64,000 nucleotides of DNA from contig NZ_CP039424.1 of assembly GCF_005877055.1 (NCBI RefSeq), positions 2,232,001 through 2,296,000 of the forward strand, given 5' to 3'. The first letter of the stretch is position 1; each line of letters opens with the position of its first letter. This DNA is from Citricoccus sp. SGAir0253 (GTDB lineage Bacteria; Actinomycetota; Actinomycetes; Actinomycetales; Micrococcaceae). The notes below the pieces were generated by a model. It saw only the letters and a list, made by a program, of their open reading frames with translations. It was not told the origin of the DNA and did not search any database. The position numbers and the translations under genes are program-made. Shown here piece after piece: positions 1-64,000 of the stretch.

Positions 1-805
1 CCTCGGCCTGCTCCCACGAGGCCGGGTTGCCGATGCGGATGGCCGTGGCCACGGTGTCCGGCTCGGTCACGGGGTGGCCCAGCACGATCGGCGCCGCGCC
101 GGCGGCCTGGAACCCCCACATCACCGGGGTCCGGGTGGCCACGGCCGGCAGCTCGCCGGCGGCCGCGCCGGGGTGCGGGTTGGTGTAGGGCGCCGCGTAC
201 TCGCGGTAGCCCTTCCAGTAGGCCGTGATGTTGCCGGCGTTGCCGACGGGCAGCAGGTGGTAGTCCGGGGCGTCGCCGAGGGCGTCGACGACCTCGAAGG
301 CGCCCGTCTTCTGGCCCTCGATACGGTTCGGGTTGACCGAGTTGACCAGGAAGACCGGGTAGTTCTCCGAGAGCTTGCGGGCCACGTCGAGGCAGTTGTC
401 GAAGTTTCCGTCCACCTGCAGCAGGGTGGCGCCGTGGGCGATCGCCTGGGACAGCTTGCCCATCGCGATCTTGCCGTCCGGCACGAGCACCGCGCAGGTC
501 AGCCCGGCCTGGGTGGCGTAGGCGGCGGCCGAGGCCGAGGTGTTGCCCGTGGAGGCGCAGACCACGGCCTTCGCGCCCTGCTCCACGGCAGCGGTGATCG
601 CCATCGTCATCCCCCGGTCCTTGAAGGAGCCGGTGGGGTTCATGCCCTCGAACTTGACCCAGACCTCGCCCTCGACGAGCGCGGACAGCGCGGGCGCCTC
701 GATCAGCGGGGTGCCGCCCTCGCCCAGGGTGACCACCCGGGTGGACTCGCTCACGGGCAGGCGGTCGGCATACTCGCGGATCACTCCGCGCCATTGGTGT
801 GCCAC
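1..805 (-). CDS. thrC: Threonine synthase (3' end beyond window)
   Basis: This enzyme converts O-phosphohomoserine to threonine with pyridoxal phosphate, the last step of threonine synthesis. The 268 visible N-terminal residues begin [18 protein letters not shown] and contain GSFKDRG at about residues 59-65, whose lysine (about 62) should bind [14 protein letters not shown] phosphate-binding stretch follows. I chose GTG at 805 because it lies 7 nt after the hom stop, a GAAGGGA ribosome site overlaps the end of hom, and the first residues match actinobacterial ThrC. The nearby ATG is in another frame. The gene is the last visible member of argS-lysA-hom-thrC; the remaining part lies left of position 1. 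Confidence 0.95.
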
Positions 806-812
806 TTCTCGT

Positions 813-2174
813 TCAGTTCCCTTCGACGCGCAGGACGGAGACCACGTCGGTGACCACGTCCAGCTCCTTGATGGCGGTGACGGTGGAGGCGAGGGCGCGC
901 TCCCTCGCCCGGTGGGTGATGATGCGCAGCAGGGACTCGGCCGGCTCGTGGGACGCGGGCACGCCGGTACCCTCGTGGGCGTCGTAGACGGCGTCGTCCT
1001 CGGCCAGCGGCACCTGGCGCATGGCCTCGATCGAGACGCCGTGCTCGGCGACGACCGTGGCGATCGCGGCCAGCACGCCCGGCTGGTCGGCCACGCGCAG
1101 CACGATCATGTAGCTCGTGGTGGCCTCCCCGACCTCGAGGGCCGGCAAGACGGCCTTCGGGGTGTGCGTGCGCCCCGCGCCCCCGCGCACGAGGCGGCGG
1201 GCGATGGAGACGGTGTCCCCCATGACGGCGCTGGCCGTGGGGGCGCCGCCGGCGCCGGGCCCGTAGAACATGAGGTGCCCGGCGTTCTCGGCCTCGACGA
1301 ACACCGCGTTGTAGGCCCCGTGCACCGCGGCCAGCGGGTGCTCGCGCGGCAGCAGGGTCGGGTGGACGCGCAGCACGGCGCCGTCGGTGCCGTCCTCGGT
1401 CCGGATCCGCTCGGCGATGGCCAGCAGCTTGATGACGTGGCCGGCCTCGGCGGCCGCCTCGTTGTCCGCGGCGGTGATCGAGGTGATCCCCTCGCAGTGG
1501 ACCTGGTCGAGCGAGAAGGGCGCGTGGAAGGCCAGGTTCGCGAGGATCGCGGCCTTGGCGGCGGCGTCGTGGCCCTCGACGTCGGCCGTCGGGTCCGCCT
1601 CCGCGTAGCCGAGGCGCTGCGCCTCGGCCAGGGCGTCGGCGAAGGCCGCGCCGGTGGTGTCCATCTGGTCCAGGATGTAGTTGGTGGTGCCGTTGGCGAT
1701 GCCCATGACCCGGGTGACGCGGTCCCCGGACAGGGAGTCGCGCAGGGGCCGCAGGATCGGGATCGCCCCGCCCACGGACGCCTCGAAGGACAGCTGCGTG
1801 CCGGCGTCGGCGGCCGCCCGGAACAGCTCGGAGCCGCTCTGGGCCAGCAGGGCCTTGTTGCCGGTCACCACGGCCGAGCCGTTGGCGATCGCGCGCTCGA
1901 TGAGCGTCTTGGCCGGCTCGATCCCGCCGAGCAGCTCGATGACGATGTCCGCCCGGTCCACCAGCTGGGCCGCGTCCGCGGTGTACAGCTCGCGGGGCAG
2001 CTGGTAGTCGCGCGGGGCGTCCGGGTTCCGCACGAACACGCCGACCAGCTCGAGCCGGGCCCCGATCCGGGCCTCGAGCATCGCGGCGTCCTCGGTGAGG
2101 ATGCGGGCCACCTGCGACCCGACGTTGCCGGCGCCGAGCAGCGCGACCTTCAGGGACTGGGGGGTGTCGGTCAT
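813..2174 (-). CDS. hom: Homoserine dehydrogenase
   Basis: It reduces aspartate-semialdehyde to homoserine, the branch point towards threonine and methionine. The 453-residue protein has an N-terminal Rossmann fold with GAGNVGS at residues 14-20. The central catalytic domain contains conserved stretches such as NGTTNYIL and [18 protein letters not shown]-terminal ACT-like domain (about 365-440, around the segment [15 protein letters not shown]) is the usual site of threonine feedback. Length matches the ACT-containing actinobacterial form. It starts 30 nt after lysA and ends 7 nt before thrC, so the three genes are probably cotranscribed. Confidence 0.95.
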
Positions 2175-2204
2175 GGTCCTCCGTTGCGTGGGTGGATGGT
2201 GGCG

Positions 2205-3734
2205 TCAGAGGCCGGTCTCGCGGGCGAAGAGGTCCTCTTCGGTCTCGCGGCGGATGATGACGCGGGCCTGCCCCCCACGCACGGCCACGATGGCCGGGCG
2301 GGTGAGCTGGTTGTAGTTGCTGGACAGCGAGTGGCAGTAGGCGCCGGTGGCCGGGACGGCGAGCAGGTCGCCGCGCGCCACGTCCCCGGGCAGGTAGGCG
2401 TCGCGCACCACGATGTCGCCGGACTCGCAGTGCTTGCCGACCACGCGGGTCAGCACCGCCGGCTCGGCGGACGTGCGCGAGGCCAGGGCCACCGAGTAGT
2501 CGGACTCGTAGAGCACCGGGCGGGCGTTGTCGCTCATCCCGCCGTCCACGGCGACGTAGCGCCGCGGCAGGGTGCCGCCGCCGGCGCCGGCGGGCGCGTC
2601 CACGGACACCGTCTTGCGCACCCCGGCCTCGTACAGGGTGAAGGTCGAGGGCCCGGAGATGGCCCGGCCCGGCTCGATCGAGATGCGCGGGCAGGCCAGC
2701 CCCAGCCGCTCGCACGCCGCGCGCACCGCGCCGGCCAGCGCGGTGGCGATCTCCGCCGGGGTGCGGGGCTCGTCGGCCGCCGTGTACGCGATGCCGTGCC
2801 CGCCGCCGAGGTCGAGCTCGGCCAGCTCCACCCCGTGGGCGTCCCGGATCCCGGCCAGGAAGCCGAGCAGTCGCTCCGCGGCCACGCCGAAGCCCTCGGC
2901 CTCGAAGATCTGGGAGCCGATGTGGCAGTGCAGCCCGAGCAGCTCGATCGAGTCCGCCGCGAGGGCGTGGGCGACGGCGGCCGCGGCCGGTGACCCGGCC
3001 GTCCCGCCCGCGGCGGGGTCCGCGCCGGCGTCCGGCCCCGCCATCGACAGGCCGAACTTCTGGTCCTCGTGGGCGGTGGCGATGAAGTCGTGGGTGTGCG
3101 CGTGCACGCCGGGGGTCAGCCGCAGCATGACGGGGGCGCGCACCCCGGCCTCGGCGGCCAGGGACGCGAGCCGGTCCAGCTCGTCGAGGGAGTCCACGAC
3201 GATCCGGCCGACGCCGGCCCCCAGGGCGCGGCGCAGCTCGGCGTCCGACTTGTTGTTGCCGTGCAGCCCGATGTGCGCGGGGTCCACGCCCGCGCGCAGC
3301 GCCGTGGCCAGCTCGCCGCCGGAGGCCGTGTCCAGCCGCAGCCCCTCCTCGGTGACCCAGCGGGCCGCCGCGGTGCACAGGAAGGACTTGCCCGCGTAGT
3401 AGACGTCCACTCCCCCGCACAGCTCGGCGAAGGCGGCGTCGAAGGCCTCCTTGAAGGACCGGGCGCGGGCGCGGAAGTCGTCCTCGTCCAGCACCAGCAG
3501 GGGCGTGCCGTACTCGGCCGCGAGCCGGGAGGCGGGGATGCCCTGGACGGCGATCTCGCCGTCGTCGCCACGGGCCACTCCGGCGGCCCACAGCTTGGCC
3601 ACGAGGGCGTTGGGATCCTCGGGGTAGTCCAGCCACGCCGGCGCGAGCGGGGAGGGCCCGGCGGCGGGGTTCGGCACGGCGGCGGGGTTCGGCACGGCGC
3701 CCGCCGTGGCGGGCGCGGAGTCGGCGGTGGTCAT
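2205..3734 (-). CDS. lysA: Diaminopimelate decarboxylase
   Basis: It decarboxylates meso-diaminopimelate to lysine, a PLP fold-III enzyme. The 509-residue protein shows VYYAGKSFLC with the PLP lysine at residue 116, HGNNK, an EPGRAI motif and the C-terminal CESGD motif that supplies the active-site cysteine. The first 30 or so residues are a Pro/Ala-rich extension in which AVPNPA occurs twice, encoded by a duplicated 18-bp stretch near 3663-3698. A later start is possible, but ATG at 3734 follows the argS stop by 8 nt with GAGG upstream. The argS-lysA order is classic for Actinobacteria. Confidence 0.94.
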   Translation of the reverse strand: MTTADSAPATAGAVPNPAAVPNPAAGPSPLAPAWLDYPEDPNALVAKLWAAGVARGDDGEIAVQGIPASRLAAEYGTPLLVLDEDDFRARARSFKEAFDAAFAELCGGVDVYYAGKSFLCTAAARWVTEEGLRLDTASGGELATALRAGVDPAHIGLHGNNKSDAELRRALGAGVGRIVVDSLDELDRLASLAAEAGVRAPVMLRLTPGVHAHTHDFIATAHEDQKFGLSMAGPDAGADPAAGGTAGSPAAAAVAHALAADSIELLGLHCHIGSQIFEAEGFGVAAERLLGFLAGIRDAHGVELAELDLGGGHGIAYTAADEPRTPAEIATALAGAVRAACERLGLACPRISIEPGRAISGPSTFTLYEAGVRKTVSVDAPAGAGGGTLPRRYVAVDGGMSDNARPVLYESDYSVALASRTSAEPAVLTRVVGKHCESGDIVVRDAYLPGDVARGDLLAVPATGAYCHSLSSNYNQLTRPAIVAVRGGQARVIIRRETEEDLFARETGL

Positions 3735-3742
3735 GGGGGTCC

Positions 3743-5404
3743 TCACATCCGGTCGGGGGCGCTGACGCCCAGCAGTCCCAGCCCGTTGGCGAGCACCTGG
3801 GCGGTGGCCTCGTTGAGCCACAGCCGCGTGCGGTTGAGGTCGGTGACCTCCCCGCGGGCCTCGCCCGCGGCGTCGCTCGCGACCGGCACGATCCGGCAGG
3901 CGCCGTACCAGGCGTGGTACGCCCCGGCGACGACCTCCAGGTGGCGCGCCACGCGGTGCGGCTCGCGGAACTCCGCGGCCTGGGCCACGACGGACGGGAA
4001 CTCGCCGAGCCGGGCCAGCAGGTCGGACTCGGTCTCGTGCGTGAGCAGCGAGGCGTCGAAGGCGGAGCGGTCCACGCCGGCCGCCTCGGCCGTGCGGGCC
4101 GCGCCCCGCGTGCGGGCGTGGGCGTACTGGACGTAGAACACCGGGTTGTCGTTGGTCCGGGAGGTCAGGATCTCGGGGTCGATCGTGATCGGCGAGTCCG
4201 CGGGGTAGCGGGCCAGGGAGTACCGCAGCGCGTCGGCGCCGAGCCACTCGACGAGGTCCTTGAGCTCGATGATGTTGCCGGCGCGCTTGGACAGCCGGGC
4301 CCCGTTGACGGAGATCAGCTGGCCGATGAGGACCTCGATGTTGCGCTCCGGGTCGTCCCCCGCGCACGCCGCGATGGCCTTGAGCCGGCCCACGTAGCCG
4401 TGGTGGTCGGCCCCGAGCAGGTAGATCTTCTCGGTGAAGCCCCGGTCCTTCTTGGACAGGTAGTAGGCGGCGTCGGCCGCGAAGTAGGTCGGCTCGCCGT
4501 TGGCCCGGATGAGCACGCGGTCCTTGTCGTCGCCGAAGTCGGTGGTGCGCAGCCACACCGCGCCGTCGCGGTCGTCGATGTGCCCCTGCTCGCGCAGGCG
4601 GGCCACGGCGTCCTCGATCGCCCCGGACTCGTGCAGCCGCCGCTCGGAGAACCACACGTCGAAGTCCACGCCGAAGTCCGCGAGCGTGTCCCTGATGTCC
4701 CGCATCTGGTGGGCGTAGGCCGACTCCCGGATGACCGGCAGCGCCGCCGTCTCCGTCAGGGTGCGGATGTCCGGGTGGTCCGCGAGCACCTGGGTGGCGA
4801 GGTCCTGGATGTACTCGCCGGGGTAGCCGCCCTCCGGCACGGGCAGCCCGTGCAGCCGGTTGTAGACGGAGCGCGCGAACACGTTCATCTGGTTGCCGGC
4901 GTCGTTGATGTAGTACTCGGCCGTCAGCTCGGCCCCGGAGGCGCGCAGCAGCCGCGCGATGGCATCGCCGAGCGCGGCCCAGCGGGTGTGCCCGATGTGC
5001 AGGGGGCCGGTGGGGTTGGCGGAGACGAACTCCATGTTCACCACGCGGCCGGCCAGGGCGGTGTTGCGCCCGAAGTCGGCGCCCGCCTCGACGACGGTGC
5101 GGGCCAGCTCCCCCGCCGCCGCGGCGTCGAGGGTGATGTTGACGAACCCGGGCCCGGCGATCTCCGCGGCGGCGACGCCGGGCACGTCCCCGAGGCGCCG
5201 CACGAGGATCGCGGCGAGCTCGCGCGGGGCCATCCCGGCCTTCTTGCCGAGCTGCATGGCCACGTTGGTGGCCCAGTCGCCGTGCTCCCGGTTCCGGGGT
5301 CGCTCCACCTTGACCTGGGCCGGGACCTCGACGGCGATCTCGCCGGAGTCGACGGCGTCCTGTAGGCAGGCGGCCAGGGCTGAGGAAAGGTCTTCGGGGG
5401 TCAC
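3743..5404 (-). CDS. argS: Arginyl-tRNA synthetase
   Basis: It charges tRNA-Arg in the cytoplasm. The 553-residue class I synthetase has the additional N-terminal domain typical of ArgRS, the HIGH motif at residues 136-139 (PTGPLHIGHT), a KMSKS-like RLSKRAGN near residue 373 and a C-terminal DALR anticodon-binding domain. The start GTG at 5404 is chosen because the sequence before it carries TAGACT ending 7 nt upstream and no Shine-Dalgarno, fitting a leaderless transcript, and because VTPEDLSSAL aligns with the family start. It heads the argS-lysA-hom-thrC operon and lies close to a divergent tRNA-Arg gene. Confidence 0.95.
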   Translation of the reverse strand: MTPEDLSSALAACLQDAVDSGEIAVEVPAQVKVERPRNREHGDWATNVAMQLGKKAGMAPRELAAILVRRLGDVPGVAAAEIAGPGFVNITLDAAAAGELARTVVEAGADFGRNTALAGRVVNMEFVSANPTGPLHIGHTRWAALGDAIARLLRASGAELTAEYYINDAGNQMNVFARSVYNRLHGLPVPEGGYPGEYIQDLATQVLADHPDIRTLTETAALPVIRESAYAHQMRDIRDTLADFGVDFDVWFSERRLHESGAIEDAVARLREQGHIDDRDGAVWLRTTDFGDDKDRVLIRANGEPTYFAADAAYYLSKKDRGFTEKIYLLGADHHGYVGRLKAIAACAGDDPERNIEVLIGQLISVNGARLSKRAGNIIELKDLVEWLGADALRYSLARYPADSPITIDPEILTSRTNDNPVFYVQYAHARTRGAARTAEAAGVDRSAFDASLLTHETESDLLARLGEFPSVVAQAAEFREPHRVARHLEVVAGAYHAWYGACRIVPVASDAAGEARGEVTDLNRTRLWLNEATAQVLANGLGLLGVSAPDRM

Positions 5405-5417
5405 CCGCGACAGTCTA
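5405..5417 (-). promoter_or_regulatory. Leaderless-type promoter of argS (-10 TAGACT)
   Basis: Read on the minus strand, TAGACT (5417-5412) is followed by seven bases, GTCGCGG, and then the GTG start of argS. There is no ribosome binding site between them. This is the TAnnnT-N7-start arrangement of actinobacterial leaderless genes; no clear -35 box is visible. Confidence 0.55.
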
Positions 5418-5496
5418 GTGTTCCGCGGGTGGCCCTCGCGAAACGGGGCCGGAGCGTGACCCGACAGGCGATTTCTCCTCCGCGCCGTCCATGCGG

Positions 5497-5502
5497 TAGG
5501 GT
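5497..5502 (+). promoter_or_regulatory. Possible -10 box of the tRNA-Arg gene
   Basis: TAGGGT lies 40 nt before the mature 5' end of the tRNA, leaving a short 5' leader for RNase P. No convincing -35 hexamer is seen, so this is only a candidate. Confidence 0.3.
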
Positions 5503-5541
5503 TGTCAAGTCCCGACCGGCCCGCCCGGTCGCGAGACCCCC

Positions 5542-5617
5542 GCCTCCGTAGCTCAGGGGATAGAGCGTCTGCCTCCGGAGCAGAAGGCCGCAGGTTCGAA
5601 TCCTGCCGGGGGCACCA
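5542..5617 (+). tRNA. tRNA-Arg (anticodon CCG)
   Basis: A complete cloverleaf can be drawn: acceptor GCCTCCG pairs with CGGGGGC (one G-U), the anticodon arm is TCTGC-CTCCGGA-GCAGA with anticodon CCG reading CGG, and the T arm is GCAGG-TTCGAAT-CCTGC. Discriminator A is at 5614 and CCA is encoded at 5615-5617. CGG is expected to be a common arginine codon at this GC content. It is divergent from argS, whose product would charge it. Confidence 0.97.
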
Positions 5618-5741
5618 TCTCCTCCCTCGCCCGTTCGGGCACTCCCCCTCCTCGACTCCCTGCCCGGAGTCCGCCGTCGCGCGCTCCGTCCCCGCCGCGT
5701 GTCCCGCCCCGTCCGCGGCAACGCCGCCCCGGCCGCCGTCG

Positions 5742-5781
5742 GGCCCGGCGGCGCCCCCGTCCCGCGGACCGCCGCCGGGCC
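5742..5781 (+). terminator. GC-rich hairpin downstream of tRNA-Arg
   Basis: A perfect 12-bp inverted repeat, GGCCCGGCGGCG at 5742-5753 and its complement at 5770-5781, sits between the tRNA and the aldehyde dehydrogenase gene. It has no U-tract, as is common in high-GC Actinobacteria. It may end the tRNA transcript. Confidence 0.45.
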
Positions 5782-5847
5782 TGTACGGACGCGGCCCGCC
5801 CGGGCAAGGATGGGAGGACGTCCCCGTTCCCGACCGAGGAGTCCCCC

Positions 5848-7251
<1,404 letters not shown>

Positions 7252-7261
7252 GGGGGCGGCC

Positions 7262-8305
7262 GTGACGGTCTTCGGGTTCCACGCCAGCCACGAACAGGTC
7301 GACCCCCGCCGCCTGCTCGCCGACGTCCAGGCCGCCGAGCGCGCCGGGTTCGGCGCGGCGATGTGCTCCGACCACCTCGCCCCCTGGTCGCGGCGCCAGG
7401 GCCACTCCGGCTTCGCGTGGTCCTGGCTCGGCGCGGCCCTGGCCACCACGGGGCTGCGCCTGGGCGTCGTGACCGCGCCGGGCCAGCGCTACCACCCCGC
7501 CATCATCGCCCAGGCCTCCGCCACCCTGGCGCAGATGTTCCCGGGCCGGTTCTGGATGGCGCCCGGGTCCGGGGAGAACCTCAACGAGCACGTCACGGGC
7601 GAGCCCTGGCCGGACAAGGAGCACCGGCAACGGCGGCTCGAGGAGTCGGTCGAGGTCATCCGCCGCCTGCACCGCGGGGAGACCGTCACCCACCGGGGGC
7701 ACGTCACGGTGGAGCACGCCCGGGTGTGGGACACGCCGCCGGAGCCGGTGCCGCTCATCGCGCCGGCGATCACCCGACGGACCGCGGTCCGGGCCGCCGG
7801 CTGGGCGGACGGGCTGATCACCGTGAACCAGCCGGTGGACACCCTCCGGGAGCTGCTGGACGCCTACCGCTCCCACGGCGGGCGGGGGCCGGCGGCCCTG
7901 CAGGTCCACCTGTCCTGGGCTCCCACCCGGCCGGAGGCCGAGCGGATCGCGATGGACCAGTGGCAGTCCAACGTGCTGCCGCCGCCGCGGTGCTGGGACC
8001 TAGCGCTGCCGGAGGACTTCGAGGCCGCCACGGCCGGCGCGGGGCCGGAGGACGTGGGCGGCGCGGTGAACGTCTCGGCGGACCTGGACCAGCACGTGGA
8101 CTGGCTCGCCGAGTACGCGGCCCTGGGCTTCGACGAGGTCTACCTGCACTTCGTCGGCCAGGACCAGGGACCGTTCCTCGAGGCCTTCGGCGCGGCGGTG
8201 CTGCCCGTCCTGGCGACGGCCTCGGCGAGCGCGTCCGCGGGGGCGGACGCGGGCGCGTCCACGGGGACCGCCTGGGCACCGCCGGCCGGGGAGCCGGCTC
8301 CGTGA
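7262..8305 (+). CDS. Luciferase-like flavin oxidoreductase (non-F420 type)
   Basis: A 347-residue TIM-barrel protein of the bacterial luciferase-like (LLM) superfamily. It has the family pattern of FGFHASHEQ at the N-terminus, MCSDHLAPW near residue 40, and [14 protein letters not shown] around residue 100. It looks like the clade (TIGR03885) placed among F420-dependent enzymes but found in organisms lacking F420, so the cofactor is probably a flavin; this is from memory of the family. The C-terminal 30 residues are Ala/Ser-rich. GTG at 7262 has GAGGGGG directly upstream. Its stop overlaps the start of the next gene (GTGA), so it is translationally coupled to a GH13 enzyme. No substrate is known. 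Confidence 0.8.
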
Positions 8306-10146
8306 GGACCGCGCGGACCTCGGACCTGTGGTGGAAGACGGCGGTCTTCTACTGCCTGGACGTGGAGACGTTCATGGACGCCGACGGCGACGGCGTGGGG
8401 GACTTCGTGGGGCTGGCGGAGCGCATCGACTACCTGCAGGAGCTCGGCGTCACGTGCCTGTGGCTCATGCCGTTCTACCCCTCCCCGGGCCGGGACGACG
8501 GCTACGACGTCACCGACTTCTACGGCGTGCACCCCCGCCTGGGCGACCACGGCGACCTGGTGGAGTTCCTCCGGGCCGCGCGGGACCGGGGCATGCGCGT
8601 GATCGTGGACTTCCTCGTCAACCACACCTCGGACCGGCACCCGTGGTTCCGCTCCGCGCGGCGCTCGCGGGAGTCGCCGTACCGGGACTTCTACGTCTGG
8701 CGCGCGGACCCGCCCCCGGACACCTCGGCCCAGGTCGTCTTCCCCGACCAGGAGGACTCGGTCTGGACGCGCGACGAGGCCACCGGGGAGTGGTACCTGC
8801 ACCGGTTCTACCGCCACCAGCCGGACCTCAACGTGCGCAACCCCCGGGTGCGGACCGAGCTGGCCAAGGCCATGGGCTTCTGGCTCGAGCTGGGCGTGGA
8901 CGGCTTCCGGATCGATGCCGTGCCCTTCTTCCTGGAGATGACCCCCGCCGGGCCGCGGGACCCGGCGGCCGGCCAGGAGGGCGGGGAGCGTGGGGACGGC
9001 GGGCAGGGCGCCAGCGGCGGGACCGGGGACGCGTCCTCCCCCGGGCCGGCGGAGGTGGCCGCGGACCCCCACGAGGTCCTGCGCGACCTGCGCTCCTTCA
9101 CGCAGCGGCGCAAGGGCGACTCGGTCCTGCTCGGGGAGGTGAACCTGCCGTTCGCGGAACAGCTGCGGTTCTTCGGCGGGGACGAGGGGGACGAGCTGAC
9201 CATGATGTTCGACTTCATGGTGATGCAGTACGCGTACCTGTCCCTGGCCCGCGGCGACGCCCGTCCGCTGGCGGACACGCTGTCCCGCCGGCCCCGCCTG
9301 GACCCGGACAGCCAGTGGGCGACGTTCCTGCGCAACCACGACGAGCTCACCCTGGACAAGCTCTCGGAGGACGAGCGCGCCGAGGTCTTCGCCGCCTTCG
9401 GCCCGGACCCCGCCCTGCAGCTCTACGGCCGCGGGCTCAAGCGCCGGCTGCCTCCCATGCTGGGGGGCGATCCGCGCCGGCTGCGGATGGCGTACTCGCT
9501 GCTGTTCTCGCTGCCGGGCTCGCCCGTGCTCTTCTACGGCGAGGAGATCGGGATGGGCGAGGACCCGGAGGCCCCGGGGCGGATGGCCGTGCGCACGCCC
9601 ATGCAGTGGGACGCCGGCCGCAACGGCGGGTTCTCGGCGGCGGCGCCGTCCCGGCTGGCCCGGCGCCCGGTGACGGGGGCCTACGGGCCGGAGCACGTCA
9701 ACGTCGCGCAGGCGCGGCGGGACCCGGACTCGCTGTACCACCACGTCCGCCGGCTCATCCACGCCTACCGCCGGTCCCCCGAGATCGGCTGGGGCCGGTT
9801 CGAGGTCCTGGCCCAGGCCGACGGCGGCACGGCGGTCCTGGCGCACCGGGTCACCTGGTACGGCACCCCGGAGGACGAGGGGCCCGGTCGCGAGCGGCCG
9901 GACCCGGAGGAGGTCCCGCTGTCCGCGGTGATGCTGCACAACTTCTCCGCCGAGGCCCAGTCGGTCCGCGTGGACCTGTGCGGGGGCCGGTGGGAGGCCG
10001 ACCGGATCGCCGGCTGGCCCCTGCACGACCTGCTCGACGGCGAGGACCTGGCCATCGGCGCCGACGGGACCCTCGAGGTGCGCCTGGACGGCTACGGCCA
10101 CCGGTGGTTCCGCGTGGGCCACCCCGGCGACACGAGGATGGCATGA
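8302..10146 (+). CDS. GH13 alpha-amylase family protein, trehalose synthase-like
   Basis: A 614-residue cytoplasmic glycoside hydrolase family 13 enzyme with no signal peptide. The four conserved regions are visible: VDFLVNHTS, GFRIDAVPF with the nucleophile Asp205, LLGEVNLP with the acid/base Glu279, and FLRNHDEL with Asp347. The N-terminal WWKTAVFYCLDVETFMDADGDG resembles maltose/trehalose-interconverting TreS proteins, but the acid/base loop differs from the TreS form. Residues 213-258 hold a Gly/Ser/Asp-rich insertion. I start it at GTG 8302, overlapping the previous stop, because the upstream part of the frame is antisense-like and lacks homology. Catalysis on alpha-glucosides is likely; the exact reaction is unknown. 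Confidence 0.85.
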   Translation: MRTARTSDLWWKTAVFYCLDVETFMDADGDGVGDFVGLAERIDYLQELGVTCLWLMPFYPSPGRDDGYDVTDFYGVHPRLGDHGDLVEFLRAARDRGMRVIVDFLVNHTSDRHPWFRSARRSRESPYRDFYVWRADPPPDTSAQVVFPDQEDSVWTRDEATGEWYLHRFYRHQPDLNVRNPRVRTELAKAMGFWLELGVDGFRIDAVPFFLEMTPAGPRDPAAGQEGGERGDGGQGASGGTGDASSPGPAEVAADPHEVLRDLRSFTQRRKGDSVLLGEVNLPFAEQLRFFGGDEGDELTMMFDFMVMQYAYLSLARGDARPLADTLSRRPRLDPDSQWATFLRNHDELTLDKLSEDERAEVFAAFGPDPALQLYGRGLKRRLPPMLGGDPRRLRMAYSLLFSLPGSPVLFYGEEIGMGEDPEAPGRMAVRTPMQWDAGRNGGFSAAAPSRLARRPVTGAYGPEHVNVAQARRDPDSLYHHVRRLIHAYRRSPEIGWGRFEVLAQADGGTAVLAHRVTWYGTPEDEGPGRERPDPEEVPLSAVMLHNFSAEAQSVRVDLCGGRWEADRIAGWPLHDLLDGEDLAIGADGTLEVRLDGYGHRWFRVGHPGDTRMA

Positions 10147-11081
10147 CGACCGCTCCCGGGCCCCCGCCCGCCGTCGGCACTCCCCGGCCGTTCCGCGACC
10201 GCGGGGCGGCCCTGGGCTTCATCGTGGCCTGCCAGCGGGACCCGGCCACCGGCACGGCGTTCCTCGGGGAGGAGCCCGCCGGGGTGGAGGCCGAGCTCGA
10301 GGGCCTGGCCCAGCCGTGGCTGTCCACGCTGCGCGCCGTCACCGAGGGCGGGCGGCTCCGTGCGGCCATCGCCGTGGAGTGGGACGAGGAGCCCTCGATG
10401 GCGTGGCTGCAGGGCCCGTGGGGCCCGGCCGCGGCGGTCCGCGAGCACGGTCCCGCCCTCGTGCGCGCCGCGGCCGGGCAGGTGCCGCCGGGCATCGAGC
10501 GGCTGGAGATGTGCGGACACGTGGCCAACACCGCGATGGCGGACCTCGCGCGGCGGCTCGGGTGGAGCGCCACGGAGGTGAGCCTGGCGATGGTCGTGGA
10601 CGCGGCGGAGGCCGCCCGCTGGCCCGTGCCGGAGCCGCCGCCGGGCGTGTCGGTGCGTCTCGCCGTACCGGCCGACCGGCCGGGGCTCGCCCGGCTGCAC
10701 GAGCCCGAGTTCGGCCAGGCCTACGCCACCGTGGACCAGTTGCTCACCCGCCACCGCACGGTGGTCGCGGAGGACGGCGCCGGCACGCTGCTCGGCTACG
10801 CCGCGGGCCGGATCCAGGACGACGGCCAGGCCTACGTGGACTTCACGGCGGTGGCCCCCGAGGCCCGCCGCGGGGGCGTGGGCCGGTCCGTGGTGACCGC
10901 CCTCGTCCGGCAGCTGCTGGCCGAGGGGTCCCCCGGCCACGTCCACCTCACGGTGCGCGAGTCCCGGACCGCCGCACGGTCGCTGTACCGCTCGCTCGGC
11001 ATGCGGCAGGACGCGGCGCTGCGCGGCTACCGGGGCCCGCGCCCGGCGCCGGCGGGCTCCGGGAGACTGGGACGGGCCTAG
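10143..11081 (+). CDS. GNAT-family N-acetyltransferase
   Basis: A 312-residue protein. Its C-terminal half (about 170-305) is a GNAT fold with the acetyl-CoA loop in VAPEARRGGVGRSVV near residue 238 and an SLYRSLGM ending. The N-terminal half is a second, degenerate GNAT-like domain without a clear acetyl-CoA loop. ATG at 10143 overlaps the GH13 stop (ATGA), completing a coupled trio with the oxidoreductase and GH13 enzyme. The acetyl acceptor is unknown. Its TAG stop lies inside the left arm of the hairpin at 11073-11103. Confidence 0.85.
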   Translation: MTTAPGPPPAVGTPRPFRDRGAALGFIVACQRDPATGTAFLGEEPAGVEAELEGLAQPWLSTLRAVTEGGRLRAAIAVEWDEEPSMAWLQGPWGPAAAVREHGPALVRAAAGQVPPGIERLEMCGHVANTAMADLARRLGWSATEVSLAMVVDAAEAARWPVPEPPPGVSVRLAVPADRPGLARLHEPEFGQAYATVDQLLTRHRTVVAEDGAGTLLGYAAGRIQDDGQAYVDFTAVAPEARRGGVGRSVVTALVRQLLAEGSPGHVHLTVRESRTAARSLYRSLGMRQDAALRGYRGPRPAPAGSGRLGRA

Positions 11082-11103
11082 GCCCGGGGCGGTCCTAGGC
11101 CCG
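11073..11103. terminator. Bidirectional terminator carrying both convergent stop codons
   Basis: CGGGCCTAGG (11073-11082) and CCTAGGCCCG (11094-11103) form a perfect 10-bp inverted repeat. The TAG of the plus-strand acetyltransferase (11079-11081) and the TAG of the minus-strand symporter (11097-11095) both lie in the arms. It should act in both directions. Confidence 0.7.
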
Positions 11104-12621
11104 GACGGCGCGCTCGGCGGGCTCCGCGCCGCGGGACACCGCCACGGCCTCGTCGAACTCGGCGTCGATCTCGGGGTCCCGGCGGTGGGTCGCGAGCGAG
11201 ACCGCGATGCCGGCGACGGCCGCGAGGACGAAGCCGGGCACGATCTCGTAGAGGGCGAAGGTCCCGCCCCACGCCTCGTCCGGCATGTTGCCCCACCAGA
11301 ACACCACGACGGTGCCGACCACGAGGGCGGTGATCGCACCGGCCGCGTTGAAGCGCCGCCAGAACAGGGACAGGATGACGATCGGCCCGAACGACGCCCC
11401 GAAGCCGGCCCACGCGAAGGCGACGAGCTCCAGCACGCTGGACTCCGGGTCCAGGGCGAGCAGCAGGGCGACGACGGAGACCACGACCACGCCGGTCCGT
11501 CCCAGCCACAGCCCGGCCCGCGGACTGGCCTCGCGACCCACGAGCTTGTAGAGGTCCTCCACCAGGGCCGAGGAACACACGATCAGCTGCGAGGAGATGG
11601 TGGACATGACGGCCGCCAGCACGGCGGCCAGGACCAGGCCGGCCACGAGCGGGTGGAACAGGACCTGGGACAGGGCCAGGAAGACGGTCTCGGGGTCCTC
11701 GAGGGTCATCCCCGGGTTCGCCTGGACGTACGCGATGCCGACGAGGGCCGTCATGATCGCCCCGAGGGCGCAGATCGCCATCCAGGCGATGCCGATCCGC
11801 CGGCCGACCACGGCGTCCTTCGCCGAGCGCAGGGCCATGAACCGCACGATGATGTGGGGCTGCCCGAAGTAGCCCAGGCCCCAGGCCAGCGCGGAGGCGA
11901 CGCCGACCACCGTGGCGCCGCCGAGCAGGGACAGGCGGTCGCCGCCGCCGGCGGCGTCGGCGGCCTGGATGGAGGAGACGACCTCGCCCCAGCCGCCGAG
12001 GTGGATGATCGCCACGACGGGCACGGCGACCAGGGCGGCCAGCATCATCAGGCCCTGGACCACGTCGGTCAGGGAGGCCCCGAGGAACCCGCCGAAGAGC
12101 GTGTAGACGATCGTGATGCCGGCGACCAGGAACATGCCGAACAGGTAGGTGGAGCCGAAGGAGGACTCGAAGAACTTGCCGCCGGAGACCATGCCGGAGG
12201 AGACGTAGAAGGTGAAGAAGACGAGGATGACCAGGCCCGCCACGATGCGCAGCACCCGCGTGCGGTCCCGGAAGCGGTTCTCCAGGAACGAGGGGATGGT
12301 GATGGAGTTGCGGGCCACCTCGGTGTAGGCACGCAGCCGGGGGGCGACGAACTTCCAGTTCAGCCACGCGCCGACCGTCAGGCCGATCGCGATCCAGGCC
12401 TCGACCAGGCCTGCGGCGTAGACGGCACCGGGCAGGCCCAGCAGCAGCCAGCCGGACATGTCCGAGGCCCCGGCCGACAGGGCCGCCACGGAGGGCCGCA
12501 TCCTGCGCCCGGCCAGCATGTAGTCGTCGAGGTCCGAGTTGTTGCGGGCGGCGTAGAACCCGATGGCCAGCATGGCCGCGAAGTACAGGCCGATCGCGAT
12601 GATCTTGAAGGTGTAGTCCAT
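11095..12621 (-). CDS. putP: Sodium/proline symporter
   Basis: A 508-residue inner-membrane transporter of the sodium:solute symporter family, importing proline with Na+. It is strongly hydrophobic with about 13 predicted membrane segments. The PutP-like DDYMLAGRRM, GASDMSGWLLLGLPG and TEVARNSITIPSFLENRF stretches occupy the first 115 residues. The start ATG has GAGGAGACC upstream. It is the last gene before the convergent GNAT gene and is separated by 174 nt from the upstream ABC genes. No proline-catabolic gene is in the window, so it may serve osmotic or nitrogen needs. Confidence 0.92.
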   Translation of the reverse strand: MDYTFKIIAIGLYFAAMLAIGFYAARNNSDLDDYMLAGRRMRPSVAALSAGASDMSGWLLLGLPGAVYAAGLVEAWIAIGLTVGAWLNWKFVAPRLRAYTEVARNSITIPSFLENRFRDRTRVLRIVAGLVILVFFTFYVSSGMVSGGKFFESSFGSTYLFGMFLVAGITIVYTLFGGFLGASLTDVVQGLMMLAALVAVPVVAIIHLGGWGEVVSSIQAADAAGGGDRLSLLGGATVVGVASALAWGLGYFGQPHIIVRFMALRSAKDAVVGRRIGIAWMAICALGAIMTALVGIAYVQANPGMTLEDPETVFLALSQVLFHPLVAGLVLAAVLAAVMSTISSQLIVCSSALVEDLYKLVGREASPRAGLWLGRTGVVVVSVVALLLALDPESSVLELVAFAWAGFGASFGPIVILSLFWRRFNAAGAITALVVGTVVVFWWGNMPDEAWGGTFALYEIVPGFVLAAVAGIAVSLATHRRDPEIDAEFDEAVAVSRGAEPAERAVRA

Positions 12622-12696
12622 GGTCTCCTCGTTTCCGGGACCCGTGCCCCGTCCCGGCAGCGGTCAGGCACCGTCCGGGGAGGCACGGCTCGGGCC

Positions 12697-12732
12697 CCCG
12701 TGGCGGGGTGCCCGGGGTCACCCTGCCACGGG
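12697..12732 (-). terminator. Imperfect hairpin after the ABC transporter genes
   Basis: CCCGTGGCGGGGTG (12697-12710) pairs, with one bulge, with CACCCTGCCACGGG (12719-12732). It lies between the ABC ATPase stop and putP on the same strand, so it probably ends the ABC transcript. Confidence 0.45.
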
Positions 12733-12795
12733 ACGGCACGGATCACCAGCCGACGCCCCGGCCGCGCCGTTCCCCGGGCAGGTCCGTCCGCGGGC

Positions 12796-13587
12796 CTACT
12801 GCAGCAGGGTCTTGTCGTCGATCGTGGCGCCCTTGATCTTCTCGAACTCGCCGAGCAGGTCCTTCACGGTGCGCCCGCGCTTCTCCTCCTCGGACAGGTC
12901 CAGAATGATCCGGCCCTCGTGCATCATGATCAGCCGATTGCCCACGCGCAGGGCCTGCTCCATGTTGTGGGTGACCATCAGGGTGGTCAGCCCCTTCTCC
13001 TCGACGACCTGCCTCGTCAGCCGCGTCACGAGGTCCGCGCGCTGCGGGTCCAGGGCGGCCGTGTGCTCGTCCAGCAGCAGGATCTTCGGGTCCGAGAAGG
13101 TGGCCATCAGCAGGCTCAGGGCCTGGCGCTGGCCGCCGGAGAGCAGGCCGACCTTGGCCTTGAGCCGGTTCTCCAGCCCCAGCTCGAGGGTGGCGAGCTC
13201 GTCGGCGAACCGGCGCCGCTTGGCCCGCGTGACCCCGAGGGACAGCCGGCGGGACTGCCCGCGGCGGTCCGCGATGGCCATGTTCTCCTCGATCGTCAGG
13301 TGCGGCGCCGTGCCGGCCATCGGATCCTGGAACACGCGGCCGACGAAGGCCGCCCGCTGATGGTCCTGCAGCCGGGTGACGTCCCGGCCGTCGATCACCA
13401 CGGTGCCCTCGTCCGGGGACAGGTCGCCCGAGACGATGTTCAGCACGGTGGACTTGCCGGCGCCGTTGGAGCCGATGACGGTCACGAAGTCGCCCTCGGC
13501 CAGGTCCAGGTCCACCCCGCGCAGGGCGCGGCGCTCGTTGACGGTGCCGGCGAAGAAGGTCTTGGAGACGGAGGAAACGGTCAGCAT
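12796..13587 (-). CDS. ABC transporter ATP-binding protein
   Basis: A 263-residue ATPase powering the importer encoded with it. Walker A is GSNGAGKST near residue 38, the signature is LLSGGQRQALSL, and Walker B is ILLLDEHTAALD. The usual LDEPTAALD reads LDEHTAALD here, as in many ATPases of this importer subfamily. Its ATG overlaps the permease stop by one base (TGATG), so translation is coupled. Confidence 0.93.
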   Translation of the reverse strand: MLTVSSVSKTFFAGTVNERRALRGVDLDLAEGDFVTVIGSNGAGKSTVLNIVSGDLSPDEGTVVIDGRDVTRLQDHQRAAFVGRVFQDPMAGTAPHLTIEENMAIADRRGQSRRLSLGVTRAKRRRFADELATLELGLENRLKAKVGLLSGGQRQALSLLMATFSDPKILLLDEHTAALDPQRADLVTRLTRQVVEEKGLTTLMVTHNMEQALRVGNRLIMMHEGRIILDLSEEEKRGRTVKDLLGEFEKIKGATIDDKTLLQ

Positions 13588-14564
13588 CAGCGCTCTCCCT
13601 GCTCGATCGTGGTGGTGGCGGTGCCGGCGCCCGGGGCGCCGGCGGCCAGGGCGGGGGCGCCGGGCGTCTCGTCCACCACGGCCGCCTGGCCCGTGCGGGC
13701 CTTGGTGCGACGGCGCCGGCGGAAGAACGGCAGCTGCGGGACGACGAGGGCCAGCACCACGAGGACCGCGGAGATGAGCTTCATGTCGTTCGGGTTCAGC
13801 CCCGCCTCGAGGGAGAGCTGGATGACCACGCGGTAGATCACCGAGCCGATGACCACCGCGAGCGCGGCGACGAGGATCGTGCGCGTGCCGAAGATCGCCT
13901 GGCCGATGATGACCGAGGCCAGCCCCGCCAGGATCAGGCCGATGCCCATGCCGATGTCGGCGAAGCCCTGGTACTGGGCGATCACCGCGCCGCACATGCC
14001 GACGAGCCCGTTGGACAGGGCCAGGCCGAGGATCTTCTGGTTGTCGGTGTTGACGCCGAAGGACCGGATCATCCGCTCGTTGTCGCCCGTGGCCTGCATG
14101 GCCAGGCCGGTGTCCGTGTGCAGGAACCACACGAGCACGAGCGCCAGGACGAGGGCGAGCGCCGCGAAGGCGGCGATGCCCAGCGGCCCGCCGAGGACCC
14201 CGGCGGTGCGCAGGGGCGTGATGGCGGTCTCCTCGCCGAGCAGCGGGACGTTGGCCTTGCCCATGATGCGCAGGTTGATCGAGTACAGGGCGATCTGGGT
14301 GAGGATGCCCGCGAGCAGGCCGTTGATGCGGCCCTTCGTGTTGAGCAGTCCCGTGATGACGCCGGCGATGAGCCCGGCCACGAAGGCCATGACGATCGCG
14401 ACGAGGGGGTCGATGCCGTTGGTGATCGAGATGGCGGCGACGGCGGCCCCGGTCGTGAACGAACCGTCCACCGTCAGGTCGGGGAAGTCGAGGATGCGGA
14501 AGGTCAGGTAGACCCCCAGCGCCATGATGGCGTAGATCAGACCGAGTTCGATGGCGGTCGTCAT
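13587..14564 (-). CDS. ABC transporter permease (Liv/ribose-type fold)
   Basis: A 325-residue membrane protein with eight or nine hydrophobic segments and the branched-chain-type permease pattern (IYAIMALGVYLTFRILDFPDLTVDG at the start is family-typical; position 6-30). It partners the ATPase downstream and the lipoprotein upstream. The C-terminal 40 residues are charged and then Ala/Pro-rich. ATG at 14564 has GGAG nine bases upstream, which decides against a start at 14621. This transporter class often carries small amino acids or derivatives; tryptophan has been proposed for relatives, but nothing here proves the substrate. Confidence 0.9.
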   Translation of the reverse strand: MTTAIELGLIYAIMALGVYLTFRILDFPDLTVDGSFTTGAAVAAISITNGIDPLVAIVMAFVAGLIAGVITGLLNTKGRINGLLAGILTQIALYSINLRIMGKANVPLLGEETAITPLRTAGVLGGPLGIAAFAALALVLALVLVWFLHTDTGLAMQATGDNERMIRSFGVNTDNQKILGLALSNGLVGMCGAVIAQYQGFADIGMGIGLILAGLASVIIGQAIFGTRTILVAALAVVIGSVIYRVVIQLSLEAGLNPNDMKLISAVLVVLALVVPQLPFFRRRRRTKARTGQAAVVDETPGAPALAAGAPGAGTATTTIEQGER

Positions 14565-14589
14565 GGCAGCTCCAATGTGGCTGGATCGG

Positions 14590-14624
14590 GCGGTGCCGCC
14601 CCGGGGTCGCCGGGGCGGCACCGC
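14590..14624 (-). terminator. Strong hairpin between binding-protein and permease genes
   Basis: A perfect 15-bp inverted repeat, GCGGTGCCGCCCCGG at 14590-14604 with its complement at 14610-14624, occupies the 88-nt gap between two same-strand operon genes. It likely lets the binding-protein message accumulate above the permease/ATPase message, either by partial termination or by protecting the 3' end. Confidence 0.6.
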
Positions 14625-14652
14625 GAAGGAGTCGAAGGGGACGGGGAGGAGG

Positions 14653-15678
14653 TTACTCGCCGACAGTGTGGTCGGCCTCGTCCAGCACGGACTGCGGGAT
14701 CTCCACGCCCATGGACTCGGCCGCGGAGGGGTTGACGTACAGCTCCGGCTCGGTCTGGGTCTCCACCGGCATGGTGGCCGGGTCGGCGCCCTCGGTGAGG
14801 ATCCGGGCGGCCATGTCCGCGGTCTGCTGGCCCAGCTTCTCGTAGTTCAGGCCGTAGGTGGCCACGGCGCCGCGCTCCACGGAGTCGCCCTCGGCCGCGA
14901 TGACCGGGACCTGCTCGTTCCGCGCCACGCCGATCAGGGACTCCAGCGCGGAGACCACGGCGTTGTCGGTCGGCACGTAGAACGCGTCCACGTCCAGCGA
15001 GTTCGCGGCCTGCTGGACCTCGGAGGAGTTGGAGACGGTCGCCTCGACGATCTCCAGGCCGAGCTCGGAGGCGGCCTCCTTGGCCCAGTCGACCTGGACC
15101 TGCGAGTTGACCTCGCCCGAGGAGTAGACCACGCCGACGCGCTTGGCGTCCGGGGCCAGCTCCTTCAGCAGGGACAGCTGCTCCTTGACGGGGTTCGCGT
15201 CCGAGGTGCCGGTGACGTTGCCGCCGGGCGCCTCGTTGGAGTCGACGAGCTGGGCGGAGACCGGGTCGGTGACGGCGGTGAACAGGACGGGGACGTCGGT
15301 GACCGCCTGGGCCACGGTCTGGGCGGACGGGGTGGCGATGGCCAGGATGAGGTCCTTGTCCGCACCGGCGAAGGTGCCGGCGATCGTGTTGGCCGTGCCC
15401 TGGTCGCCCTGGGCGTTCTGCACGTCGAGCTCGGCGTCCAGCCCGGCGTCCTTCAGCCCGTCCTCGAAGCCCTTGAGGGCCGCGTCGAGGGAGGGGTGGG
15501 TCACGTACTGGGAGACGCCGATCGAGTACGTCTCGCCGGACGCGCCGGCCCCGTCGGACGCCCCGCCGCCCGCGCCGCCGTCGTTCCCGGAGCCGCCGCA
15601 GGCGGTCAGGGCGAGGGCGGAGACGGCCAGGAGGGCCCCGGCGCGGATCCCGGTGCGAGCCTTGTGGGTGCGAATCAT
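14653..15678 (-). CDS. ABC transporter substrate-binding lipoprotein (PF04392 type)
   Basis: A 341-residue lipoprotein that should capture the substrate outside the membrane. The signal peptide ends in a lipobox, LALTAC, with cysteine near residue 27, followed by a Gly/Ser-rich linker. The body matches the ABC_sub_bind fold (SIGVSQYVTHPSLDAALKGF; VPVLFTAVTDPVSAQL; RVGVVYSSGE). ATG at 15678 is preceded by AAAGGA. It heads the importer operon; a TTGACT hexamer lies about 80 nt upstream. Confidence 0.92.
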   Translation of the reverse strand: MIRTHKARTGIRAGALLAVSALALTACGGSGNDGGAGGGASDGAGASGETYSIGVSQYVTHPSLDAALKGFEDGLKDAGLDAELDVQNAQGDQGTANTIAGTFAGADKDLILAIATPSAQTVAQAVTDVPVLFTAVTDPVSAQLVDSNEAPGGNVTGTSDANPVKEQLSLLKELAPDAKRVGVVYSSGEVNSQVQVDWAKEAASELGLEIVEATVSNSSEVQQAANSLDVDAFYVPTDNAVVSALESLIGVARNEQVPVIAAEGDSVERGAVATYGLNYEKLGQQTADMAARILTEGADPATMPVETQTEPELYVNPSAAESMGVEIPQSVLDEADHTVGE

Positions 15679-15758
15679 CAGGGTGGTCCTTTCCACGATC
15701 CGGTCCCGCGGTGGCTGGACGCAGGCTGCGCCGAGGTGGGATGACCGGGGACGTTGGT

Positions 15759-15764
15759 AGTCAA
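15759..15764 (-). promoter_or_regulatory. Possible -35 box of the ABC importer operon
   Basis: TTGACT, read on the minus strand at 15764-15759, sits in an AT-richer stretch (15760-15830) that stands out from its surroundings. No good -10 hexamer follows at 16-18 nt, so the promoter is tentative. I looked for a T-box leader here and did not find one. Confidence 0.3.
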
Positions 15765-15963
15765 GAATAGACGTGACGCACAACACAATGCACCATAAGA
15801 CCTCCTGTCCGTGGAAAATCCGCATCCGCAACGCCGATCCGCAGAACTTCTGCTCGCCCTCGGCCCGGATTCCGGACCCCGCCGGGACGACTCGGCGCTC
15901 CCCGGGAGGACCCCGCAGACGATCGGGGCCGCAGGCCCCCCGGCGACTAGACTGTCCGGTGCC

Positions 15964-18900
15964 ATGTCCGACGCCTCCGCCGCCCCCGCCGCGGCCTCCT
16001 CCGCGCCCGCTCCCGCCACCGCCCCGCCGGCCTCCGCCGTGCCGCCCGGGGACCGGCGCCCGCGCCTGGAGTACCCGCCCGAGCTGCCGGTCTCGGCCGA
16101 GCGGGACACCATCAAGGACGCGATCCGCGGCCACCAGGTCGTCATCGTGGCCGGGGAGACCGGCTCGGGCAAGACCACCCAGCTGCCCAAGATGCTCCTG
16201 GAGCTGGCCCAGGACCCGGACGAGCCCGCGGTGTCCGGCACCGGGATGATCGGCCACACCCAGCCGCGGCGGCTCGCCGCCCGCTCCGTCGCCGAGCGCA
16301 TCGCCCACGAGGTCGGGACCCCCATCGGCACGGACGTCGGCTACCAGGTCCGGTTCACGGCCGAGACCTCGGCGGACACCCGCATCAAGGTGATGACGGA
16401 CGGCATCCTGCTCGCGGAGATCCAGCACGACCGGCTGCTCTCGCGCTACGCGGCCATCATCATCGACGAGGCCCACGAGCGCAGCCTGAACATCGACGTG
16501 CTGTTGGGCTACCTCAAGCGCATCCTGCCCGAGCGGCCGGACCTGCGGGTGGTGATCACCTCCGCGACGATCGACCCGGAGTCCTTCGCGGCGCACTTCG
16601 CCGCCCCGCCGGCCGAGGAGGGCGGGGAGCCGGTGCCGGCCCCCGTCATCGAGGTCTCCGGGCGCACCTACCCGGTGGAGGTGCGCTACCGGCCGCTGGA
16701 CCAGCCCCGCCCGCTGGACGATCCCGAGGACGACGCGGACGACGCCGAGGACGCGCGCGACCCGGTGGACGCGGTGTGCGACGCCGTCGACGAGCTCTCG
16801 CGCGAGGCCCCCGGGGACATCCTCGTGTTCTTCTCCGGGGAGCGGGAGATCCGCGACACGGCCGAGGCCCTGGCCCCGCGCGTGGCCGCGAACCGCCGGC
16901 TGGCCGGTGCGGAGGTCCTGCCCCTGTACGGCCGGCTCTCCATGGCCGAGCAGCACCGCGTGTTCTCCCCCGGCGGGCGGCGCCGGATCGTGCTGGCCAC
17001 GAACGTGGCGGAGACGTCCCTGACGGTGCCGGGCATCAAGTACGTGATCGACACCGGCACCGCGCGCATCTCGCGGTACTCGCACCGCACCAAGGTCCAG
17101 CGCCTGCCGATCGAGCGGATCAGCCAGGCCAGCGCCAACCAGCGCTCGGGACGGTGCGGGCGCACCTCGGACGGCATCGCCATCCGGCTGTACTCCGAGG
17201 AGGACTACCTCTCCCGCCCCGAGTTCACCGACCCGGAGATCCTGCGCACCAACCTCTCCGCGGTCATCCTGCAGATGTGCTCCATGGGCGTGGCCCGCAC
17301 CCCGGCGGACGTGGGCGACTTCCCCTTCCTGCAGGCCCCGGATCCGCGCCAGGTGGCGGACGGGGCCACCGTGCTGACCGAGCTCGGCGCCCTGGCCAGC
17401 GGCCGGCCGGACGCCGCGGGCCGGACCCACCCCAAGGGCACGATCACCCCCGTTGGCCGCAAGCTCGCGCGCCTGCCCGTGGACCCGCGGCTGGGCCGGA
17501 TGATCGTGGAGGCCGGCGAGCGCGGCTGCGTGCGCGAGGTCATGGTGCTGGCGGCGGCGCTGACCATCCAGGACCCCCGGGAGCGGCCCACCGAGCAGCG
17601 CGCCCAGGCGGACGAGCAGCACGCCCGGTTCGCGGACGAGAACTCGGACTTCTCCGCCCTGCTGAACCTGTGGTCCTACCTGCGCACGCAGCAGAAGGAG
17701 CTCTCCGGCAACCAGTTCCGCCGGCTGTGCCGGGCCGAGCACATCAACTACCTGCGGGTCCGGGAATGGCAGGACCTGGTCCAGCAGCTGCGCCAGCTGG
17801 CGAAGCCCCTGGGCATCTCGGTCTCGCCCGGGCCCGTGGACCCCGTGGGCCAGCACGAGCCGGTGCACCGGTCCCTGCTGGCGGGGCTGCTGTCCCACAT
17901 CGGGTCCTGGGACGAGCGCAAGCGCGAGTACGCCGGCGCCCGCAACACCCGGTTCGCGGTGTTCCCCGGCTCGGCGCTGTTCCGCAAGCGCCATCCGTTC
18001 GTGATGGCCGCCGAGCTCGTGGAGACCTCCCGGCTGTGGGCGCGCATGGTCGCGCGCATCGACCCCGACTGGGCGGTGGAGGCGGCCGGCCCGCTGGCCA
18101 AGCGCACCTACAACGAACCGCACTGGTCCCGCCGCTCCGGATCGGTCGTGGCGCGAGAGAAGGTCACCCTCTTCGGCGTCACCCTGGTCCCGGACCGGAC
18201 CGTCCAGTTCTGGCGGATCGACCCCGTCCTGTCCCGCGAGCTGTTCATCCGGCACGCCCTCGTGGAGGGCGACTGGCGCACCCGGCACCACTTCTTCGCG
18301 CGCAACCGCCAGGCGCTCGCGGAGGTCGAGGAGCTGGAGACGCGCCTGCGCCGGAGGGACCTGCGGGTCTCGGACCAGGACCTGTTCGAGTTCTACGACG
18401 CGCGGGTGCCCGCCTCGGTGGTCTCGGAGCGGCACTTCGACGCGTGGTGGAAGAAGCAGCGCCACCGCACCCCGGAGCTGCTGGACTTCGACCCGGCGGC
18501 GCTGCTGGCCGTGGACGCCCAGGACCTGGACACGGACCAGTTCCCCACCACGTTCCACCACCCCACGGAGGGCGGCGGGGTGGACCTGGAGCTGTCCTAT
18601 GACTTCAACCCGGCCGCCACCGCGGGCGAGCCGGACGGCATCACGGTCATCATCCCCGTGCTGCTGCTCAACCAGATGGACCCCGAGCGGTTCCGCTGGC
18701 TCGTCCCGGGCCTGCGGGTGGAGCTCGTCACGGCGCTGATCCGGTCCCTGCCCAAGGCCGTGCGCAAGACCGTGGTGCCGGCCCCGGACGTGGCGCGCGC
18801 CGCCGTCGAGCGCCTCGCCGAGGAGGCCGACCCGCAGCGGGACGACCTGCTGCCCGCGCTGGAGCTGGTCCTGCGCCGGCTGCGCGGGGTCGTCATCCCG

Positions 18901-20121
18901 CCGGGTTCCTGGGACCTCTCGGCCGTGCCGGCCCACCTCGTGCCCGACTACCGGGTGGTGGACGCCCGGGGCGCCGTCATCGGCGCCGGCCAGGACCTCG
19001 CGGCCCTGCAGGACCGCCTCGCCGGGCAGAACCGGACGGCGATCGCCGAGTCCCTCGCCCGCGCCTCCGGTGCGGGCTCGTCCCCGGCTGCCGGCAGGCC
19101 CGACGGCGGCGCCCCCTCCCCCGCGGCCCTCGCCGGTGCCCCGGGCACGGCGGGCGACGGCGGCCGCGGCGGGCGCGGTCGCGGACGGGGCGGGGGCCGC
19201 GGCGCGGCGGCCGGCCCGGTGCTCGCCGAGCGGCACGGGCTGACGACCTGGGACCTCGGGGACATCCCCCGCAAGCTGGACACGACCGTCTCGGCCGGCT
19301 CCGGGACCCAGCGCATCACCGGATACCCGGGCCTCGTGGCGGAGGCGCTGCCGGACGGGTCCCCCGCGGCCGGGCTGATCGTGCACCGCACGGAGCAGGA
19401 CCAGCACGCCGCGCACCGCGGCGGGGTGGCCGCGCTGCTGCTGGCCCGGCTGCCGAGCCCGCAGCGCTACGTCCTGGACCACCTGGACAACCGGGAGAAG
19501 CTGACCTTCACGCAGAACCCCCACGGCTCCGTGGACCAGCTCGTGGCCGACTGCACGCGGGCCGCCGTGGACCGCCTGCTGCCGGAGGAGCTGCCGTACA
19601 CCGCGGCCGGCTTCGAGGCGCTGTTCGGCACGGTGCGCGCCGAGCTGATCGACACCGTGTTCGCCGTGACGGCGGTGGTCGAGCGCGTGCTCGCCCGCGC
19701 CGCACAGGTGCGCCGCCAGCTCAAGGGATCGGTCTCCCTGGCGATGGCCCCGGCGCTGAGCGACATCAAGGCGCAGCTCGAGCAGCTCGTCTTCCCGGGG
19801 TTCGTGGCGGCGACCGGCTGGCGCCACCTGCAGCACCTGCCCCGGTACCTGGACGGGATGCTGCGCCGGATCGAGCGGCTCCAGTCCGGTGGGCACGTCC
19901 AGCGCGACGCCCGGGACATGGCCGTGGTGCAGTCCCTCGAGGACGACTTCGACGCCGCCGTGGCCGCGCTGCCCGCCGGCCGTCCCGTGCCCCCGGAGCT
20001 GGAGGAGGTGCGCTGGCTGCTCGAGGAGCTGCGCGTGGGCCTCTTCGCCCAGGAGCTCGGGACCGCCGTCAGCGTGTCGGAGAAGCGCGTGCGCCAGGCC
20101 CTGCGCCGGGCCACCGACTGA
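15964..20121 (+). CDS. hrpA: ATP-dependent RNA helicase HrpA
   Basis: A 1385-residue DEAH-box helicase. The helicase core has GETGSGKTTQLPK near residue 63, DEAHERSLN near 173 and the QRSGRCGRT motif VI near 395, followed by the helicase-associated and C-terminal DUF3418 domains. Length fits the HrpA family. Around residues 1058-1082 an Arg/Gly-rich stretch (GRGGRGRGRGGGRG) interrupts the C-terminal domain, resembling RGG RNA-binding linkers. The ATG at 15964 lacks a ribosome site but has TAGACT ending 10 nt upstream. HrpA helps rescue colliding ribosomes in E. coli; here the role is inferred from family. Confidence 0.95.
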   Translation: MSDASAAPAAASSAPAPATAPPASAVPPGDRRPRLEYPPELPVSAERDTIKDAIRGHQVVIVAGETGSGKTTQLPKMLLELAQDPDEPAVSGTGMIGHTQPRRLAARSVAERIAHEVGTPIGTDVGYQVRFTAETSADTRIKVMTDGILLAEIQHDRLLSRYAAIIIDEAHERSLNIDVLLGYLKRILPERPDLRVVITSATIDPESFAAHFAAPPAEEGGEPVPAPVIEVSGRTYPVEVRYRPLDQPRPLDDPEDDADDAEDARDPVDAVCDAVDELSREAPGDILVFFSGEREIRDTAEALAPRVAANRRLAGAEVLPLYGRLSMAEQHRVFSPGGRRRIVLATNVAETSLTVPGIKYVIDTGTARISRYSHRTKVQRLPIERISQASANQRSGRCGRTSDGIAIRLYSEEDYLSRPEFTDPEILRTNLSAVILQMCSMGVARTPADVGDFPFLQAPDPRQVADGATVLTELGALASGRPDAAGRTHPKGTITPVGRKLARLPVDPRLGRMIVEAGERGCVREVMVLAAALTIQDPRERPTEQRAQADEQHARFADENSDFSALLNLWSYLRTQQKELSGNQFRRLCRAEHINYLRVREWQDLVQQLRQLAKPLGISVSPGPVDPVGQHEPVHRSLLAGLLSHIGSWDERKREYAGARNTRFAVFPGSALFRKRHPFVMAAELVETSRLWARMVARIDPDWAVEAAGPLAKRTYNEPHWSRRSGSVVAREKVTLFGVTLVPDRTVQFWRIDPVLSRELFIRHALVEGDWRTRHHFFARNRQALAEVEELETRLRRRDLRVSDQDLFEFYDARVPASVVSERHFDAWWKKQRHRTPELLDFDPAALLAVDAQDLDTDQFPTTFHHPTEGGGVDLELSYDFNPAATAGEPDGITVIIPVLLLNQMDPERFRWLVPGLRVELVTALIRSLPKAVRKTVVPAPDVARAAVERLAEEADPQRDDLLPALELVLRRLRGVVIPPGSWDLSAVPAHLVPDYRVVDARGAVIGAGQDLAALQDRLAGQNRTAIAESLARASGAGSSPAAGRPDGGAPSPAALAGAPGTAGDGGRGGRGRGRGGGRGAAAGPVLAERHGLTTWDLGDIPRKLDTTVSAGSGTQRITGYPGLVAEALPDGSPAAGLIVHRTEQDQHAAHRGGVAALLLARLPSPQRYVLDHLDNREKLTFTQNPHGSVDQLVADCTRAAVDRLLPEELPYTAAGFEALFGTVRAELIDTVFAVTAVVERVLARAAQVRRQLKGSVSLAMAPALSDIKAQLEQLVFPGFVAATGWRHLQHLPRYLDGMLRRIERLQSGGHVQRDARDMAVVQSLEDDFDAAVAALPAGRPVPPELEEVRWLLEELRVGLFAQELGTAVSVSEKRVRQALRRATD

Positions 20122-20172
20122 GCCGGCGCCGGGCCGGGACCGCCCCGCCGGGGGACCCGTCCGCGGGAGGCG

Positions 20173-20601
20173 TCAGTCCCCGGGGACGAACTCCCCGTGG
20201 CCGGCCACGCGCAGCCCGGCGCGGATCCTCTCGGCCGCCTCGTCCAGGTCCTCCGGCTCGGGGTGGTTGTCCACGTTCGACAGGTCGAAGTCCTCGAGGG
20301 AGTTCGAGGGCCAGACGTGGACGTGCAGGTGCGGGATCTCGTAGCCGGCGATCATGAGCCCCGCCCGGTGGGCCTCGAACGCCTCCACCTGGACCGCGCC
20401 GATCACCTGGGCGACGCGGACGAGGTGGGCCACCAGTTCCGGGTCCGCCTCCGTCCACTTGTCCACCTCGGCCCGCGGCACCACGAGGGTGTGGCCGGGG
20501 GTCATCGGCCCGATGGACAGGAACGCGGCGCACGTCTCGTCCCTCCAGACGAAGCGGCCGGGCAGGTCCCCGTCGAGGATGCGGGTGAAGACGGTGCTCA
20601 T
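20173..20601 (-). CDS. HIT family protein (histidine triad hydrolase)
   Basis: A 142-residue nucleotide-binding protein of the histidine triad superfamily, acting as a nucleotidyl hydrolase or transferase. The catalytic triad reads PHLHVHVWP at about residues 88-96. MTPGHTLVVPRAEVDKW in the N-terminal half is typical of the family. ATG at 20601 has GAAGGAGACC upstream. It is convergent with hrpA and lies downstream of the sulfurtransferase gene across a 266-nt gap that contains an 18-bp tandem repeat. Confidence 0.93.
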   Translation of the reverse strand: MSTVFTRILDGDLPGRFVWRDETCAAFLSIGPMTPGHTLVVPRAEVDKWTEADPELVAHLVRVAQVIGAVQVEAFEAHRAGLMIAGYEIPHLHVHVWPSNSLEDFDLSNVDNHPEPEDLDEAAERIRAGLRVAGHGEFVPGD

Positions 20602-20726
20602 GGTGTGGTCTCCTTCAGCGGTCGGGGTCGGGGTGGAGCGCGGGGCGACGGGCCGGGCGTCCCCGGCGGGGACGCCGTCGCCGCCGTCCGTACCGCCATC
20701 ATGCCCCACGGGGCGGTGCTGCCGAT

Positions 20727-20774
20727 CGGCACCGTCCTCCTGGTCGGCACCGTCCTCCTGGTCGGCACCGTCCT
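20727..20774. repeat. 18-bp tandem repeat, 2.7 copies, intergenic
   Basis: The unit CGGCACCGTCCTCCTGGT occurs at 20727-20744 and 20745-20762, with a 12-base partial third copy at 20763-20774. It lies in the gap between the sulfurtransferase and HIT genes. The gap is otherwise GC-rich with no other recognisable element. The unit is a multiple of three but no credible gene covers it. Confidence 0.85.
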
Positions 20775-20867
20775 GCCGGGCCGTCCGGCGCGGACGGATG
20801 CCGTCGCGCGCGAGGGCCGCCTCGACTGCGCCGCGCGGCACGGGCAGCGGTCCCCGCGGGGCGGGTG

Positions 20868-21788
20868 TCACGGCCGGTCCCCGGTGGCCACGGGCCGGCC
20901 GGGGGTGTTGGACCAGGCCGACCAGGATCCCGGGTACAACGCCGCCTCGTAGCCGGCCACCTGCAGGGCGGCCACCTCGTGGGCCGCCGTCACGCCGGAG
21001 CCGCAGTAGGCGCCCACGGGGACCCCGCCGTCGGCGCCGAGGGCACGGAACCGGGCGGCCAGCTCCTCGGCCGGCCGGAAGCGTCCCCGCGCGTCCACGT
21101 TCTCGCTCGTGGGGGCGCTCACCGCGCCGGGGATGTGCCCGGCCCGCGGGTCCAGGGGCTCCTCGTCGCCGCGGTAGCGCGCCGCGGCCCGGGCGTCCAG
21201 CAGCAGGCCGTCGCCGGGCAGGGCCGCCGCGGCGTCCATGTCCAGCACGGGCATCCGCCCCCACGAGGTGCGGGCCGTGCCGGGCACGGGGATCACGTCC
21301 CCGGCCTGCAGCGGCAGCCCGGCCTGGCGCCACGCCGCGAGGCCGCCGTCGAGCAGGAAGGTGCGCTCGATCCCGGCGTGGCGCAGCAGCCACCAGGCGC
21401 GCGCCGCGGAGGTGCCCTGGGCGTCGTCGTAGACCACCACGGTGTCGCCGTCGTCGATGCCCAGCATGCGCACGGTCTCCCCGAAGCGGTCCGGGTCCGG
21501 CAGCGGGTGCCGGCCCTCGCGCGGGCCGCCGTGGCCGGAGAGCTGGCCGTCCATGCTCACGTACACGGCCCCGGGCAGGTGGCCGCACAGGTACTCGGCG
21601 TGCCCGGAGCCGCCGCCCAGGGCGGTCCAGCGCACGTCGAGCAGCTTCAGTGCCTCCGGTCCGGGCGCCGGTTCGGCGGGCACGAACCCCGTCCGGGGGG
21701 ACCCACCGCCGGCGGGGGCCTGCCCCTGCCAGGCGGCGACGGTCGCGGCGTCCACGAGCACGGGCGCGGCCCCGGTCAGCCGATCCAC
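20868..21788 (-). CDS. Two-domain sulfurtransferase (rhodanese)
   Basis: A 306-residue thiosulfate or 3-mercaptopyruvate sulfurtransferase. The N-terminal rhodanese domain has CGHLPGAVYVSMD but a non-catalytic loop. The C-terminal domain carries the catalytic Cys262 in AYCGSGVTA. GTG at 21788 is chosen because GGAGGGGGAG lies just upstream; this makes a 13-nt overlap with the metallo-hydrolase stop and suggests coupling. It could serve sulfur transfer or cyanide detoxification. Confidence 0.9.
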   Translation of the reverse strand: MDRLTGAAPVLVDAATVAAWQGQAPAGGGSPRTGFVPAEPAPGPEALKLLDVRWTALGGGSGHAEYLCGHLPGAVYVSMDGQLSGHGGPREGRHPLPDPDRFGETVRMLGIDDGDTVVVYDDAQGTSAARAWWLLRHAGIERTFLLDGGLAAWRQAGLPLQAGDVIPVPGTARTSWGRMPVLDMDAAAALPGDGLLLDARAAARYRGDEEPLDPRAGHIPGAVSAPTSENVDARGRFRPAEELAARFRALGADGGVPVGAYCGSGVTAAHEVAALQVAGYEAALYPGSWSAWSNTPGRPVATGDRP

Positions 21789-22456
21789 GTGCTCTCCCCC
21801 TCCTCCAGCACGGTCAGCACGGCACCGTAGCGCTCGGCGAAGGTGCCCGCGTGGCCGCGGTACATCGGCAGCCCGCGGCCGTTGAGCAGGCCGTCGTGGA
21901 CGGGCACGGCCTGCCGCGGGCGGACGGCCGTGATGAAGTCGACCATCTCCGCGAGCTTGGACCACGGGGCACTCAGCGGGACCAGGAGGGTGTCCGGCGG
22001 CGGGCCGGCGGGCACCACGTAGCTGTCCCCGGGGTGGTAGACGAGCCCGTCCACGAGGTACCCGGTGTTGGCGACCACGGGGATCTGCGGGTGGATCACC
22101 GCGTGCTGGCCGCCCAGGGTGCGCACGGCGAAGCCCGCCGTCTCGAACTCCTCGCCCGGACCGGTGGCGATGACCCGCCCCGCGTCCACGCCCGCCGCGC
22201 CGGCGGCGGAGGCGAGCCGGGCGGCCGCGGCGGCGGGGGCGCGCACCGTGACGGCCGGGTGGGCGGCGAGGTGCGCGAGCACGGGGCCGTCGTCCAGGTG
22301 GTCGGCGTGCTCGTGGGTGACGAGCACGTGCTCCACGCCCTCCAGGGCCGCGGGGACGTCCGTGAAGGTCCCCGGATCGATCACCAGCCGCCGGCCGTCC
22401 TTCTCCAGGCGCACGCACGCGTGGCCGAACTTCGTCAGCGAGATCTGGGAATGCAC
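21776..22456 (-). CDS. MBL-fold metal-dependent hydrolase
   Basis: A 226-residue metallo-beta-lactamase fold protein of the UlaG/UPF0173-like type. The metal-binding motif is THEHADHLDD near residue 49, with GGQHAVIHPQIP and YHPGDSYVVP further on. The substrate is unknown. GTG at 22456 is chosen because TACGCT ends six bases before it and there is no ribosome site. It forms a two-gene unit with the overlapping sulfurtransferase. Confidence 0.88.
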   Translation of the reverse strand: MHSQISLTKFGHACVRLEKDGRRLVIDPGTFTDVPAALEGVEHVLVTHEHADHLDDGPVLAHLAAHPAVTVRAPAAAAARLASAAGAAGVDAGRVIATGPGEEFETAGFAVRTLGGQHAVIHPQIPVVANTGYLVDGLVYHPGDSYVVPAGPPPDTLLVPLSAPWSKLAEMVDFITAVRPRQAVPVHDGLLNGRGLPMYRGHAGTFAERYGAVLTVLEEGESTWIG

Positions 22457-22468
22457 CCGTCCAGCGTA
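22457..22468 (-). promoter_or_regulatory. Leaderless-type promoter of the metallo-hydrolase gene
   Basis: Minus strand: TACGCT (22468-22463), then GGACGG, then GTG. The six-base spacer equals the one before aroA (TATCGT-GGACGG-GTG), even in sequence. Confidence 0.55.
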
Positions 22469-22661
22469 GCCCCGACCGCCACGCCCCGGCAGCACCCCCG
22501 ACGGCCCGGGCGCCCGACGCCCCGGGTCAGGAGCCGGTCGGCCCCCCACCGGGACGTGACCGGGATCCGGTCCGGCCGCGGTCGATCCTCGATGACGGCC
22601 CGGCCAGGGCCAGGCCGGGCGCGAGCGCCCGCGGCCCGGGACCCGGCCCGGCACGCGCTGG

Positions 22662-22667
22662 TAGCCT
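22662..22667 (+). promoter_or_regulatory. -10 box of the zur gene
   Basis: TAGCCT ends nine bases before the ATG of the Fur-family gene with no ribosome site between, so the message is probably leaderless or nearly so. Confidence 0.5.
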
Positions 22668-22676
22668 TGACCCTCG

Positions 22677-23123
22677 ATGGAAGCCGGACCCGACCAGACC
22701 TCCCCCACCCCGACGCCGCCGACCGCCCGGGCTCCCCGGGGACGGTCCACCCGGCAGAAGACGGCGGTGAACCGCGCCCTGGACGAGCTGCGCGACTTCG
22801 TCAGCGCCCGGGAGCTGTTCGACGTCCTGCGCGAGCGCGGCGAGCAGGTCTCGCTGGCCACGGTGTACCGCGTCCTGCAGCAGCAGCAGCAGGAGGGCAC
22901 CGTGGACGTGCTGAACCCGGACGACGGCGAGTCGTTGTTCCGGCGCTGCGAGGCGCAGGACCACCATCACCACCTGGTCTGCCGCCGCTGCGGCCGGGCC
23001 GTGGAGATCGAGGCCCCCGCGGTGGAGCGGTGGACCGAGCGGATCGCGGGCGAGCACGGCTTCACCGACGTGGAGCACACCGTGGAGATCTACGGGACCT
23101 GCCCCGACTGTTCCCGCTCCTGA
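22677..23123 (+). CDS. zur: Fur-family metalloregulator, probably Zur
   Basis: A 148-residue DNA-binding repressor. The winged helix spans about residues 25-90 (FVSARELFDVLRERGEQVSLATVYR). The dimerisation and metal domain follows, with DHHHHLVCRRCG and a C-terminal CPDC, giving the paired CxxC structural zinc site. Assignment as Zur rather than Fur comes from context: it is convergent with and overlaps the 3' end of znuC, and twin Zur-like operators precede znuA. The overlap with znuC is 34 nt. Confidence 0.88.
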   Translation: MEAGPDQTSPTPTPPTARAPRGRSTRQKTAVNRALDELRDFVSARELFDVLRERGEQVSLATVYRVLQQQQQEGTVDVLNPDDGESLFRRCEAQDHHHHLVCRRCGRAVEIEAPAVERWTERIAGEHGFTDVEHTVEIYGTCPDCSRS

Positions 23124-23908
23124 GCCTCCGGCGGGCCGCAGTCCGGGTCCACCAGCAATGGCGTGGCGGAGCGGTGCAGCGAGCCCAGGCCGTACACGTC
23201 CTCCAGGTTCCGGCGCGTCATCACGGCGGCCGGGGGTCCCGAGGCCACCACGCGGCCGTTCACCAGGATGACGTGGTCCGCCGCCCCGGCCTCCTCGAGG
23301 TCGTGGGTCGTCAGCACCACGGAGTGCCCGTGGTCCGTCTCCGCGTGGATGATCCGGTCGATGGTCCGCGCCGAGGTGATGTCCAGTCCGGTCATCGGCT
23401 CGTCGAGCATGAGCACCTCGTGGCCCTGGGCCAGTCCCTGGGCCACGTAGACGCGCTGGCGCTGGCCCCCCGAGAGCTCCTCGAGGTGGCGGCCGGCCAG
23501 GTCGGCCACGTCCATCTGCTCCAGCGCGGCCCGGACGGCCTCCCGGTCCGCCCGCCCGAAGGGGCGCAGCCAGCCGCGAGCCGGGTACCGGCCCATCCGC
23601 ACGACGTCGCGCACGGTCATCGGGGTGCCCACCGGGAACACGACCGACTGCATGACGTAGGAGATCCGCCGGCGGTTGGCCCGCGCGGAGCCGCCCAGCA
23701 CCTGCAGGGAGCCCGACGTCGGCTCCAGCACCCCCGCGATCGCCTGCAGCAGGGTGGACTTGCCCGAGCCGTTGGGCCCGATCACGGCGGTCACCCCGCC
23801 CAGCGGCACCCGGAAGGTGGAGGCGGCCAGGGCCACGTGGTGGCCGTGCGAGAGGACCAGGTCCCTCGCCTCGACCAGCGGCCCGCCCGGCGTCGTCGCG
23901 GCGCTCAC
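23090..23908 (-). CDS. znuC: Zinc ABC transporter ATP-binding protein
   Basis: A 272-residue ATPase of the metal ABC family. Walker A is GPNGSGKST near residue 39, the signature LSGGQRQRV, and Walker B VLMLDEPMTGLD. GTG at 23908 overlaps the permease stop (GTGA) and follows GGAGGTGGGTCC. The last 34 nt overlap zur on the other strand, so the two transcripts can pair at their 3' ends. Confidence 0.92.
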   Translation of the reverse strand: MSAATTPGGPLVEARDLVLSHGHHVALAASTFRVPLGGVTAVIGPNGSGKSTLLQAIAGVLEPTSGSLQVLGGSARANRRRISYVMQSVVFPVGTPMTVRDVVRMGRYPARGWLRPFGRADREAVRAALEQMDVADLAGRHLEELSGGQRQRVYVAQGLAQGHEVLMLDEPMTGLDITSARTIDRIIHAETDHGHSVVLTTHDLEEAGAADHVILVNGRVVASGPPAAVMTRRNLEDVYGLGSLHRSATPLLVDPDCGPPEAQEREQSGQVP

Positions 23909-24873
23909 GGACCCACCTCCCCGGCCGGCCGCGGCGCGGCGACGGGACCCGGGGCCGAGCCCCCCGGGGCGACGGAGGCGGGGACGGCGGGTCCCGGGGC
24001 GGCGATCTCCGGGGCGAGCACGCCGCGTCCCCCACCGCGGCGGCCCGAACGGCGGCGCAGCACGCGCACCGCCTCGCGGACCGCGAGGACCACGAAGAAC
24101 AGGACGATGGGCGTCAGCGCCATCGTCGCCGACCCCGCCGTGCCCCAGTGGTAGCTCAGGGACAGGCCCACGGCCACGGAGGCCATCGCGATGCCCACCG
24201 ACCAGGCGAACATGGCCGGCACCGAGCGGGACACCAGGGCCGCCGTGGCCGGCGGGCCCACCAGCAGGCCGAAGACGAGCATGGTGCCCACGGCCTGGAA
24301 GCTGCCGATCACGGCCGTGGCGATGAGCACCAGCAGCAGCCCGTGCGTCAGCCGGGGGTGCAGGCCCAGGGAGCGCGCCTTGGCCGGGGAGAAGGACAGC
24401 GCCATCAGGGGACGGTAGAGCAGGGCGGCGAACAGGACCACCACGACGGCCAGCACGGACTGGATCCGGATGTCCGCCCAGGTCACCCCGAGGGCGTCGC
24501 CGAAGAGGATCGCCGTGAGGGAGCCCGTGTACGACTCCGAGCGGGAGATGATCACCACGCCCAGGGCCATCATGCCCACGAAGAGCAGGCCGATGGAGGT
24601 GTCCTCCTTCAGGGTAGTGGTCCGGTAGACCAGCTGCATCCCGCCGACCATGGCCGCGGCCGCCACGGCGGCCCCCGCGTACGGGGAGAACCCGAACAGC
24701 ACGGCGGCGGCGATCCCGGGGATCACCCCGTGGACGAAGGCGTCCCCGAAGAAGCTCATCCCGCGCAGCACCAGCCAGACCCCGACCACGGAGCACATGA
24801 CGGCGGCGACCAGCCCGCCCACGAGGGCGCGCTGCTGGAAGCCCAGGGCGAAGGGCTCGATCAACCAGTCCAC
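23905..24873 (-). CDS. znuB: Zinc ABC transporter permease
   Basis: A 322-residue metal-permease with about eight membrane segments and the family stretch MSFFGDAFVHGVIPGIAAA at about residue 39. The last 45 residues are a Pro/Ala/Gly-rich cytoplasmic tail. GTG at 24873 has TAGGGT ending seven bases upstream, which suggests its own leaderless promoter in addition to read-through from znuA 67 nt upstream. Confidence 0.92.
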   Translation of the reverse strand: MDWLIEPFALGFQQRALVGGLVAAVMCSVVGVWLVLRGMSFFGDAFVHGVIPGIAAAVLFGFSPYAGAAVAAAAMVGGMQLVYRTTTLKEDTSIGLLFVGMMALGVVIISRSESYTGSLTAILFGDALGVTWADIRIQSVLAVVVVLFAALLYRPLMALSFSPAKARSLGLHPRLTHGLLLVLIATAVIGSFQAVGTMLVFGLLVGPPATAALVSRSVPAMFAWSVGIAMASVAVGLSLSYHWGTAGSATMALTPIVLFFVVLAVREAVRVLRRRSGRRGGGRGVLAPEIAAPGPAVPASVAPGGSAPGPVAAPRPAGEVGP

Positions 24874-24886
24874 GGCGACCACCCTA
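24874..24886 (-). promoter_or_regulatory. Leaderless-type promoter of znuB
   Basis: Minus strand: TAGGGT (24886-24881), GGTCGCC, then GTG. It would allow znuBC to be made separately from znuA. Confidence 0.5.
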
Positions 24887-24940
24887 GTGCCCGCTCGCCG
24901 CACCGGACCCGGGGGCGGCGACGCCGTCCGGAGGTCCCGG

Positions 24941-26122
24941 TCACGAGAGCGCGTCCGCGAGGGTCTTCGCGTTGGTGACCATGGCCTCCGCGTAGTCCTC
25001 CGCCCCGGAGCCCGGGCCTCCCACGCCGCCCTCGTAGAGCTCGACCACGGGGACCCCGCCGCCCGTCTCGGCCGCCAGGGCCGGGATGAGCCGGTTGCCG
25101 GACCCGGCGCTCATGACGAGGGCGTCCACGCCCTCCCGCTCGACCCGGTCGACGAGGCCGGCCAGGCGCTCCGAGGACGGCTCGGAGTCGGTGGACCCGC
25201 CCGGGACGACCACGCCGGCGACCTCGAAGCCGTAGGCGTCGGCGAAGTAGGCATAGGCGTCATGGTCCGTCAGCAGCGTGCGCCGGTCCTCGGGGATCCC
25301 GGCCAGGATCTCGCGGATCTGCCCGTCGGCCTCCTCCAGGGCCGAGCGCTCCTGCCGGCCGCAGTCGGCGTAGGCGTCGTCGCCGGTGGCCTCGGCCAGC
25401 GCGTCGCCGATCACCTCGGCCGCCCGCGCCATGCGCGCCACGTCCATCCAGACGTGCGGGTCCTCGTCACCGTGCGCCGCGTGCTCCTCGGCCGTCTCCC
25501 CCGCGTGGGCGTCCTCGGCCTCGTCGGCGTGCGCCGCGTGCTCCTCGGCCGTCTCCCCCGCGTGGGCGTCCTCGGCCTCGTCGGCGTGCGCCGCGTGCTC
25601 CTCGGCGGTCTCCCCCGCGTGGGCGTCCTCGGCCTCGTCGGCGTGCGCCGCGTGCTCCTCGGCGGTCTCCCCCGCGTGCTCGCCGGTGAGCTCCTCGGAC
25701 GGCTCCTCGGCGTAGGGCAGCGGGTCCAGCTCGGGGGCGACCTCGAGCACTCGCGCCCCGTCCGCCGTGGCGTTCTCCAGCGCCGAGGCCATCCCCGACT
25801 CCAGGCCGAGGCCGTTGGCCACCACCAGCTCGGCCCCCGCCATCTCGGCGACCTGCCGGGAGGAGGGCGAGAAGTCGTGCGGGTCGTCACCGGGACCCAT
25901 CAACGTGGTGGACCCGGTCCCGGCGCACGCGGTGACGTCCGCCAGGACACTGCCCAGCTGCGTGGTGGTCGCCACGGCCACGGGCTCGCCCGCGGCCTCC
26001 CCGCCCCCCGCGGTGTCCCCGGAGGCCCCTCCGTCCGCGCAGGACGTGACGGTGAGCAGGGTGACGGCCGCGAGGCCCAGGGCGGGCATCAGCCGGCGGT
26101 CGCGGCGGGGGCGGTGGGGCAT
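24941..26122 (-). CDS. znuA: Zinc-binding lipoprotein ZnuA with repeated His-rich loop
   Basis: A 393-residue cluster A-I metal-binding lipoprotein. The lipobox is VTSC with cysteine near residue 28. The TroA-like fold includes GPGDDPHDFSPS and DPHVWMD, and TDHDAYAYFADAYGF in the C-terminal lobe. Between the lobes a 19-residue unit, HAGETAEEHAAHADEAEDA, is repeated three times plus a partial fourth, giving a loop rich in His, Glu and Asp. His-rich loops are typical of zinc-specific ZnuA, which supports zinc over manganese. ATG at 26122 has GGAGGAT upstream. Confidence 0.93.
   Translation of the reverse strand: MPHRPRRDRRLMPALGLAAVTLLTVTSCADGGASGDTAGGGEAAGEPVAVATTTQLGSVLADVTACAGTGSTTLMGPGDDPHDFSPSSRQVAEMAGAELVVANGLGLESGMASALENATADGARVLEVAPELDPLPYAEEPSEELTGEHAGETAEEHAAHADEAEDAHAGETAEEHAAHADEAEDAHAGETAEEHAAHADEAEDAHAGETAEEHAAHGDEDPHVWMDVARMARAAEVIGDALAEATGDDAYADCGRQERSALEEADGQIREILAGIPEDRRTLLTDHDAYAYFADAYGFEVAGVVVPGGSTDSEPSSERLAGLVDRVEREGVDALVMSAGSGNRLIPALAAETGGGVPVVELYEGGVGGPGSGAEDYAEAMVTNAKTLADALS
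25472..25680. repeat. 57-bp in-frame tandem repeat inside znuA
   Basis: Copies start at 25472, 25529, 25586 and 25643 (exact 57-bp period; the last is partial). The first two copies read ggccgtctcc where the last two read ggcggtctcc, so the array probably grew by duplicating blocks. Each unit adds three to four histidines to the protein loop. Confidence 0.95.
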
Positions 26123-26146
26123 GGCGGGATCCTCCGGGATCGGACG

Positions 26147-26197
26147 GTTATTGCGAATCGTTGTCAAGAATATCAGGTGCGACTCGTTCGCAATAAC
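26147..26197 (-). promoter_or_regulatory. Twin Zur-like operators and znuA promoter
   Basis: Two 17-bp imperfect dyads, TTGCGAATCGTTGTCAA (26151-26167) and GTGCGACTCGTTCGCAA (26177-26193), fit TTG-N2-AA-N3-TT-N2-CAA. They face each other so that the outer 11 bases form a perfect inverted repeat, GTTATTGCGAA (26147-26157) with its complement at 26187-26197. On the minus strand the inner box supplies TTGACA, and TCCGAT lies 17 nt further on as a possible -10. Bound Zur should block RNA polymerase. Confidence 0.75.
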
Positions 26198-26284
26198 ACC
26201 GGCGGTCCGGGCGGGCGGCGGGTGCCCCGTCACGGGGCCCCGCCCCCCGGGGGGCAGGCCCGGCCCGCGGCCGCGGGACCGGCC

Positions 26285-27370
26285 TCAGCCCTCGGCGCCG
26301 GCCGCCCGCGGGTGGCGCAGGCGGTACGGGTTGCTCGACTGCGTGGCGTCGTGGATCTCGCCCACGAGCACCTCGAGCACGTCCTCGAGGAACAGCACGC
26401 CCACCGTCCGGCCCGTGGCCGAGATGACCCGGGCCAGGTGCGAGCCGGTCCGCTGCATGAGCGAGAGCGCGTCCTCGATCTCGTCCTGCACCCCCACGTT
26501 GGCCAGCGAGCGCACCTTGGTCACCGGCACCGGCTCGCGGTAGCGCTCCGAGGGGACCGTCATGACGTCCTTGAGGTGGAGGTAGCCCGTGTACGAGCCG
26601 TCCGCGTCCTCGAGCACGAAGCGGGAGAACCCGGTCCGGCCGACGGCCCGCTCGAAGGCCTGCGGCGAGACGTCGGCCGGCAGGGTGACGAGCTGGGAGT
26701 CCGGGACCATCACCGCCTCGGCGGTGTAGTCCGAGAACTCCAGGGCGCCGGAGAGCAGCCCCGAGCCGTCGTCCACGAGGCCCGTGCGCGTGGACTCGGC
26801 CACGATCGACTGCACCTCCTCGAGCGTGTAGGTGGAGTTCACCTCGTCCTGGGGCTCCACCCTCAGCGCACGCAGGATGACGTTGGCCGACCAGTTCAGC
26901 AGCACGATCACCGGGTGCAGCACCCGGTTGAGCCACACCAGCGGGGTCGCCAGCAGCAGGACGGCCTTGTCGGCCAGGGACACGGCCGCGTTCTTCGGGA
27001 CCATCTCGCCGAAGGTGACGTGCAGGAAGGTGACCACCAGCAGGGCGATGACGAACGCGGAGACATCCGCGACCGCCGTCGGGACCCCCACCGCCTCCAG
27101 CGGGGTGACCAGCAGGTGGTGCAGGGCGGGCTCGGACACGTTGAGGATCAGCAGCGAGCACACGGTGATGCCGAGCTGGCACACCGCGAGCATCTGGCTG
27201 ACGTGCTCCATGGCGAACAGCGCCGTGCGCGCGCGCCCCGAGCCGGCCTCGGCCCGCGGCTCGATCTGGCTGCGCCGGGCGCCCATGACGGCGAACTCCC
27301 CGGCGACGAAGAAGGCGTTGGCCGCGAGCAGCACGACCAGCCACAGGATGCCGACGACGTCCTGGCTCAT
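26285..27370 (-). CDS. CNNM/CorC family protein (DUF21-CBS)
   Basis: A 361-residue membrane protein. The N-terminal DUF21 domain has four hydrophobic segments within about residues 1-170 and contains HVTFGEMVPKN. A CBS pair follows (about 205-335). It is the shorter of two tandem paralogues and lacks an obvious C-terminal CorC_HlyC domain. ATG at 27370 overlaps the stop of the upstream paralogue. Members of the family are linked to Mg2+ or Co2+ efflux; the ion is not shown here. Confidence 0.9.
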   Translation of the reverse strand: MSQDVVGILWLVVLLAANAFFVAGEFAVMGARRSQIEPRAEAGSGRARTALFAMEHVSQMLAVCQLGITVCSLLILNVSEPALHHLLVTPLEAVGVPTAVADVSAFVIALLVVTFLHVTFGEMVPKNAAVSLADKAVLLLATPLVWLNRVLHPVIVLLNWSANVILRALRVEPQDEVNSTYTLEEVQSIVAESTRTGLVDDGSGLLSGALEFSDYTAEAVMVPDSQLVTLPADVSPQAFERAVGRTGFSRFVLEDADGSYTGYLHLKDVMTVPSERYREPVPVTKVRSLANVGVQDEIEDALSLMQRTGSHLARVISATGRTVGVLFLEDVLEVLVGEIHDATQSSNPYRLRHPRAAGAEG

Positions 27371-28713
27371 CGGGCCACCTCCCCGTTCGCGGCCGCGCCC
27401 GGGGCGGTCCGGGGCTCGGGCGCCGCGGGGATGAACTTGACGCGGTCCACCCGCCGGCCGTCCATGCGCTCCACCACGAGGGTGCCGCCGTCGGCCTCGA
27501 CCGCGTCCCCGACCTCGGCCACGCGGCCCAGCCGGGCCATCACGTAGCCGCCGACGGTGTCGTAGGAGCCATCCTCCGGGACCCTGAGGCCGGTGACCTG
27601 GGCCCCGACCTCGTCCGGGCGCATGAGCCCGGGGAAGTACCACTTGCCGGAGGCGGTCTGGAGCACGCCGGGGGTGACCCGGTCGTGCTCGTCCGAGACC
27701 TCGCCGACGATCTCCTCCACGAGGTCCTCGAGCGTGACCATGCCGGCGGTGCCCCCGTACTCGTCCACGACCATGGCGACCTGCAGGCTGGCCGAGCGCA
27801 GCTCGCCCAGCAGCTGGTCCAGGTGCACGGTCTCGGGCACGCGCCCCACGTCGGTCATGATGGTCGCCGCCACGAGCTCGGCCCGCTTGGCCCGCGGCAC
27901 CGCCACGGCCTTCTTCACGTGCAGCACGCCGCGCACGTCGTCCGGGGACTCCCCGATGACCGGGAACCGGGAGTAGCCGGTGCGCCGGGCGATGTCGATG
28001 ACCGAGTCCAGCGGCTCGTCCGCCGCGATCGACTCCATGCGGATGCGGGGGGTCATGACGTCGGAGGCGGTGCGGTCCGAGAACCGCAGGGTGCGGTCCA
28101 CGAAGGTCGCGGTCTTGGCGTCCAGGGTCCCCATCTCGGCCGAGCGGCGCACGAGCGAGGACAGCTCGTCCGGGGTGCGGGCGCCGGAGATCTCCTCCTT
28201 GGCCTCCATCCCGAACAGGTGCAGCACGCGGTTGGAGAAGCCGTTGAGGACGAAGATCACCGGCCGGAAGACGGCGGTGAACACGAGCTGGGGACGGGCC
28301 AGGGCACGGCCCACCTGCATCGCCCGGGCGATCGAGAGGTTCTTGGGCACCAGCTCGCCGATCAGCATCGACAGCAGGGTTGCCACCACCATGGCGACCA
28401 CGAGCGAGACCACGGTGGCCGAGGCCGCGGGCACGCCCCACGCCGTCAGCGGCCCGGCCAGCAGCGCCCCGAGGGAGGGCTCCATGAGGTAGCCGGTCAG
28501 CAGCGTGGTCAGGGTGATGCCGAGCTGGCACGCCGAGAGCTGGGTGGAGAGGGACTTCAGGCAGCGCAGCAGCGGTTCGGCCCCGCGGTCGCCCTCGTCC
28601 ACGAGCCGCTGCACGGTCGGGACGTCCAGGGCGATCATCGAGAACTCGACGGCCACGAAGAAGCCGGTGCCCAGGATGAGCAGCAGGCCGAGGCCCAGCA
28701 GGAGCCATTCCAC
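27367..28713 (-). CDS. CNNM/CorC family protein (DUF21-CBS-CorC_HlyC)
   Basis: A 448-residue paralogue of the downstream gene. It has a DUF21 domain (about 1-190, with [18 protein letters not shown]), a CBS pair (about 205-340, ending [24 protein letters not shown]) and a C-terminal CorC_HlyC domain. The start is GTG at 28713 with GGGGGTGAG upstream. Family members act in divalent cation efflux or Mg2+ homeostasis. A possible short leader frame ends two nt before the start codon. Confidence 0.9.
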
Positions 28714-28715
28714 GG

Positions 28716-28865
28716 TCAGCGCTCACCCCCGGCGGTCGTCACGCCGACGACGGCCCCGGGGGCCGGACCGACGGGGTGGGGTGAGCACGTACTGGAGGGC
28801 TCCGTTCCGGCCACGGCGCCCGAGGCGCGGCGGCGGGAGGTGGCACCGGATCGGTGTCTGTCCAT
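28716..28865 (-). CDS. Possible 49-codon leader peptide before the CNNM genes
   Basis: Minus strand: TATACT (28880-28875) is followed after nine bases by ATG at 28865 and an open frame of 49 codons that begins MDRHRSGATSRRR and ends TTAGGER, with its TGA ending two nt before the GTG of the CNNM gene. Its last codons contain the GGGGGTGAG ribosome site of that gene. The peptide has no recognised domain. It may be a translated leader, or simply an open stretch in a GC-rich 5' UTR. Confidence 0.3.
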   Translation of the reverse strand: MDRHRSGATSRRRASGAVAGTEPSSTCSPHPVGPAPGAVVGVTTAGGER

Positions 28866-28874
28866 GGTGCCCCC

Positions 28875-28880
28875 AGTATA
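28875..28880 (-). promoter_or_regulatory. -10 box TATACT upstream of the CNNM operon
   Basis: A near-consensus TATACT on the minus strand inside a long GC-rich stretch; no -35 hexamer is visible. It places the transcript start near 28868, about 155 nt before the first CNNM codon. Confidence 0.5.
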
Positions 28881-28928
28881 GGGGGCGGTCCTGCCCCGGG
28901 CGCCCCACCTGCGCCGACGCCGCCCCGC

Positions 28929-28959
28929 GACCCGGCGCGGGTCCCGGAGTGCCTCCGGG
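28929..28959 (-). terminator. Two short hairpins after guaB1
   Basis: GACCCG-GCG-CGGGTC (28929-28943) and CCCGGAG-TGC-CTCCGGG (28943-28959) lie back to back, 12 nt past the guaB1 stop on the minus strand. Confidence 0.5.
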
Positions 28960-28971
28960 CCGCCCCGGGCG

Positions 28972-30520
<1,549 letters not shown>

Positions 30521-30637
30521 GTCATGAGGCCCGCCCACGGACCGGACCGACCGGTCCGGCGACCACCGGACCGGGGCGGGGTGCAGGCGAAGATCCGCCG
30601 GTGAACCACACATGACTACGGAAGAGGCGTATCCACC

Positions 30638-33600
30638 GTGCCAGAACTGACCTCCGACCGGCTTTCCGCGGAGTTCCCCGGAAACGAATGGCTCGTCGCG
30701 GAGATCTACGACAAGTACAGGGCGGACAAGTCCTCCGTGGACGCCAAGTGGGTGGAGATCTTCGAGCGCCTCGAGGCCGACGGCCCCGCGGCGGGCGGCA
30801 CGTCCGCCCGCGTCCCGGCCGCCGCCACCAAGGAGGTCGTGCCGGAGGCCCCGCAGGACGCCGGCAAGCGCGGCCCCGCGGCCCCCGCCGGCGCCAACGG
30901 CGCCGCTCCGCAGTCCGCCCCGCGGACGGGCGCGACCGCGGCGCCCGCGAAGCCGGACCGGAAGCCCGCCGCCCCGGCGGCGAGGCCGGCCGAGCGCCAG
31001 CCCTCCGCCGCGCCGTCGGTGAAGAAGTCCGGCGCCCCGGCCACGGCCCCCGTGCCCTCCGAGCCGGAGAAGTCCAAGAAGAAGGGCACCACCGAGCCCG
31101 CCGAGGACGCCGTCACCCCGCTGCGCGGGATGGCCCGCGCCGTGGCCAAGAACATGGACGCCTCGCTGTCCATGCCCACCGCGACCACGGTGCGCGACGT
31201 GCCGGCCAAGCTGCTGATCGACAACCGGATCATCATCAACAACCACCTCAAGCGCACGCGCGGCGGCAAGGTGTCCTTCACGCACCTCATCGGCTACGCG
31301 CTGGTGCGGGCGCTGGCCCAGTACCCCGCGATGAACGTGCTCTACCGCGAGGTGGACGGCAAGCCCTCCGTCGTCCAGCCCGCCCACGTCAACTTCGGCC
31401 TGGCGATCGACCTGCCGCAGAAGGACGGCTCCCGCACGCTCGTGGTGCCGAACATCAAGGCCGCCGAGACCATGGACTTCATCGAGTTCTGGCGCTCGTA
31501 CGAGGACCTCGTCAAGCGGGGCCGGGACAACAAGCTGGCCCTGGACGACTACGCCGGCACCACCGTCTCGCTGACCAACCCGGGCGGCATCGGCACCGTG
31601 CACTCCGTGCCGCGGCTCTCCGAGGGCCAGGCCGCCATCATCGGCGTGGGCGCGCTGGACTACCCCGCCGAGTTCCAGGGCGCCTCCGAGAAGACCCTGA
31701 GCCGGCTGGCCGTCTCCAAGACGATCACGCTGACCTCCACCTACGACCACCGGGTCATCCAGGGCGCGGCCTCGGGCGAGTTCCTCAAGCTCATCCACGG
31801 CCTGCTGCTGGGCGAGCAGGACTTCTACGACGAGATCTTCGAGTCCCTGCGGATCCCCTACGAGCCGGTGCGCTGGAAGCCGGACGTCCAGGTCAACCCC
31901 GAGGACGAGATCAACAAGGTCGCCCGGATCCAGCAGCTGATCCACGCCTACCGCGTGCGCGGCCACCTGATCGCGGACGTGGACCCGCTCGAGTACACGA
32001 TGCGCCAGCACCCCGACCTGGACATCCTCCAGCACGGGCTGACCCTGTGGGACCTGGACCGCGAGTGGCCGACCGGCGGCTTCGGCGGCAAGACCATGCT
32101 GCCGCTGCGCAACATCCTCGGGGTCCTGCGGGACGCGTACTGCCGCAACACGGGCGTGGAGTACATGCACATCCAGGACCCGGCCGAGCGCAAGTGGTTC
32201 CAGGACGAGCTGGAGCACCCGTACTCCAAGCCCACCCGCGAGGAGCAGCTGCGCATCCTGGGCCGGCTCAACGCGGCCGAGGCCTTCGAGACGTTCCTGC
32301 AGACCAAGTTCGTCGGCCAGAAGCGGTTCTCCCTCGAGGGCGGCGAGTCGCTCATCGCCCTGCTGGACGGCGTGCTCTCCGGCGCGGCCGACCAGGGCCT
32401 GGAGGGCGTGGGCATCGGCATGGCCCACCGCGGCCGCCTCAACGTGCTGACCAACATCGCCGGCAAGACGTACGCCCAGGTCTTCCGCGAGTTCGAGGGC
32501 ACCGCGATCCCCGGCTCCGTCGAGGGCTCGGGGGACGTGAAGTACCACCTCGGCACCGAGGGCACGTTCATCTCCGACCGCGGCAACCGCACCAAGGTCT
32601 ACCTGGCCGCCAACCCGTCCCACCTCGAGGCCGTCAACCCGGTCCTGGAGGGCATGGTGCGAGCCAAGCAGGACCGGCTGGACCACGGCGGGCAGTCCGT
32701 GGATTCCTACTCCGTGCTGCCGATCCTCGTCCACGGCGACGCCGCCTTCGCGGGCCAGGGCGTGGTGGCCGAGACGCTGAACCTGTCCCAGCTGCGCGGC
32801 TACCGCACCGGCGGCACGATCCACGTGATCGTCAACAACCAGGTCGGCTTCACCACCCCGCCGTCCTCCGCCCGGTCCTCCGTCTACGCCACGGACGTGG
32901 CCAAGACCATCCAGGCGCCGATCTTCCACGTCAACGGCGACGATCCCGAGTCCGTGGTCCGCGTGGCCCAGCTGGCCTTCCAGTACCGGCAGCGGTTCAA
33001 CAAGGACGTCGTCATCGACCTCATCTGCTACCGGCGCCGCGGGCACAACGAGGGCGACGACCCCTCGATGACCCAGCCGCGCATGTACAACCTCATCGAG
33101 CAGAAGCGCTCCGTGCGCAAGCTGTACGTGGAGAACCTCGTCGGCCGCGGCGACATCACGCAGGACGAGGCCGACTCGGCGCTCAAGGACTACCAGCAGC
33201 GCCTGGAGCGGGTGTTCGCGGAGACCCACGAGGCCCAGACCTCCCCGCTGCCGGTCGTCGGCGCCGGGCTCGAGACGCCCTCGCGGGAGGTCCACCACGG
33301 CCGCCAGGCCCCGGACGGCACCCGCATCAGCGAGCAGGTCCTGCAGCGGATCGGCGAGGCCCACCTGGAGATCCCGGAGGGCTTCACCGTCCACCCCAAG
33401 CTCCGCTCGCTGCTGGAGAAGCGCGCCAAGATGGCCGTCAACGGGGACATCGACTGGGGCTTCGCCGAGCTGGCCGCGTTCGGCTCGCTGCTGCTCGAGG
33501 GCGTGCCGGTCCGGCTCGCCGGCCAGGACTCGCGCCGCGGCACCTTCGTGCAGCGCCACGCGGTGTTCCACGACCGGATCACCGACGACGAGTGGACGCC

Positions 33601-34462
33601 GCTGAAGAACCTCTCGGCCGACCAGGCGAAGTTCTGGGTCTACGACTCCCTGCTCAGCGAGTACGCGGCGATGGGCTTCGAGTACGGCTACTCCGTGGAG
33701 CGCCCCGACGCCCTCGTCCTGTGGGAGGCGCAGTTCGGCGACTTCGTCAACGGCGCGCAGACCATGATCGACGAGTTCCTGTCCTCCTCCGAGCAGAAGT
33801 GGGGCCAGCACTCCTCGCTGGTGCTGCTGCTGCCGCACGGCTACGAGGGCCAGGGGCCGGACCACTCCTCCGCGCGGATCGAGCGCTTCCTGCAGATGTG
33901 CGCCCAGGAGAACATGCGCGTGGCCAACCCCTCCACCGGGGCCAACCACTTCCACCTGCTGCGCGAGCAGGCCTACGCCCGCCCGCGCCGGCCGCTGATC
34001 GTCTTCACGCCGAAGCAGCTGCTGCGCCTGAAGGCGGCCGCCTCGCCGGTGGAGGACTTCACCCGCGGCCGGTTCCAGGCCGTGATCCCGGACCGCGAGG
34101 TCGGGCAGGACGCGGACAAGGTGCTGCTGGTCTCCGGCCGGCTGTACTACGACCTGCTGGCCCGGCGCGCCAAGGACAAGGACGACCGCACCGCGATCGT
34201 CCGGGTCGAGCAGCTCTACCCGCTGCCGGACCGGGAGATCGCGGCGGAGCTGGAGAAGTACCCGGACGCCCAGGTCACCTGGGTCCAGGACGAGCCGGCG
34301 AACCAGGGCCCGGGCCCCTTCATGGAGCTCAACCTGTTCCCGCGGCTGGACCGCGAGGTCCGGTTCGTCTCCCGGCCCGCCTCGGCCTCCACCGCGGCCG
34401 GCTCGAAGACCCGCCACGACCAGGAGGCGTCGGTCCTGCTGGACCAGGCCTTCGCCCGCTGA
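30638..34462 (+). CDS. kgd: Multifunctional 2-oxoglutarate decarboxylase/dehydrogenase (E2-E1 fusion)
   Basis: A 1274-residue thiamine diphosphate enzyme at the 2-oxoglutarate step of the TCA cycle. It can decarboxylate 2-oxoglutarate to succinic semialdehyde or act as E1 of the dehydrogenase complex. The conserved N-terminus ([19 protein letters not shown]) is followed by an Ala/Pro/Lys-rich linker to about 160. An E2-like succinyltransferase domain then reaches about 385, with YDHRVIQGA near 368. The E1 part holds the TPP-binding [19 protein letters not shown] and [12 protein letters not shown]. This fused layout is diagnostic of Actinobacteria. GTG at 30638 follows GGAAGAGG. Confidence 0.97.
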
Positions 34463-34517
34463 CACACCACTGGGGACGCCCCGGGCCCTCGCGCCCGCGG
34501 CCGGGTCCCCCACCGGG

Positions 34518-34553
34518 GTTCGGCCCGGCCGCCACGAGGCGGCCGGGCCGAAC
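34518..34553 (+). terminator. kgd terminator hairpin
   Basis: A perfect 16-bp stem: GTTCGGCCCGGCCGCC (34518-34533), loop ACGA, complement at 34538-34553, 55 nt past the kgd stop. No U-tract. Confidence 0.75.
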
Positions 34554-34570
34554 GCACGGAGGGGCCTTGC

Positions 34571-34576
34571 TACAGT
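34571..34576 (+). promoter_or_regulatory. -10 box TACAGT before the SGNH-like gene
   Basis: TACAGT lies between the kgd terminator and the ribosome site GAAAGG of the SGNH-like gene, so that gene probably has its own short-leader transcript. Confidence 0.45.
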
Positions 34577-34604
34577 GGCGACCACCGCAATCGAAAGGTA
34601 TACC

Positions 34605-35207
34605 GTGGAGATTCGTCGGATCCGCATCGCGTCCGTCGGCAATGAACTGCTGGCGGGCGTGGGCGACCCCCGCGCCCTGGGCTGGCTGGGCCGCGTGCTC
34701 GCCAAGACCTCGGCCCCCGGGGTCCAGCTCGAGAGCTACGTGCTGGCCCGCCCCGGCGAGGGCACGGAGGCGCTGTCCCATCGCTGGCAGTCGGAGACGG
34801 CCCTGCGCTACTCCCCCGACACCGAGAACCGGCTCGTGATCGGCCTGTCCGACCTCGACCTGGACCTCGAGTCCTCCACGGCCCGCGCCCGGCTCAACCT
34901 GGCGAACATCCTGGACCGGGCGGCCCAGGCGGACATCGCGACCCTCGTGGTCGGCCCCGTGCCGTCCCTCGACGGGGAGCGCAACGCCCGGCTCTCCGAG
35001 CTCAACGCCGCCTACATGGACGTCGCGGACCGCCGTCACCACTACTACGTGGACACCTTCACCCCGCTCGTGAACCACGAGCAGTGGCGCAACGACCTCG
35101 CCGCCGGCCAGGGGATGCCGGGCCAGGCCGGCTACGGGCTCATCGCGTGGCTCGTGCTGCACCGCGGCTGGTACCAGTGGCTCAACGTGCCGGAGCCCAC
35201 GGCCTAG
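34605..35207 (+). CDS. SGNH-fold protein lacking the catalytic residues
   Basis: A 200-residue protein with the overall pattern of actinobacterial GDSL/SGNH hydrolases: block I, then VVGPVPSLDGERNARLSELN and a C-terminal GQAGYGLIAWL. In block I the usual GDS-x3-GVGDP reads GNELLAGVGDP, so the nucleophile serine is Glu14. At the C-terminus the usual DGxHP reads GQGMPG, so the catalytic His is missing (Met171) and Asp is Gln. It is therefore probably a pseudoenzyme. GTG at 34605 has GAAAGG upstream; an earlier in-frame GTG at 34575 overlaps the -10 box. It follows kgd after a strong terminator. Confidence 0.8.
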   Translation: MEIRRIRIASVGNELLAGVGDPRALGWLGRVLAKTSAPGVQLESYVLARPGEGTEALSHRWQSETALRYSPDTENRLVIGLSDLDLDLESSTARARLNLANILDRAAQADIATLVVGPVPSLDGERNARLSELNAAYMDVADRRHHYYVDTFTPLVNHEQWRNDLAAGQGMPGQAGYGLIAWLVLHRGWYQWLNVPEPTA

Positions 35208-35338
35208 CCCCCTCCCCCTCGCCGCCGTCCCTGCCCGCCGCCAGTGCCCCATTCCCCCGGTCCCGACGGCGGCCGGACAGGTCCCGGGGGCGCCCGGTCC
35301 GCTTTGTGGCGCGAGGGGAGCGTGTGAGAAACTGGATG

Positions 35339-35364
35339 GTGCTGTCACGCTCCCGGGACAGCAC
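35339..35364 (+). other. Hairpin in the 5' UTR of the bL37 gene
   Basis: GTGCTGTC (35339-35346) pairs with GACAGCAC (35357-35364) across a ten-base loop, about 50 nt before the bL37 start. It could be a site for autogenous control or an upstream terminator for the SGNH-like gene. Confidence 0.45.
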
Positions 35365-35416
35365 TGGAACGCGCCCGTGCGGCGCGGGTCCGTTCCCACC
35401 ACCGGAAGGAAACGCG

Positions 35417-35491
35417 ATGAGCAAGCGTGGACGCAAGCGGCGCGATCGCCGCAAGAACGGCGCCAACCACGGCCGGCGGCCCAACTCCTGA
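35417..35491 (+). CDS. Ribosomal protein bL37
   Basis: A 24-codon gene beginning MSKRGRKRRDRRKNGANH and ending RPNS. Both length and sequence match the tiny actinobacterial large-subunit protein bL37 (AURKAIP1/COX24-like) seen in mycobacterial ribosome structures. ATG at 35417 has GGAAGGA eight bases upstream. It is easily missed by gene finders because of its size. It stands alone between an upstream hairpin and a strong terminator. Confidence 0.93.
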   Translation: MSKRGRKRRDRRKNGANHGRRPNS

Positions 35492-35522
35492 GGCCCCGCC
35501 GGCGGCACCGCCACCGGAACGT

Positions 35523-35572
35523 ACAGACCCCGCCGATCGGGACGGCCAGCCGTCCGCCCCGGCGGGGTCTGT
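35523..35572 (+). terminator. bL37 terminator
   Basis: A perfect 12-bp stem, ACAGACCCCGCC (35523-35534) with its complement at 35561-35572, ends in TGTTGCGT on the plus strand. Confidence 0.75.
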
Positions 35573-35577
35573 TGCGT

Positions 35578-35597
35578 CCCGGGCCGGACGGCCCGGG
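35578..35597 (-). terminator. rsrA terminator
   Basis: CCCGGGCCG-GA-CGGCCCGGG (35578-35597), 12 nt past the rsrA stop. It is back to back with the bL37 terminator. Confidence 0.6.
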
Positions 35598-35609
35598 CGG
35601 CGTGCGGGT

Positions 35610-35876
35610 CTAGTGGCCCGCCTCGACCCGCAGCTGGCTGATCCGGGTCATGATGCTCACCTTCAGCGTCTCCGGCGCCTTCTCCGAGCAGCTCCGCCGC
35701 ACCACGGAGCGGATGATGCACTCCAGGTCGTACTCGTGCGCGCAGTCGGGGCACTCCTCGAGGTGACTGCGCACCTCCTCCAGGTCACGGTGCGTCAGCG
35801 CCCCGTCCAGGTACTCGTACAACCGCTGGATGCGGGCGTCCTCACAGTCGCCGATCCTCTGGCAGTCCGCGCTCAT
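35610..35876 (-). CDS. rsrA: Zinc anti-sigma factor RsrA
   Basis: An 88-residue redox-sensitive anti-sigma factor that holds SigR inactive until disulfide stress releases zinc. The zinc anti-sigma motif is His38-x3-Cys42-x2-Cys45 (HLEECPDC), with Cys11 as the extra redox cysteine, the same layout as in Streptomyces RsrA. Its ATG overlaps the sigR stop (ATGA), so the pair is coupled and made in proportion. Confidence 0.94.
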
Positions 35877-36703
35877 CTGCCCGCCTCCTGTCCTTCGTTC
35901 CCGCCGGTGGCGCCGGCATCGGGTTCCGTCGTGGTGGTCTCCCGGGCCGCCGTGGCGGCCTTGCGGGACTGGGTCTTCCGGGGCGCCTTCGCGGGCTTGT
36001 CCTCCACCCGGATGCCGCGGTCGCGCGCGTAATCCGTCAACAGCCCGCGCAGCAGCTTGCGCCCGCGGTGCAGGCGGCTCATCACCGTGCCGATCGGGAT
36101 GTCGAGGATCTCCGCGATCTCCTTGTACGCGAAGCCCTCCACGTCCGCGAAGTACACGGCGAGCCGGAACTCCTCGGGGATGGCCTGCAGGGCGTCCTTG
36201 ACGTCCGAGTCCGGCAGGTGGTCCAGCGCCTCGGTCTCGGCCGAGCGCAGCCCGGACGAGGTGTGCTCGGCGGCCTGGGCCATCTGCCAGTCCTCGACCG
36301 TGTCGGTCGTGGCCTGCTGCGGCTGGCGCTGGCGCTTGCGGTACAGGTTGATGTACGTGTTCGTCAGGATCCGGTACAGCCAGGCCTTGAGGTTCGTGCC
36401 GGGGCGGTACTGGTGGAAGGACGAGTACGCCTTGGTGAACGCCTCCTGCACGAGGTCCTCGGCGTCCTGCGGGTTGCGCGTCATGCGCATCGCGGCGGAG
36501 TACAGCTGGTCCACGTACTCCAGGGCGTCGCGCTCGAAGCGCTCGCGCCGGGCGGCATCGGACTCCGTGTCGAGGTCCACGTCCGGGTCATCGTGGTCGG
36601 CGGGGACCTGGGCGGTGTTGTGCGTTTCCATCGCCGCCCAGTCTACGTCCGCGGGGCCCTCGCGGACGGGGCGCTCGGCGAGGGCGGTCGCGGCGGGGGC
36701 CAT
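35873..36703 (-). CDS. sigR: ECF sigma factor SigR/SigH type, two possible starts
   Basis: An RNA polymerase sigma factor for thiol-oxidative stress. Region 2 includes [20 protein letters not shown] and [13 protein letters not shown]; region 4 includes [24 protein letters not shown]. The C-terminus is a charged tail. There are two credible starts. ATG 36703 (276 residues) has a strong GAGGAAGGA site. ATG 36631 (252 residues) has TAGACT ending eight bases upstream and no ribosome site, so it may be leaderless. Streptomyces makes a long unstable and a short stable SigR from two promoters, and this layout could do the same. It is divergent from aroA and coupled to rsrA. Confidence 0.93.
36640..36645 (-). 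promoter_or_regulatory. Internal -10 box for a short SigR
   Basis: TAGACT (36645-36640, minus strand) followed by GGGCGGCG and ATG at 36631. It lies inside the coding sequence of the long form. Confidence 0.45.
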
Positions 36704-36787
36704 GGTCCGTCCTTCCTCGCCGGCGGGGCCACACCGTGCCGGTGCCGCCCCCGCGGCGCTGCCGTGGGTGCTGGGGTCGCCCGGTAC

Positions 36788-36813
36788 AGCAATCCACCCG
36801 GCGCGGATATTCC
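36788..36813 (-). promoter_or_regulatory. Candidate sigma-R promoter of sigR
   Basis: Minus strand: GGAAT (36813-36809), 18 nt, then GCT (36790-36788). The sigma-R consensus is GGAAT-N18/19-GTT, so there is one mismatch in the -10 element. It would start a transcript about 80 nt before the long-form ATG and give positive autoregulation. Confidence 0.5.
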
Positions 36814-36817
36814 GCGC
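36801..36817. promoter_or_regulatory. Inverted repeat between sigR and aroA promoters
   Basis: GCGCGGA-TAT-TCCGCGC is a perfect 7-bp-arm dyad. It contains the GGAAT of the sigR promoter on one strand and sits at the -35 position for the aroA -10 box on the other, so a protein bound here would affect both. Confidence 0.5.
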
Positions 36818-36821
36818 CCGG

Positions 36822-36827
36822 TATCGT
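36822..36827 (+). promoter_or_regulatory. Leaderless-type -10 box of aroA
   Basis: TATCGT, then GGACGG, then the GTG start at 36834, with no ribosome site. Confidence 0.55.
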
Positions 36828-36833
36828 GGACGG

Positions 36834-38243
36834 GTGACGAGTACAGCCCCGACCCCGCCGCTGCCCGACCCCTGGCCCGCCCCCGAGCCCCACGGTCCGG
36901 TGCGCGGGACGGTCCGCGTGCCGGGCTCGAAGTCCCTCACGAACCGCTACCTCGTCCTGGCCGCCCTGGCCGAGGGCCCCAGCGTGCTGCGCGGCGTCCT
37001 GGACAGCCGGGACTCGCGGCTGATGATCGCCGCGCTGGAGTCGCTGGGCGCCACCGTGCGCCCCGCCGGCGAGGGCGCGGTGCGCGTCACCCCCCTCCCC
37101 GACGGCGGCGCGGCGGGCCCCGCCGACGGTGGCGCGGCCGGCGACCGCACGATCGACTGCGGGCTGGCCGGCACCGTCATGCGCTTCGTCCCGCCGGTGG
37201 CCGCCCTCGTGGCCGGCACGAGCCACTTCACCGGCGACGCCTCCGCCCTGGCCCGGCCCATGGGCCCGGTCCTGGCCGGGCTGGCCGCGCTCGGCGTGGC
37301 CGTGGACGGCCCGGGCACCGCCGGCGGCACGCTGCCCTTCTCCGTGCGCGGCACGGGGCGCGTGGAGGGCGGCCGGGTCGAGGTGGACGCCTCCGGCTCC
37401 AGCCAGTTCGTCTCCGCCCTGCTGCTGGCCGCCCCGCGGTTCCGGCACGGGCTGCACCTGGTGCACACCGGCGCCGCGGTGCCCAGCCCCGAGCACGTGG
37501 CGATGACCGTGGCGGTGCTGCGCCGCTGCGGCGTCGCGGTCGACGACTCGGTCCCCGGTCAGTGGCGGGTGTCCCCCGGCCCCATCAGCGCCCTGGACCT
37601 GGCCGTGGAGCCGGACCTGTCCAACGCGGGGCCGTTCCTGGCCGCCGCGGTCGCCACCGGCGGCAGCGTCTCGGTGCCGGACTGGCCCGCGCGGACCACC
37701 CAGATCGGGGACCGCTGGCGCACGATCCTGCCCGCCTTCGGCGCCACCGTCGACTTCGCCCCGGACGCCTCCGGGCACGCCGGGACGCTCACGGTGACGG
37801 GGACGGTCGGCGAGGACGGGCACCCGCGGATCACCGCCCCGGGCGACCTGCCGGACACCGGCGAGCTCGCGCCCACGGTCGCGGCGCTGTGCCTGCTGGC
37901 GGACGGCCCCGGCCGGCTGAGCCGGATCGGCCAGCTGCGCGGCCACGAGACCGACCGGCTCGCGGCCCTCGCCGCCGAGTCGCGGCGGCTGGGCGGCGTG
38001 GTCGAGGAGGGCGCCGACCACCTCGGCTTCCACGCGGACGGCCGCCCGGCCCGGCTGCACGGTGCGGTGCTGGAGACCTACGAGGACCACCGGATGGCGA
38101 CCTTCGCCGCCGTCGTGGGCCTCGCCGTCCCCGGGGTGCTGGTGCGGGACGTCGGCACCACCGCCAAGACGATGCCCGACTTCCCGCGGATGTGGTCGGC
38201 CCTCGTGGCCGGCACGGCCGGGGCCGGCGGGGCCGGGGCATGA
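36834..38243 (+). CDS. aroA: 5-enolpyruvylshikimate-3-phosphate synthase
   Basis: A 469-residue shikimate-pathway enzyme that adds the enolpyruvyl group of PEP to shikimate-3-phosphate. Family motifs are visible: [16 protein letters not shown] near residue 32, GLAGTVMRF near 107, [13 protein letters not shown] near 187, and the C-terminal [21 protein letters not shown] at 36834 is supported by the TATCGT box six bases upstream. Its stop overlaps the rsgA start (ATGA). The sigR-aroA divergent arrangement is common in Actinobacteria. Confidence 0.96.
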
Positions 38244-39472
38244 GCCGGCCGGGCCGTGGCTTCGATCCCTCTCGCTGGGACGAGTCGGACGTGCGCGCCC
38301 GGCCGAGCAAGCGGGGCTCGCGGCCGCGGACCAAGGACCGGCCCGCGCACGAGGACGCCGTCACCGGGCGCGTCGTCACGGTGGACCGGGGGCGGTACAC
38401 GGTGCACCTGCCCGGCCGCGAGGGGTTCCGCACGGTCACGGCCATGCGCGCCAAGGAGCTGCGCCGCCAGCCCGTGGTGACCGGGGACCTGGTCGGCGTC
38501 GTCGGCGACCTCTCCGGGGGCGAGGGCACGCTGGCCCGCATCGTGCGGATCGAGGACCGCAGCACCGTGCTGCGGCGCTCCGCGGACGACTCGGACGCCT
38601 ACGAGCGCGTCGTGGTGGCCAACGTGGACACCCTCGTGATCATGGTGGCCGCCGCCAACCCCGAGCCGCGGACCGGCTTCATCGACCGCGCCCTCGTCGC
38701 CGCCTACGACGCGGGCATCGAGCCGGTGCTGTGCATCACCAAGACCGACCTGCGGGACCCCGCCGGCCTGCTGGCGCACTACCGCCACCTGGACCTGGAG
38801 GTGCTCACCTCGGGCGCCGCCGCCCCGGCCACGGCCGGACCGGCGGCCGGCGACGCCGCGCTGGACCCCGCCCTGCTCGCCGCCCTCCGGACCCGGCTGG
38901 AGGGCCACGTCTCCGTGCTCGTGGGCCCGTCCGGCGTCGGGAAGTCCACGCTGCTCAACGCCCTGACCGGCACGCGGCGGGCCACGGGCCACGTCAACGC
39001 GGTCACCGGCCGGGGCCGGCACACCTCCTCCTCCGCGCTGGCCATCCCGCTGCCGGCCGCCGGCGAGGACCCGGACACGGGCGACCCCTCGTCCTGGCTC
39101 GTGGACACCCCCGGCATCCGCTCCTTCGGCCTCGGCCTCGTGGACCGCGACCGCGTGGTGGAGGCCTTCGAGGACCTCGCCCCCGCCCTGGCCGACTGCC
39201 CGCGCGGCTGCACGCACGCCGAGGGCGAGCCCGGCTGCGCCCTCGACGGCTGGGTCGCCGCCGGCAACGCCGGGGTCTCCGGCCCGGAGCGCCTGGCCTC
39301 CCTGCGCCGGCTGCTGGACGGGCGGTCGGACGGGCGGGCGGACGCACGGGCGGACGCCCGCGGCGAGGTCCCTCCCGAGGCGCGCGGCGACGTCCCGTCC
39401 GGGGACCCGGCCGACGGCACCGGCGACGCCGGTGCGGGGGCGGACGGGCGCGAGAGCCCCGCCGGCCGCTGA
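38240..39472 (+). CDS. rsgA: Ribosome small-subunit GTPase RsgA
   Basis: A 410-residue circularly permuted GTPase that checks late 30S assembly. An OB-fold (about 40-110) precedes the G domain with motifs in permuted order: TKTD (G4), GPSGVGKST (G1) and DTPG (G3). A zinc motif follows in DCPRGCTHAEGEPGC. The last 45 residues are an Asp/Arg/Ala-rich tail with RADARADARGE. It overlaps aroA and is followed by hisN after 62 nt. Confidence 0.94.
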   Translation: MSRPGRGFDPSRWDESDVRARPSKRGSRPRTKDRPAHEDAVTGRVVTVDRGRYTVHLPGREGFRTVTAMRAKELRRQPVVTGDLVGVVGDLSGGEGTLARIVRIEDRSTVLRRSADDSDAYERVVVANVDTLVIMVAAANPEPRTGFIDRALVAAYDAGIEPVLCITKTDLRDPAGLLAHYRHLDLEVLTSGAAAPATAGPAAGDAALDPALLAALRTRLEGHVSVLVGPSGVGKSTLLNALTGTRRATGHVNAVTGRGRHTSSSALAIPLPAAGEDPDTGDPSSWLVDTPGIRSFGLGLVDRDRVVEAFEDLAPALADCPRGCTHAEGEPGCALDGWVAAGNAGVSGPERLASLRRLLDGRSDGRADARADARGEVPPEARGDVPSGDPADGTGDAGAGADGRESPAGR

Positions 39473-39521
39473 GCCGCGGGCCCGCACCGTGCCGGTGGCC
39501 GGGGGCGGGCCGGCCCCACGG

Positions 39522-39527
39522 TAGCGT
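39522..39527 (+). promoter_or_regulatory. Leaderless-type -10 box of hisN
   Basis: TAGCGT, seven bases (TGCCTGC), then ATG at 39535, no ribosome site. Confidence 0.5.
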
Positions 39528-39534
39528 TGCCTGC

Positions 39535-40356
39535 ATGAGTGACGCGCCCAAGAACTACACGGACGACCTTCGGCTGGCCCACATCATGGCCGACTCGGTG
39601 GACTCCCAGACGATGGCCCGTTTCAAGGCGCAGGACCTGCGGATCGACACGAAGCCGGACCTCACGCCGGTGACGGACGCGGACCGCACCGCCGAGGAGC
39701 TCATCCGCGGCAACCTCGCGCGCGCCCGCCCGCGCGACGCCGTCCTCGGCGAGGAGTTCGGCGAGCAGGGCCACGGTCCGCGCCGCTGGGTCATCGACCC
39801 CATCGACGGGACGAAGAACTTCGTGCGCGGCGTACCCGTCTGGGCCACGCTGATCGCCCTGATCGACGACGGCATGCCGGTGGTCGGCGTGGTCTCCGCC
39901 CCCGCGCTGAACCGCCGCTGGTGGGCCGCCAAGGGGACCGGCGCCTACACCGGCAAGTCCCTGGCCTCGGCCACCCGCATCCACGCCTCCGATGTCTCGC
40001 GCATCGAGGACGCCTCGCTGTCCTACTCCTCCCTCGAGGGCTGGCGCGAGCGCGGCAACATCCGCGAGTTCCTCGAGCTGACCTCCACGGTGTGGCGCAC
40101 GCGCGCCTACGGCGACTTCTGGTCCTACATGATGGTGGCCGAGGGCTGCGTGGACATCGCGTGCGAGCCCGAGCTCGAGCTGTACGACATGGCCGCCCTG
40201 GTGCCGATCGTCACCGAGGCCGGCGGGCGGTTCACCTCCCTCGAGGGCGAGGACGGCCCCTACGGAGGCAACGCCCTGGCCACGAACGGACTGCTGCACC
40301 CCGACGCGCTGGAGGCCCTGAACCCCGACCTGGTCGGCCAGCACCAGGCCGGGTGA
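39535..40356 (+). CDS. hisN: Histidinol-phosphatase, inositol monophosphatase fold
   Basis: A 273-residue Mg2+-dependent phosphatase. The metal site is formed by GEEFGEQG and WVIDPIDGTKNFVRG near residues 65-95, and ELYDMAALVPIVTEAGGRF near 220. The sequence fits the HisN branch used by Actinobacteria for the penultimate histidine step; other inositol-type phosphatases are possible. ATG at 39535 is placed by the upstream TAGCGT box. Its stop overlaps the first crcB. Confidence 0.9.
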   Translation: MSDAPKNYTDDLRLAHIMADSVDSQTMARFKAQDLRIDTKPDLTPVTDADRTAEELIRGNLARARPRDAVLGEEFGEQGHGPRRWVIDPIDGTKNFVRGVPVWATLIALIDDGMPVVGVVSAPALNRRWWAAKGTGAYTGKSLASATRIHASDVSRIEDASLSYSSLEGWRERGNIREFLELTSTVWRTRAYGDFWSYMMVAEGCVDIACEPELELYDMAALVPIVTEAGGRFTSLEGEDGPYGGNALATNGLLHPDALEALNPDLVGQHQAG

Positions 40357-40850
40357 GCCGCCCGGGGCCCGCCCCGGCGGTCGTCCTCGCGGTCGCGGGC
40401 GGCGGGATGGCCGGGACGCTCGCGCGCTGGCTGCTCGTCGAGGTCGCCCCCTCCCCCGCGCACGCCCCCCTCGCCGGCTGGCTGGCCCTGCTCGGCGTCA
40501 ACCTGGCCGGGTCCTTCCTGCTCGGGCTGTTCAACGGCCTCGCCGCCCGGCGGCCGTGGCCGCGGTGGCTCGCCGCCGGCCTCGGCGTCGGGGTCCTCGG
40601 CTCCTTCACCTCGCTCTCCGCCGTGCTGCTCGCGGCGGCCCTCGTGGCGGTGCCCGGAGTCGCGCCGGCGGTGATGTCCGCCGCAGGCCCCGGGGCCGGC
40701 GCGGGGGCCGACCCGGCCACGGTCGTGGCCAGCGCCGGGGCCGCACTCGGCGCCCTCGCCCTCGGCGCGGTCCTGGGGACCGCCGCCGGCTGGGCCGGGC
40801 TGCGCGCCGGGGGCTGGCCGCGACCGGAGCGCGCCGGCGGGCCGCGGTGA
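40353..40850 (+). CDS. crcB: Fluoride channel subunit CrcB/Fluc, first copy
   Basis: A 165-residue, four-helix fluoride exporter subunit. The pore asparagine lies in GVNLAGSFLLG. The loop that is TTFST in canonical Fluc reads SFTSLSAV here, so this copy has lost part of the Phe/Thr motif, while its neighbour keeps it. Adjacent unequal copies usually form a heterodimer. The GTG start overlaps hisN (GTGA). Confidence 0.85.
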   Translation: MSRPGPAPAVVLAVAGGGMAGTLARWLLVEVAPSPAHAPLAGWLALLGVNLAGSFLLGLFNGLAARRPWPRWLAAGLGVGVLGSFTSLSAVLLAAALVAVPGVAPAVMSAAGPGAGAGADPATVVASAGAALGALALGAVLGTAAGWAGLRAGGWPRPERAGGPR

Positions 40851-41260
40851 GCGGCCCGCTCGAGGGGGCGGGGGCCGGGGTCCTGGGTTTGCTGCTGCTG
40901 GCCGGGGCCCTGGGCGCCGTGCTGCGCCTGGCCTGCGACCACTGGCTGCCCCGGGGCGGGATCGTGCTGGCGAACGTGCTCGGCTGCCTCGTGGCGGGGA
41001 CGGTGGCCGGGCTGGCCGCCGGCCTCGGTCCCGCGGCCGAGGGCGCGCCCGGCGCGGCCCCGCCCGGCCTCGCGCTGGTGCTCGTCACCGGCCTGGCCGG
41101 GGCGCTGACGACGTTCTCGACCGTCTCCGTCTCCACCGCCCGCGACGTCCAGCGCGGCCGCTGGGGGGCCGTGCTCGGCGCCTGGGCGGTGCACCTGGCG
41201 GCGGGTCTCGCCGCCGTCGTGCTGGGCCTGGTCGCCGGGACCGCCCTGGCCGCGGGCTGA
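40847..41260 (+). CDS. crcB: Fluoride channel subunit CrcB/Fluc, second copy
   Basis: A 137-residue Fluc subunit with four membrane segments, LANVLGCLVAG and the well-kept GLAGALTTFSTVSV loop. GTG at 40847 overlaps the first copy by four bases, so the two are made together. They should export F- across the inner membrane. No fluoride riboswitch is seen before the operon. Confidence 0.88.
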   Translation: MSGPLEGAGAGVLGLLLLAGALGAVLRLACDHWLPRGGIVLANVLGCLVAGTVAGLAAGLGPAAEGAPGAAPPGLALVLVTGLAGALTTFSTVSVSTARDVQRGRWGAVLGAWAVHLAAGLAAVVLGLVAGTALAAG

Positions 41261-41301
41261 TCCGGACCCGCCGGGCCGCGGCGAGGAACGGCGTGCGGGG
41301 A

Positions 41302-41826
41302 TCAGCGGCGGGACGCCGAGCGCCGCCCGCCGCCCCGGGCGGAGCGGCCGCCCCCGTCCCCCGAGGCCGGCGGGACGGAGGCGTCCCCGGGGCGCCCGGG
41401 CACGCCGTCCGCGACCCGGCCCCCTCCCCCGGTCCTGCCGTGCCGCTCGGCGCGGGCCCGGACCCACTCGGCGCGGGCGCGAGCCGACTCGGCGGCCAGG
41501 TCCGTCCGGAACCGCACCACCAGCGCCGCGGAGACCAGCGCCAGGACCAGGACCGTCCAGCCCAGGGCCGGGTGGCCGACGGCGAGGAGGACGAGGGCGG
41601 CCGCGAGGAACAGCACGTGTCCGGCCACCGCGTGCCACGGCCACGGCGGGCGGGCGGGGGCCTTCGGGGAGAGGAGCAGTCCCCAGGCGGCCGCCACCAC
41701 GACGACCGCCAGCACCGCGGCCCACGGACTGCCCACCGCGGCGAGGGCCCACAGGCCGGCGGCCCCGAACAGGCCGAGTTCCAGCAGGAAGGAGAGGACG
41801 GCCTGGATCGCGGTACCGGACTTCAT
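41302..41826 (-). CDS. YrdB/DUF2568 family membrane protein
   Basis: A 174-residue protein with four hydrophobic segments (about 8-100) matching DUF2568. An Arg/Gly-rich C-terminal tail follows, including ARARAEWVRARAERHG and a closing RSASRR. Function is unknown. I prefer ATG 41826, with AAGGTG upstream, over GTG 41832. TAGACT on the minus strand at 41890-41885 is a likely -10 box. It is convergent with the crcB genes. Confidence 0.8.
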   Translation of the reverse strand: MKSGTAIQAVLSFLLELGLFGAAGLWALAAVGSPWAAVLAVVVVAAAWGLLLSPKAPARPPWPWHAVAGHVLFLAAALVLLAVGHPALGWTVLVLALVSAALVVRFRTDLAAESARARAEWVRARAERHGRTGGGGRVADGVPGRPGDASVPPASGDGGGRSARGGGRRSASRR

Positions 41827-41924
41827 GGGCACACCTTCGGGCTCGGCGACGGGTTCGCGGGATGTCGAGGGGGTACGACAGCCCAGTCTAGGCGGGCCCG
41901 TCGACGACGCCCGTCAACGACAGC

Positions 41925-41960
41925 GGACCCGGGACACCGCCGAGGCGATGTCCCGGGTCC
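41925..41960 (-). terminator. ssrA terminator
   Basis: GGACCCGGGACA (41925-41936) and its complement (41949-41960) give a 12-bp stem that extends by CGCC/GGCG inside. It starts 11 nt after the tmRNA 3' end. Confidence 0.75.
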
Positions 41961-41971
41961 GACACGGGGAG

Positions 41972-42339
41972 TGGAGATGGCGGGAATTGAACCCGCGTCC
42001 GATGCAGTGTTGTCAGGGCTTCTCCGGGCGCAGTTTGCGCTGGGTGTTACTCGGCCCTGGCTGTCCCGCAAACAGGCAGCCAACCCGGGCCCAGCCGGAT
42101 TGATGTCTCCACCACGACCCCCGGCGAGGGTGGTGGACAGTGGCTATCTAATCGACGCCAGGATCCGGGGCGATAGCATCCCCGGGCTGACGGACTCGTT
42201 CACTGATCAGGCAGCGAGAGCGAAGTCAGTGCGCTTAGATTCGGCACTTATTGGTGTGCAGAGGGCGTTTCCGAGATAACTCTGCATCCTCGGCCCGCTT
42301 CCCCTGTCGCGACGTGCATCGTCGAAACCGATCATCCCC
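41972..42339 (-). ncRNA. ssrA: Transfer-messenger RNA
   Basis: The 368-nt RNA begins GGGGATG and ends CATCTCC plus discriminator A, forming the alanine-like acceptor; CCA is not encoded. The 3' region carries GGGTTCAATTCCC (T arm). The tag reading frame gives A-E-S-K-R-T-D-F-A-L-A-A followed by TGA, starting at a GCC resume codon, a Micrococcaceae-like tag ending in the ALAA degron. It rescues stalled ribosomes with SmpB, encoded just upstream on the same strand. Confidence 0.97.
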
Positions 42340-42410
42340 ATGTTCTGTTGTCAATCAACCGTTCCCTGCGGGTGTCACTGATCCCCCGCCTGGTCCGGAC
42401 TGCCCAGTAT

Positions 42411-42436
42411 AACCGAGACCGGCGCGCGGGTATTCC
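42411..42436 (-). promoter_or_regulatory. Sigma-R type promoter of ssrA
   Basis: Minus strand: GGAAT (42436-42432), exactly 18 nt, GTT (42413-42411), a perfect match to GGAAT-N18-GTT. TATACT (42411-42406) overlaps it and could serve the housekeeping sigma factor. Either would leave a 5' leader of about 60 nt to be cut off. Confidence 0.75.
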
Positions 42437-42497
42437 CCCGTGGCCGGATCGCCCCGACGGCCCCCACGGCCCCGGGGGTCCGGCCGGTCCCGCGGGT

Positions 42498-43004
42498 TCA
42501 GGCGGCGCGGCGGTTGCGCATCCGCATGGCCCGCTGGGCCTCGCGGTTGTCCTGCTTCTCACGCAGGGCCTGGCGCTTGTCGTAGTCCTTCTTGCCCTGG
42601 GCCACGCCGATCTCCACCTTGACCCGGCCGTCGCGGAAGTACAGCTGCAGCGGCACGATCGTGTGGCCGGCCTCCTGGACCTGCCGGGCGATCTTCGTCA
42701 GCTCCTGGCGGTGCAGGAGCAGCTTCCGGCGGCGCCGGGCGGCGTGGTTGGTCCAGGAGCCGTTGAGGTACTCCGGGATGTACACCTGCTCGAGGTACAG
42801 CTCGTTGCCGTAGAACACGGCGAAGCCGTCCACCAGGGAGGCGTGCCCCTCGCGCAGGGACTTCACCTCCGTGCCCATCAGCGAGATCCCCGCCTCGTAG
42901 GTGTCGAGGATGAGGTAGTTGTGGCGGGCCTTGCGGTTGGTCGCGATGACCTGGCGTCCCGCGGCGTCGGTCTTCGCCGACACACCGGCTGTCTTCTTGG
43001 CCAC
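42498..43004 (-). CDS. smpB: SsrA-binding protein SmpB
   Basis: A 168-residue RNA-binding protein that delivers tmRNA to the ribosome. It has [34 protein letters not shown] and the basic C-terminal tail [13 protein letters not shown], all typical. GTG at 43004 has GGAAGGAG upstream. The ssrA gene lies 158 nt downstream with its own promoter, so RNA and protein partners are adjacent. Confidence 0.96.
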
Positions 43005-43285
43005 GGTGCTCCTTCCGGCCCTCGTCGTCGCCGTGGACGTCGTCCACGATCGTCCCCGGTCGTCGCGCGCGGACGTCCCCACGGACGTCCCGCACACGGA
43101 CTTCCCAGTGTACTGCCGCGGTCAAGGCGCCCGCCCGGGCACCGGGACGGGGCGAGCCGTGGGAACGGGGCACCGGCGGCGGGCGGAGGTGCCGCGGACG
43201 GCGACCGCCGCTCCTTGGCGTGCCCGGTGGCGGCGGGTATCTTCGAGCCACCATCACCGGAGGGGGTTCTCGAGGGTGAACAGTC

Positions 43286-44737
43286 ATGGCACCACAGCGA
43301 TACGCCTCGGTCTTCCGCCGCATGCCCATCGACCTCATCGAGGAGGAGAGCAAGCACGGCGTGCTGTCCAAGAGCCTGGGGCTCTGGCAACTGACCGCCC
43401 TCGGCGTCGGCGGCATCATCGGCGTCGGCATCTTCACCCTCGCCGGACTCGTGGCGCACGGGGACGCGAACAACCCCCCGGTGGGCCCGGCCGTGCTGAT
43501 CTCCTTCCTCATCGCCGGCCTCGCCTCCGCCGCCGCGGCCCTGTCCTACGCCGAGTTCGCCGGCATGGTGCCCCGCGCCGGCTCGGCCTACACCTACGGC
43601 TACGTGGCCCTGGGCGAGATCATCGGCTGGTTCATCGGCTGGGACCTGCTGCTGGAGTACATCGCCATCGTGGCGGTGGTCGCCATCGGCATCTCCGGCT
43701 ACGCCGAGGCATTCCTCAACGGCTTCGGCGTGGAGCTGCCCGCGTGGATGGCCTCCACGCCGGACCAGGGCGAGGGCGGGATCATCAACCTCCCGGCCAT
43801 CATCATCTGCCTCGTGGTGACCCTCATCCTCAGCGGCGGCACGAAGTCCTTCGGCCGGTTCGAGCTCGTCGCCGTGGGCATCAAGATCGTGCTCATCCTG
43901 TTCATCATCGGCCTGGGCCTGTTCTACATCGACGCCGGGAACTACGACCCCTTCATGCCCTCCGGGTTCGGCCCCGTCCTGACGGGCGCCGCCACGGTCT
44001 TCTTCGCGGTGTTCGGCTACGACGCCATGAGCACGGCCGCGGAGGAGGCCCGGGACGGCACGCGGCACATGCCGCGGGCCATCCTCCTCTCGCTGGTCAT
44101 CGCGATGGTGCTCTACGTGGCCGCCACCCTCGTGCTGACGGGGATGCAGAACTACCGGGACATCGATCCCGAGGCGGGCTTCGCCTCGGCCTTCAGCTCG
44201 GTGGGCCTGCCCGTGATCGCCTCGATCATCTCGATGTTCGCCGTGCTGTCCATCCTCACCGTGATGGTGACGTTCCTGCTCGGCGTCACCCGGGTGTGGT
44301 TCTCCATGAGCCGCGACGGCCTGCTGCCGCCGTGGTTCGCGCGGGTCGACCACCGGGGCACCCCGCAGCGGGTCACCTGGATCGCGGGCATCGCCTCGGC
44401 CGTGCTGGCCGGCATCTTCCCCATCCGCGCCGTGGCCGACCTGACCAACATCGGCATCCTGTCCGCCTTCGTCGTCGTGTGCACGGCCGTGATCGTCTTC
44501 CGCTACACCCGCCCCGAGGCCCCGCGGACCTTCCGCCTGCCCCTGATGCCCGTGGTGCCGGCGTTCGGCGTGCTGGCCTCCCTGTTCCTCATCCTGCAGC
44601 TGCACTGGGAGACCTGGCTGCGCTTCGCGGTGTGGCTCGCCATCGGCCTCGTGATCTACTTCGCGTACGGCCGGCGCCACTCCGTGCTCAACGTGGACAG
44701 CCCCCACTACCGCCACGACCTGGCCTCCCGGGCCTGA
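43286..44737 (+). CDS. APC-family amino acid permease
   Basis: A 483-residue membrane transporter of the cationic amino acid type. About twelve hydrophobic segments are present, with GVGGIIGVGIFTLAG near residue 40, SYAEFAGMVPRAGSAYTY near 90 and GYDAMSTAAEEARDG near 250. The substrate is not determined. ATG at 43286 has GAGGG about ten bases upstream. The 281-nt region shared with divergent smpB holds a TATCTT that may be its -10. It sits between smpB and ftsX-ftsE, which are usually close together. Confidence 0.9.
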   Translation: MAPQRYASVFRRMPIDLIEEESKHGVLSKSLGLWQLTALGVGGIIGVGIFTLAGLVAHGDANNPPVGPAVLISFLIAGLASAAAALSYAEFAGMVPRAGSAYTYGYVALGEIIGWFIGWDLLLEYIAIVAVVAIGISGYAEAFLNGFGVELPAWMASTPDQGEGGIINLPAIIICLVVTLILSGGTKSFGRFELVAVGIKIVLILFIIGLGLFYIDAGNYDPFMPSGFGPVLTGAATVFFAVFGYDAMSTAAEEARDGTRHMPRAILLSLVIAMVLYVAATLVLTGMQNYRDIDPEAGFASAFSSVGLPVIASIISMFAVLSILTVMVTFLLGVTRVWFSMSRDGLLPPWFARVDHRGTPQRVTWIAGIASAVLAGIFPIRAVADLTNIGILSAFVVVCTAVIVFRYTRPEAPRTFRLPLMPVVPAFGVLASLFLILQLHWETWLRFAVWLAIGLVIYFAYGRRHSVLNVDSPHYRHDLASRA

Positions 44738-44741
44738 GCGC

Positions 44742-44759
44742 GCCCCGGCGTGCCGGGGC
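44742..44759. terminator. Bidirectional terminator between convergent genes
   Basis: GCCCCGG-CGTG-CCGGGGC (44742-44759); its left half can also pair with a second complement, GCACGCCGGGGC, near 44784. Confidence 0.6.
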
Positions 44760-44815
44760 GGCCTCCCCGCGGGCGGCGCGGCCGCACGCCGGGGCGGCCC
44801 GGTCGGACGGCCGGG

Positions 44816-46435
44816 TCAGTACAGCCCGAGCGGGTCGACGGCCTGGCCGTCGAGGATCGTCTCGAAGTGCAGGTGGCACCCCGTGGAGTTGCCCGTGGAG
44901 CCGGTGTAGCCGATGACCTGCCCCCGCTCGACCCGCTGGCCGGGCGAGACGACGGAGCGGGTCAGGTGGTGGTACTTGGTGGCCAGCGCCCGGCCGTTGA
45001 CCACGCCGTGGGAGACCACCACGCGGTTGCCGGAGGTCCACACGGCCCAGTCGGCGTTCCACACCTCGCCCGCCGCGGCGGCCCGCACGGGGATCCCGCA
45101 ACCGCCGCCGAAGTCGATGCCGGTGTGCACGTACCCGCCCGATCCGCCGTAGTCGAAGGTCCCGGCCGGCGTCGCGCGCCAGCCGAACCCGGAGGTCATG
45201 TAGGTGTCGACCGGCAGCTGCAGGCCCCAGCCGGAGGACGCCCGCGCGGCGCCGCGCTGCGCCTGCCGGGCCCGCTCGTCGGCCGCGTCGGCCGCACGCG
45301 CCGCGCGGTCCGCGGCGGCCCGCGCGCGCTCGGCCGCGGCACGCTGCGCGGCGGCCTCCGCGGCCGCCTCGCGCTCGGCGGCGGCCTGCCGCGCCGCGGC
45401 CTGCGCCGCGGCCGCGCGCTCGGCGGCGGCCTGGGCCTCGCGCGCCCTGCGCGCTGCCTCCTCCGCCTCCCGGCGCTTGCGCTCGGCCTCCGCCACGGCC
45501 GCGCGGTGCTGCTGCCGCAGGTCGCCCTGGCGCTCGGACTCGGCGGTCAGCTCCCGCTGCCGCTCGGCGATCTGGTCGTTGACCCTCTCCTGCGCCGCCC
45601 GGTTCTTGTCGAGCTGCCGCTGGATGGCGGGACGCTGGGCCTTGAGCTCGTCCGTCAGCCGGGACGTGGCCGACACCATCCGGTCCAGCTCGGCCTTGGC
45701 GCCCGCCGCCTCGTCCCGGGCCTGCTGCTCGCGTTCCAGGGCCCGCTCGGCCTCCGCGCGCAGGTCCCGGATCTCGCCCTCGACGGCGGCCAGCCGGGTC
45801 TCGGCGTCGACGTCCGTGGAGCGCTCCTGGGCCACGGAGGAGATCCGGCCGTCCTGGATCCGCAGCGCCTGGTGGGCCAGCCCCACCGCGTCCGGCAGGG
45901 AGGAGTCGCTCAGCCCCAGCATGAACGCCAGCTCGGAGGAGACCCCGCCCTGCTTGTAGGCCTGGTTGGCGATCTGGCCGATCTCGTCCCGGGCGGCGTC
46001 GAGCTCGCGGTCGCTGCGCTCGATCTCGGCGAGGATCTCCGAGCGGCCGGCCTCGGCGCGCTGCACGCGCTCGGTGAGCGAGGAGACCTCGGCCACGGCG
46101 GCCGAGACCCGGCCCTCCGCGGTGGCGAGGGCCTCCTGGGCCGCGGGCAGCTCGCCCTGCAGCCGGTCCAGCTCGCGGATCTTCGCCGTGATGTCCTCGT
46201 CGAGCCCCTCGAGGGCGGCGTCCAGGTCCCCCTGGCGGTCCTCGAGGGTGGACTGGCGTCCGCCGAGGTCCCCCAGTTGCCCTTGGAGGCGCTCTCGCTC
46301 CTCCTCGGCCTGCTCGATCTGTCGCTCGAGGTCGTCGATGCCGTCCTGGGCGGCGGCGGTGCCGCCCAGGGACAGCGAGAGCACGGTGACGAGCCCGGCG
46401 CCCAGGATGGCGCGGGAGAGCCGGCCTCGTGACAT
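44816..46435 (-). CDS. Secreted M23 peptidase with coiled coil (FtsX-linked hydrolase)
   Basis: A 539-residue exported protein. A signal peptide (1-30) is followed by long coiled-coil segments (about 30-270) and an Ala/Arg/Glu-rich helix (about 290-395). The C-terminal LytM domain has zinc ligands in HTGID (His437, Asp441) and HLHFE (His521, His523). Its position after ftsEX and its coiled coil match peptidoglycan hydrolases or activators controlled by FtsEX, such as RipC. ATG at 46435 has GGAGGAA upstream. Confidence 0.92.
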   Translation of the reverse strand: MSRGRLSRAILGAGLVTVLSLSLGGTAAAQDGIDDLERQIEQAEEERERLQGQLGDLGGRQSTLEDRQGDLDAALEGLDEDITAKIRELDRLQGELPAAQEALATAEGRVSAAVAEVSSLTERVQRAEAGRSEILAEIERSDRELDAARDEIGQIANQAYKQGGVSSELAFMLGLSDSSLPDAVGLAHQALRIQDGRISSVAQERSTDVDAETRLAAVEGEIRDLRAEAERALEREQQARDEAAGAKAELDRMVSATSRLTDELKAQRPAIQRQLDKNRAAQERVNDQIAERQRELTAESERQGDLRQQHRAAVAEAERKRREAEEAARRAREAQAAAERAAAAQAAARQAAAEREAAAEAAAQRAAAERARAAADRAARAADAADERARQAQRGAARASSGWGLQLPVDTYMTSGFGWRATPAGTFDYGGSGGYVHTGIDFGGGCGIPVRAAAAGEVWNADWAVWTSGNRVVVSHGVVNGRALATKYHHLTRSVVSPGQRVERGQVIGYTGSTGNSTGCHLHFETILDGQAVDPLGLY

Positions 46436-46497
46436 TGCAGTTCCTCCGTCGGTGCGGGTGTCCGGTGCGGACGTGATGGGGTCGGGGCGGTCCGGGC

Positions 46498-47412
46498 TCA
46501 GACCCGGAGGTACCGCCTCAGGGTCAGGAGCGAGGACGCGGCGGCCAGCACCACCGCGATGCCCAGCAGGACGGGCACGAGCACGACGGCGTCCGCGCCG
46601 GCGATGAACCCGGTGCCGGGATACTGCCGGGTCAGCCAGTCGCCGATGAAGGACTCCGCGATCGCCCACGTGGCCAGGCTGGCCAGCACCGCCCCCAGGA
46701 GGGCGGCGGCCACGCCCTCCAGCAGGAACGGCAGCTGGATCATCGTCTTGGAGGCGCCCACGAGGCGCATGATGCCGGTCTCCCGGCGGCGGGAGAACGC
46801 CGAGAGGCGGATGGTCGTGGCGATCAGCAGCACGGCGCACACGAGCATCACCACCGCCACCGAGACGGCGATGACCGAGGCCATGTTCATCAGCGAGAAG
46901 ATCTGCTCGAGCAGTTCCCGCTGGTCCGAGACGAGCTCGACCCCGGGCAGGGAGGAGAACAGCTCGTCGACCACCTCGTACTGCTCGGGGTCCACGAGGG
47001 CCACCCGGAAGGACTCCGGGAGCTGGTCGGCCGTCACCGTCCCGGCCATGGCCGAGTTCCGGAACTGCTCGCGGAAGATCTCGAGGGCCTGCTCCTGCGA
47101 CTCGTACTCGTAGCCCTTGACATACGGGGCCGCCGTCGGGGACTCGAGCAGCGCCTCCACGTCCTCGCGCTGCTCGTCCGTGACGGCCCCGGAGGCGCAG
47201 GACGTGGTGGTCGAGGTGTCGGTGCACAGGAAGATGGCCACCTCCACCCGGTCGTACCAGTGGCCCTTCATCTGGGTGATCTGCAGCTGGAGCAGCCCGG
47301 CCGCGCCCACGAAGGTGAGCGAGATGAACGTCACCAGCACCACGGAGACGACCATGGACAGGTTGCGCCGGATGCCGGAGAACGTCTCCCCGAGGACGAA
47401 CGCGGCCCTCAC
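46498..47412 (-). CDS. ftsX: Permease-like cell division protein FtsX
   Basis: A 304-residue membrane protein with one N-terminal and three C-terminal membrane segments flanking a large extracellular domain (about 50-180) that should contact the M23 protein. It begins [20 protein letters not shown] as in other actinobacterial FtsX. ATG at 47412 overlaps the ftsE stop. Confidence 0.95.
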
Positions 47413-48287
47413 CGGTCCGCCTCCGCGGCGCCGGCCCAGGCCGGCTCCCCCGGGCGCGGCTCCGCCCGCCCCGGGTCACCCCGGTCCGGGTCCGCCGGCC
47501 CCGCCTCCGGGGCCCCCGGCGTGCCGACGACGTCCAGCTCGGCCGTGTCCGGCGCGGCGTCCGGCGCGGTGTCCGGCACGGTGGCCGGCGCTGCATCGAC
47601 CGGGGCGGTCCGGTAGCCGCCGGCGCTCTCGTCCCGGACGATGGCGCCGTCGCGCAGCTCCACCACGCGGCGGCGCATCTGGTTGACGATGTCGTGGTCG
47701 TGGGTGGCCATCACCACGGTGGTGCCGTTCTGGTTGATCTGGTCCAGCACCGCCATGATGCCCAGCGAGGTCTCGGGGTCCAGGTTCCCGGTGGGCTCGT
47801 CCGCGAGCAGGATGTCCGGACGGTTGACGATGGCGCGGGCGATCGCCACGCGCTGCTGCTCGCCGCCGGAGAGCTCGTGCGGCATCCGCCGCTCCTTGCC
47901 GTCCAGGCCCACGGTGCGCAGCACCTCGGGCACGGTCTGGCGGATCTGCGCGCGGCCCTTGCCGAGGACCTGCATGGCGAAGGCGACGTTGGCGAAGACG
48001 GTCTTGGTGGGCAGCAGGCGGAAGTCCTGGAAGACGACGCCGATCCCCCGGCGCAGCCGAGGCACCCGCCACGAGGGCAGCCGGGCCACGTTGCGCCCGG
48101 CCACGTACACGGCCCCGGTGCTGGCCCGCTCCTCCCGCAGCATCAGGCGGATGAACGTGGACTTGCCCGAGCCCGAGGCGCCGACGAGGAAGACGAACTC
48201 CCCGCGCTCGAACTCCACCGTCACGTCCTGCAGCGCCGGACGGGAACGGCGGTCGTACAGCTTGGTGACCTGCTCGAACCGGATCAT
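47409..48287 (-). CDS. ftsE: Cell division ATP-binding protein FtsE with long C-terminal tail
   Basis: An ABC ATPase that drives FtsX to switch on septal peptidoglycan hydrolysis. Walker A is GASGSGKST near residue 38, the signature [14 protein letters not shown], Walker [13 protein letters not shown]. At 292 residues it is about 65 longer than usual; the extra C-terminal part is Pro/Ala/Asp-rich with repeated [11 protein letters not shown]. In many Actinobacteria prfB lies just upstream; here it does not. A short dyad (ACGGT-AACA-ACCGT, 48379-48392) lies in the 187-nt upstream gap. Confidence 0.95.
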
Positions 48288-48474
48288 CTTCCACACTCGC
48301 CCCGGGCGCGACGCCCTGCGGCACCCGGGGCTGGATCGGGGAGGGCTCGGTGCCGGCACGGTCCACCGTAGTCACGGGACGGTAACAACCGTGGGATCTC
48401 GGGCCCCCCTGACCGGGGCGTGTCCCCGCTGCCCGCGCGTGTCGTGGGGTCATGGGTCCGGCGGGGACGCCGCC

Positions 48475-49485
48475 TCAGGTGCGGCCGTCCCCCGCGCCCA
48501 GCGCGGCGGTGACCTCCTCCGCCACGGCCGCGGCGCCGTCGGGGGCCATGACGATCGTGTAGTGGTTCGTCCCCGGCACCTCGCGCACCGTGAGGTGTTC
48601 CGCGAGCGCGGGAACGCGCCGTTGCCAGTCGGCGATGTACTCGGCGGTGAACAGCCCCGGCTCCCCGCCCAGCAGCCCGCGGCGGGTCCACAGCAGCCGG
48701 GCCGGGACGGCGAGGTGCTGCAGGGCAGCCAGTAGCGACTCCCCGCCCTGCAGCTCGGCGGTGTCCTGCGCCATGGCCTCGTAGCGCGTGGCCGGACGCA
48801 GCCCGGTGCGGTCCGGCTCAGGGTCCTGCTCGAGGTCGTAGGTGATGTAGTCGTCCATGAGCCCCGCCGTGCCGGCGGCGGGGTCCCAGGCCCCCTGGAA
48901 CGCCGGGTGCACGGACCAGAACCGGCGGTAGTCATCGACCGAGCCGAACCGCATGGCCAGCCGGTCGGCGGCGGGGCCGAGCACCGCCTGCACCACCTGG
49001 TCCGGGTCCAGCCCCGGCGGCAGGGCGAGCGGGATCCCGCCGTCCACGAGCACCAGGGAGGAGACGAGCCGGGGGTGGCGGTGGGCCAGCACGAGGGTGG
49101 CGAAGGCCCCCATGGAGTGCCCGACGACGACCACCGGCCCGGCGGCCAGCTCGCCGAGGACCGCGGCCAGGTCGTCCGCGTGGGCGGGCATCCCGTAGGG
49201 CGCCGGCAGCCGGTTGGAGCGGCCCCGGCCGCGCAGGTCGGGGGCCACCAGGCGCACGCCGGGCAGGGCGGCGGCGAGCAGCCCGAAGCTGCGGTGCGAG
49301 GCCGAGACGCCGTGCACCGCGAGGACGGTGGGGGCGCCCGGGTCCTCCGGTCCCCAGAGCCCCACGGTCATGGGGCCGCCGGCCACGGCCACGGTGGCCT
49401 GCCGGTAGCCGGGGCCGACCCCGGTGTGGCGGTGGTTGTCCTCCAGTGGCGAGGCCGCGTCAGTGGCCTGCGGTGTCCCGGTCAT
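48475..49485 (-). CDS. Alpha/beta hydrolase
   Basis: A 336-residue alpha/beta-fold hydrolase without signal peptide. The nucleophile elbow is GHSMGAF near residue 122, the oxyanion stretch VHGVSASHRSF near 58, and the catalytic histidine lies in PGTNHYTIV near 310. The substrate is unknown. It overlaps the TetR gene by 26 nt and ends the Liv-ligase operon, so it may process the same imported acid or its ester. Confidence 0.88.
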   Translation of the reverse strand: MTGTPQATDAASPLEDNHRHTGVGPGYRQATVAVAGGPMTVGLWGPEDPGAPTVLAVHGVSASHRSFGLLAAALPGVRLVAPDLRGRGRSNRLPAPYGMPAHADDLAAVLGELAAGPVVVVGHSMGAFATLVLAHRHPRLVSSLVLVDGGIPLALPPGLDPDQVVQAVLGPAADRLAMRFGSVDDYRRFWSVHPAFQGAWDPAAGTAGLMDDYITYDLEQDPEPDRTGLRPATRYEAMAQDTAELQGGESLLAALQHLAVPARLLWTRRGLLGGEPGLFTAEYIADWQRRVPALAEHLTVREVPGTNHYTIVMAPDGAAAVAEEVTAALGAGDGRT

Positions 49486-50206
49486 GGTCCGCTCCTTCCC
49501 GGTCCGCCGCCGATGGCGCCAGGGCCCGTTCGATGAATTCCATCATGGTGTCGAAGACGTGGTCGGGGACGTCGCCCGTGGTGCCGGCGCCGCCCTCTCC
49601 GGGGGCCCCGTCCCCCTCCTGCGGCCACAGCACCCAGCGCATGCCGATGATCTCGCCGATGCCCATGAGGGCCCAGGCCACGACCTCCGGGTCCATGCGG
49701 TGGACCTCGCCGGCGCGCTGGCCCTGCTCGAGCCCCTGGGCGTAGCCGTCCACGATGCGCGCGTAGTGCAGGCGCAGGGCGTCCGGGGAGGCGAACTCGG
49801 CCTGGCGGATGATCCGGTACAGCGCGGGGTGCTCGGCGGTGAAGCGGAAGAAGGCCCGGAAGCCGGCCCGCTCGGCGGCGATCCGCCCGGCCGGCGCCTC
49901 CGCGCGCGCGGCGTCGGCCATGGCCCGGCGCACGCGGCGGTTGAGGTCCAGGACGACCTCGTTGAAGATCTCCTGCTTGCCCTCGAAGTAGAGGTAGAAG
50001 GTGCCCAGGCCGCAACCGGCCTCCTCGGTGATCTTGACGATCGAGGCGGCCGGATAGCCCAGGCCGGCGAAGACCGTCTCGGCGGCGTCGAGCAGCCGGC
50101 GGCGGGTCCGCAGCCCGCGCGCGGTCAGGGTGGTGCCCTTGGTGGTGGTCGGCACCTCCTCGGGTCCCGGGGCGTCCGTGTCCGGGTGCAGCGGCTCAAT
50201 GGCCAT
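49460..50206 (-). CDS. TetR-family regulator
   Basis: A 248-residue repressor. The HTH domain (about 30-80) includes ILDAAETVF-like RRLLDAAETVFAGLGY and GLGTFYLYFEGKQEIF. The C-terminal half would bind a ligand, perhaps an acyl-CoA made by the neighbouring ligase. It lies within the operon, overlapping the ligase by 11 nt and the hydrolase by 26 nt. Its likely operator is the dyad AACCTGAA-N6-TTCAGGTT at 56768-56789, upstream of the first operon gene. Confidence 0.88.
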   Translation of the reverse strand: MAIEPLHPDTDAPGPEEVPTTTKGTTLTARGLRTRRRLLDAAETVFAGLGYPAASIVKITEEAGCGLGTFYLYFEGKQEIFNEVVLDLNRRVRRAMADAARAEAPAGRIAAERAGFRAFFRFTAEHPALYRIIRQAEFASPDALRLHYARIVDGYAQGLEQGQRAGEVHRMDPEVVAWALMGIGEIIGMRWVLWPQEGDGAPGEGGAGTTGDVPDHVFDTMMEFIERALAPSAADREGADHDRDTAGH

Positions 50207-51758
50207 GGGGGGTCCTCTCCCGCGCGGGCGGCCGCAGCCGGCCCCTGGCGATCTTCTCCAGCCCCGTCCGGGGCAGGTCCGCCACGAAGGTGTAGGCGGT
50301 GGGCTGCTTGAATCCTGCCAGCCTTCCCTGGCAGTGCTCCCGGAGCGCGGCCTCGTCCACGGCCGCGCCCGCCCGGGGCACCACGAAGGCGTGCCCGGTC
50401 TCCCCCCAGCGCTCGTCCGGCACCCCCACGACGGCCGCCGCCGCCACCCCGGGGTGGTCGGTGAGCACCTGCTCCACCTCGGCCGGCACCACGTTCTCCC
50501 CGCCCGAGACGAACAGGTCCTTGAGCCGGTCCACGATCCGGAAGTAGCCCTCGGCGTCGCGCTCCACGAGGTCACCCGTGTGCAGCCAGCCCCCGGCCAG
50601 CGCCCGGGCGGTCGCGCCGGGGTCGCGGAAGTAGCCCGCGAAGACGCTCGGCCCGGCCACGAGCAGCTCGCCCGTGGCCGCCCCCTCCAGCAGCCGGCCG
50701 GTGACCGGGTCCGCCACCGCGACCTCCACGTGCGGGTACGGCCGGCCCATCCAGCCGACCCGGTCCCGCGCGTCCTCGGCCGGCAGGGACAGCACGTTGG
50801 GGCCGGCCTCGGTGAGCCCGTACCCCTGGACGAGGGGCACCCCGCGGGCGTGCCACGCCCGCATCAGGGCCGGGGGCATCGCGGCGCCGCCCACCACGGC
50901 CAGCCGCAGGCTGGACAGGTCCGTGGCCGCGAACCGCGGGTGCTCGGCGAGCATCCGGTACTGGGCGGGGACGGCCATCAGCGTGGTGATCCGCCGGTCC
51001 CCGATGAGCGCCAGCACGCGGCCGGCGTCGAAGGTCCGTTCCATCACCACCGTGGCCCCGGACCACCACGCCAGCAGGGGCTGGATGTTCCAGCCCCCGG
51101 TGTGGAACTGGGGCAGGACCGCGAGCACCACGTCCGAGGAGGTGATCTCCAGGGTCCGCGACAGGGCGAGGTTGTTCCAGAAGCAGTTCGCGTGCGTGAG
51201 CACGACCGCCTTGGAGGCCCCCTCCGTGCCGGAGGTGAAGGGCATCAGCACGGGGTCGTCGTCCCGGACCCCGCTGCCCGGGGCCCGGCCGGGTCCGGGC
51301 TCTGCGGCGGCCGGGCGCCGGTGCGGGGCGGGGACGGCCTCCTCGAGGCCCGCCCGCCCCGGCCGGACGAGCGCCGGGGGCATCGGCACCTGGGCGCACG
51401 CCTCGGCCGCGAGGGAGCCGAACTCCTCCTCCACCACGAGCAGGGCCGGGTCGGCGGTCTCGAGCTGGACGGCCACCTCGGCGGCGCGCAGCCGCCAGGA
51501 CAGCGGGACCAGGACGAGCCCGGACTTCGCGCACGCGAAGAACAGCACCACGTGGTCCGCGCTGTTGCCGGAGAGGGTGGCGATCCGCTCCCCCGGCCGG
51601 TAGCCGGCCGCCACGAGCCGGGCGGCCAGCCGCGTGGCACGATCCTCGAGCTCGCGGTAGGTCACGGCGACGCCCGTGTCCAGGATCGCGGTGCGTCCGG
51701 GCGTGGCGACGGCGCGGTCGGCCGTCCACCGCCCCAGCGTGTGCAGCCCGGCGCTCAT
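50196..51758 (-). CDS. Acyl-CoA synthetase (AMP-forming)
   Basis: A 520-residue ANL-superfamily ligase that activates a carboxylic acid with ATP and CoA. The P-loop-like TSGTEGASKAVVLTH is near residue 173, YGLTEAG near 310, LHTGD near 390 and the catalytic lysine lies in PRTGLEKIARG near 504. Acyl chain type cannot be told from sequence. ATG at 51758 overlaps livM, tying acid import to its activation. Confidence 0.9.
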   Translation of the reverse strand: MSAGLHTLGRWTADRAVATPGRTAILDTGVAVTYRELEDRATRLAARLVAAGYRPGERIATLSGNSADHVVLFFACAKSGLVLVPLSWRLRAAEVAVQLETADPALLVVEEEFGSLAAEACAQVPMPPALVRPGRAGLEEAVPAPHRRPAAAEPGPGRAPGSGVRDDDPVLMPFTSGTEGASKAVVLTHANCFWNNLALSRTLEITSSDVVLAVLPQFHTGGWNIQPLLAWWSGATVVMERTFDAGRVLALIGDRRITTLMAVPAQYRMLAEHPRFAATDLSSLRLAVVGGAAMPPALMRAWHARGVPLVQGYGLTEAGPNVLSLPAEDARDRVGWMGRPYPHVEVAVADPVTGRLLEGAATGELLVAGPSVFAGYFRDPGATARALAGGWLHTGDLVERDAEGYFRIVDRLKDLFVSGGENVVPAEVEQVLTDHPGVAAAAVVGVPDERWGETGHAFVVPRAGAAVDEAALREHCQGRLAGFKQPTAYTFVADLPRTGLEKIARGRLRPPARERTPHGH

Positions 51759-52969
51759 CCGGCCTGCCCCAGCACCTCGGCGGGGTCCCGGCGGGGCCGG
51801 CGGCGGCCGGTGCGGGCGGACAGGCGCCGGACGGACCCGGCCAGGCCGCCGGGCAGGAACAGCACGACCAGGACGAACAGGGACCCGAGCAGGAACAGCG
51901 GCTCGGACAGCGGCACCCGGAGCACGGCGGGCAGGGCCTGGAGGGACTCGGACTGGGCCAGCACGGTCAGCCGCTGGTCGAGCAGCGTGTACAGCACCCC
52001 GCCCAGCACCGCGCCCCACCGGGACCCCACCCCGCCGAGGACGACCATGACGAGCAGGGAGATCGTGAGGTCCGCCGAGACCGTCCGCGGCACGGCACCG
52101 GACTGCAGCAGCAGGTGCACCATGCCCACGCAGCCGGCCAGCGTGCCCGCGACGACGAAGATCAGCAGCTTGGCCAGGTAGGGCCGCAGGCCCAGCACCC
52201 GGACGCGGTCCTCGTTCTCCCGCACGGCCTCGGCGAGGTGCCCGGCCCGGGAGTTCTGGATCCAGCTGACCACGGCGAAGACGACGATGAGGACGGCGAG
52301 CGCCAGCCAGTACAGGTTCCGGGTGTTGGACACCCCGACCAGGACGGCGGGGACCTGGTCCGTGTTCAGGCTGAGACCCTCCTCGCCGCCGGTGGAGCCG
52401 CCCGGGTTGCGCCGGACCAGCACGGAGCCGGCCTGGGCGAAGGCCAGGGTGACCATGGCGAAGGGGATGCCGCTGACCCGCAGGGCCACCGCCCCGGTGA
52501 CGTTGGCCAGCACCACCACGGCCACCAGGGTGACCAGCATGGCCGGGACGAGCCCCAGGCCGGTGCGCTCGAGCAGGATGCCCAGCAGGTAGGACCCGGC
52601 GCCCACGTAGAGCGCGTGGCCGAAGGACAGCAGCCCCGCCACGCCGATCAGCAGGTGGTACGTCAGGGCCGCCGCCCCCATCAGCAGGCACAGCGCCATC
52701 AACTGCAGGGCCCCGGGCTGGTACGTGGCGGTGGGCAGGACGCCGGGCAGCCGGAGGTCCAGCAGCGGCAGCAGGGCCAGGACCGCCACCCCCGCGACGG
52801 CGGCCCCGGCGCCGAGGAGCCGGCGCCGGGCACCCGGCCGGCCGGTCGCCGTCGCGCGGGTCCGCGGCGGCGGGGTGAGCGAGGACCGGAGCCGGCCGCG
52901 GGCGGACCGGCGCTCCTGGCCCCCACTGCCCCCCTGGCGGTCCGTCAGTTCGTCCGTGGAGGTGCTCAT
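51755..52969 (-). CDS. livM: Branched-chain-type ABC permease LivM
   Basis: A 404-residue inner-membrane permease with an unusually long, Arg/Ser/Thr-rich N-terminus of about 50 residues before the first membrane helix. Family stretches include GVAGLLSFGHALYVGAG near residue 107 and VVLGGVGSRWGAVLGG near 317. ATG at 52969 overlaps livH by four bases. Its neighbours suggest a carboxylic-acid substrate rather than an amino acid. Confidence 0.92.
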   Translation of the reverse strand: MSTSTDELTDRQGGSGGQERRSARGRLRSSLTPPPRTRATATGRPGARRRLLGAGAAVAGVAVLALLPLLDLRLPGVLPTATYQPGALQLMALCLLMGAAALTYHLLIGVAGLLSFGHALYVGAGSYLLGILLERTGLGLVPAMLVTLVAVVVLANVTGAVALRVSGIPFAMVTLAFAQAGSVLVRRNPGGSTGGEEGLSLNTDQVPAVLVGVSNTRNLYWLALAVLIVVFAVVSWIQNSRAGHLAEAVRENEDRVRVLGLRPYLAKLLIFVVAGTLAGCVGMVHLLLQSGAVPRTVSADLTISLLVMVVLGGVGSRWGAVLGGVLYTLLDQRLTVLAQSESLQALPAVLRVPLSEPLFLLGSLFVLVVLFLPGGLAGSVRRLSARTGRRRPRRDPAEVLGQAG

Positions 52970-53847
52970 GCCCTGGCCACCTTTCGTCCCATGAGTCCGG
53001 ATGGCCTGGTCAGCAGCACGACGGCCAGCAGGATGACGACCACGAAGTCGCCGATGCTCCAGTAGTAGTTGGCGAACTGTTGCAGGACCCCCACGAGCAC
53101 GGAGGCGACCGCCGCGCCGGAGAGGGACCCGAGGCCACCGATGACGGTGACGATGAAGGCGAAGATCAGCAGCGAGCCGCCCAGCAGGGGGGAGACGTAG
53201 CCGAAGTAGTGGCTGGCCAGCACCCCGCCCAGCCCGGCCGCGGCCCCGCCGATCGTGAAGACCAGGGTGAACGCGCGCCGCACGTCGATGCCCAGGGCCG
53301 TGACCATGGAACGGTTCTCCACGCCGGCGCGGATGATCATGCCGTAGCGGGTCTTCTGCAGGAACAGCACCATGGCGGCCAGGACCAGCACGGCGACGAG
53401 GATGGTGATGAACAGGTGGTTGGGGACCTGCGCCCCTAGGACGTCCGTGGTCAGGCCCATCCAGGTGGGTGCCTGGATGAAGACCGGGTCGGTGCCCCAG
53501 ATGCCCTCGAACAGGGCGATCGCCGCGAGGTTGAGGCCCACCGTGACCAGGACCTGTTCGATGTGCCGTTCATAGAGCGGGCGGATCAGGACGAGTTCCG
53601 TCAGGGCTGCCAGCAGGGCGCCGACGAGGCAGCCGACCAGCAGCGACAGCGCGAAGCCGCCCCAGGAGTCGGCGCCCATGACCCGGGCGGTCTCCCAGCC
53701 GATGAGGGCCCCGAGGGTGAGGAACGCGCCGTGGGCGAAGTTCAGCACCCCCATCAGGCCGTAGATCAGGGACAGCCCGGAGGCCACCAGGAAGTAGACG
53801 GCACCGAGGCCGATCCCCGTGACCAGCAACAGGAGGATGGTGCTCAT
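52966..53847 (-). CDS. livH: Branched-chain-type ABC permease LivH
   Basis: A 293-residue permease with about eight membrane helices. It has SLIYGLMGVLNFAHGAFLTLGA near residue 28 and VIGGLGSLSGAAVAS near 230, both family signatures. It starts three nt after livF and overlaps livM, completing the membrane channel with it. Confidence 0.93.
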   Translation of the reverse strand: MSTILLLLVTGIGLGAVYFLVASGLSLIYGLMGVLNFAHGAFLTLGALIGWETARVMGADSWGGFALSLLVGCLVGALLAALTELVLIRPLYERHIEQVLVTVGLNLAAIALFEGIWGTDPVFIQAPTWMGLTTDVLGAQVPNHLFITILVAVLVLAAMVLFLQKTRYGMIIRAGVENRSMVTALGIDVRRAFTLVFTIGGAAAGLGGVLASHYFGYVSPLLGGSLLIFAFIVTVIGGLGSLSGAAVASVLVGVLQQFANYYWSIGDFVVVILLAVVLLTRPSGLMGRKVARA

Positions 53848-53850
53848 GGG

Positions 53851-54627
53851 TCAGGCTCCTTCCGGTGCCGGCCCCGTGCCCACGCCGAGGTGGCGGGTGA
53901 CGAGGGTGTCGTCGTCCAGGAAGGACGTGGCGGAGTCGGTGGCGTGGACCACGCGGCCGTCCGAGAGCACGACGGCGCCGGCGGCGAGTTGTCGGACGAC
54001 CGTCAGGTTCTGCTCCACGAGCAGGATGGGCACGGTCCTGGCGGCCTCCTCGAGGGCCTCGGCGACCTCGCCGACGATCTTGGGCGCCAGCCCCTTGGTC
54101 GGCTCGTCCACCAGCAGGACGCGGTTGTCGTTCATCAGCGCCCGGGCCAGCGAGACCATCTGCTGCTGGCCACCGGACAGGGTGCCGGCCGGCTGCTGGG
54201 CCCGCTTGACGAGGTCCGGGAACAGGGACTCGACCAGGTCCCGGCGCGGGTGGTCGTCCCGCTCGGACAGGCGCAGGTTCTCGGCGACGCTCAGGCCCGC
54301 GAAGACCTCGCGGTCCTCCGGGACGTAGCCGACGCCGCGCTGGACGATCCGGTGGGTGGGCAGGGCGTGGATGGGCTCGCCGTCCAGCTCCACCGTCCCG
54401 CCGTCCCGGTGGATCAGGCCGAGGATGGCCTTGATGGAGGACGTCTTGCCCACGCCGTTGCGCCCGAGCAGGGCGGTGATGCCGGTGGCCGGGACGGAGA
54501 ACGTGACGTCCTCGACCACCTGCTGGCCGTTGATGGAGGCCCGCAGGCCGGTGACGGCCAGGACGGGGCCGGTGCCGGCGCCGCCGGAGGGAGCGGGCGC
54601 CGACGTGGTCCGTGCTGCAGTGCCCAT
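53851..54627 (-). CDS. livF: Branched-chain-type ABC ATPase LivF
   Basis: A 258-residue ATPase, one of the pair that powers LivHM. Walker A is GRNGVGKTS near residue 52, the signature LSGGQQQMVSLARAL, Walker B VLLVDEPTKGLAPK. Gap to livG is three nt. Confidence 0.93.
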   Translation of the reverse strand: MGTAARTTSAPAPSGGAGTGPVLAVTGLRASINGQQVVEDVTFSVPATGITALLGRNGVGKTSSIKAILGLIHRDGGTVELDGEPIHALPTHRIVQRGVGYVPEDREVFAGLSVAENLRLSERDDHPRRDLVESLFPDLVKRAQQPAGTLSGGQQQMVSLARALMNDNRVLLVDEPTKGLAPKIVGEVAEALEEAARTVPILLVEQNLTVVRQLAAGAVVLSDGRVVHATDSATSFLDDDTLVTRHLGVGTGPAPEGA

Positions 54628-54630
54628 GGG

Positions 54631-55401
54631 TCAGGCCACCTTTCCCATCTCGCCGAGGTAGGCCGACTGGACCTCGGCATTGGCCATGATCTTCTCGGGC
54701 TGGTCCACGGCCAGCAGCGTGCCGTGGTGCATGACGGCCACGCGGTCCACGAGGCCGAGCACGACCTCCATGTGGTGCTCGACCATCATCAGCGTGCGTC
54801 CGGACTCGCGGTGGATGCGTCGGATGATCTCCACCAGGCCCGGGACGTCCCCGGAGCCGACGCCGGCCATCGGCTCGTCGAGCAGGATGAGCTCGGGGTC
54901 CGTGGCCAGGAGCATGGCGATCTCCACCTTGCGCTTGTCACCGTGGGACAGCCCGCCGGCGGTGGCCTCGGCCCGGTGCTGCAGCCCGACCTGCTCGAGA
55001 CAGGCGGTGGCCCGGGTGGTGGCCGCGTCCGAGGACCGGGGGAAGCGGAACAGGGACAGCGAGCCGCCCTGCTTGGCCTGGGCGGCGAGCCGGACGTTCT
55101 CCAGCACGGACAGTCCGGGGAACAGGGACGAGGTCTGGAACGTGCGTCCCAGCCCGGCCTTGGCCCGGCGGTCGACCGGCAGGTGGGTGATGTCCCGGCC
55201 GTTCATCTGGATGCTGCCCTCGGTGGGGCGGAGCAGGCCGGACACCAGGTTGAACAGGGTGGTCTTGCCGGCCCCGTTGGGGCCGATCACCCCGACCATC
55301 TCCCCGGGCGCGATCTCCAGGTCGATGTCCTGGAGGATGCGCGCTCCGCCGATGTGCAGGCCGATGCCCTGGAACCTCAGGGCAGGGGTCTGGGTGGGCA
55401 T
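54631..55401 (-). CDS. livG: Branched-chain-type ABC ATPase LivG
   Basis: A 256-residue ATPase, second of the pair. Walker A is GPNGAGKTTLFN near residue 40, the signature LSHGDKRKVEIAMLL (LSHGD is usual for LivG), Walker B LILLDEPMAGVGSGD. It follows livK after 54 nt. Confidence 0.93.
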   Translation of the reverse strand: MPTQTPALRFQGIGLHIGGARILQDIDLEIAPGEMVGVIGPNGAGKTTLFNLVSGLLRPTEGSIQMNGRDITHLPVDRRAKAGLGRTFQTSSLFPGLSVLENVRLAAQAKQGGSLSLFRFPRSSDAATTRATACLEQVGLQHRAEATAGGLSHGDKRKVEIAMLLATDPELILLDEPMAGVGSGDVPGLVEIIRRIHRESGRTLMMVEHHMEVVLGLVDRVAVMHHGTLLAVDQPEKIMANAEVQSAYLGEMGKVA

Positions 55402-55455
55402 GGTGGTCCTTTCGGGGAGGGTCTGCGGGAGACGGTCGGGGTGTGCCGGGTCAGG

Positions 55456-56670
55456 TCACTGGCCGGCGACCGGCGGGGCGGCGTCGGCCGCGCCGACGGT
55501 GTCGACCAGCTCCGGCGTCCACTCCGAGCCCTCCTGGACGAGCTTGGCCTGGTACATGTCCTGGATCAGCGCGTGGTCCTCGGCGCGCACCGTGGTGGTG
55601 CCCTTCGGGCCCTCGAACTCCCAGCCCTCGAGGGCCTGGACCATGGAGTCGACGTCGGTTCCGCCGCCCTCCTCGATGGCCCGGACGATCATCTGGCCGG
55701 CCACGAAGCCGTCGGGGGTGAACAGGTCCGGTTCGGCGCCCTGCTCCTCGACGTGGTCCATCATGAACTCCTCCACCTCGTTCTGCGCGGCACCCGGGAA
55801 GTAGTGGGAGAGGAAGGAGATCTTCTCGCCGGCGGCACCGTAGGCGCCGTAGGTGGCCTTGTTGGCCAGGCCGGTGACGATCGGGGCGGCCTCGAAGGCA
55901 CCCTGCTGCTCCAGGGCCTGCCACATGGACCCGGCGTTGGCACCGGCCCAGGCGACGAACACGAGGTCCGGCTTGGCGTCCACGATCTGCCGGGCGAAGG
56001 GGGTGAACTCGGTGACGTCCTCCGGGACCAGGATGTCCGAGACCTGGGCCCCCTCCGCGCCCAGCACGGATTCGACGGCGGCGACGTTGCCCTGGCCGAA
56101 GGCGTTGTCCTGGGCGAACACGAGGACCTTGGAGCCGTCCAGGTCGTCCACGAACTGGCCGGCGGTGGCGACGTCCTGGACGGACTGCCGGCCGGAGCGG
56201 AAGGTGTAGTCGTTGATCCCGGTGACCGCGTCCGTGGCGGCGGGGCCGGAGATGTAGAGCACCTGGTTCTGCTCGGCCTGCTCGGCGAGCTTGAGGGCGA
56301 TGCCGGAGGCGGTGGTGCCGGCGAGGATCTTGTACTCCTTGCCGATCAGTTCCTTGGCGATGGAGACGGCCTTGTCCGGGTCGCCGCCGTCGTCGTGGTA
56401 GGTCAGGTTGATCTCGGTCTCGCCGACCTTGCCGGTGCCGTCCGTGGCGTAGTCGATGCCGGCCTGCAGCCCGGCGTAGTACTCCTCGCCGTAGGCCGCC
56501 AGCAGGCCGGTCTTGGAGTACACGATGCCGACGTCCACGCTCTCGGGGGCCTGGGCGTCGGCGCCGCCGCCCTCGGGGTCCGCCCCGGACTGGGCGGTCG
56601 GGGCGCAGGCGGTGAGGGTCAGTCCGGCGGCGAGGAGGCCGGCGGCCATGATGCGGGCGGGGTTCTTCAC
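55456..56670 (-). CDS. livK: Substrate-binding lipoprotein of the Liv-type importer
   Basis: A 404-residue periplasmic-binding-type lipoprotein. The lipobox is LTLTAC with cysteine near residue 22. The Peripla_BP_6 fold begins VDVGIVYSKTGLLAAYGEEYYAGLQ near residue 45. GTG at 56670 has GGAAAGG upstream. It heads the eight-gene operon. In similar actinobacterial clusters with an acyl-CoA ligase the substrates are aromatic or short-chain acids; none is proven here. Confidence 0.92.
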   Translation of the reverse strand: MKNPARIMAAGLLAAGLTLTACAPTAQSGADPEGGGADAQAPESVDVGIVYSKTGLLAAYGEEYYAGLQAGIDYATDGTGKVGETEINLTYHDDGGDPDKAVSIAKELIGKEYKILAGTTASGIALKLAEQAEQNQVLYISGPAATDAVTGINDYTFRSGRQSVQDVATAGQFVDDLDGSKVLVFAQDNAFGQGNVAAVESVLGAEGAQVSDILVPEDVTEFTPFARQIVDAKPDLVFVAWAGANAGSMWQALEQQGAFEAAPIVTGLANKATYGAYGAAGEKISFLSHYFPGAAQNEVEEFMMDHVEEQGAEPDLFTPDGFVAGQMIVRAIEEGGGTDVDSMVQALEGWEFEGPKGTTTVRAEDHALIQDMYQAKLVQEGSEWTPELVDTVGAADAAPPVAGQ

Positions 56671-56767
56671 GTGGGTGGCCTTTCCATGAGGACCTGGTGC
56701 GGTGATCCGGTCGGGGCTGCTCCCGGCGGTCCGGCCGTGCCCGTTCGCACGCCGCCCCCGGGGGCTC

Positions 56768-56789
56768 AACCTGAAAGGCGATTCAGGTT
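56768..56789. promoter_or_regulatory. 22-bp dyad, likely operator of the Liv-ligase operon
   Basis: AACCTGAA (56768-56775), six bases, TTCAGGTT (56782-56789): perfect 8-bp arms about 100 nt upstream of livK. It is the best operator candidate for the TetR protein encoded in the operon. Confidence 0.55.
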
Positions 56790-56801
56790 ATGGACCGAGT
56801 A

Positions 56802-56817
56802 TGTGACACCCGTCACG
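56802..56817. promoter_or_regulatory. CRP/GlxR-like box upstream of livK
   Basis: TGTGA-CACCCG-TCACG differs by one base from the actinobacterial cAMP-receptor consensus TGTGA-N6-TCACA. Confidence 0.5.
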
Positions 56818-56966
56818 GCGCCGTCAAGGGGTGGACGGACTCCCTCAGGCGGGTGACCCGGGTCGGCCGGCACGGGGCGCCCGGGCCACGGGTCCACGGA
56901 GCGCACGGGAGTCGCCCACCGCGGGGAACCGCGCGGCCGCTCCCGCCGGCCGGGGGTGGGGACGCC

Positions 56967-57004
56967 GCAGGCCCGGCCGCCCTGGACAGGGTGACCGGGC
57001 CTGC
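56967..57004 (-). terminator. Distal hairpin downstream of the ketone-body operon
   Basis: GCAGGCCCGG (56967-56976) and its complement (56995-57004) enclose an inner CCCTG-GA-CAGGG stem. Confidence 0.6.
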
Positions 57005-57018
57005 GGACCGGTGGGGTC

Positions 57019-57049
57019 GGCGTCGGGCCCCCGAGGGGATCCCGACGCC
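57019..57049 (-). terminator. Proximal terminator of the ketone-body operon
   Basis: GGCGTCGGG (57019-57027) pairs with CCCGACGCC (57041-57049), 11 nt past the scoB stop. Confidence 0.65.
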
Positions 57050-57060
57050 GGCCCGGCGCC

Positions 57061-57744
57061 TCAGTGCAGCTCCGCGCCGGTGGACCGGCGCACCTCCTCC
57101 TCGTCCACCCCCGGGGCCGTCTCGACCAGCACCAGCCGCGGGGCGGCCGGGTCGGAGCGGTCGACGTCGATCACCGCCAGGTCGGTGATGATGCGGTCCA
57201 CCACGCCCTTGCCGGTGAGCGGCAGGTCGCACTCCTTGAGGATCTTCGGCGTGCCGTCCTTGGCCGTATGGTCCATGAGGACGATGACCTTCCCGGCACC
57301 GTGGACGAGGTCCATGGCCCCGCCCATGCCCTTGACCATCTTGCCGGGCACCATCCAGTTGGCCAGGTCCCCGTTCTGGGCCACCTGCATGCCGCCGAGC
57401 ACGGCGACGTCGATCTTGCCGCCGCGGATCATCCCGAAGGAGGTCGCGGAGTCGAAGAACGAGGCGCCCGGGTTGACCGTCACGGTCTCCTTGCCGGCGT
57501 TGATGAGGTCCGGGTCCACGCGGTCCTCATCGGGGTACGGGCCGACCCCCAGGATCCCGTTCTCGGACTGCAGCACGACCGTGCGCCCCTCCGGGATGTG
57601 GTTCGGGATCAGCGTCGGCATGCCGATGCCCAGATTCACGTAGGCGCCGTCCGGCAGCTCGCGGGCGGCGCGGGCGGCCATCTCGTCCCGCGTCCACCCG
57701 TGGCGCGCGGGGGCCTGCTGTTCCTCGGTCTGCTGGGTGCTCAT
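57061..57744 (-). CDS. scoB: 3-oxoacid CoA-transferase subunit B
   Basis: A 227-residue subunit that, with ScoA, moves CoA from succinyl-CoA to acetoacetate. The catalytic glutamate lies in [14 protein letters not shown] near residue 60. [15 protein letters not shown] precedes it. ATG at 57744 overlaps the scoA stop by one base (TGATG), with AAGGA upstream. It is the last gene of the operon. Confidence 0.93.
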
Positions 57745-58538
57745 CAGGCGTCCTTCCTCGTGGTTCCCGCGGTGCGGACCGTGCGCTTCTCGATCCGCTT
57801 CTCGATGTCCGGGCCGACCTCCACGACCCGGTGGACGTACACGCCCGGCAGGTGCACCTGGTCCGGGTCGATCTCGCCCGGCTCGACGAGGCGCTCGACC
57901 TGCGCGATGCACACCCGCCCGGCCATGGCCGCCGGCGGGGCGAACTGCCGGGTGGCCTTGTTGAAGACCAGGTTGCCGTGCCGGTCCCCGACCGCGGCGT
58001 GCACGAGGGCGAAGTCGGTGACGATGGACTCCTCCAGGGCGTACTGCTGCTCCCCCGCTCCGCCGAGGTCGAAGGTGCGGATGTCCTTGGGCAGCGAGGC
58101 CTTGGCCACGGTGCCGTCCGGGTTGTACTTCATCGGCAGCCCGCCCTCGGCGACCTGCGTGCCCACGCCCGAGCGCGTGAAGAACGCCGGGATCCCGGCG
58201 CCGCCGGCGCGCAGCTTCTCGGCCAGCGTGCCCTGCGGCACGAGCTCGACCTCCAGCTCGCCCTCCAGGTACTGGCGGGCGAACTCCTTGTTCTCCCCCA
58301 CGTAGGAGGAGGTCATCTTCGCGATCCGGCCGGCGCCGAGCAGGATGCCCAGGCCCCAGCCGTCCACGCCGCAGTTGTTCGACACGATCGACAGGCCGCT
58401 CGCGCCCTGCTCCAGCAGGGCCTCGATCAGCTGGATCGGGTTGCCCGACAGGCCGAAGCCGCCGACGGCCAGGGAGGCGCCGTCGGGGATGTCGGCGACG
58501 GCCTCGCGGGCCGATCGCACCGTCTTGTCCAGGGTCAT
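57744..58538 (-). CDS. scoA: 3-oxoacid CoA-transferase subunit A
   Basis: A 264-residue subunit with the CoA-transferase family I pattern [16 protein letters not shown] near residue 19 and [15 protein letters not shown] near 48. The C-terminal part includes [27 protein letters not shown]. It lies 85 nt after the dehydrogenase gene and is coupled to scoB. Confidence 0.93.
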
Positions 58539-58623
58539 CGTTCACCTCTCACGGTTCGGTGGAGCGTCCTCGCTCCGGTGGTGGTCGTTGCTCGGGCCGG
58601 GGCCGGCGGCACCGGCCCCCGGG

Positions 58624-59433
58624 TCAGCGGGTGGTCCAGCCGCCGTCCATGGTGTAGGAGGCGCCGGTGACCATCGCGGCGTGGTCGGAGGCCAGCCAGG
58701 TGATGAGCGAGGCCACCTCCTCCGGCTCGACGAGCCGCTTGATGGCGGACTCGGTGAGCATGATCTTCTCCACCACCTCGTCCTCGCTGATCCCGTGCGT
58801 CCGGGCCTGGTCCGCGATCTGCTTCTCCACGAGCGGGGTGCGCACGTAGGAGGGGTTCACGCAGTTGGAGGTGACCCCGTGCTCGGCGCCCTCCAGGGCC
58901 GCCACCTTGGACAGGCCCTCGAGCCCGTGCTTGGCGGAGACGTACGCGCTCTTGAACGCCGAGGCCCGCAGGCCGTGGGCGGAGGAGACGTTGATGATCC
59001 GGCCGAAGCCCCGCTCGTACATCCCGGGCAGCGCCGCCCGGATCAGCAGGAACGGGGACTCCACCATGAGCCGGTGGATGAACCGCCACGTGTCCGGGTC
59101 GTACTCGTGGATGGGCGCGATCCGCTGGATGCCGGCGTTGTTGACCAGGATGTCCGTGTCCAGGCTCAACTCCTCCAGCGCGGCGGTGTCCGCGAGGTCC
59201 GCGGCCCAGGGGGTGCCGCCCACCTCGGCGGCCAGCGCCTCGGCCGCCTCCGCGTTGACGTCCGCGACCGTCACGGTGGCGCCCGCGGCGGCGAAGGCGC
59301 GCACGCACGCCGCGCCGATCCCGGAGGCGCCGCCCGTCACCACGGCGCGGCGTCCGGCCAGGACGCCGTCCGCGGGGGCCGGGGCGGCCCCGGGGGCGGT
59401 GTCGGTGCTCTTCACTGCAGTCTGTTCGGTCAC
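58624..59433 (-). CDS. 3-hydroxybutyrate dehydrogenase
   Basis: A 269-residue short-chain dehydrogenase that oxidises 3-hydroxybutyrate to acetoacetate with NAD+. The cofactor loop is TGGASGIG near residue 34, NNAGI near 104, and the catalytic Ser-Tyr-Lys set appears in NVSSAHGL and SAYVSAKHG. The EKQIADQA segment is usual for this enzyme. GTG at 59433 has AAAGG upstream. Context with thiolase and ScoAB makes the assignment firm. Confidence 0.9.
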   Translation of the reverse strand: MTEQTAVKSTDTAPGAAPAPADGVLAGRRAVVTGGASGIGAACVRAFAAAGATVTVADVNAEAAEALAAEVGGTPWAADLADTAALEELSLDTDILVNNAGIQRIAPIHEYDPDTWRFIHRLMVESPFLLIRAALPGMYERGFGRIINVSSAHGLRASAFKSAYVSAKHGLEGLSKVAALEGAEHGVTSNCVNPSYVRTPLVEKQIADQARTHGISEDEVVEKIMLTESAIKRLVEPEEVASLITWLASDHAAMVTGASYTMDGGWTTR

Positions 59434-59504
59434 GGCGGGCTGCCTTTCTCGTGCTCTGACGTGGGGTGGAAGTCCGGTGGGGGCGGGCGGGCGGCCCGTC
59501 CCGG

Positions 59505-59532
59505 GCGCCGGGCCGCGGGGGCGGCCCGGCGC
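59505..59532 (-). terminator. Intra-operon hairpin after the thiolase gene
   Basis: GCGCCGGGCCGC (59505-59516), loop GGGG, complement (59521-59532), five nt past the thiolase stop and before the dehydrogenase gene. It probably tunes relative message levels. Confidence 0.5.
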
Positions 59533-59537
59533 GGGGC

Positions 59538-60740
59538 TCAGCGGCTGAGCAGCAGGGCCTCGCCCTGGCCGCCGCCGCCGCACAGGGCCACGCCGGCCCG
59601 GCCGGAGCCCCGGCGGCACAGTTCGAGGGCCGCGGTCAGGGCCAGCCGTGCGCCGGAGGCCCCGATGGGGTGGCCCAGGGCGATGGCGCCGCCGTGGATG
59701 TTGGTCCTCTCCAGCGGATAGCCGAGCTTGTCCAGCGAGTGCACGATGATCGAGCCGAAGGCCTCGTTGATCTCGAGGAAGTCCAACTCCTCCACGGACC
59801 AGCCGGCCCGGGCCAGCGCGGCGGAGACCGCATCGGCCGGCTTGTCGTGCAGGGAGGAGTCCCTCGGCCCGGCCACCTGCCCGGGGGCGCCGACGGTCGC
59901 CAGGATCTCCAGGCCCTTGGCCTCCGCGTAGGCGCGGGAGGTCACCACGACGACGGCGGCGCCGTCCGTGAGCGGCGAGGAGTTGCCGGCGGTGATCGTG
60001 CCGTCGCGGGCGAAGGCGGGCTTGAGCGCGCCGAGGGACTCAGCGGTGGTGTCCGGGCGGACGCCCTCGTCCTGGGCGACGACGAGGGGATCGCCCTTGC
60101 GCTGCGGGATCTCGATCGGGGCGATCTCGGCGTCGAAGACGCCCTCGGCCTGCGCGCGGGCCGCGCGCTGGTGGGACGCCGCGGCGGCCTCGTCCTGCGG
60201 GCCGCGGCCGATCGAGCGCTCGGCGTTGCCGGACTCGGTGAGCTCGCCCATCGCCTCGTGCGTCAGGGAGTCCGTGAGGCCGTCGTGGGCGACGGAGTCG
60301 AGCACGGTGGTGGGGCCGTACTTGTAGCCCTTGCGGGCCCCCATGAGCAGGTGCGGGGCGTTGGTCATGGACTCCTGGCCGCCGGCGACCACGACCTCGG
60401 CCTCGCCGAGCCGGATGATCCGGGACGCGTCGATCACGGCGGTGAGCCCGGACAGGCACACCTTGTTGACGGTCACGGCGGGGACGTCCCAGCCGATGCC
60501 CGCGGCCAGGGCGGCCTGCCGCGCCGGGTTCTGGCCCTGTCCGGCCTGGACCACCTGGCCCATGATCACCGTGTCCACGTCCCCGGCGGCCACCCCGGAG
60601 CGCTGCAGCGCATGGCGGATGGCGTGCGCGCCGAGGTCCATGGCCGTCAGGGACGCCTGCTGGGACAGCAACCGGGTGAACGGCGTGCGGGCCCCGCCGA
60701 CGATCACGGCGTCCTGCGGGGAGGGGGTGGTGGTGCTCAT
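59538..60740 (-). CDS. Acetyl-CoA acetyltransferase (thiolase)
   Basis: A 400-residue thiolase that splits acetoacetyl-CoA to two acetyl-CoA. The nucleophilic cysteine lies in NKVCLSGLTAV near residue 93; the C-terminal NEAFGS, GGAIALGHPIGASGAR and CGGGGQGEA motifs are all present. ATG at 60740 has GAAGGAG upstream. It is the final catabolic step of this operon. Confidence 0.94.
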   Translation of the reverse strand: MSTTTPSPQDAVIVGGARTPFTRLLSQQASLTAMDLGAHAIRHALQRSGVAAGDVDTVIMGQVVQAGQGQNPARQAALAAGIGWDVPAVTVNKVCLSGLTAVIDASRIIRLGEAEVVVAGGQESMTNAPHLLMGARKGYKYGPTTVLDSVAHDGLTDSLTHEAMGELTESGNAERSIGRGPQDEAAAASHQRAARAQAEGVFDAEIAPIEIPQRKGDPLVVAQDEGVRPDTTAESLGALKPAFARDGTITAGNSSPLTDGAAVVVVTSRAYAEAKGLEILATVGAPGQVAGPRDSSLHDKPADAVSAALARAGWSVEELDFLEINEAFGSIIVHSLDKLGYPLERTNIHGGAIALGHPIGASGARLALTAALELCRRGSGRAGVALCGGGGQGEALLLSR

Positions 60741-60780
60741 GGTGGTCTCCTTCACGGGCCGGGCCCGTCGTGGTCTCGGT

Positions 60781-60811
60781 GCGCGTGGCCCCGGGGCCCG
60801 GGGCCACGCGC
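60781..60811 (-). terminator. Intra-operon hairpin after the permease gene
   Basis: GCGCGTGGCCCCGG (60781-60794), three bases, complement (60798-60811): a 14-bp stem between the permease and thiolase genes. Confidence 0.55.
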
Positions 60812-60835
60812 GGTGGGTGTGGCGGTCGGCCGGGG

Positions 60836-62350
60836 TCAGAACGCCCCGGTGAACGACGCCACGGTGGTCAGCACGGCCACGGTGATCACGGGGATCACCA
60901 GGGTGACCATGCCGATGTCCTTGTACGACTGGCGGTGGGTCATGCCGCAGACGATCAGCAGGGTCACGACCGCGCCGGAGTGCGGCAGGGTGTCCAGGCC
61001 GCCGGCGGCCATCGCGGTGAGCCGGTGCATGGCCTCGAGGCTGACGCCCTGGTCCACGGCCATCTGCCGCAGCTGCTCGCCGAAGGCGTTCAGCGCGATG
61101 GTCATGCCGCCCGAGGACGAGCCGGTGATGGCCGCGGTGATGGACGTGGACACCACGGAGGTGACGAGGGCGCTGCCGCCCAGGTTGAACACGGAGTCGC
61201 GGATCACGGCGAAGGCGGCCACCGAGGCGACGACGGCGCCGTAGCCGACCTCCGAGCCGGTGGAGAAGATCGGCAGCATGGCGCCCTTGGCACCGTCCGC
61301 GAAGGCCTTGCGCAGTTCCCGGAAGTGGCGCGCGTTCAGGGCGATGATCACCAGGACCGCGACCACGAGGGCGACGGTGACGGCCCAGATGCCGGCGCGG
61401 GACTGCAGGGTCACGCCGCCGAACTTCTCCTCGGAGAGGTAGGACCAGTCCAGGGCGGGGAACAGCACCAGCGTGCAGCCGAAGTTCACGATGAACACCA
61501 CGAGCAGCGGCAGGAACGGCACGAGGGCGTTGGGGGGCGTCATGACCGCGGCGGAGGTGGGCTGGGCGTCCGGGTTGGACTCCGTGTCCACGGCGGCGTT
61601 GACGCGCTCCTCCTCGCGGACCGCGGCGCCGGGGCCCACGCCCTTGCCGTGCCGGACCGGGCCGGTGGCCTGGGCGCCGTTGGCGACGTCGATGGCGTCC
61701 AGCGTGTCGGCGAAGTGCTCGCCCTTGGCCATCAGGGTGCGGCGGCGGTACTCGAGCCACAGCAGGCCCAGGCCGAAGATCATCGCGGCGCCGACCAGGC
61801 CGATGCCCGGCGCGGCGAAGCCGCCGGTGCCGAAGAACTGGCCGGGGATGATGTTCTGCACCTGCGGGGATCCCGGCAGGGCGGTCATGGTGAAGGTGAA
61901 GATGCCCAGGGCGATCGTGCCCGGGATCAGGCGCTTGGGGATGTCCGCCATGCGGAACAGCTCACGGGCCAGCGGGAACATCACGAAGGCCACCACGAAC
62001 AGGCTGATGCCGCCGTAGGTCATGAGGGCGGAGGTGATCACGGTGGCCATCAGGGCGCTGCGGGCCCCGATCCACCGGGTGACGGTGCGGGCGATGCTCT
62101 CCGCGTAGCCGGTGGCCGTCATGAGCAGACCGAAGATGGCCCCGAGCAGGAAGACCGGGAAGTAGTTCCCGACGAAACCGGCCAGCGCCGGCATGAAGAT
62201 CTCGGTGTACGACGCCAGGATCGGGGCTCCGGAGAACACGAGGGCGACGACCGAGGCGATGGGGGCGGCGATGATGACGGGCATCCCGCGGTAGGCCAGC
62301 GTGATGAGCAGGGCCAGGGACAGGATGATGCCTAGAATCCCCAGAAGCAT
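60836..62350 (-). CDS. GntP-family permease, probably for 3-hydroxybutyrate
   Basis: A 504-residue inner-membrane transporter with about twelve hydrophobic segments. GNYFPVFLLGAIFGLLM near residue 61 and the late GSSSGGMTIALNAFGE are family-typical. A hydrophilic loop of about 75 residues (201-275) makes it longer than most GntP proteins. Context predicts uptake of 3-hydroxybutyrate or acetoacetate rather than gluconate. ATG at 62350 has AGAGG nine bases upstream. Confidence 0.88.
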   Translation of the reverse strand: MLLGILGIILSLALLITLAYRGMPVIIAAPIASVVALVFSGAPILASYTEIFMPALAGFVGNYFPVFLLGAIFGLLMTATGYAESIARTVTRWIGARSALMATVITSALMTYGGISLFVVAFVMFPLARELFRMADIPKRLIPGTIALGIFTFTMTALPGSPQVQNIIPGQFFGTGGFAAPGIGLVGAAMIFGLGLLWLEYRRRTLMAKGEHFADTLDAIDVANGAQATGPVRHGKGVGPGAAVREEERVNAAVDTESNPDAQPTSAAVMTPPNALVPFLPLLVVFIVNFGCTLVLFPALDWSYLSEEKFGGVTLQSRAGIWAVTVALVVAVLVIIALNARHFRELRKAFADGAKGAMLPIFSTGSEVGYGAVVASVAAFAVIRDSVFNLGGSALVTSVVSTSITAAITGSSSGGMTIALNAFGEQLRQMAVDQGVSLEAMHRLTAMAAGGLDTLPHSGAVVTLLIVCGMTHRQSYKDIGMVTLVIPVITVAVLTTVASFTGAF

Positions 62351-62425
62351 AGGGGTTACCTCTCGGACGGGCGGGCGGGACGGGCCCGGCGGGGCCCTCC
62401 CGCCGCGGACGGGACGGTGGTGCGG

Positions 62426-62441
62426 CGTGACGTGGGTCACG
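62426..62441. promoter_or_regulatory. CRP/GlxR-like box upstream of the ketone-body operon
   Basis: CGTGA-CGTGGG-TCACG, a symmetric variant of TGTGA-N6-TCACA, 76 nt upstream of the permease start. Confidence 0.45.
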
Positions 62442-62522
62442 CGCCGTCGTGGCGACGATATCCTCCAGCATGGCCCGTGGATGTGACGCACGCTACGTCG
62501 AGCGGTTCAACAGTCCCGCCGC

Positions 62523-62546
62523 CCTTTCGTAGCGCGCTACGAAAGG
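62523..62546. promoter_or_regulatory. 24-bp perfect palindrome over the pucR stop codon
   Basis: The half-site CCTTTCGTAGCG (62523-62534) is followed directly by its complement (62535-62546). The TAG stop of the PucR-type gene lies inside. It may be its terminator or an operator for the operon downstream. Confidence 0.6.
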
Positions 62547-63703
62547 CGCTCCGGTGCGCCCCGCCGCAGGCCGCGCTGTGCGGCGAGGGCCCACGAGGCC
62601 TCGATGAGGGTCTCCGGCTGCTGCAGGCTGGCCCCCGTCAGTTCCTCGTACCGCTTGAGCCGGTAGCGCAGGGTGTTCACGTGCACCGGGATGGCGGCCG
62701 CGGCCAGCGGGATGCTCATCCCGTGGTCGAGGTAGGCCTCGAGCGCCTCGAGCACGAGCCCCCCGAACGCCCCCTCGGCCAGCACGGGCTCCACGTGCCG
62801 CTCGTGCAGCATGCGGGTCGTCTCCGGGCTCGCGGGGATCGCCATCCGCCAGGACAACCGCTCGACGTCGACGACACCGTCCCAGCCGACCCGGCGCGCC
62901 GCCTCCAGCACGCGGGTGGCCCCCTCGAAGGAATCCCTCAGGTCCGCCAGCGCCACCGGCGGGCCCACCGCGATGGTGACGCCCGCGGCCGGACGGGCCG
63001 GGCCGGCGTCGCCCACGAGGATCCCGACCGCTCCCTCGCCACGGGGCGCGGCCAGGGCCCGGGCACCGGCCGAGGCGGCCCAGTCCTGGAGCCGGCCCGC
63101 CGGGTCCTCCGTGTCCCCGGCCGCGACGGCGGCGCGCACCGCCCGCACGGGCCCGGCGAGCGGGATGTCGAAGGTGGCGGCCCCGCTGCGCAGCTGGGCC
63201 TGGTCCAGCACCCCGACCATGGCGTCCCGGATCCACTGGGTACGCCGCGCGGAGTCCGCCACGGCCTGGGCGATCGAGCGGTCCCGGTACACGACCACGG
63301 CGCGCGTGGTGAACGCGTCGCCCAGGGCCCACAGTTGCGTGCTGAAGGTCAGTGCCGCGTCGGCGGGCACGCCGAACGCCGGGGCGAGGTCCAGCAGGTG
63401 CCGCAGGATCACGGACATGGACACGCGGAAGCCCGCCAGCACGCTGACGATGGGCACGCCCTGGCCCATCCGCTCCTCCATGAGGGCCCGGGGCTCGTCG
63501 ATCTCGTCCGGGGCCGGGGCCCGGCCGTCCAGCAGGGTGCGGATGCTCAGGGCGCGGTTGCGGCGGGCGGAGGCCAGCAGCGACTCCGAGGGCACGCCCT
63601 CGTAGCCGGGCAGCGACTCGCGCAGGGCCGCGACGGTCTCCTCCAGGATGGCGTCGTCCGCGGCGAGGGCGTCGACGAGGGCCCGCAGCGCCTCGCGCTC
63701 CAC
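62537..63703 (-). CDS. PucR/CdaR-type transcriptional activator
   Basis: A 388-residue regulator. The C-terminal HTH_30 domain reads VHVNTLRYRLKRYEELTG near residue 350, preceded by a GGDEF-like middle region (about 165-300) and an N-terminal helical sensor domain. I choose GTG 63703, eight nt after the stop of the previous gene with GGGCGGGA upstream; GTG 63757 would add 18 residues but overlap that gene by 47 nt without a ribosome site. It directly precedes the ketone-body operon on the same strand and is its likely regulator. Confidence 0.85.
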   Translation of the reverse strand: MEREALRALVDALAADDAILEETVAALRESLPGYEGVPSESLLASARRNRALSIRTLLDGRAPAPDEIDEPRALMEERMGQGVPIVSVLAGFRVSMSVILRHLLDLAPAFGVPADAALTFSTQLWALGDAFTTRAVVVYRDRSIAQAVADSARRTQWIRDAMVGVLDQAQLRSGAATFDIPLAGPVRAVRAAVAAGDTEDPAGRLQDWAASAGARALAAPRGEGAVGILVGDAGPARPAAGVTIAVGPPVALADLRDSFEGATRVLEAARRVGWDGVVDVERLSWRMAIPASPETTRMLHERHVEPVLAEGAFGGLVLEALEAYLDHGMSIPLAAAAIPVHVNTLRYRLKRYEELTGASLQQPETLIEASWALAAQRGLRRGAPERLS

Positions 63704-63710
63704 GGCCCGG

Positions 63711-64000
63711 TCAGTCCCGCCCGGCGCCGTCCGCGCCGGCGTGGTCCTCGGCGGCACCGTCCGCGGCCACGGACTCCGCGAGGGCGGCGAGCCGGTCGAT
63801 CGAGGCCGCCAGGGACTCCGGCGTGGTGGCCAGCGCGCGCGGGAACCGGGTCTCGTCGGTGAGCCGCGTCCAGTCGTAGGTGTGCCGCACGAGCGTGCCG
63901 CCCTCGGCCGGCTGGAGCTCCCAGCGCCACAGGTGGCCGCGCGGCTGCTCCCCGGTGGGCGCCGGCAGCCAGGCGATGCGGCGGTCCGGCTCGAACTCCA
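63711..64000 (-). CDS. SRPBCC-family protein (5' end beyond window)
   Basis: Only the C-terminal 96 residues are visible, starting EFEPDRRIAWLPAPTGEQ. The pattern GHLWRWELQP-x-EGGTLVRHTYDWTRL matches the last strands and long C-terminal helix of START-like SRPBCC polyketide-cyclase proteins. A charged Asp/Ala-rich tail follows. Function is unknown. It lies upstream of the PucR-type gene on the same strand. Confidence 0.8.
   Translation of the reverse strand, partial: EFEPDRRIAWLPAPTGEQPRGHLWRWELQPAEGGTLVRHTYDWTRLTDETRFPRALATTPESLAASIDRLAALAESVAADGAAEDHAGADGAGRD

Follow-up and report, generated by a model that had tools for sequence, protein, structure and literature searches.

The tmRNA locus and the sigR region

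The window (the whole 64-kb stretch of DNA that was analysed) carries a tmRNA gene, ssrA, preceded by smpB, and a sigR and rsrA-like gene pair 5-6 kb from ssrA. The features of these two regions are listed below; the starts of smpB and sigR are of our choosing.

35610..35876, minus: rsrA-like gene for a zinc-binding anti-sigma factor (zf-HC2, H-x3-C-x2-C; PF13490, E 7.7e-10)
35873..36703, minus: sigR (TIGR02947, E 3.2e-108, 359.7 bits against a cut-off of 251.55)
36788..36813, minus: probable autoregulatory SigR site of sigR, GGAAT-N18-GCT, with one mismatch to the consensus (from sequence)
41971..42339, minus: ssrA, tmRNA with tag AESKRTDFALAA (ARAGORN)
42340..42405, minus: region between the -10 and the mature tmRNA, containing the conserved block AGTCCGGACCAGG (42389-42401)
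42406..42411, minus: housekeeping-type -10 TATACT, its first T being shared with GTT (fused)
42411..42413, minus: SigR -10 element GTT (from sequence and congener conservation)
42414..42431, minus: 18-nt spacer, conserved in length and not in sequence (the 8 congeners agree at 3 of 18 positions)
42432..42436, minus: SigR -35 element GGAAT (from sequence; all 5 positions identical across the 8 congeners)
42498..43004, minus: smpB (PRK05422/TIGR00086), upstream of the ssrA promoter

The ssrA gene displays the tRNA-like ends and the tag reading frame of a tmRNA, and Rfam model RF00023 matches it at 41969-42339 (153 bits, E 4.9e-61). Upstream of it, GGAAT-N18-GTT occupies positions 42436..42411 of the minus strand, with ATACT following directly and without a gap, and GTT lies 71 nt from the mature ssrA 5' end on the same strand. 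This agrees with the original prediction, which had placed such a site about 72 nt upstream of ssrA, overlapping a housekeeping TATACT. The site brings together GGAAT, a spacer within the 18-19 nt range and GTT, at promoter distance and in sense orientation, in a genome that encodes both SigR and a redox-type zinc anti-sigma factor, whose redox response is predicted. Since this promoter is located between smpB and ssrA, it serves ssrA and not smpB.

The TATACT hexamer has the TANNNT form of a housekeeping (SigA/HrdB) -10 element. No TTGACA-like -35 is found at 16-19 nt from it, nor any TTG-type -35 at a matching distance; GGAAT itself occupies that place. A consensus scan of positions 41850-43100 returned no promoter of the sigma-70 type. 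Transcription would be expected to start about 7 nt past TATACT (near 42399), giving a leader of about 60 nt that is presumably cut off by RNase P. At the expected start lies the AGTCCGGACCAGG block (42389-42401, minus strand), seen in this form in the genus and as TAGTCCGG more widely. Its conservation nearly equals that of the promoter, and it may act in initiation or in the processing of the leader.

The original prediction had also placed SigR and RsrA 6 kb from ssrA, and both assignments hold, by the TIGR02947 match and by the zf-HC2 protein with its H-x3-C-x2-C motif. The sigR gene may begin at ATG 36703 (long form, with 24 additional residues) or at ATG 36631 (short form). Within its frame, a TAGACT (36640-36645, minus strand) lies 8 nt before the second ATG, and the gene looks like the two-promoter, two-isoform design of Streptomyces sigR (PMC4921905).

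The nearness of sigR to ssrA carries no weight as evidence for the promoter. In the family of the window, a distance of about 5-20 kb separates the two genes in 20 of 25 genomes; they are farther apart in three (59 kb in G016, 23 kb in G024, 646 kb in G019), and G009 and G021 have them on different contigs. The neighbourhood also persists in three relatives that lack the site (G008, G011, G022), and four site-positive large genomes have sigR and ssrA 1.8-2.4 Mb apart.

Chance level and conservation of the site

The ssrA site is the only exact GGAAT-N18-GTT match in the window. Dinucleotide shuffles of the window contain 0.18 matches on average, with at least one match in 16 of 100 shuffles; these statistics are only suggestive, and too weak to decide. 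The genome-wide count that the original prediction had proposed for estimating the chance rate gives 19 matches against 3 for the reversed pattern. The seven sampled congeners hold 22-51 matches each, against 0-3 reversed, and the enrichment is weak in some relatives (47 against 24 in G009, 52 against 23 in G022, 76 against 20 in G015). Variants with GGAAC are less specific: GGAAY-N18/19-GTT gives 84 matches against 32 reversed, and three identical matches are possibly rRNA genes.

The open reading frames nearest the 19 sites include trxB followed by trxA, clpB (truncated by the end of the fetched locus), dnaK, an MBL-rhodanese protein, an FMN reductase, an AhpD-domain protein, an ErpA/IscA-type protein and a luciferase-like monooxygenase. 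The thioredoxin and DnaK assignments we take from inspection of the sequences by eye alone. Neighbours of this kind, such as the thioredoxin system and chaperones, are what a SigR regulon is expected to look like, and the presence of trxB-trxA, clpB and dnaK among them therefore points to a SigR regulon in this genome. Several of the 19 sites adjoin no thiol-stress gene (e.g., L003, L006, L010 and L011). When the 3-kb loci surrounding the 19 sites were searched with Rfam, ssrA was the only RNA gene found.

The same data bear on which sigma factor would read the site. Another ECF sigma factor (SigE- or SigM-like) might recognise GGAAT and GTT, alone or together with SigR. There are four further, weaker matches to the TIGR02947 profile in the genome, and C. 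glutamicum has promoters that are shared by SigE and SigH (PMC5483222). Against this, only one of the five matching proteins exceeds the TIGR02947 cut-off, and the identical exact motif precedes trxB-trxA, trxB being a SigR target in S. coelicolor, where the SigR motif is GGAAT-N18-19-GTT (PMC9205884). We regard a part for such a factor as quite unlikely. Joint reading with SigR would be compatible with a promoter shared between SigR and the housekeeping enzyme, so that the two judgements are not exclusive.

Conservation was assessed with three samples of ssrA loci, each represented by 160 nt of upstream sequence. The relatives comprised 39 loci from 38 genomes, G035 being left out as its tmRNA sits at a contig end that leaves no upstream sequence. 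The sample of the class (Actinomycetes, our own label) drew on the 72 of 148 genomes whose tmRNA start fitted the 5' pattern, and comprised 69 loci from 68 genomes after exclusion of four already sampled; one false tmRNA match (G438b) is counted within the 69. The named loci were 80 regions next to smpB, of which 67 were used and the 13 with no ARAGORN tmRNA inside the fetched DNA were dropped. Named loci and relatives overlap in species, hence the samples are not independent.

The strict site was present before ssrA in all eight sampled members of the genus, the window included. It occurred in 17 of the 39 loci of relatives (shuffle mean 0.07), in 31 of the 69 of the class sample (0.05) and in 52 of the 67 named loci (0.155), the last figure including L204, which carries a chance GGAAC match as well as a strict site. 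The antisense strict site was found upstream of ssrA in none of the three samples, and the sense site in none of the flanking 160-nt windows (0/39, 0/69 and 0/67) or of the other 160-nt windows of relatives (0/294). Relaxing the motif to GGAA[TC] with a spacer of 18 or 19 raised the count among relatives to 22 of 39, with a shuffle mean of 0.29 and one match in the 294 other windows. A spacer of 18 dominates, with 17, 31 and 52 loci among relatives, class sample and named loci, the runner-up lengths reaching 3, 3 and 5.

Gapless anchoring of the eight congeners left GGAAT fully invariant and GTTAnACT invariant at 7 of 8 positions, against 3 of 18 in the spacer; 2 of the 30 positions upstream of the site and 18 of the 31 downstream were invariant. 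Among genomes with the tmRNA 5' motif, a pattern combining that motif with the site was found in 5 of 19 inside the class and in 0 of 49 outside it (p 0.001). This pattern allowed a gap of 40-70 nt, too short for the 71 nt of the window, and these counts serve as an inside-outside comparison only.

It is this conservation beyond chance before orthologous ssrA genes, rather than the window statistic, that excludes chance, and it supports reading the ssrA site as a conserved SigR-type promoter element. It bears equally on the idea that the promoter is purely a housekeeping one, with GGAAT being fortuitous or serving another purpose. A single match is indeed not rare by the statistics of the window (16 of 100 shuffles). 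What speaks against it is that GGAAT-N18-GTT stays fixed in many families, although shuffling yields on average under 0.2 matches per set and the housekeeping-type -10 moves between registers. A purely housekeeping promoter is very improbable and, given the conservation, nearly excluded.

The element is not universal. Among the relatives, 15 of 39 loci lack even GGAA[TC]-N18/19-G[TC]T before ssrA, and the strict form is missing from 38 of the 69 class-sample loci. The genomes of those 15 loci do encode the SigR family, over the cut-off in all except G027. More broadly, a SigR-family match exceeds the cut-off in 38 of the 39 genomes of relatives, and such a match is found in 68 of the 68 class-sample genomes, over the cut-off in 67. 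Because SigR is almost universal in the samples, a test of co-occurrence between SigR and the site is without power. A TTG -35 is found in 6 of the 15 loci lacking the site versus 3 of the 24 with it, which is a trend only (p 0.063). The title of Kim et al. 2012 announces that SigR responses are conserved in actinomycetes.

Registers of the housekeeping-type -10

At 90 of the 100 strict ssrA sites, a TANNNT element lies downstream of GTT in one of three registers: at offset 2, where the two are fused into GTTANNNT, at offset 4, or at offset 9-11, one helical turn away. TANNNT has a background frequency of 0.0016 per position. Counts for the fused, +4 and one-turn registers are 13, 0 and 2 of 17 sites among relatives, 0, 6 and 23 of 31 in the class sample, and 40, 1 and 5 of 52 in the named loci. 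Four of the remaining strict sites have TANNNT at another offset and six have none inside 16 nt. GGAAT keeps its 18 nt to GTT as TANNNT shifts, and therefore GGAAT belongs with GTT and not with TANNNT.

The fused form occurs mainly in Micrococcaceae. The one-turn named loci are all of streptomycete type (L178, Streptomyces sp. RPT161; L179-L180, Streptantibioticus; L188, Actinacidiphila; L203, Mangrovactinospora), with TANNNT about 10 nt past GTT, whereas in the Citricoccus window it is fused to GTT. The registers also differ in what stands at the -35 distance of TANNNT. In the one-turn class, TTG, CTGG or TGGC is found there, within the SigR spacer, in 21 of 30 distinct sequences; in the fused class, a -35 of these forms at 15-20 nt is found in 0 of 45 distinct sequences. 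As the -35 place is taken by GGAAT in the fused class, the housekeeping polymerase, if it starts there, works without a -35 of its own. RbpA or CarD might assist the housekeeping polymerase in such a case.

The sequence GGAAT-N18-GTTANNNT occurs 19 times in 13 genomes, against 4 occurrences of the reversed pattern. Thirteen of these are at ssrA, by construction, as the genomes were picked for the fused form there; the informative figure is the six elsewhere. One of those six (L224) precedes a transporter-like open reading frame, the reading frames having been read for L224-L226. By Rfam, L224 also contains a c-di-AMP riboswitch, and L227 a tRNA. Among the 19 SigR-type sites of the genome of the window, GTTANNNT is found at ssrA only. 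The clpB site (L005) is apparently the other of these 19 with TANNNT close downstream (TAGGCT, about one turn past GTT), and there may be a dual promoter at clpB too.

This distribution is relevant to the possibility that the promoter is read by SigR alone, with ATACT helping SigR promoter melting or having some other role, and with basal tmRNA arising from smpB read-through or an unseen promoter. The lack of a TTG, CTGG or TGGC -35 in 45 of 45 distinct fused sequences fits this explanation, as does the consensus scan that found no sigma-70 promoter. So do two Micrococcus loci with a SigR site before ssrA and no TANNNT in the usual registers (Micrococcus lylae, L140; Micrococcus sp. EYE_212, L182), where basal ssrA transcription must come from elsewhere or from SigR. 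Conversely, the restriction of GTTANNNT to ssrA among the 19 genomic sites shows that ATACT is no general SigR preference, and in other lineages TANNNT sits one turn past GTT and often has a -35 of its own. In S. coelicolor, moreover, HrdB occupies ssrA, which belongs to its ChIP-seq set (PMC6344877), and a promoter of its own is said to supply most of the tmRNA (PMC2635970, with reference to a manuscript in preparation). On balance, a promoter used by SigR only is unlikely.

A probable composite promoter for tmRNA

Based on these findings, we consider it likely that ssrA of the window has a composite promoter, with a basal housekeeping start at TATACT and a SigR start upon disulfide stress. 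The proposal is built on the two sets of elements, their fixed spacing, their conservation and the surrounding SigR-type regulon sites. From these we infer sigma factor occupancy, a shared start site and induction of ssrA by thiol stress.

In the unstressed cell, housekeeping RNA polymerase would initiate at the TATACT -10 and maintain a basal level of tmRNA. Disulfide stress would oxidise RsrA and free SigR, whose polymerase would then use GGAAT-N18-GTT and start at a nearly identical place. With nearly the same start, the short leader would be nearly the same too, and the product would be the same tmRNA in greater amount, with RNase P trimming the leader. More tmRNA could in turn allow more stalled ribosomes to be rescued and more incomplete proteins to be tagged, alongside the thioredoxin and chaperones of the regulon. 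Judging from the sequence data, oxidative protein damage probably boosts ribosome rescue here as well as in many related bacteria.

A broader model has, in our view, roughly even chances of being right. It holds that a dedicated two-sigma ssrA promoter exists in three discrete registers across many families of the class. Where the elements are fused, with GGAAT as the sole -35 and GTTATACT as a merged -10, the two sigma factors would compete for one start, the housekeeping enzyme working without a -35, probably with RbpA or CarD, and takeover by SigR under disulfide stress would set the amount of tmRNA and not that of SmpB. Ribosome rescue would be an ancestral part of the SigR response, and would have been lost from it in some lineages through a return to an ordinary TTG-type promoter.

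Parts of this picture are already known from S. coelicolor, namely the motif, the regulon and ssrA as a SigR target. Its SigR/RsrA system shares with the window the GGAAT-N18-19-GTT motif (PMC9205884), the sigma/anti-sigma pair and ssrA as target (PMC4921905). Yoo et al. 2016 (PMC4921905), with reference to Kim et al. 2012, count tmRNA (ssrA) as one of the 'predicted ribosome-associated' SigR regulon members, so that the membership given in the original prediction was right. The same source states that translation-inhibiting antibiotics also induce the regulon. The main text of the RIViT-seq study (PMC9205884) does not name ssrA among SigR targets, and its authors say that known targets were missed. 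The SigH/RshA system of C. glutamicum has a sigma factor of the same family (as a control, it matched over the cut-off) and a GGAA/GTT motif (PMC5483222); it differs in that ssrA was not found as a SigH target in the literature searched. Overlapping two-sigma promoters elsewhere likewise hold two element sets in one stretch of DNA, with sigma-A and sigma-B, or sigma-E and sigma-H, sharing one promoter; a fused SigR/housekeeping -10 conserved at one RNA gene was not found in the sources searched. The architecture at ssrA (the merged SigR/housekeeping -10, the registers and the breadth across the class) is apparently new with respect to the literature searched, which excludes Kim et al. 2012.

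These findings would turn a remark about one Streptomyces species into a testable rule, namely that tmRNA levels in many actinomycetes should vary with the thiol redox state. If true, oxidative protein damage and translation-inhibiting antibiotics would be linked to ribosome rescue. The merged promoter would also be a compact case of two sigma factors at one start site, and its three registers supply natural variants for comparison.

The suggestion that ribosome rescue is a general arm of the thiol-stress response stands in part. The site occurs in many families of the class and precedes the RNA component of the rescue system; the strict form is missing in 38 of 69 class-sample loci, and no strict SigR site was found within 400 nt at smpB in any of 80 loci. 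With smpB lacking a SigR site, the response would raise tmRNA and not its protein partner SmpB. In S. coelicolor, tmRNA fails to accumulate without SmpB (PMC2635970), and the gain could therefore be limited by SmpB.

Among named proteins, the SmpB of the window is closest to that of a Micrococcus sp. MAG (94% identity) and to those of Citricoccus species (89-92%) and of Micrococcus terreus (89%), which places the window near Citricoccus and Micrococcus within the Micrococcaceae. One relative (G017) has two tmRNA genes about 11 kb apart (C1:11430-11816 and 22247-22633; L043 and L058), with partial smpB homology before the first and nearly full homology before the second. This pattern looks as if an element had been inserted or a segment duplicated.
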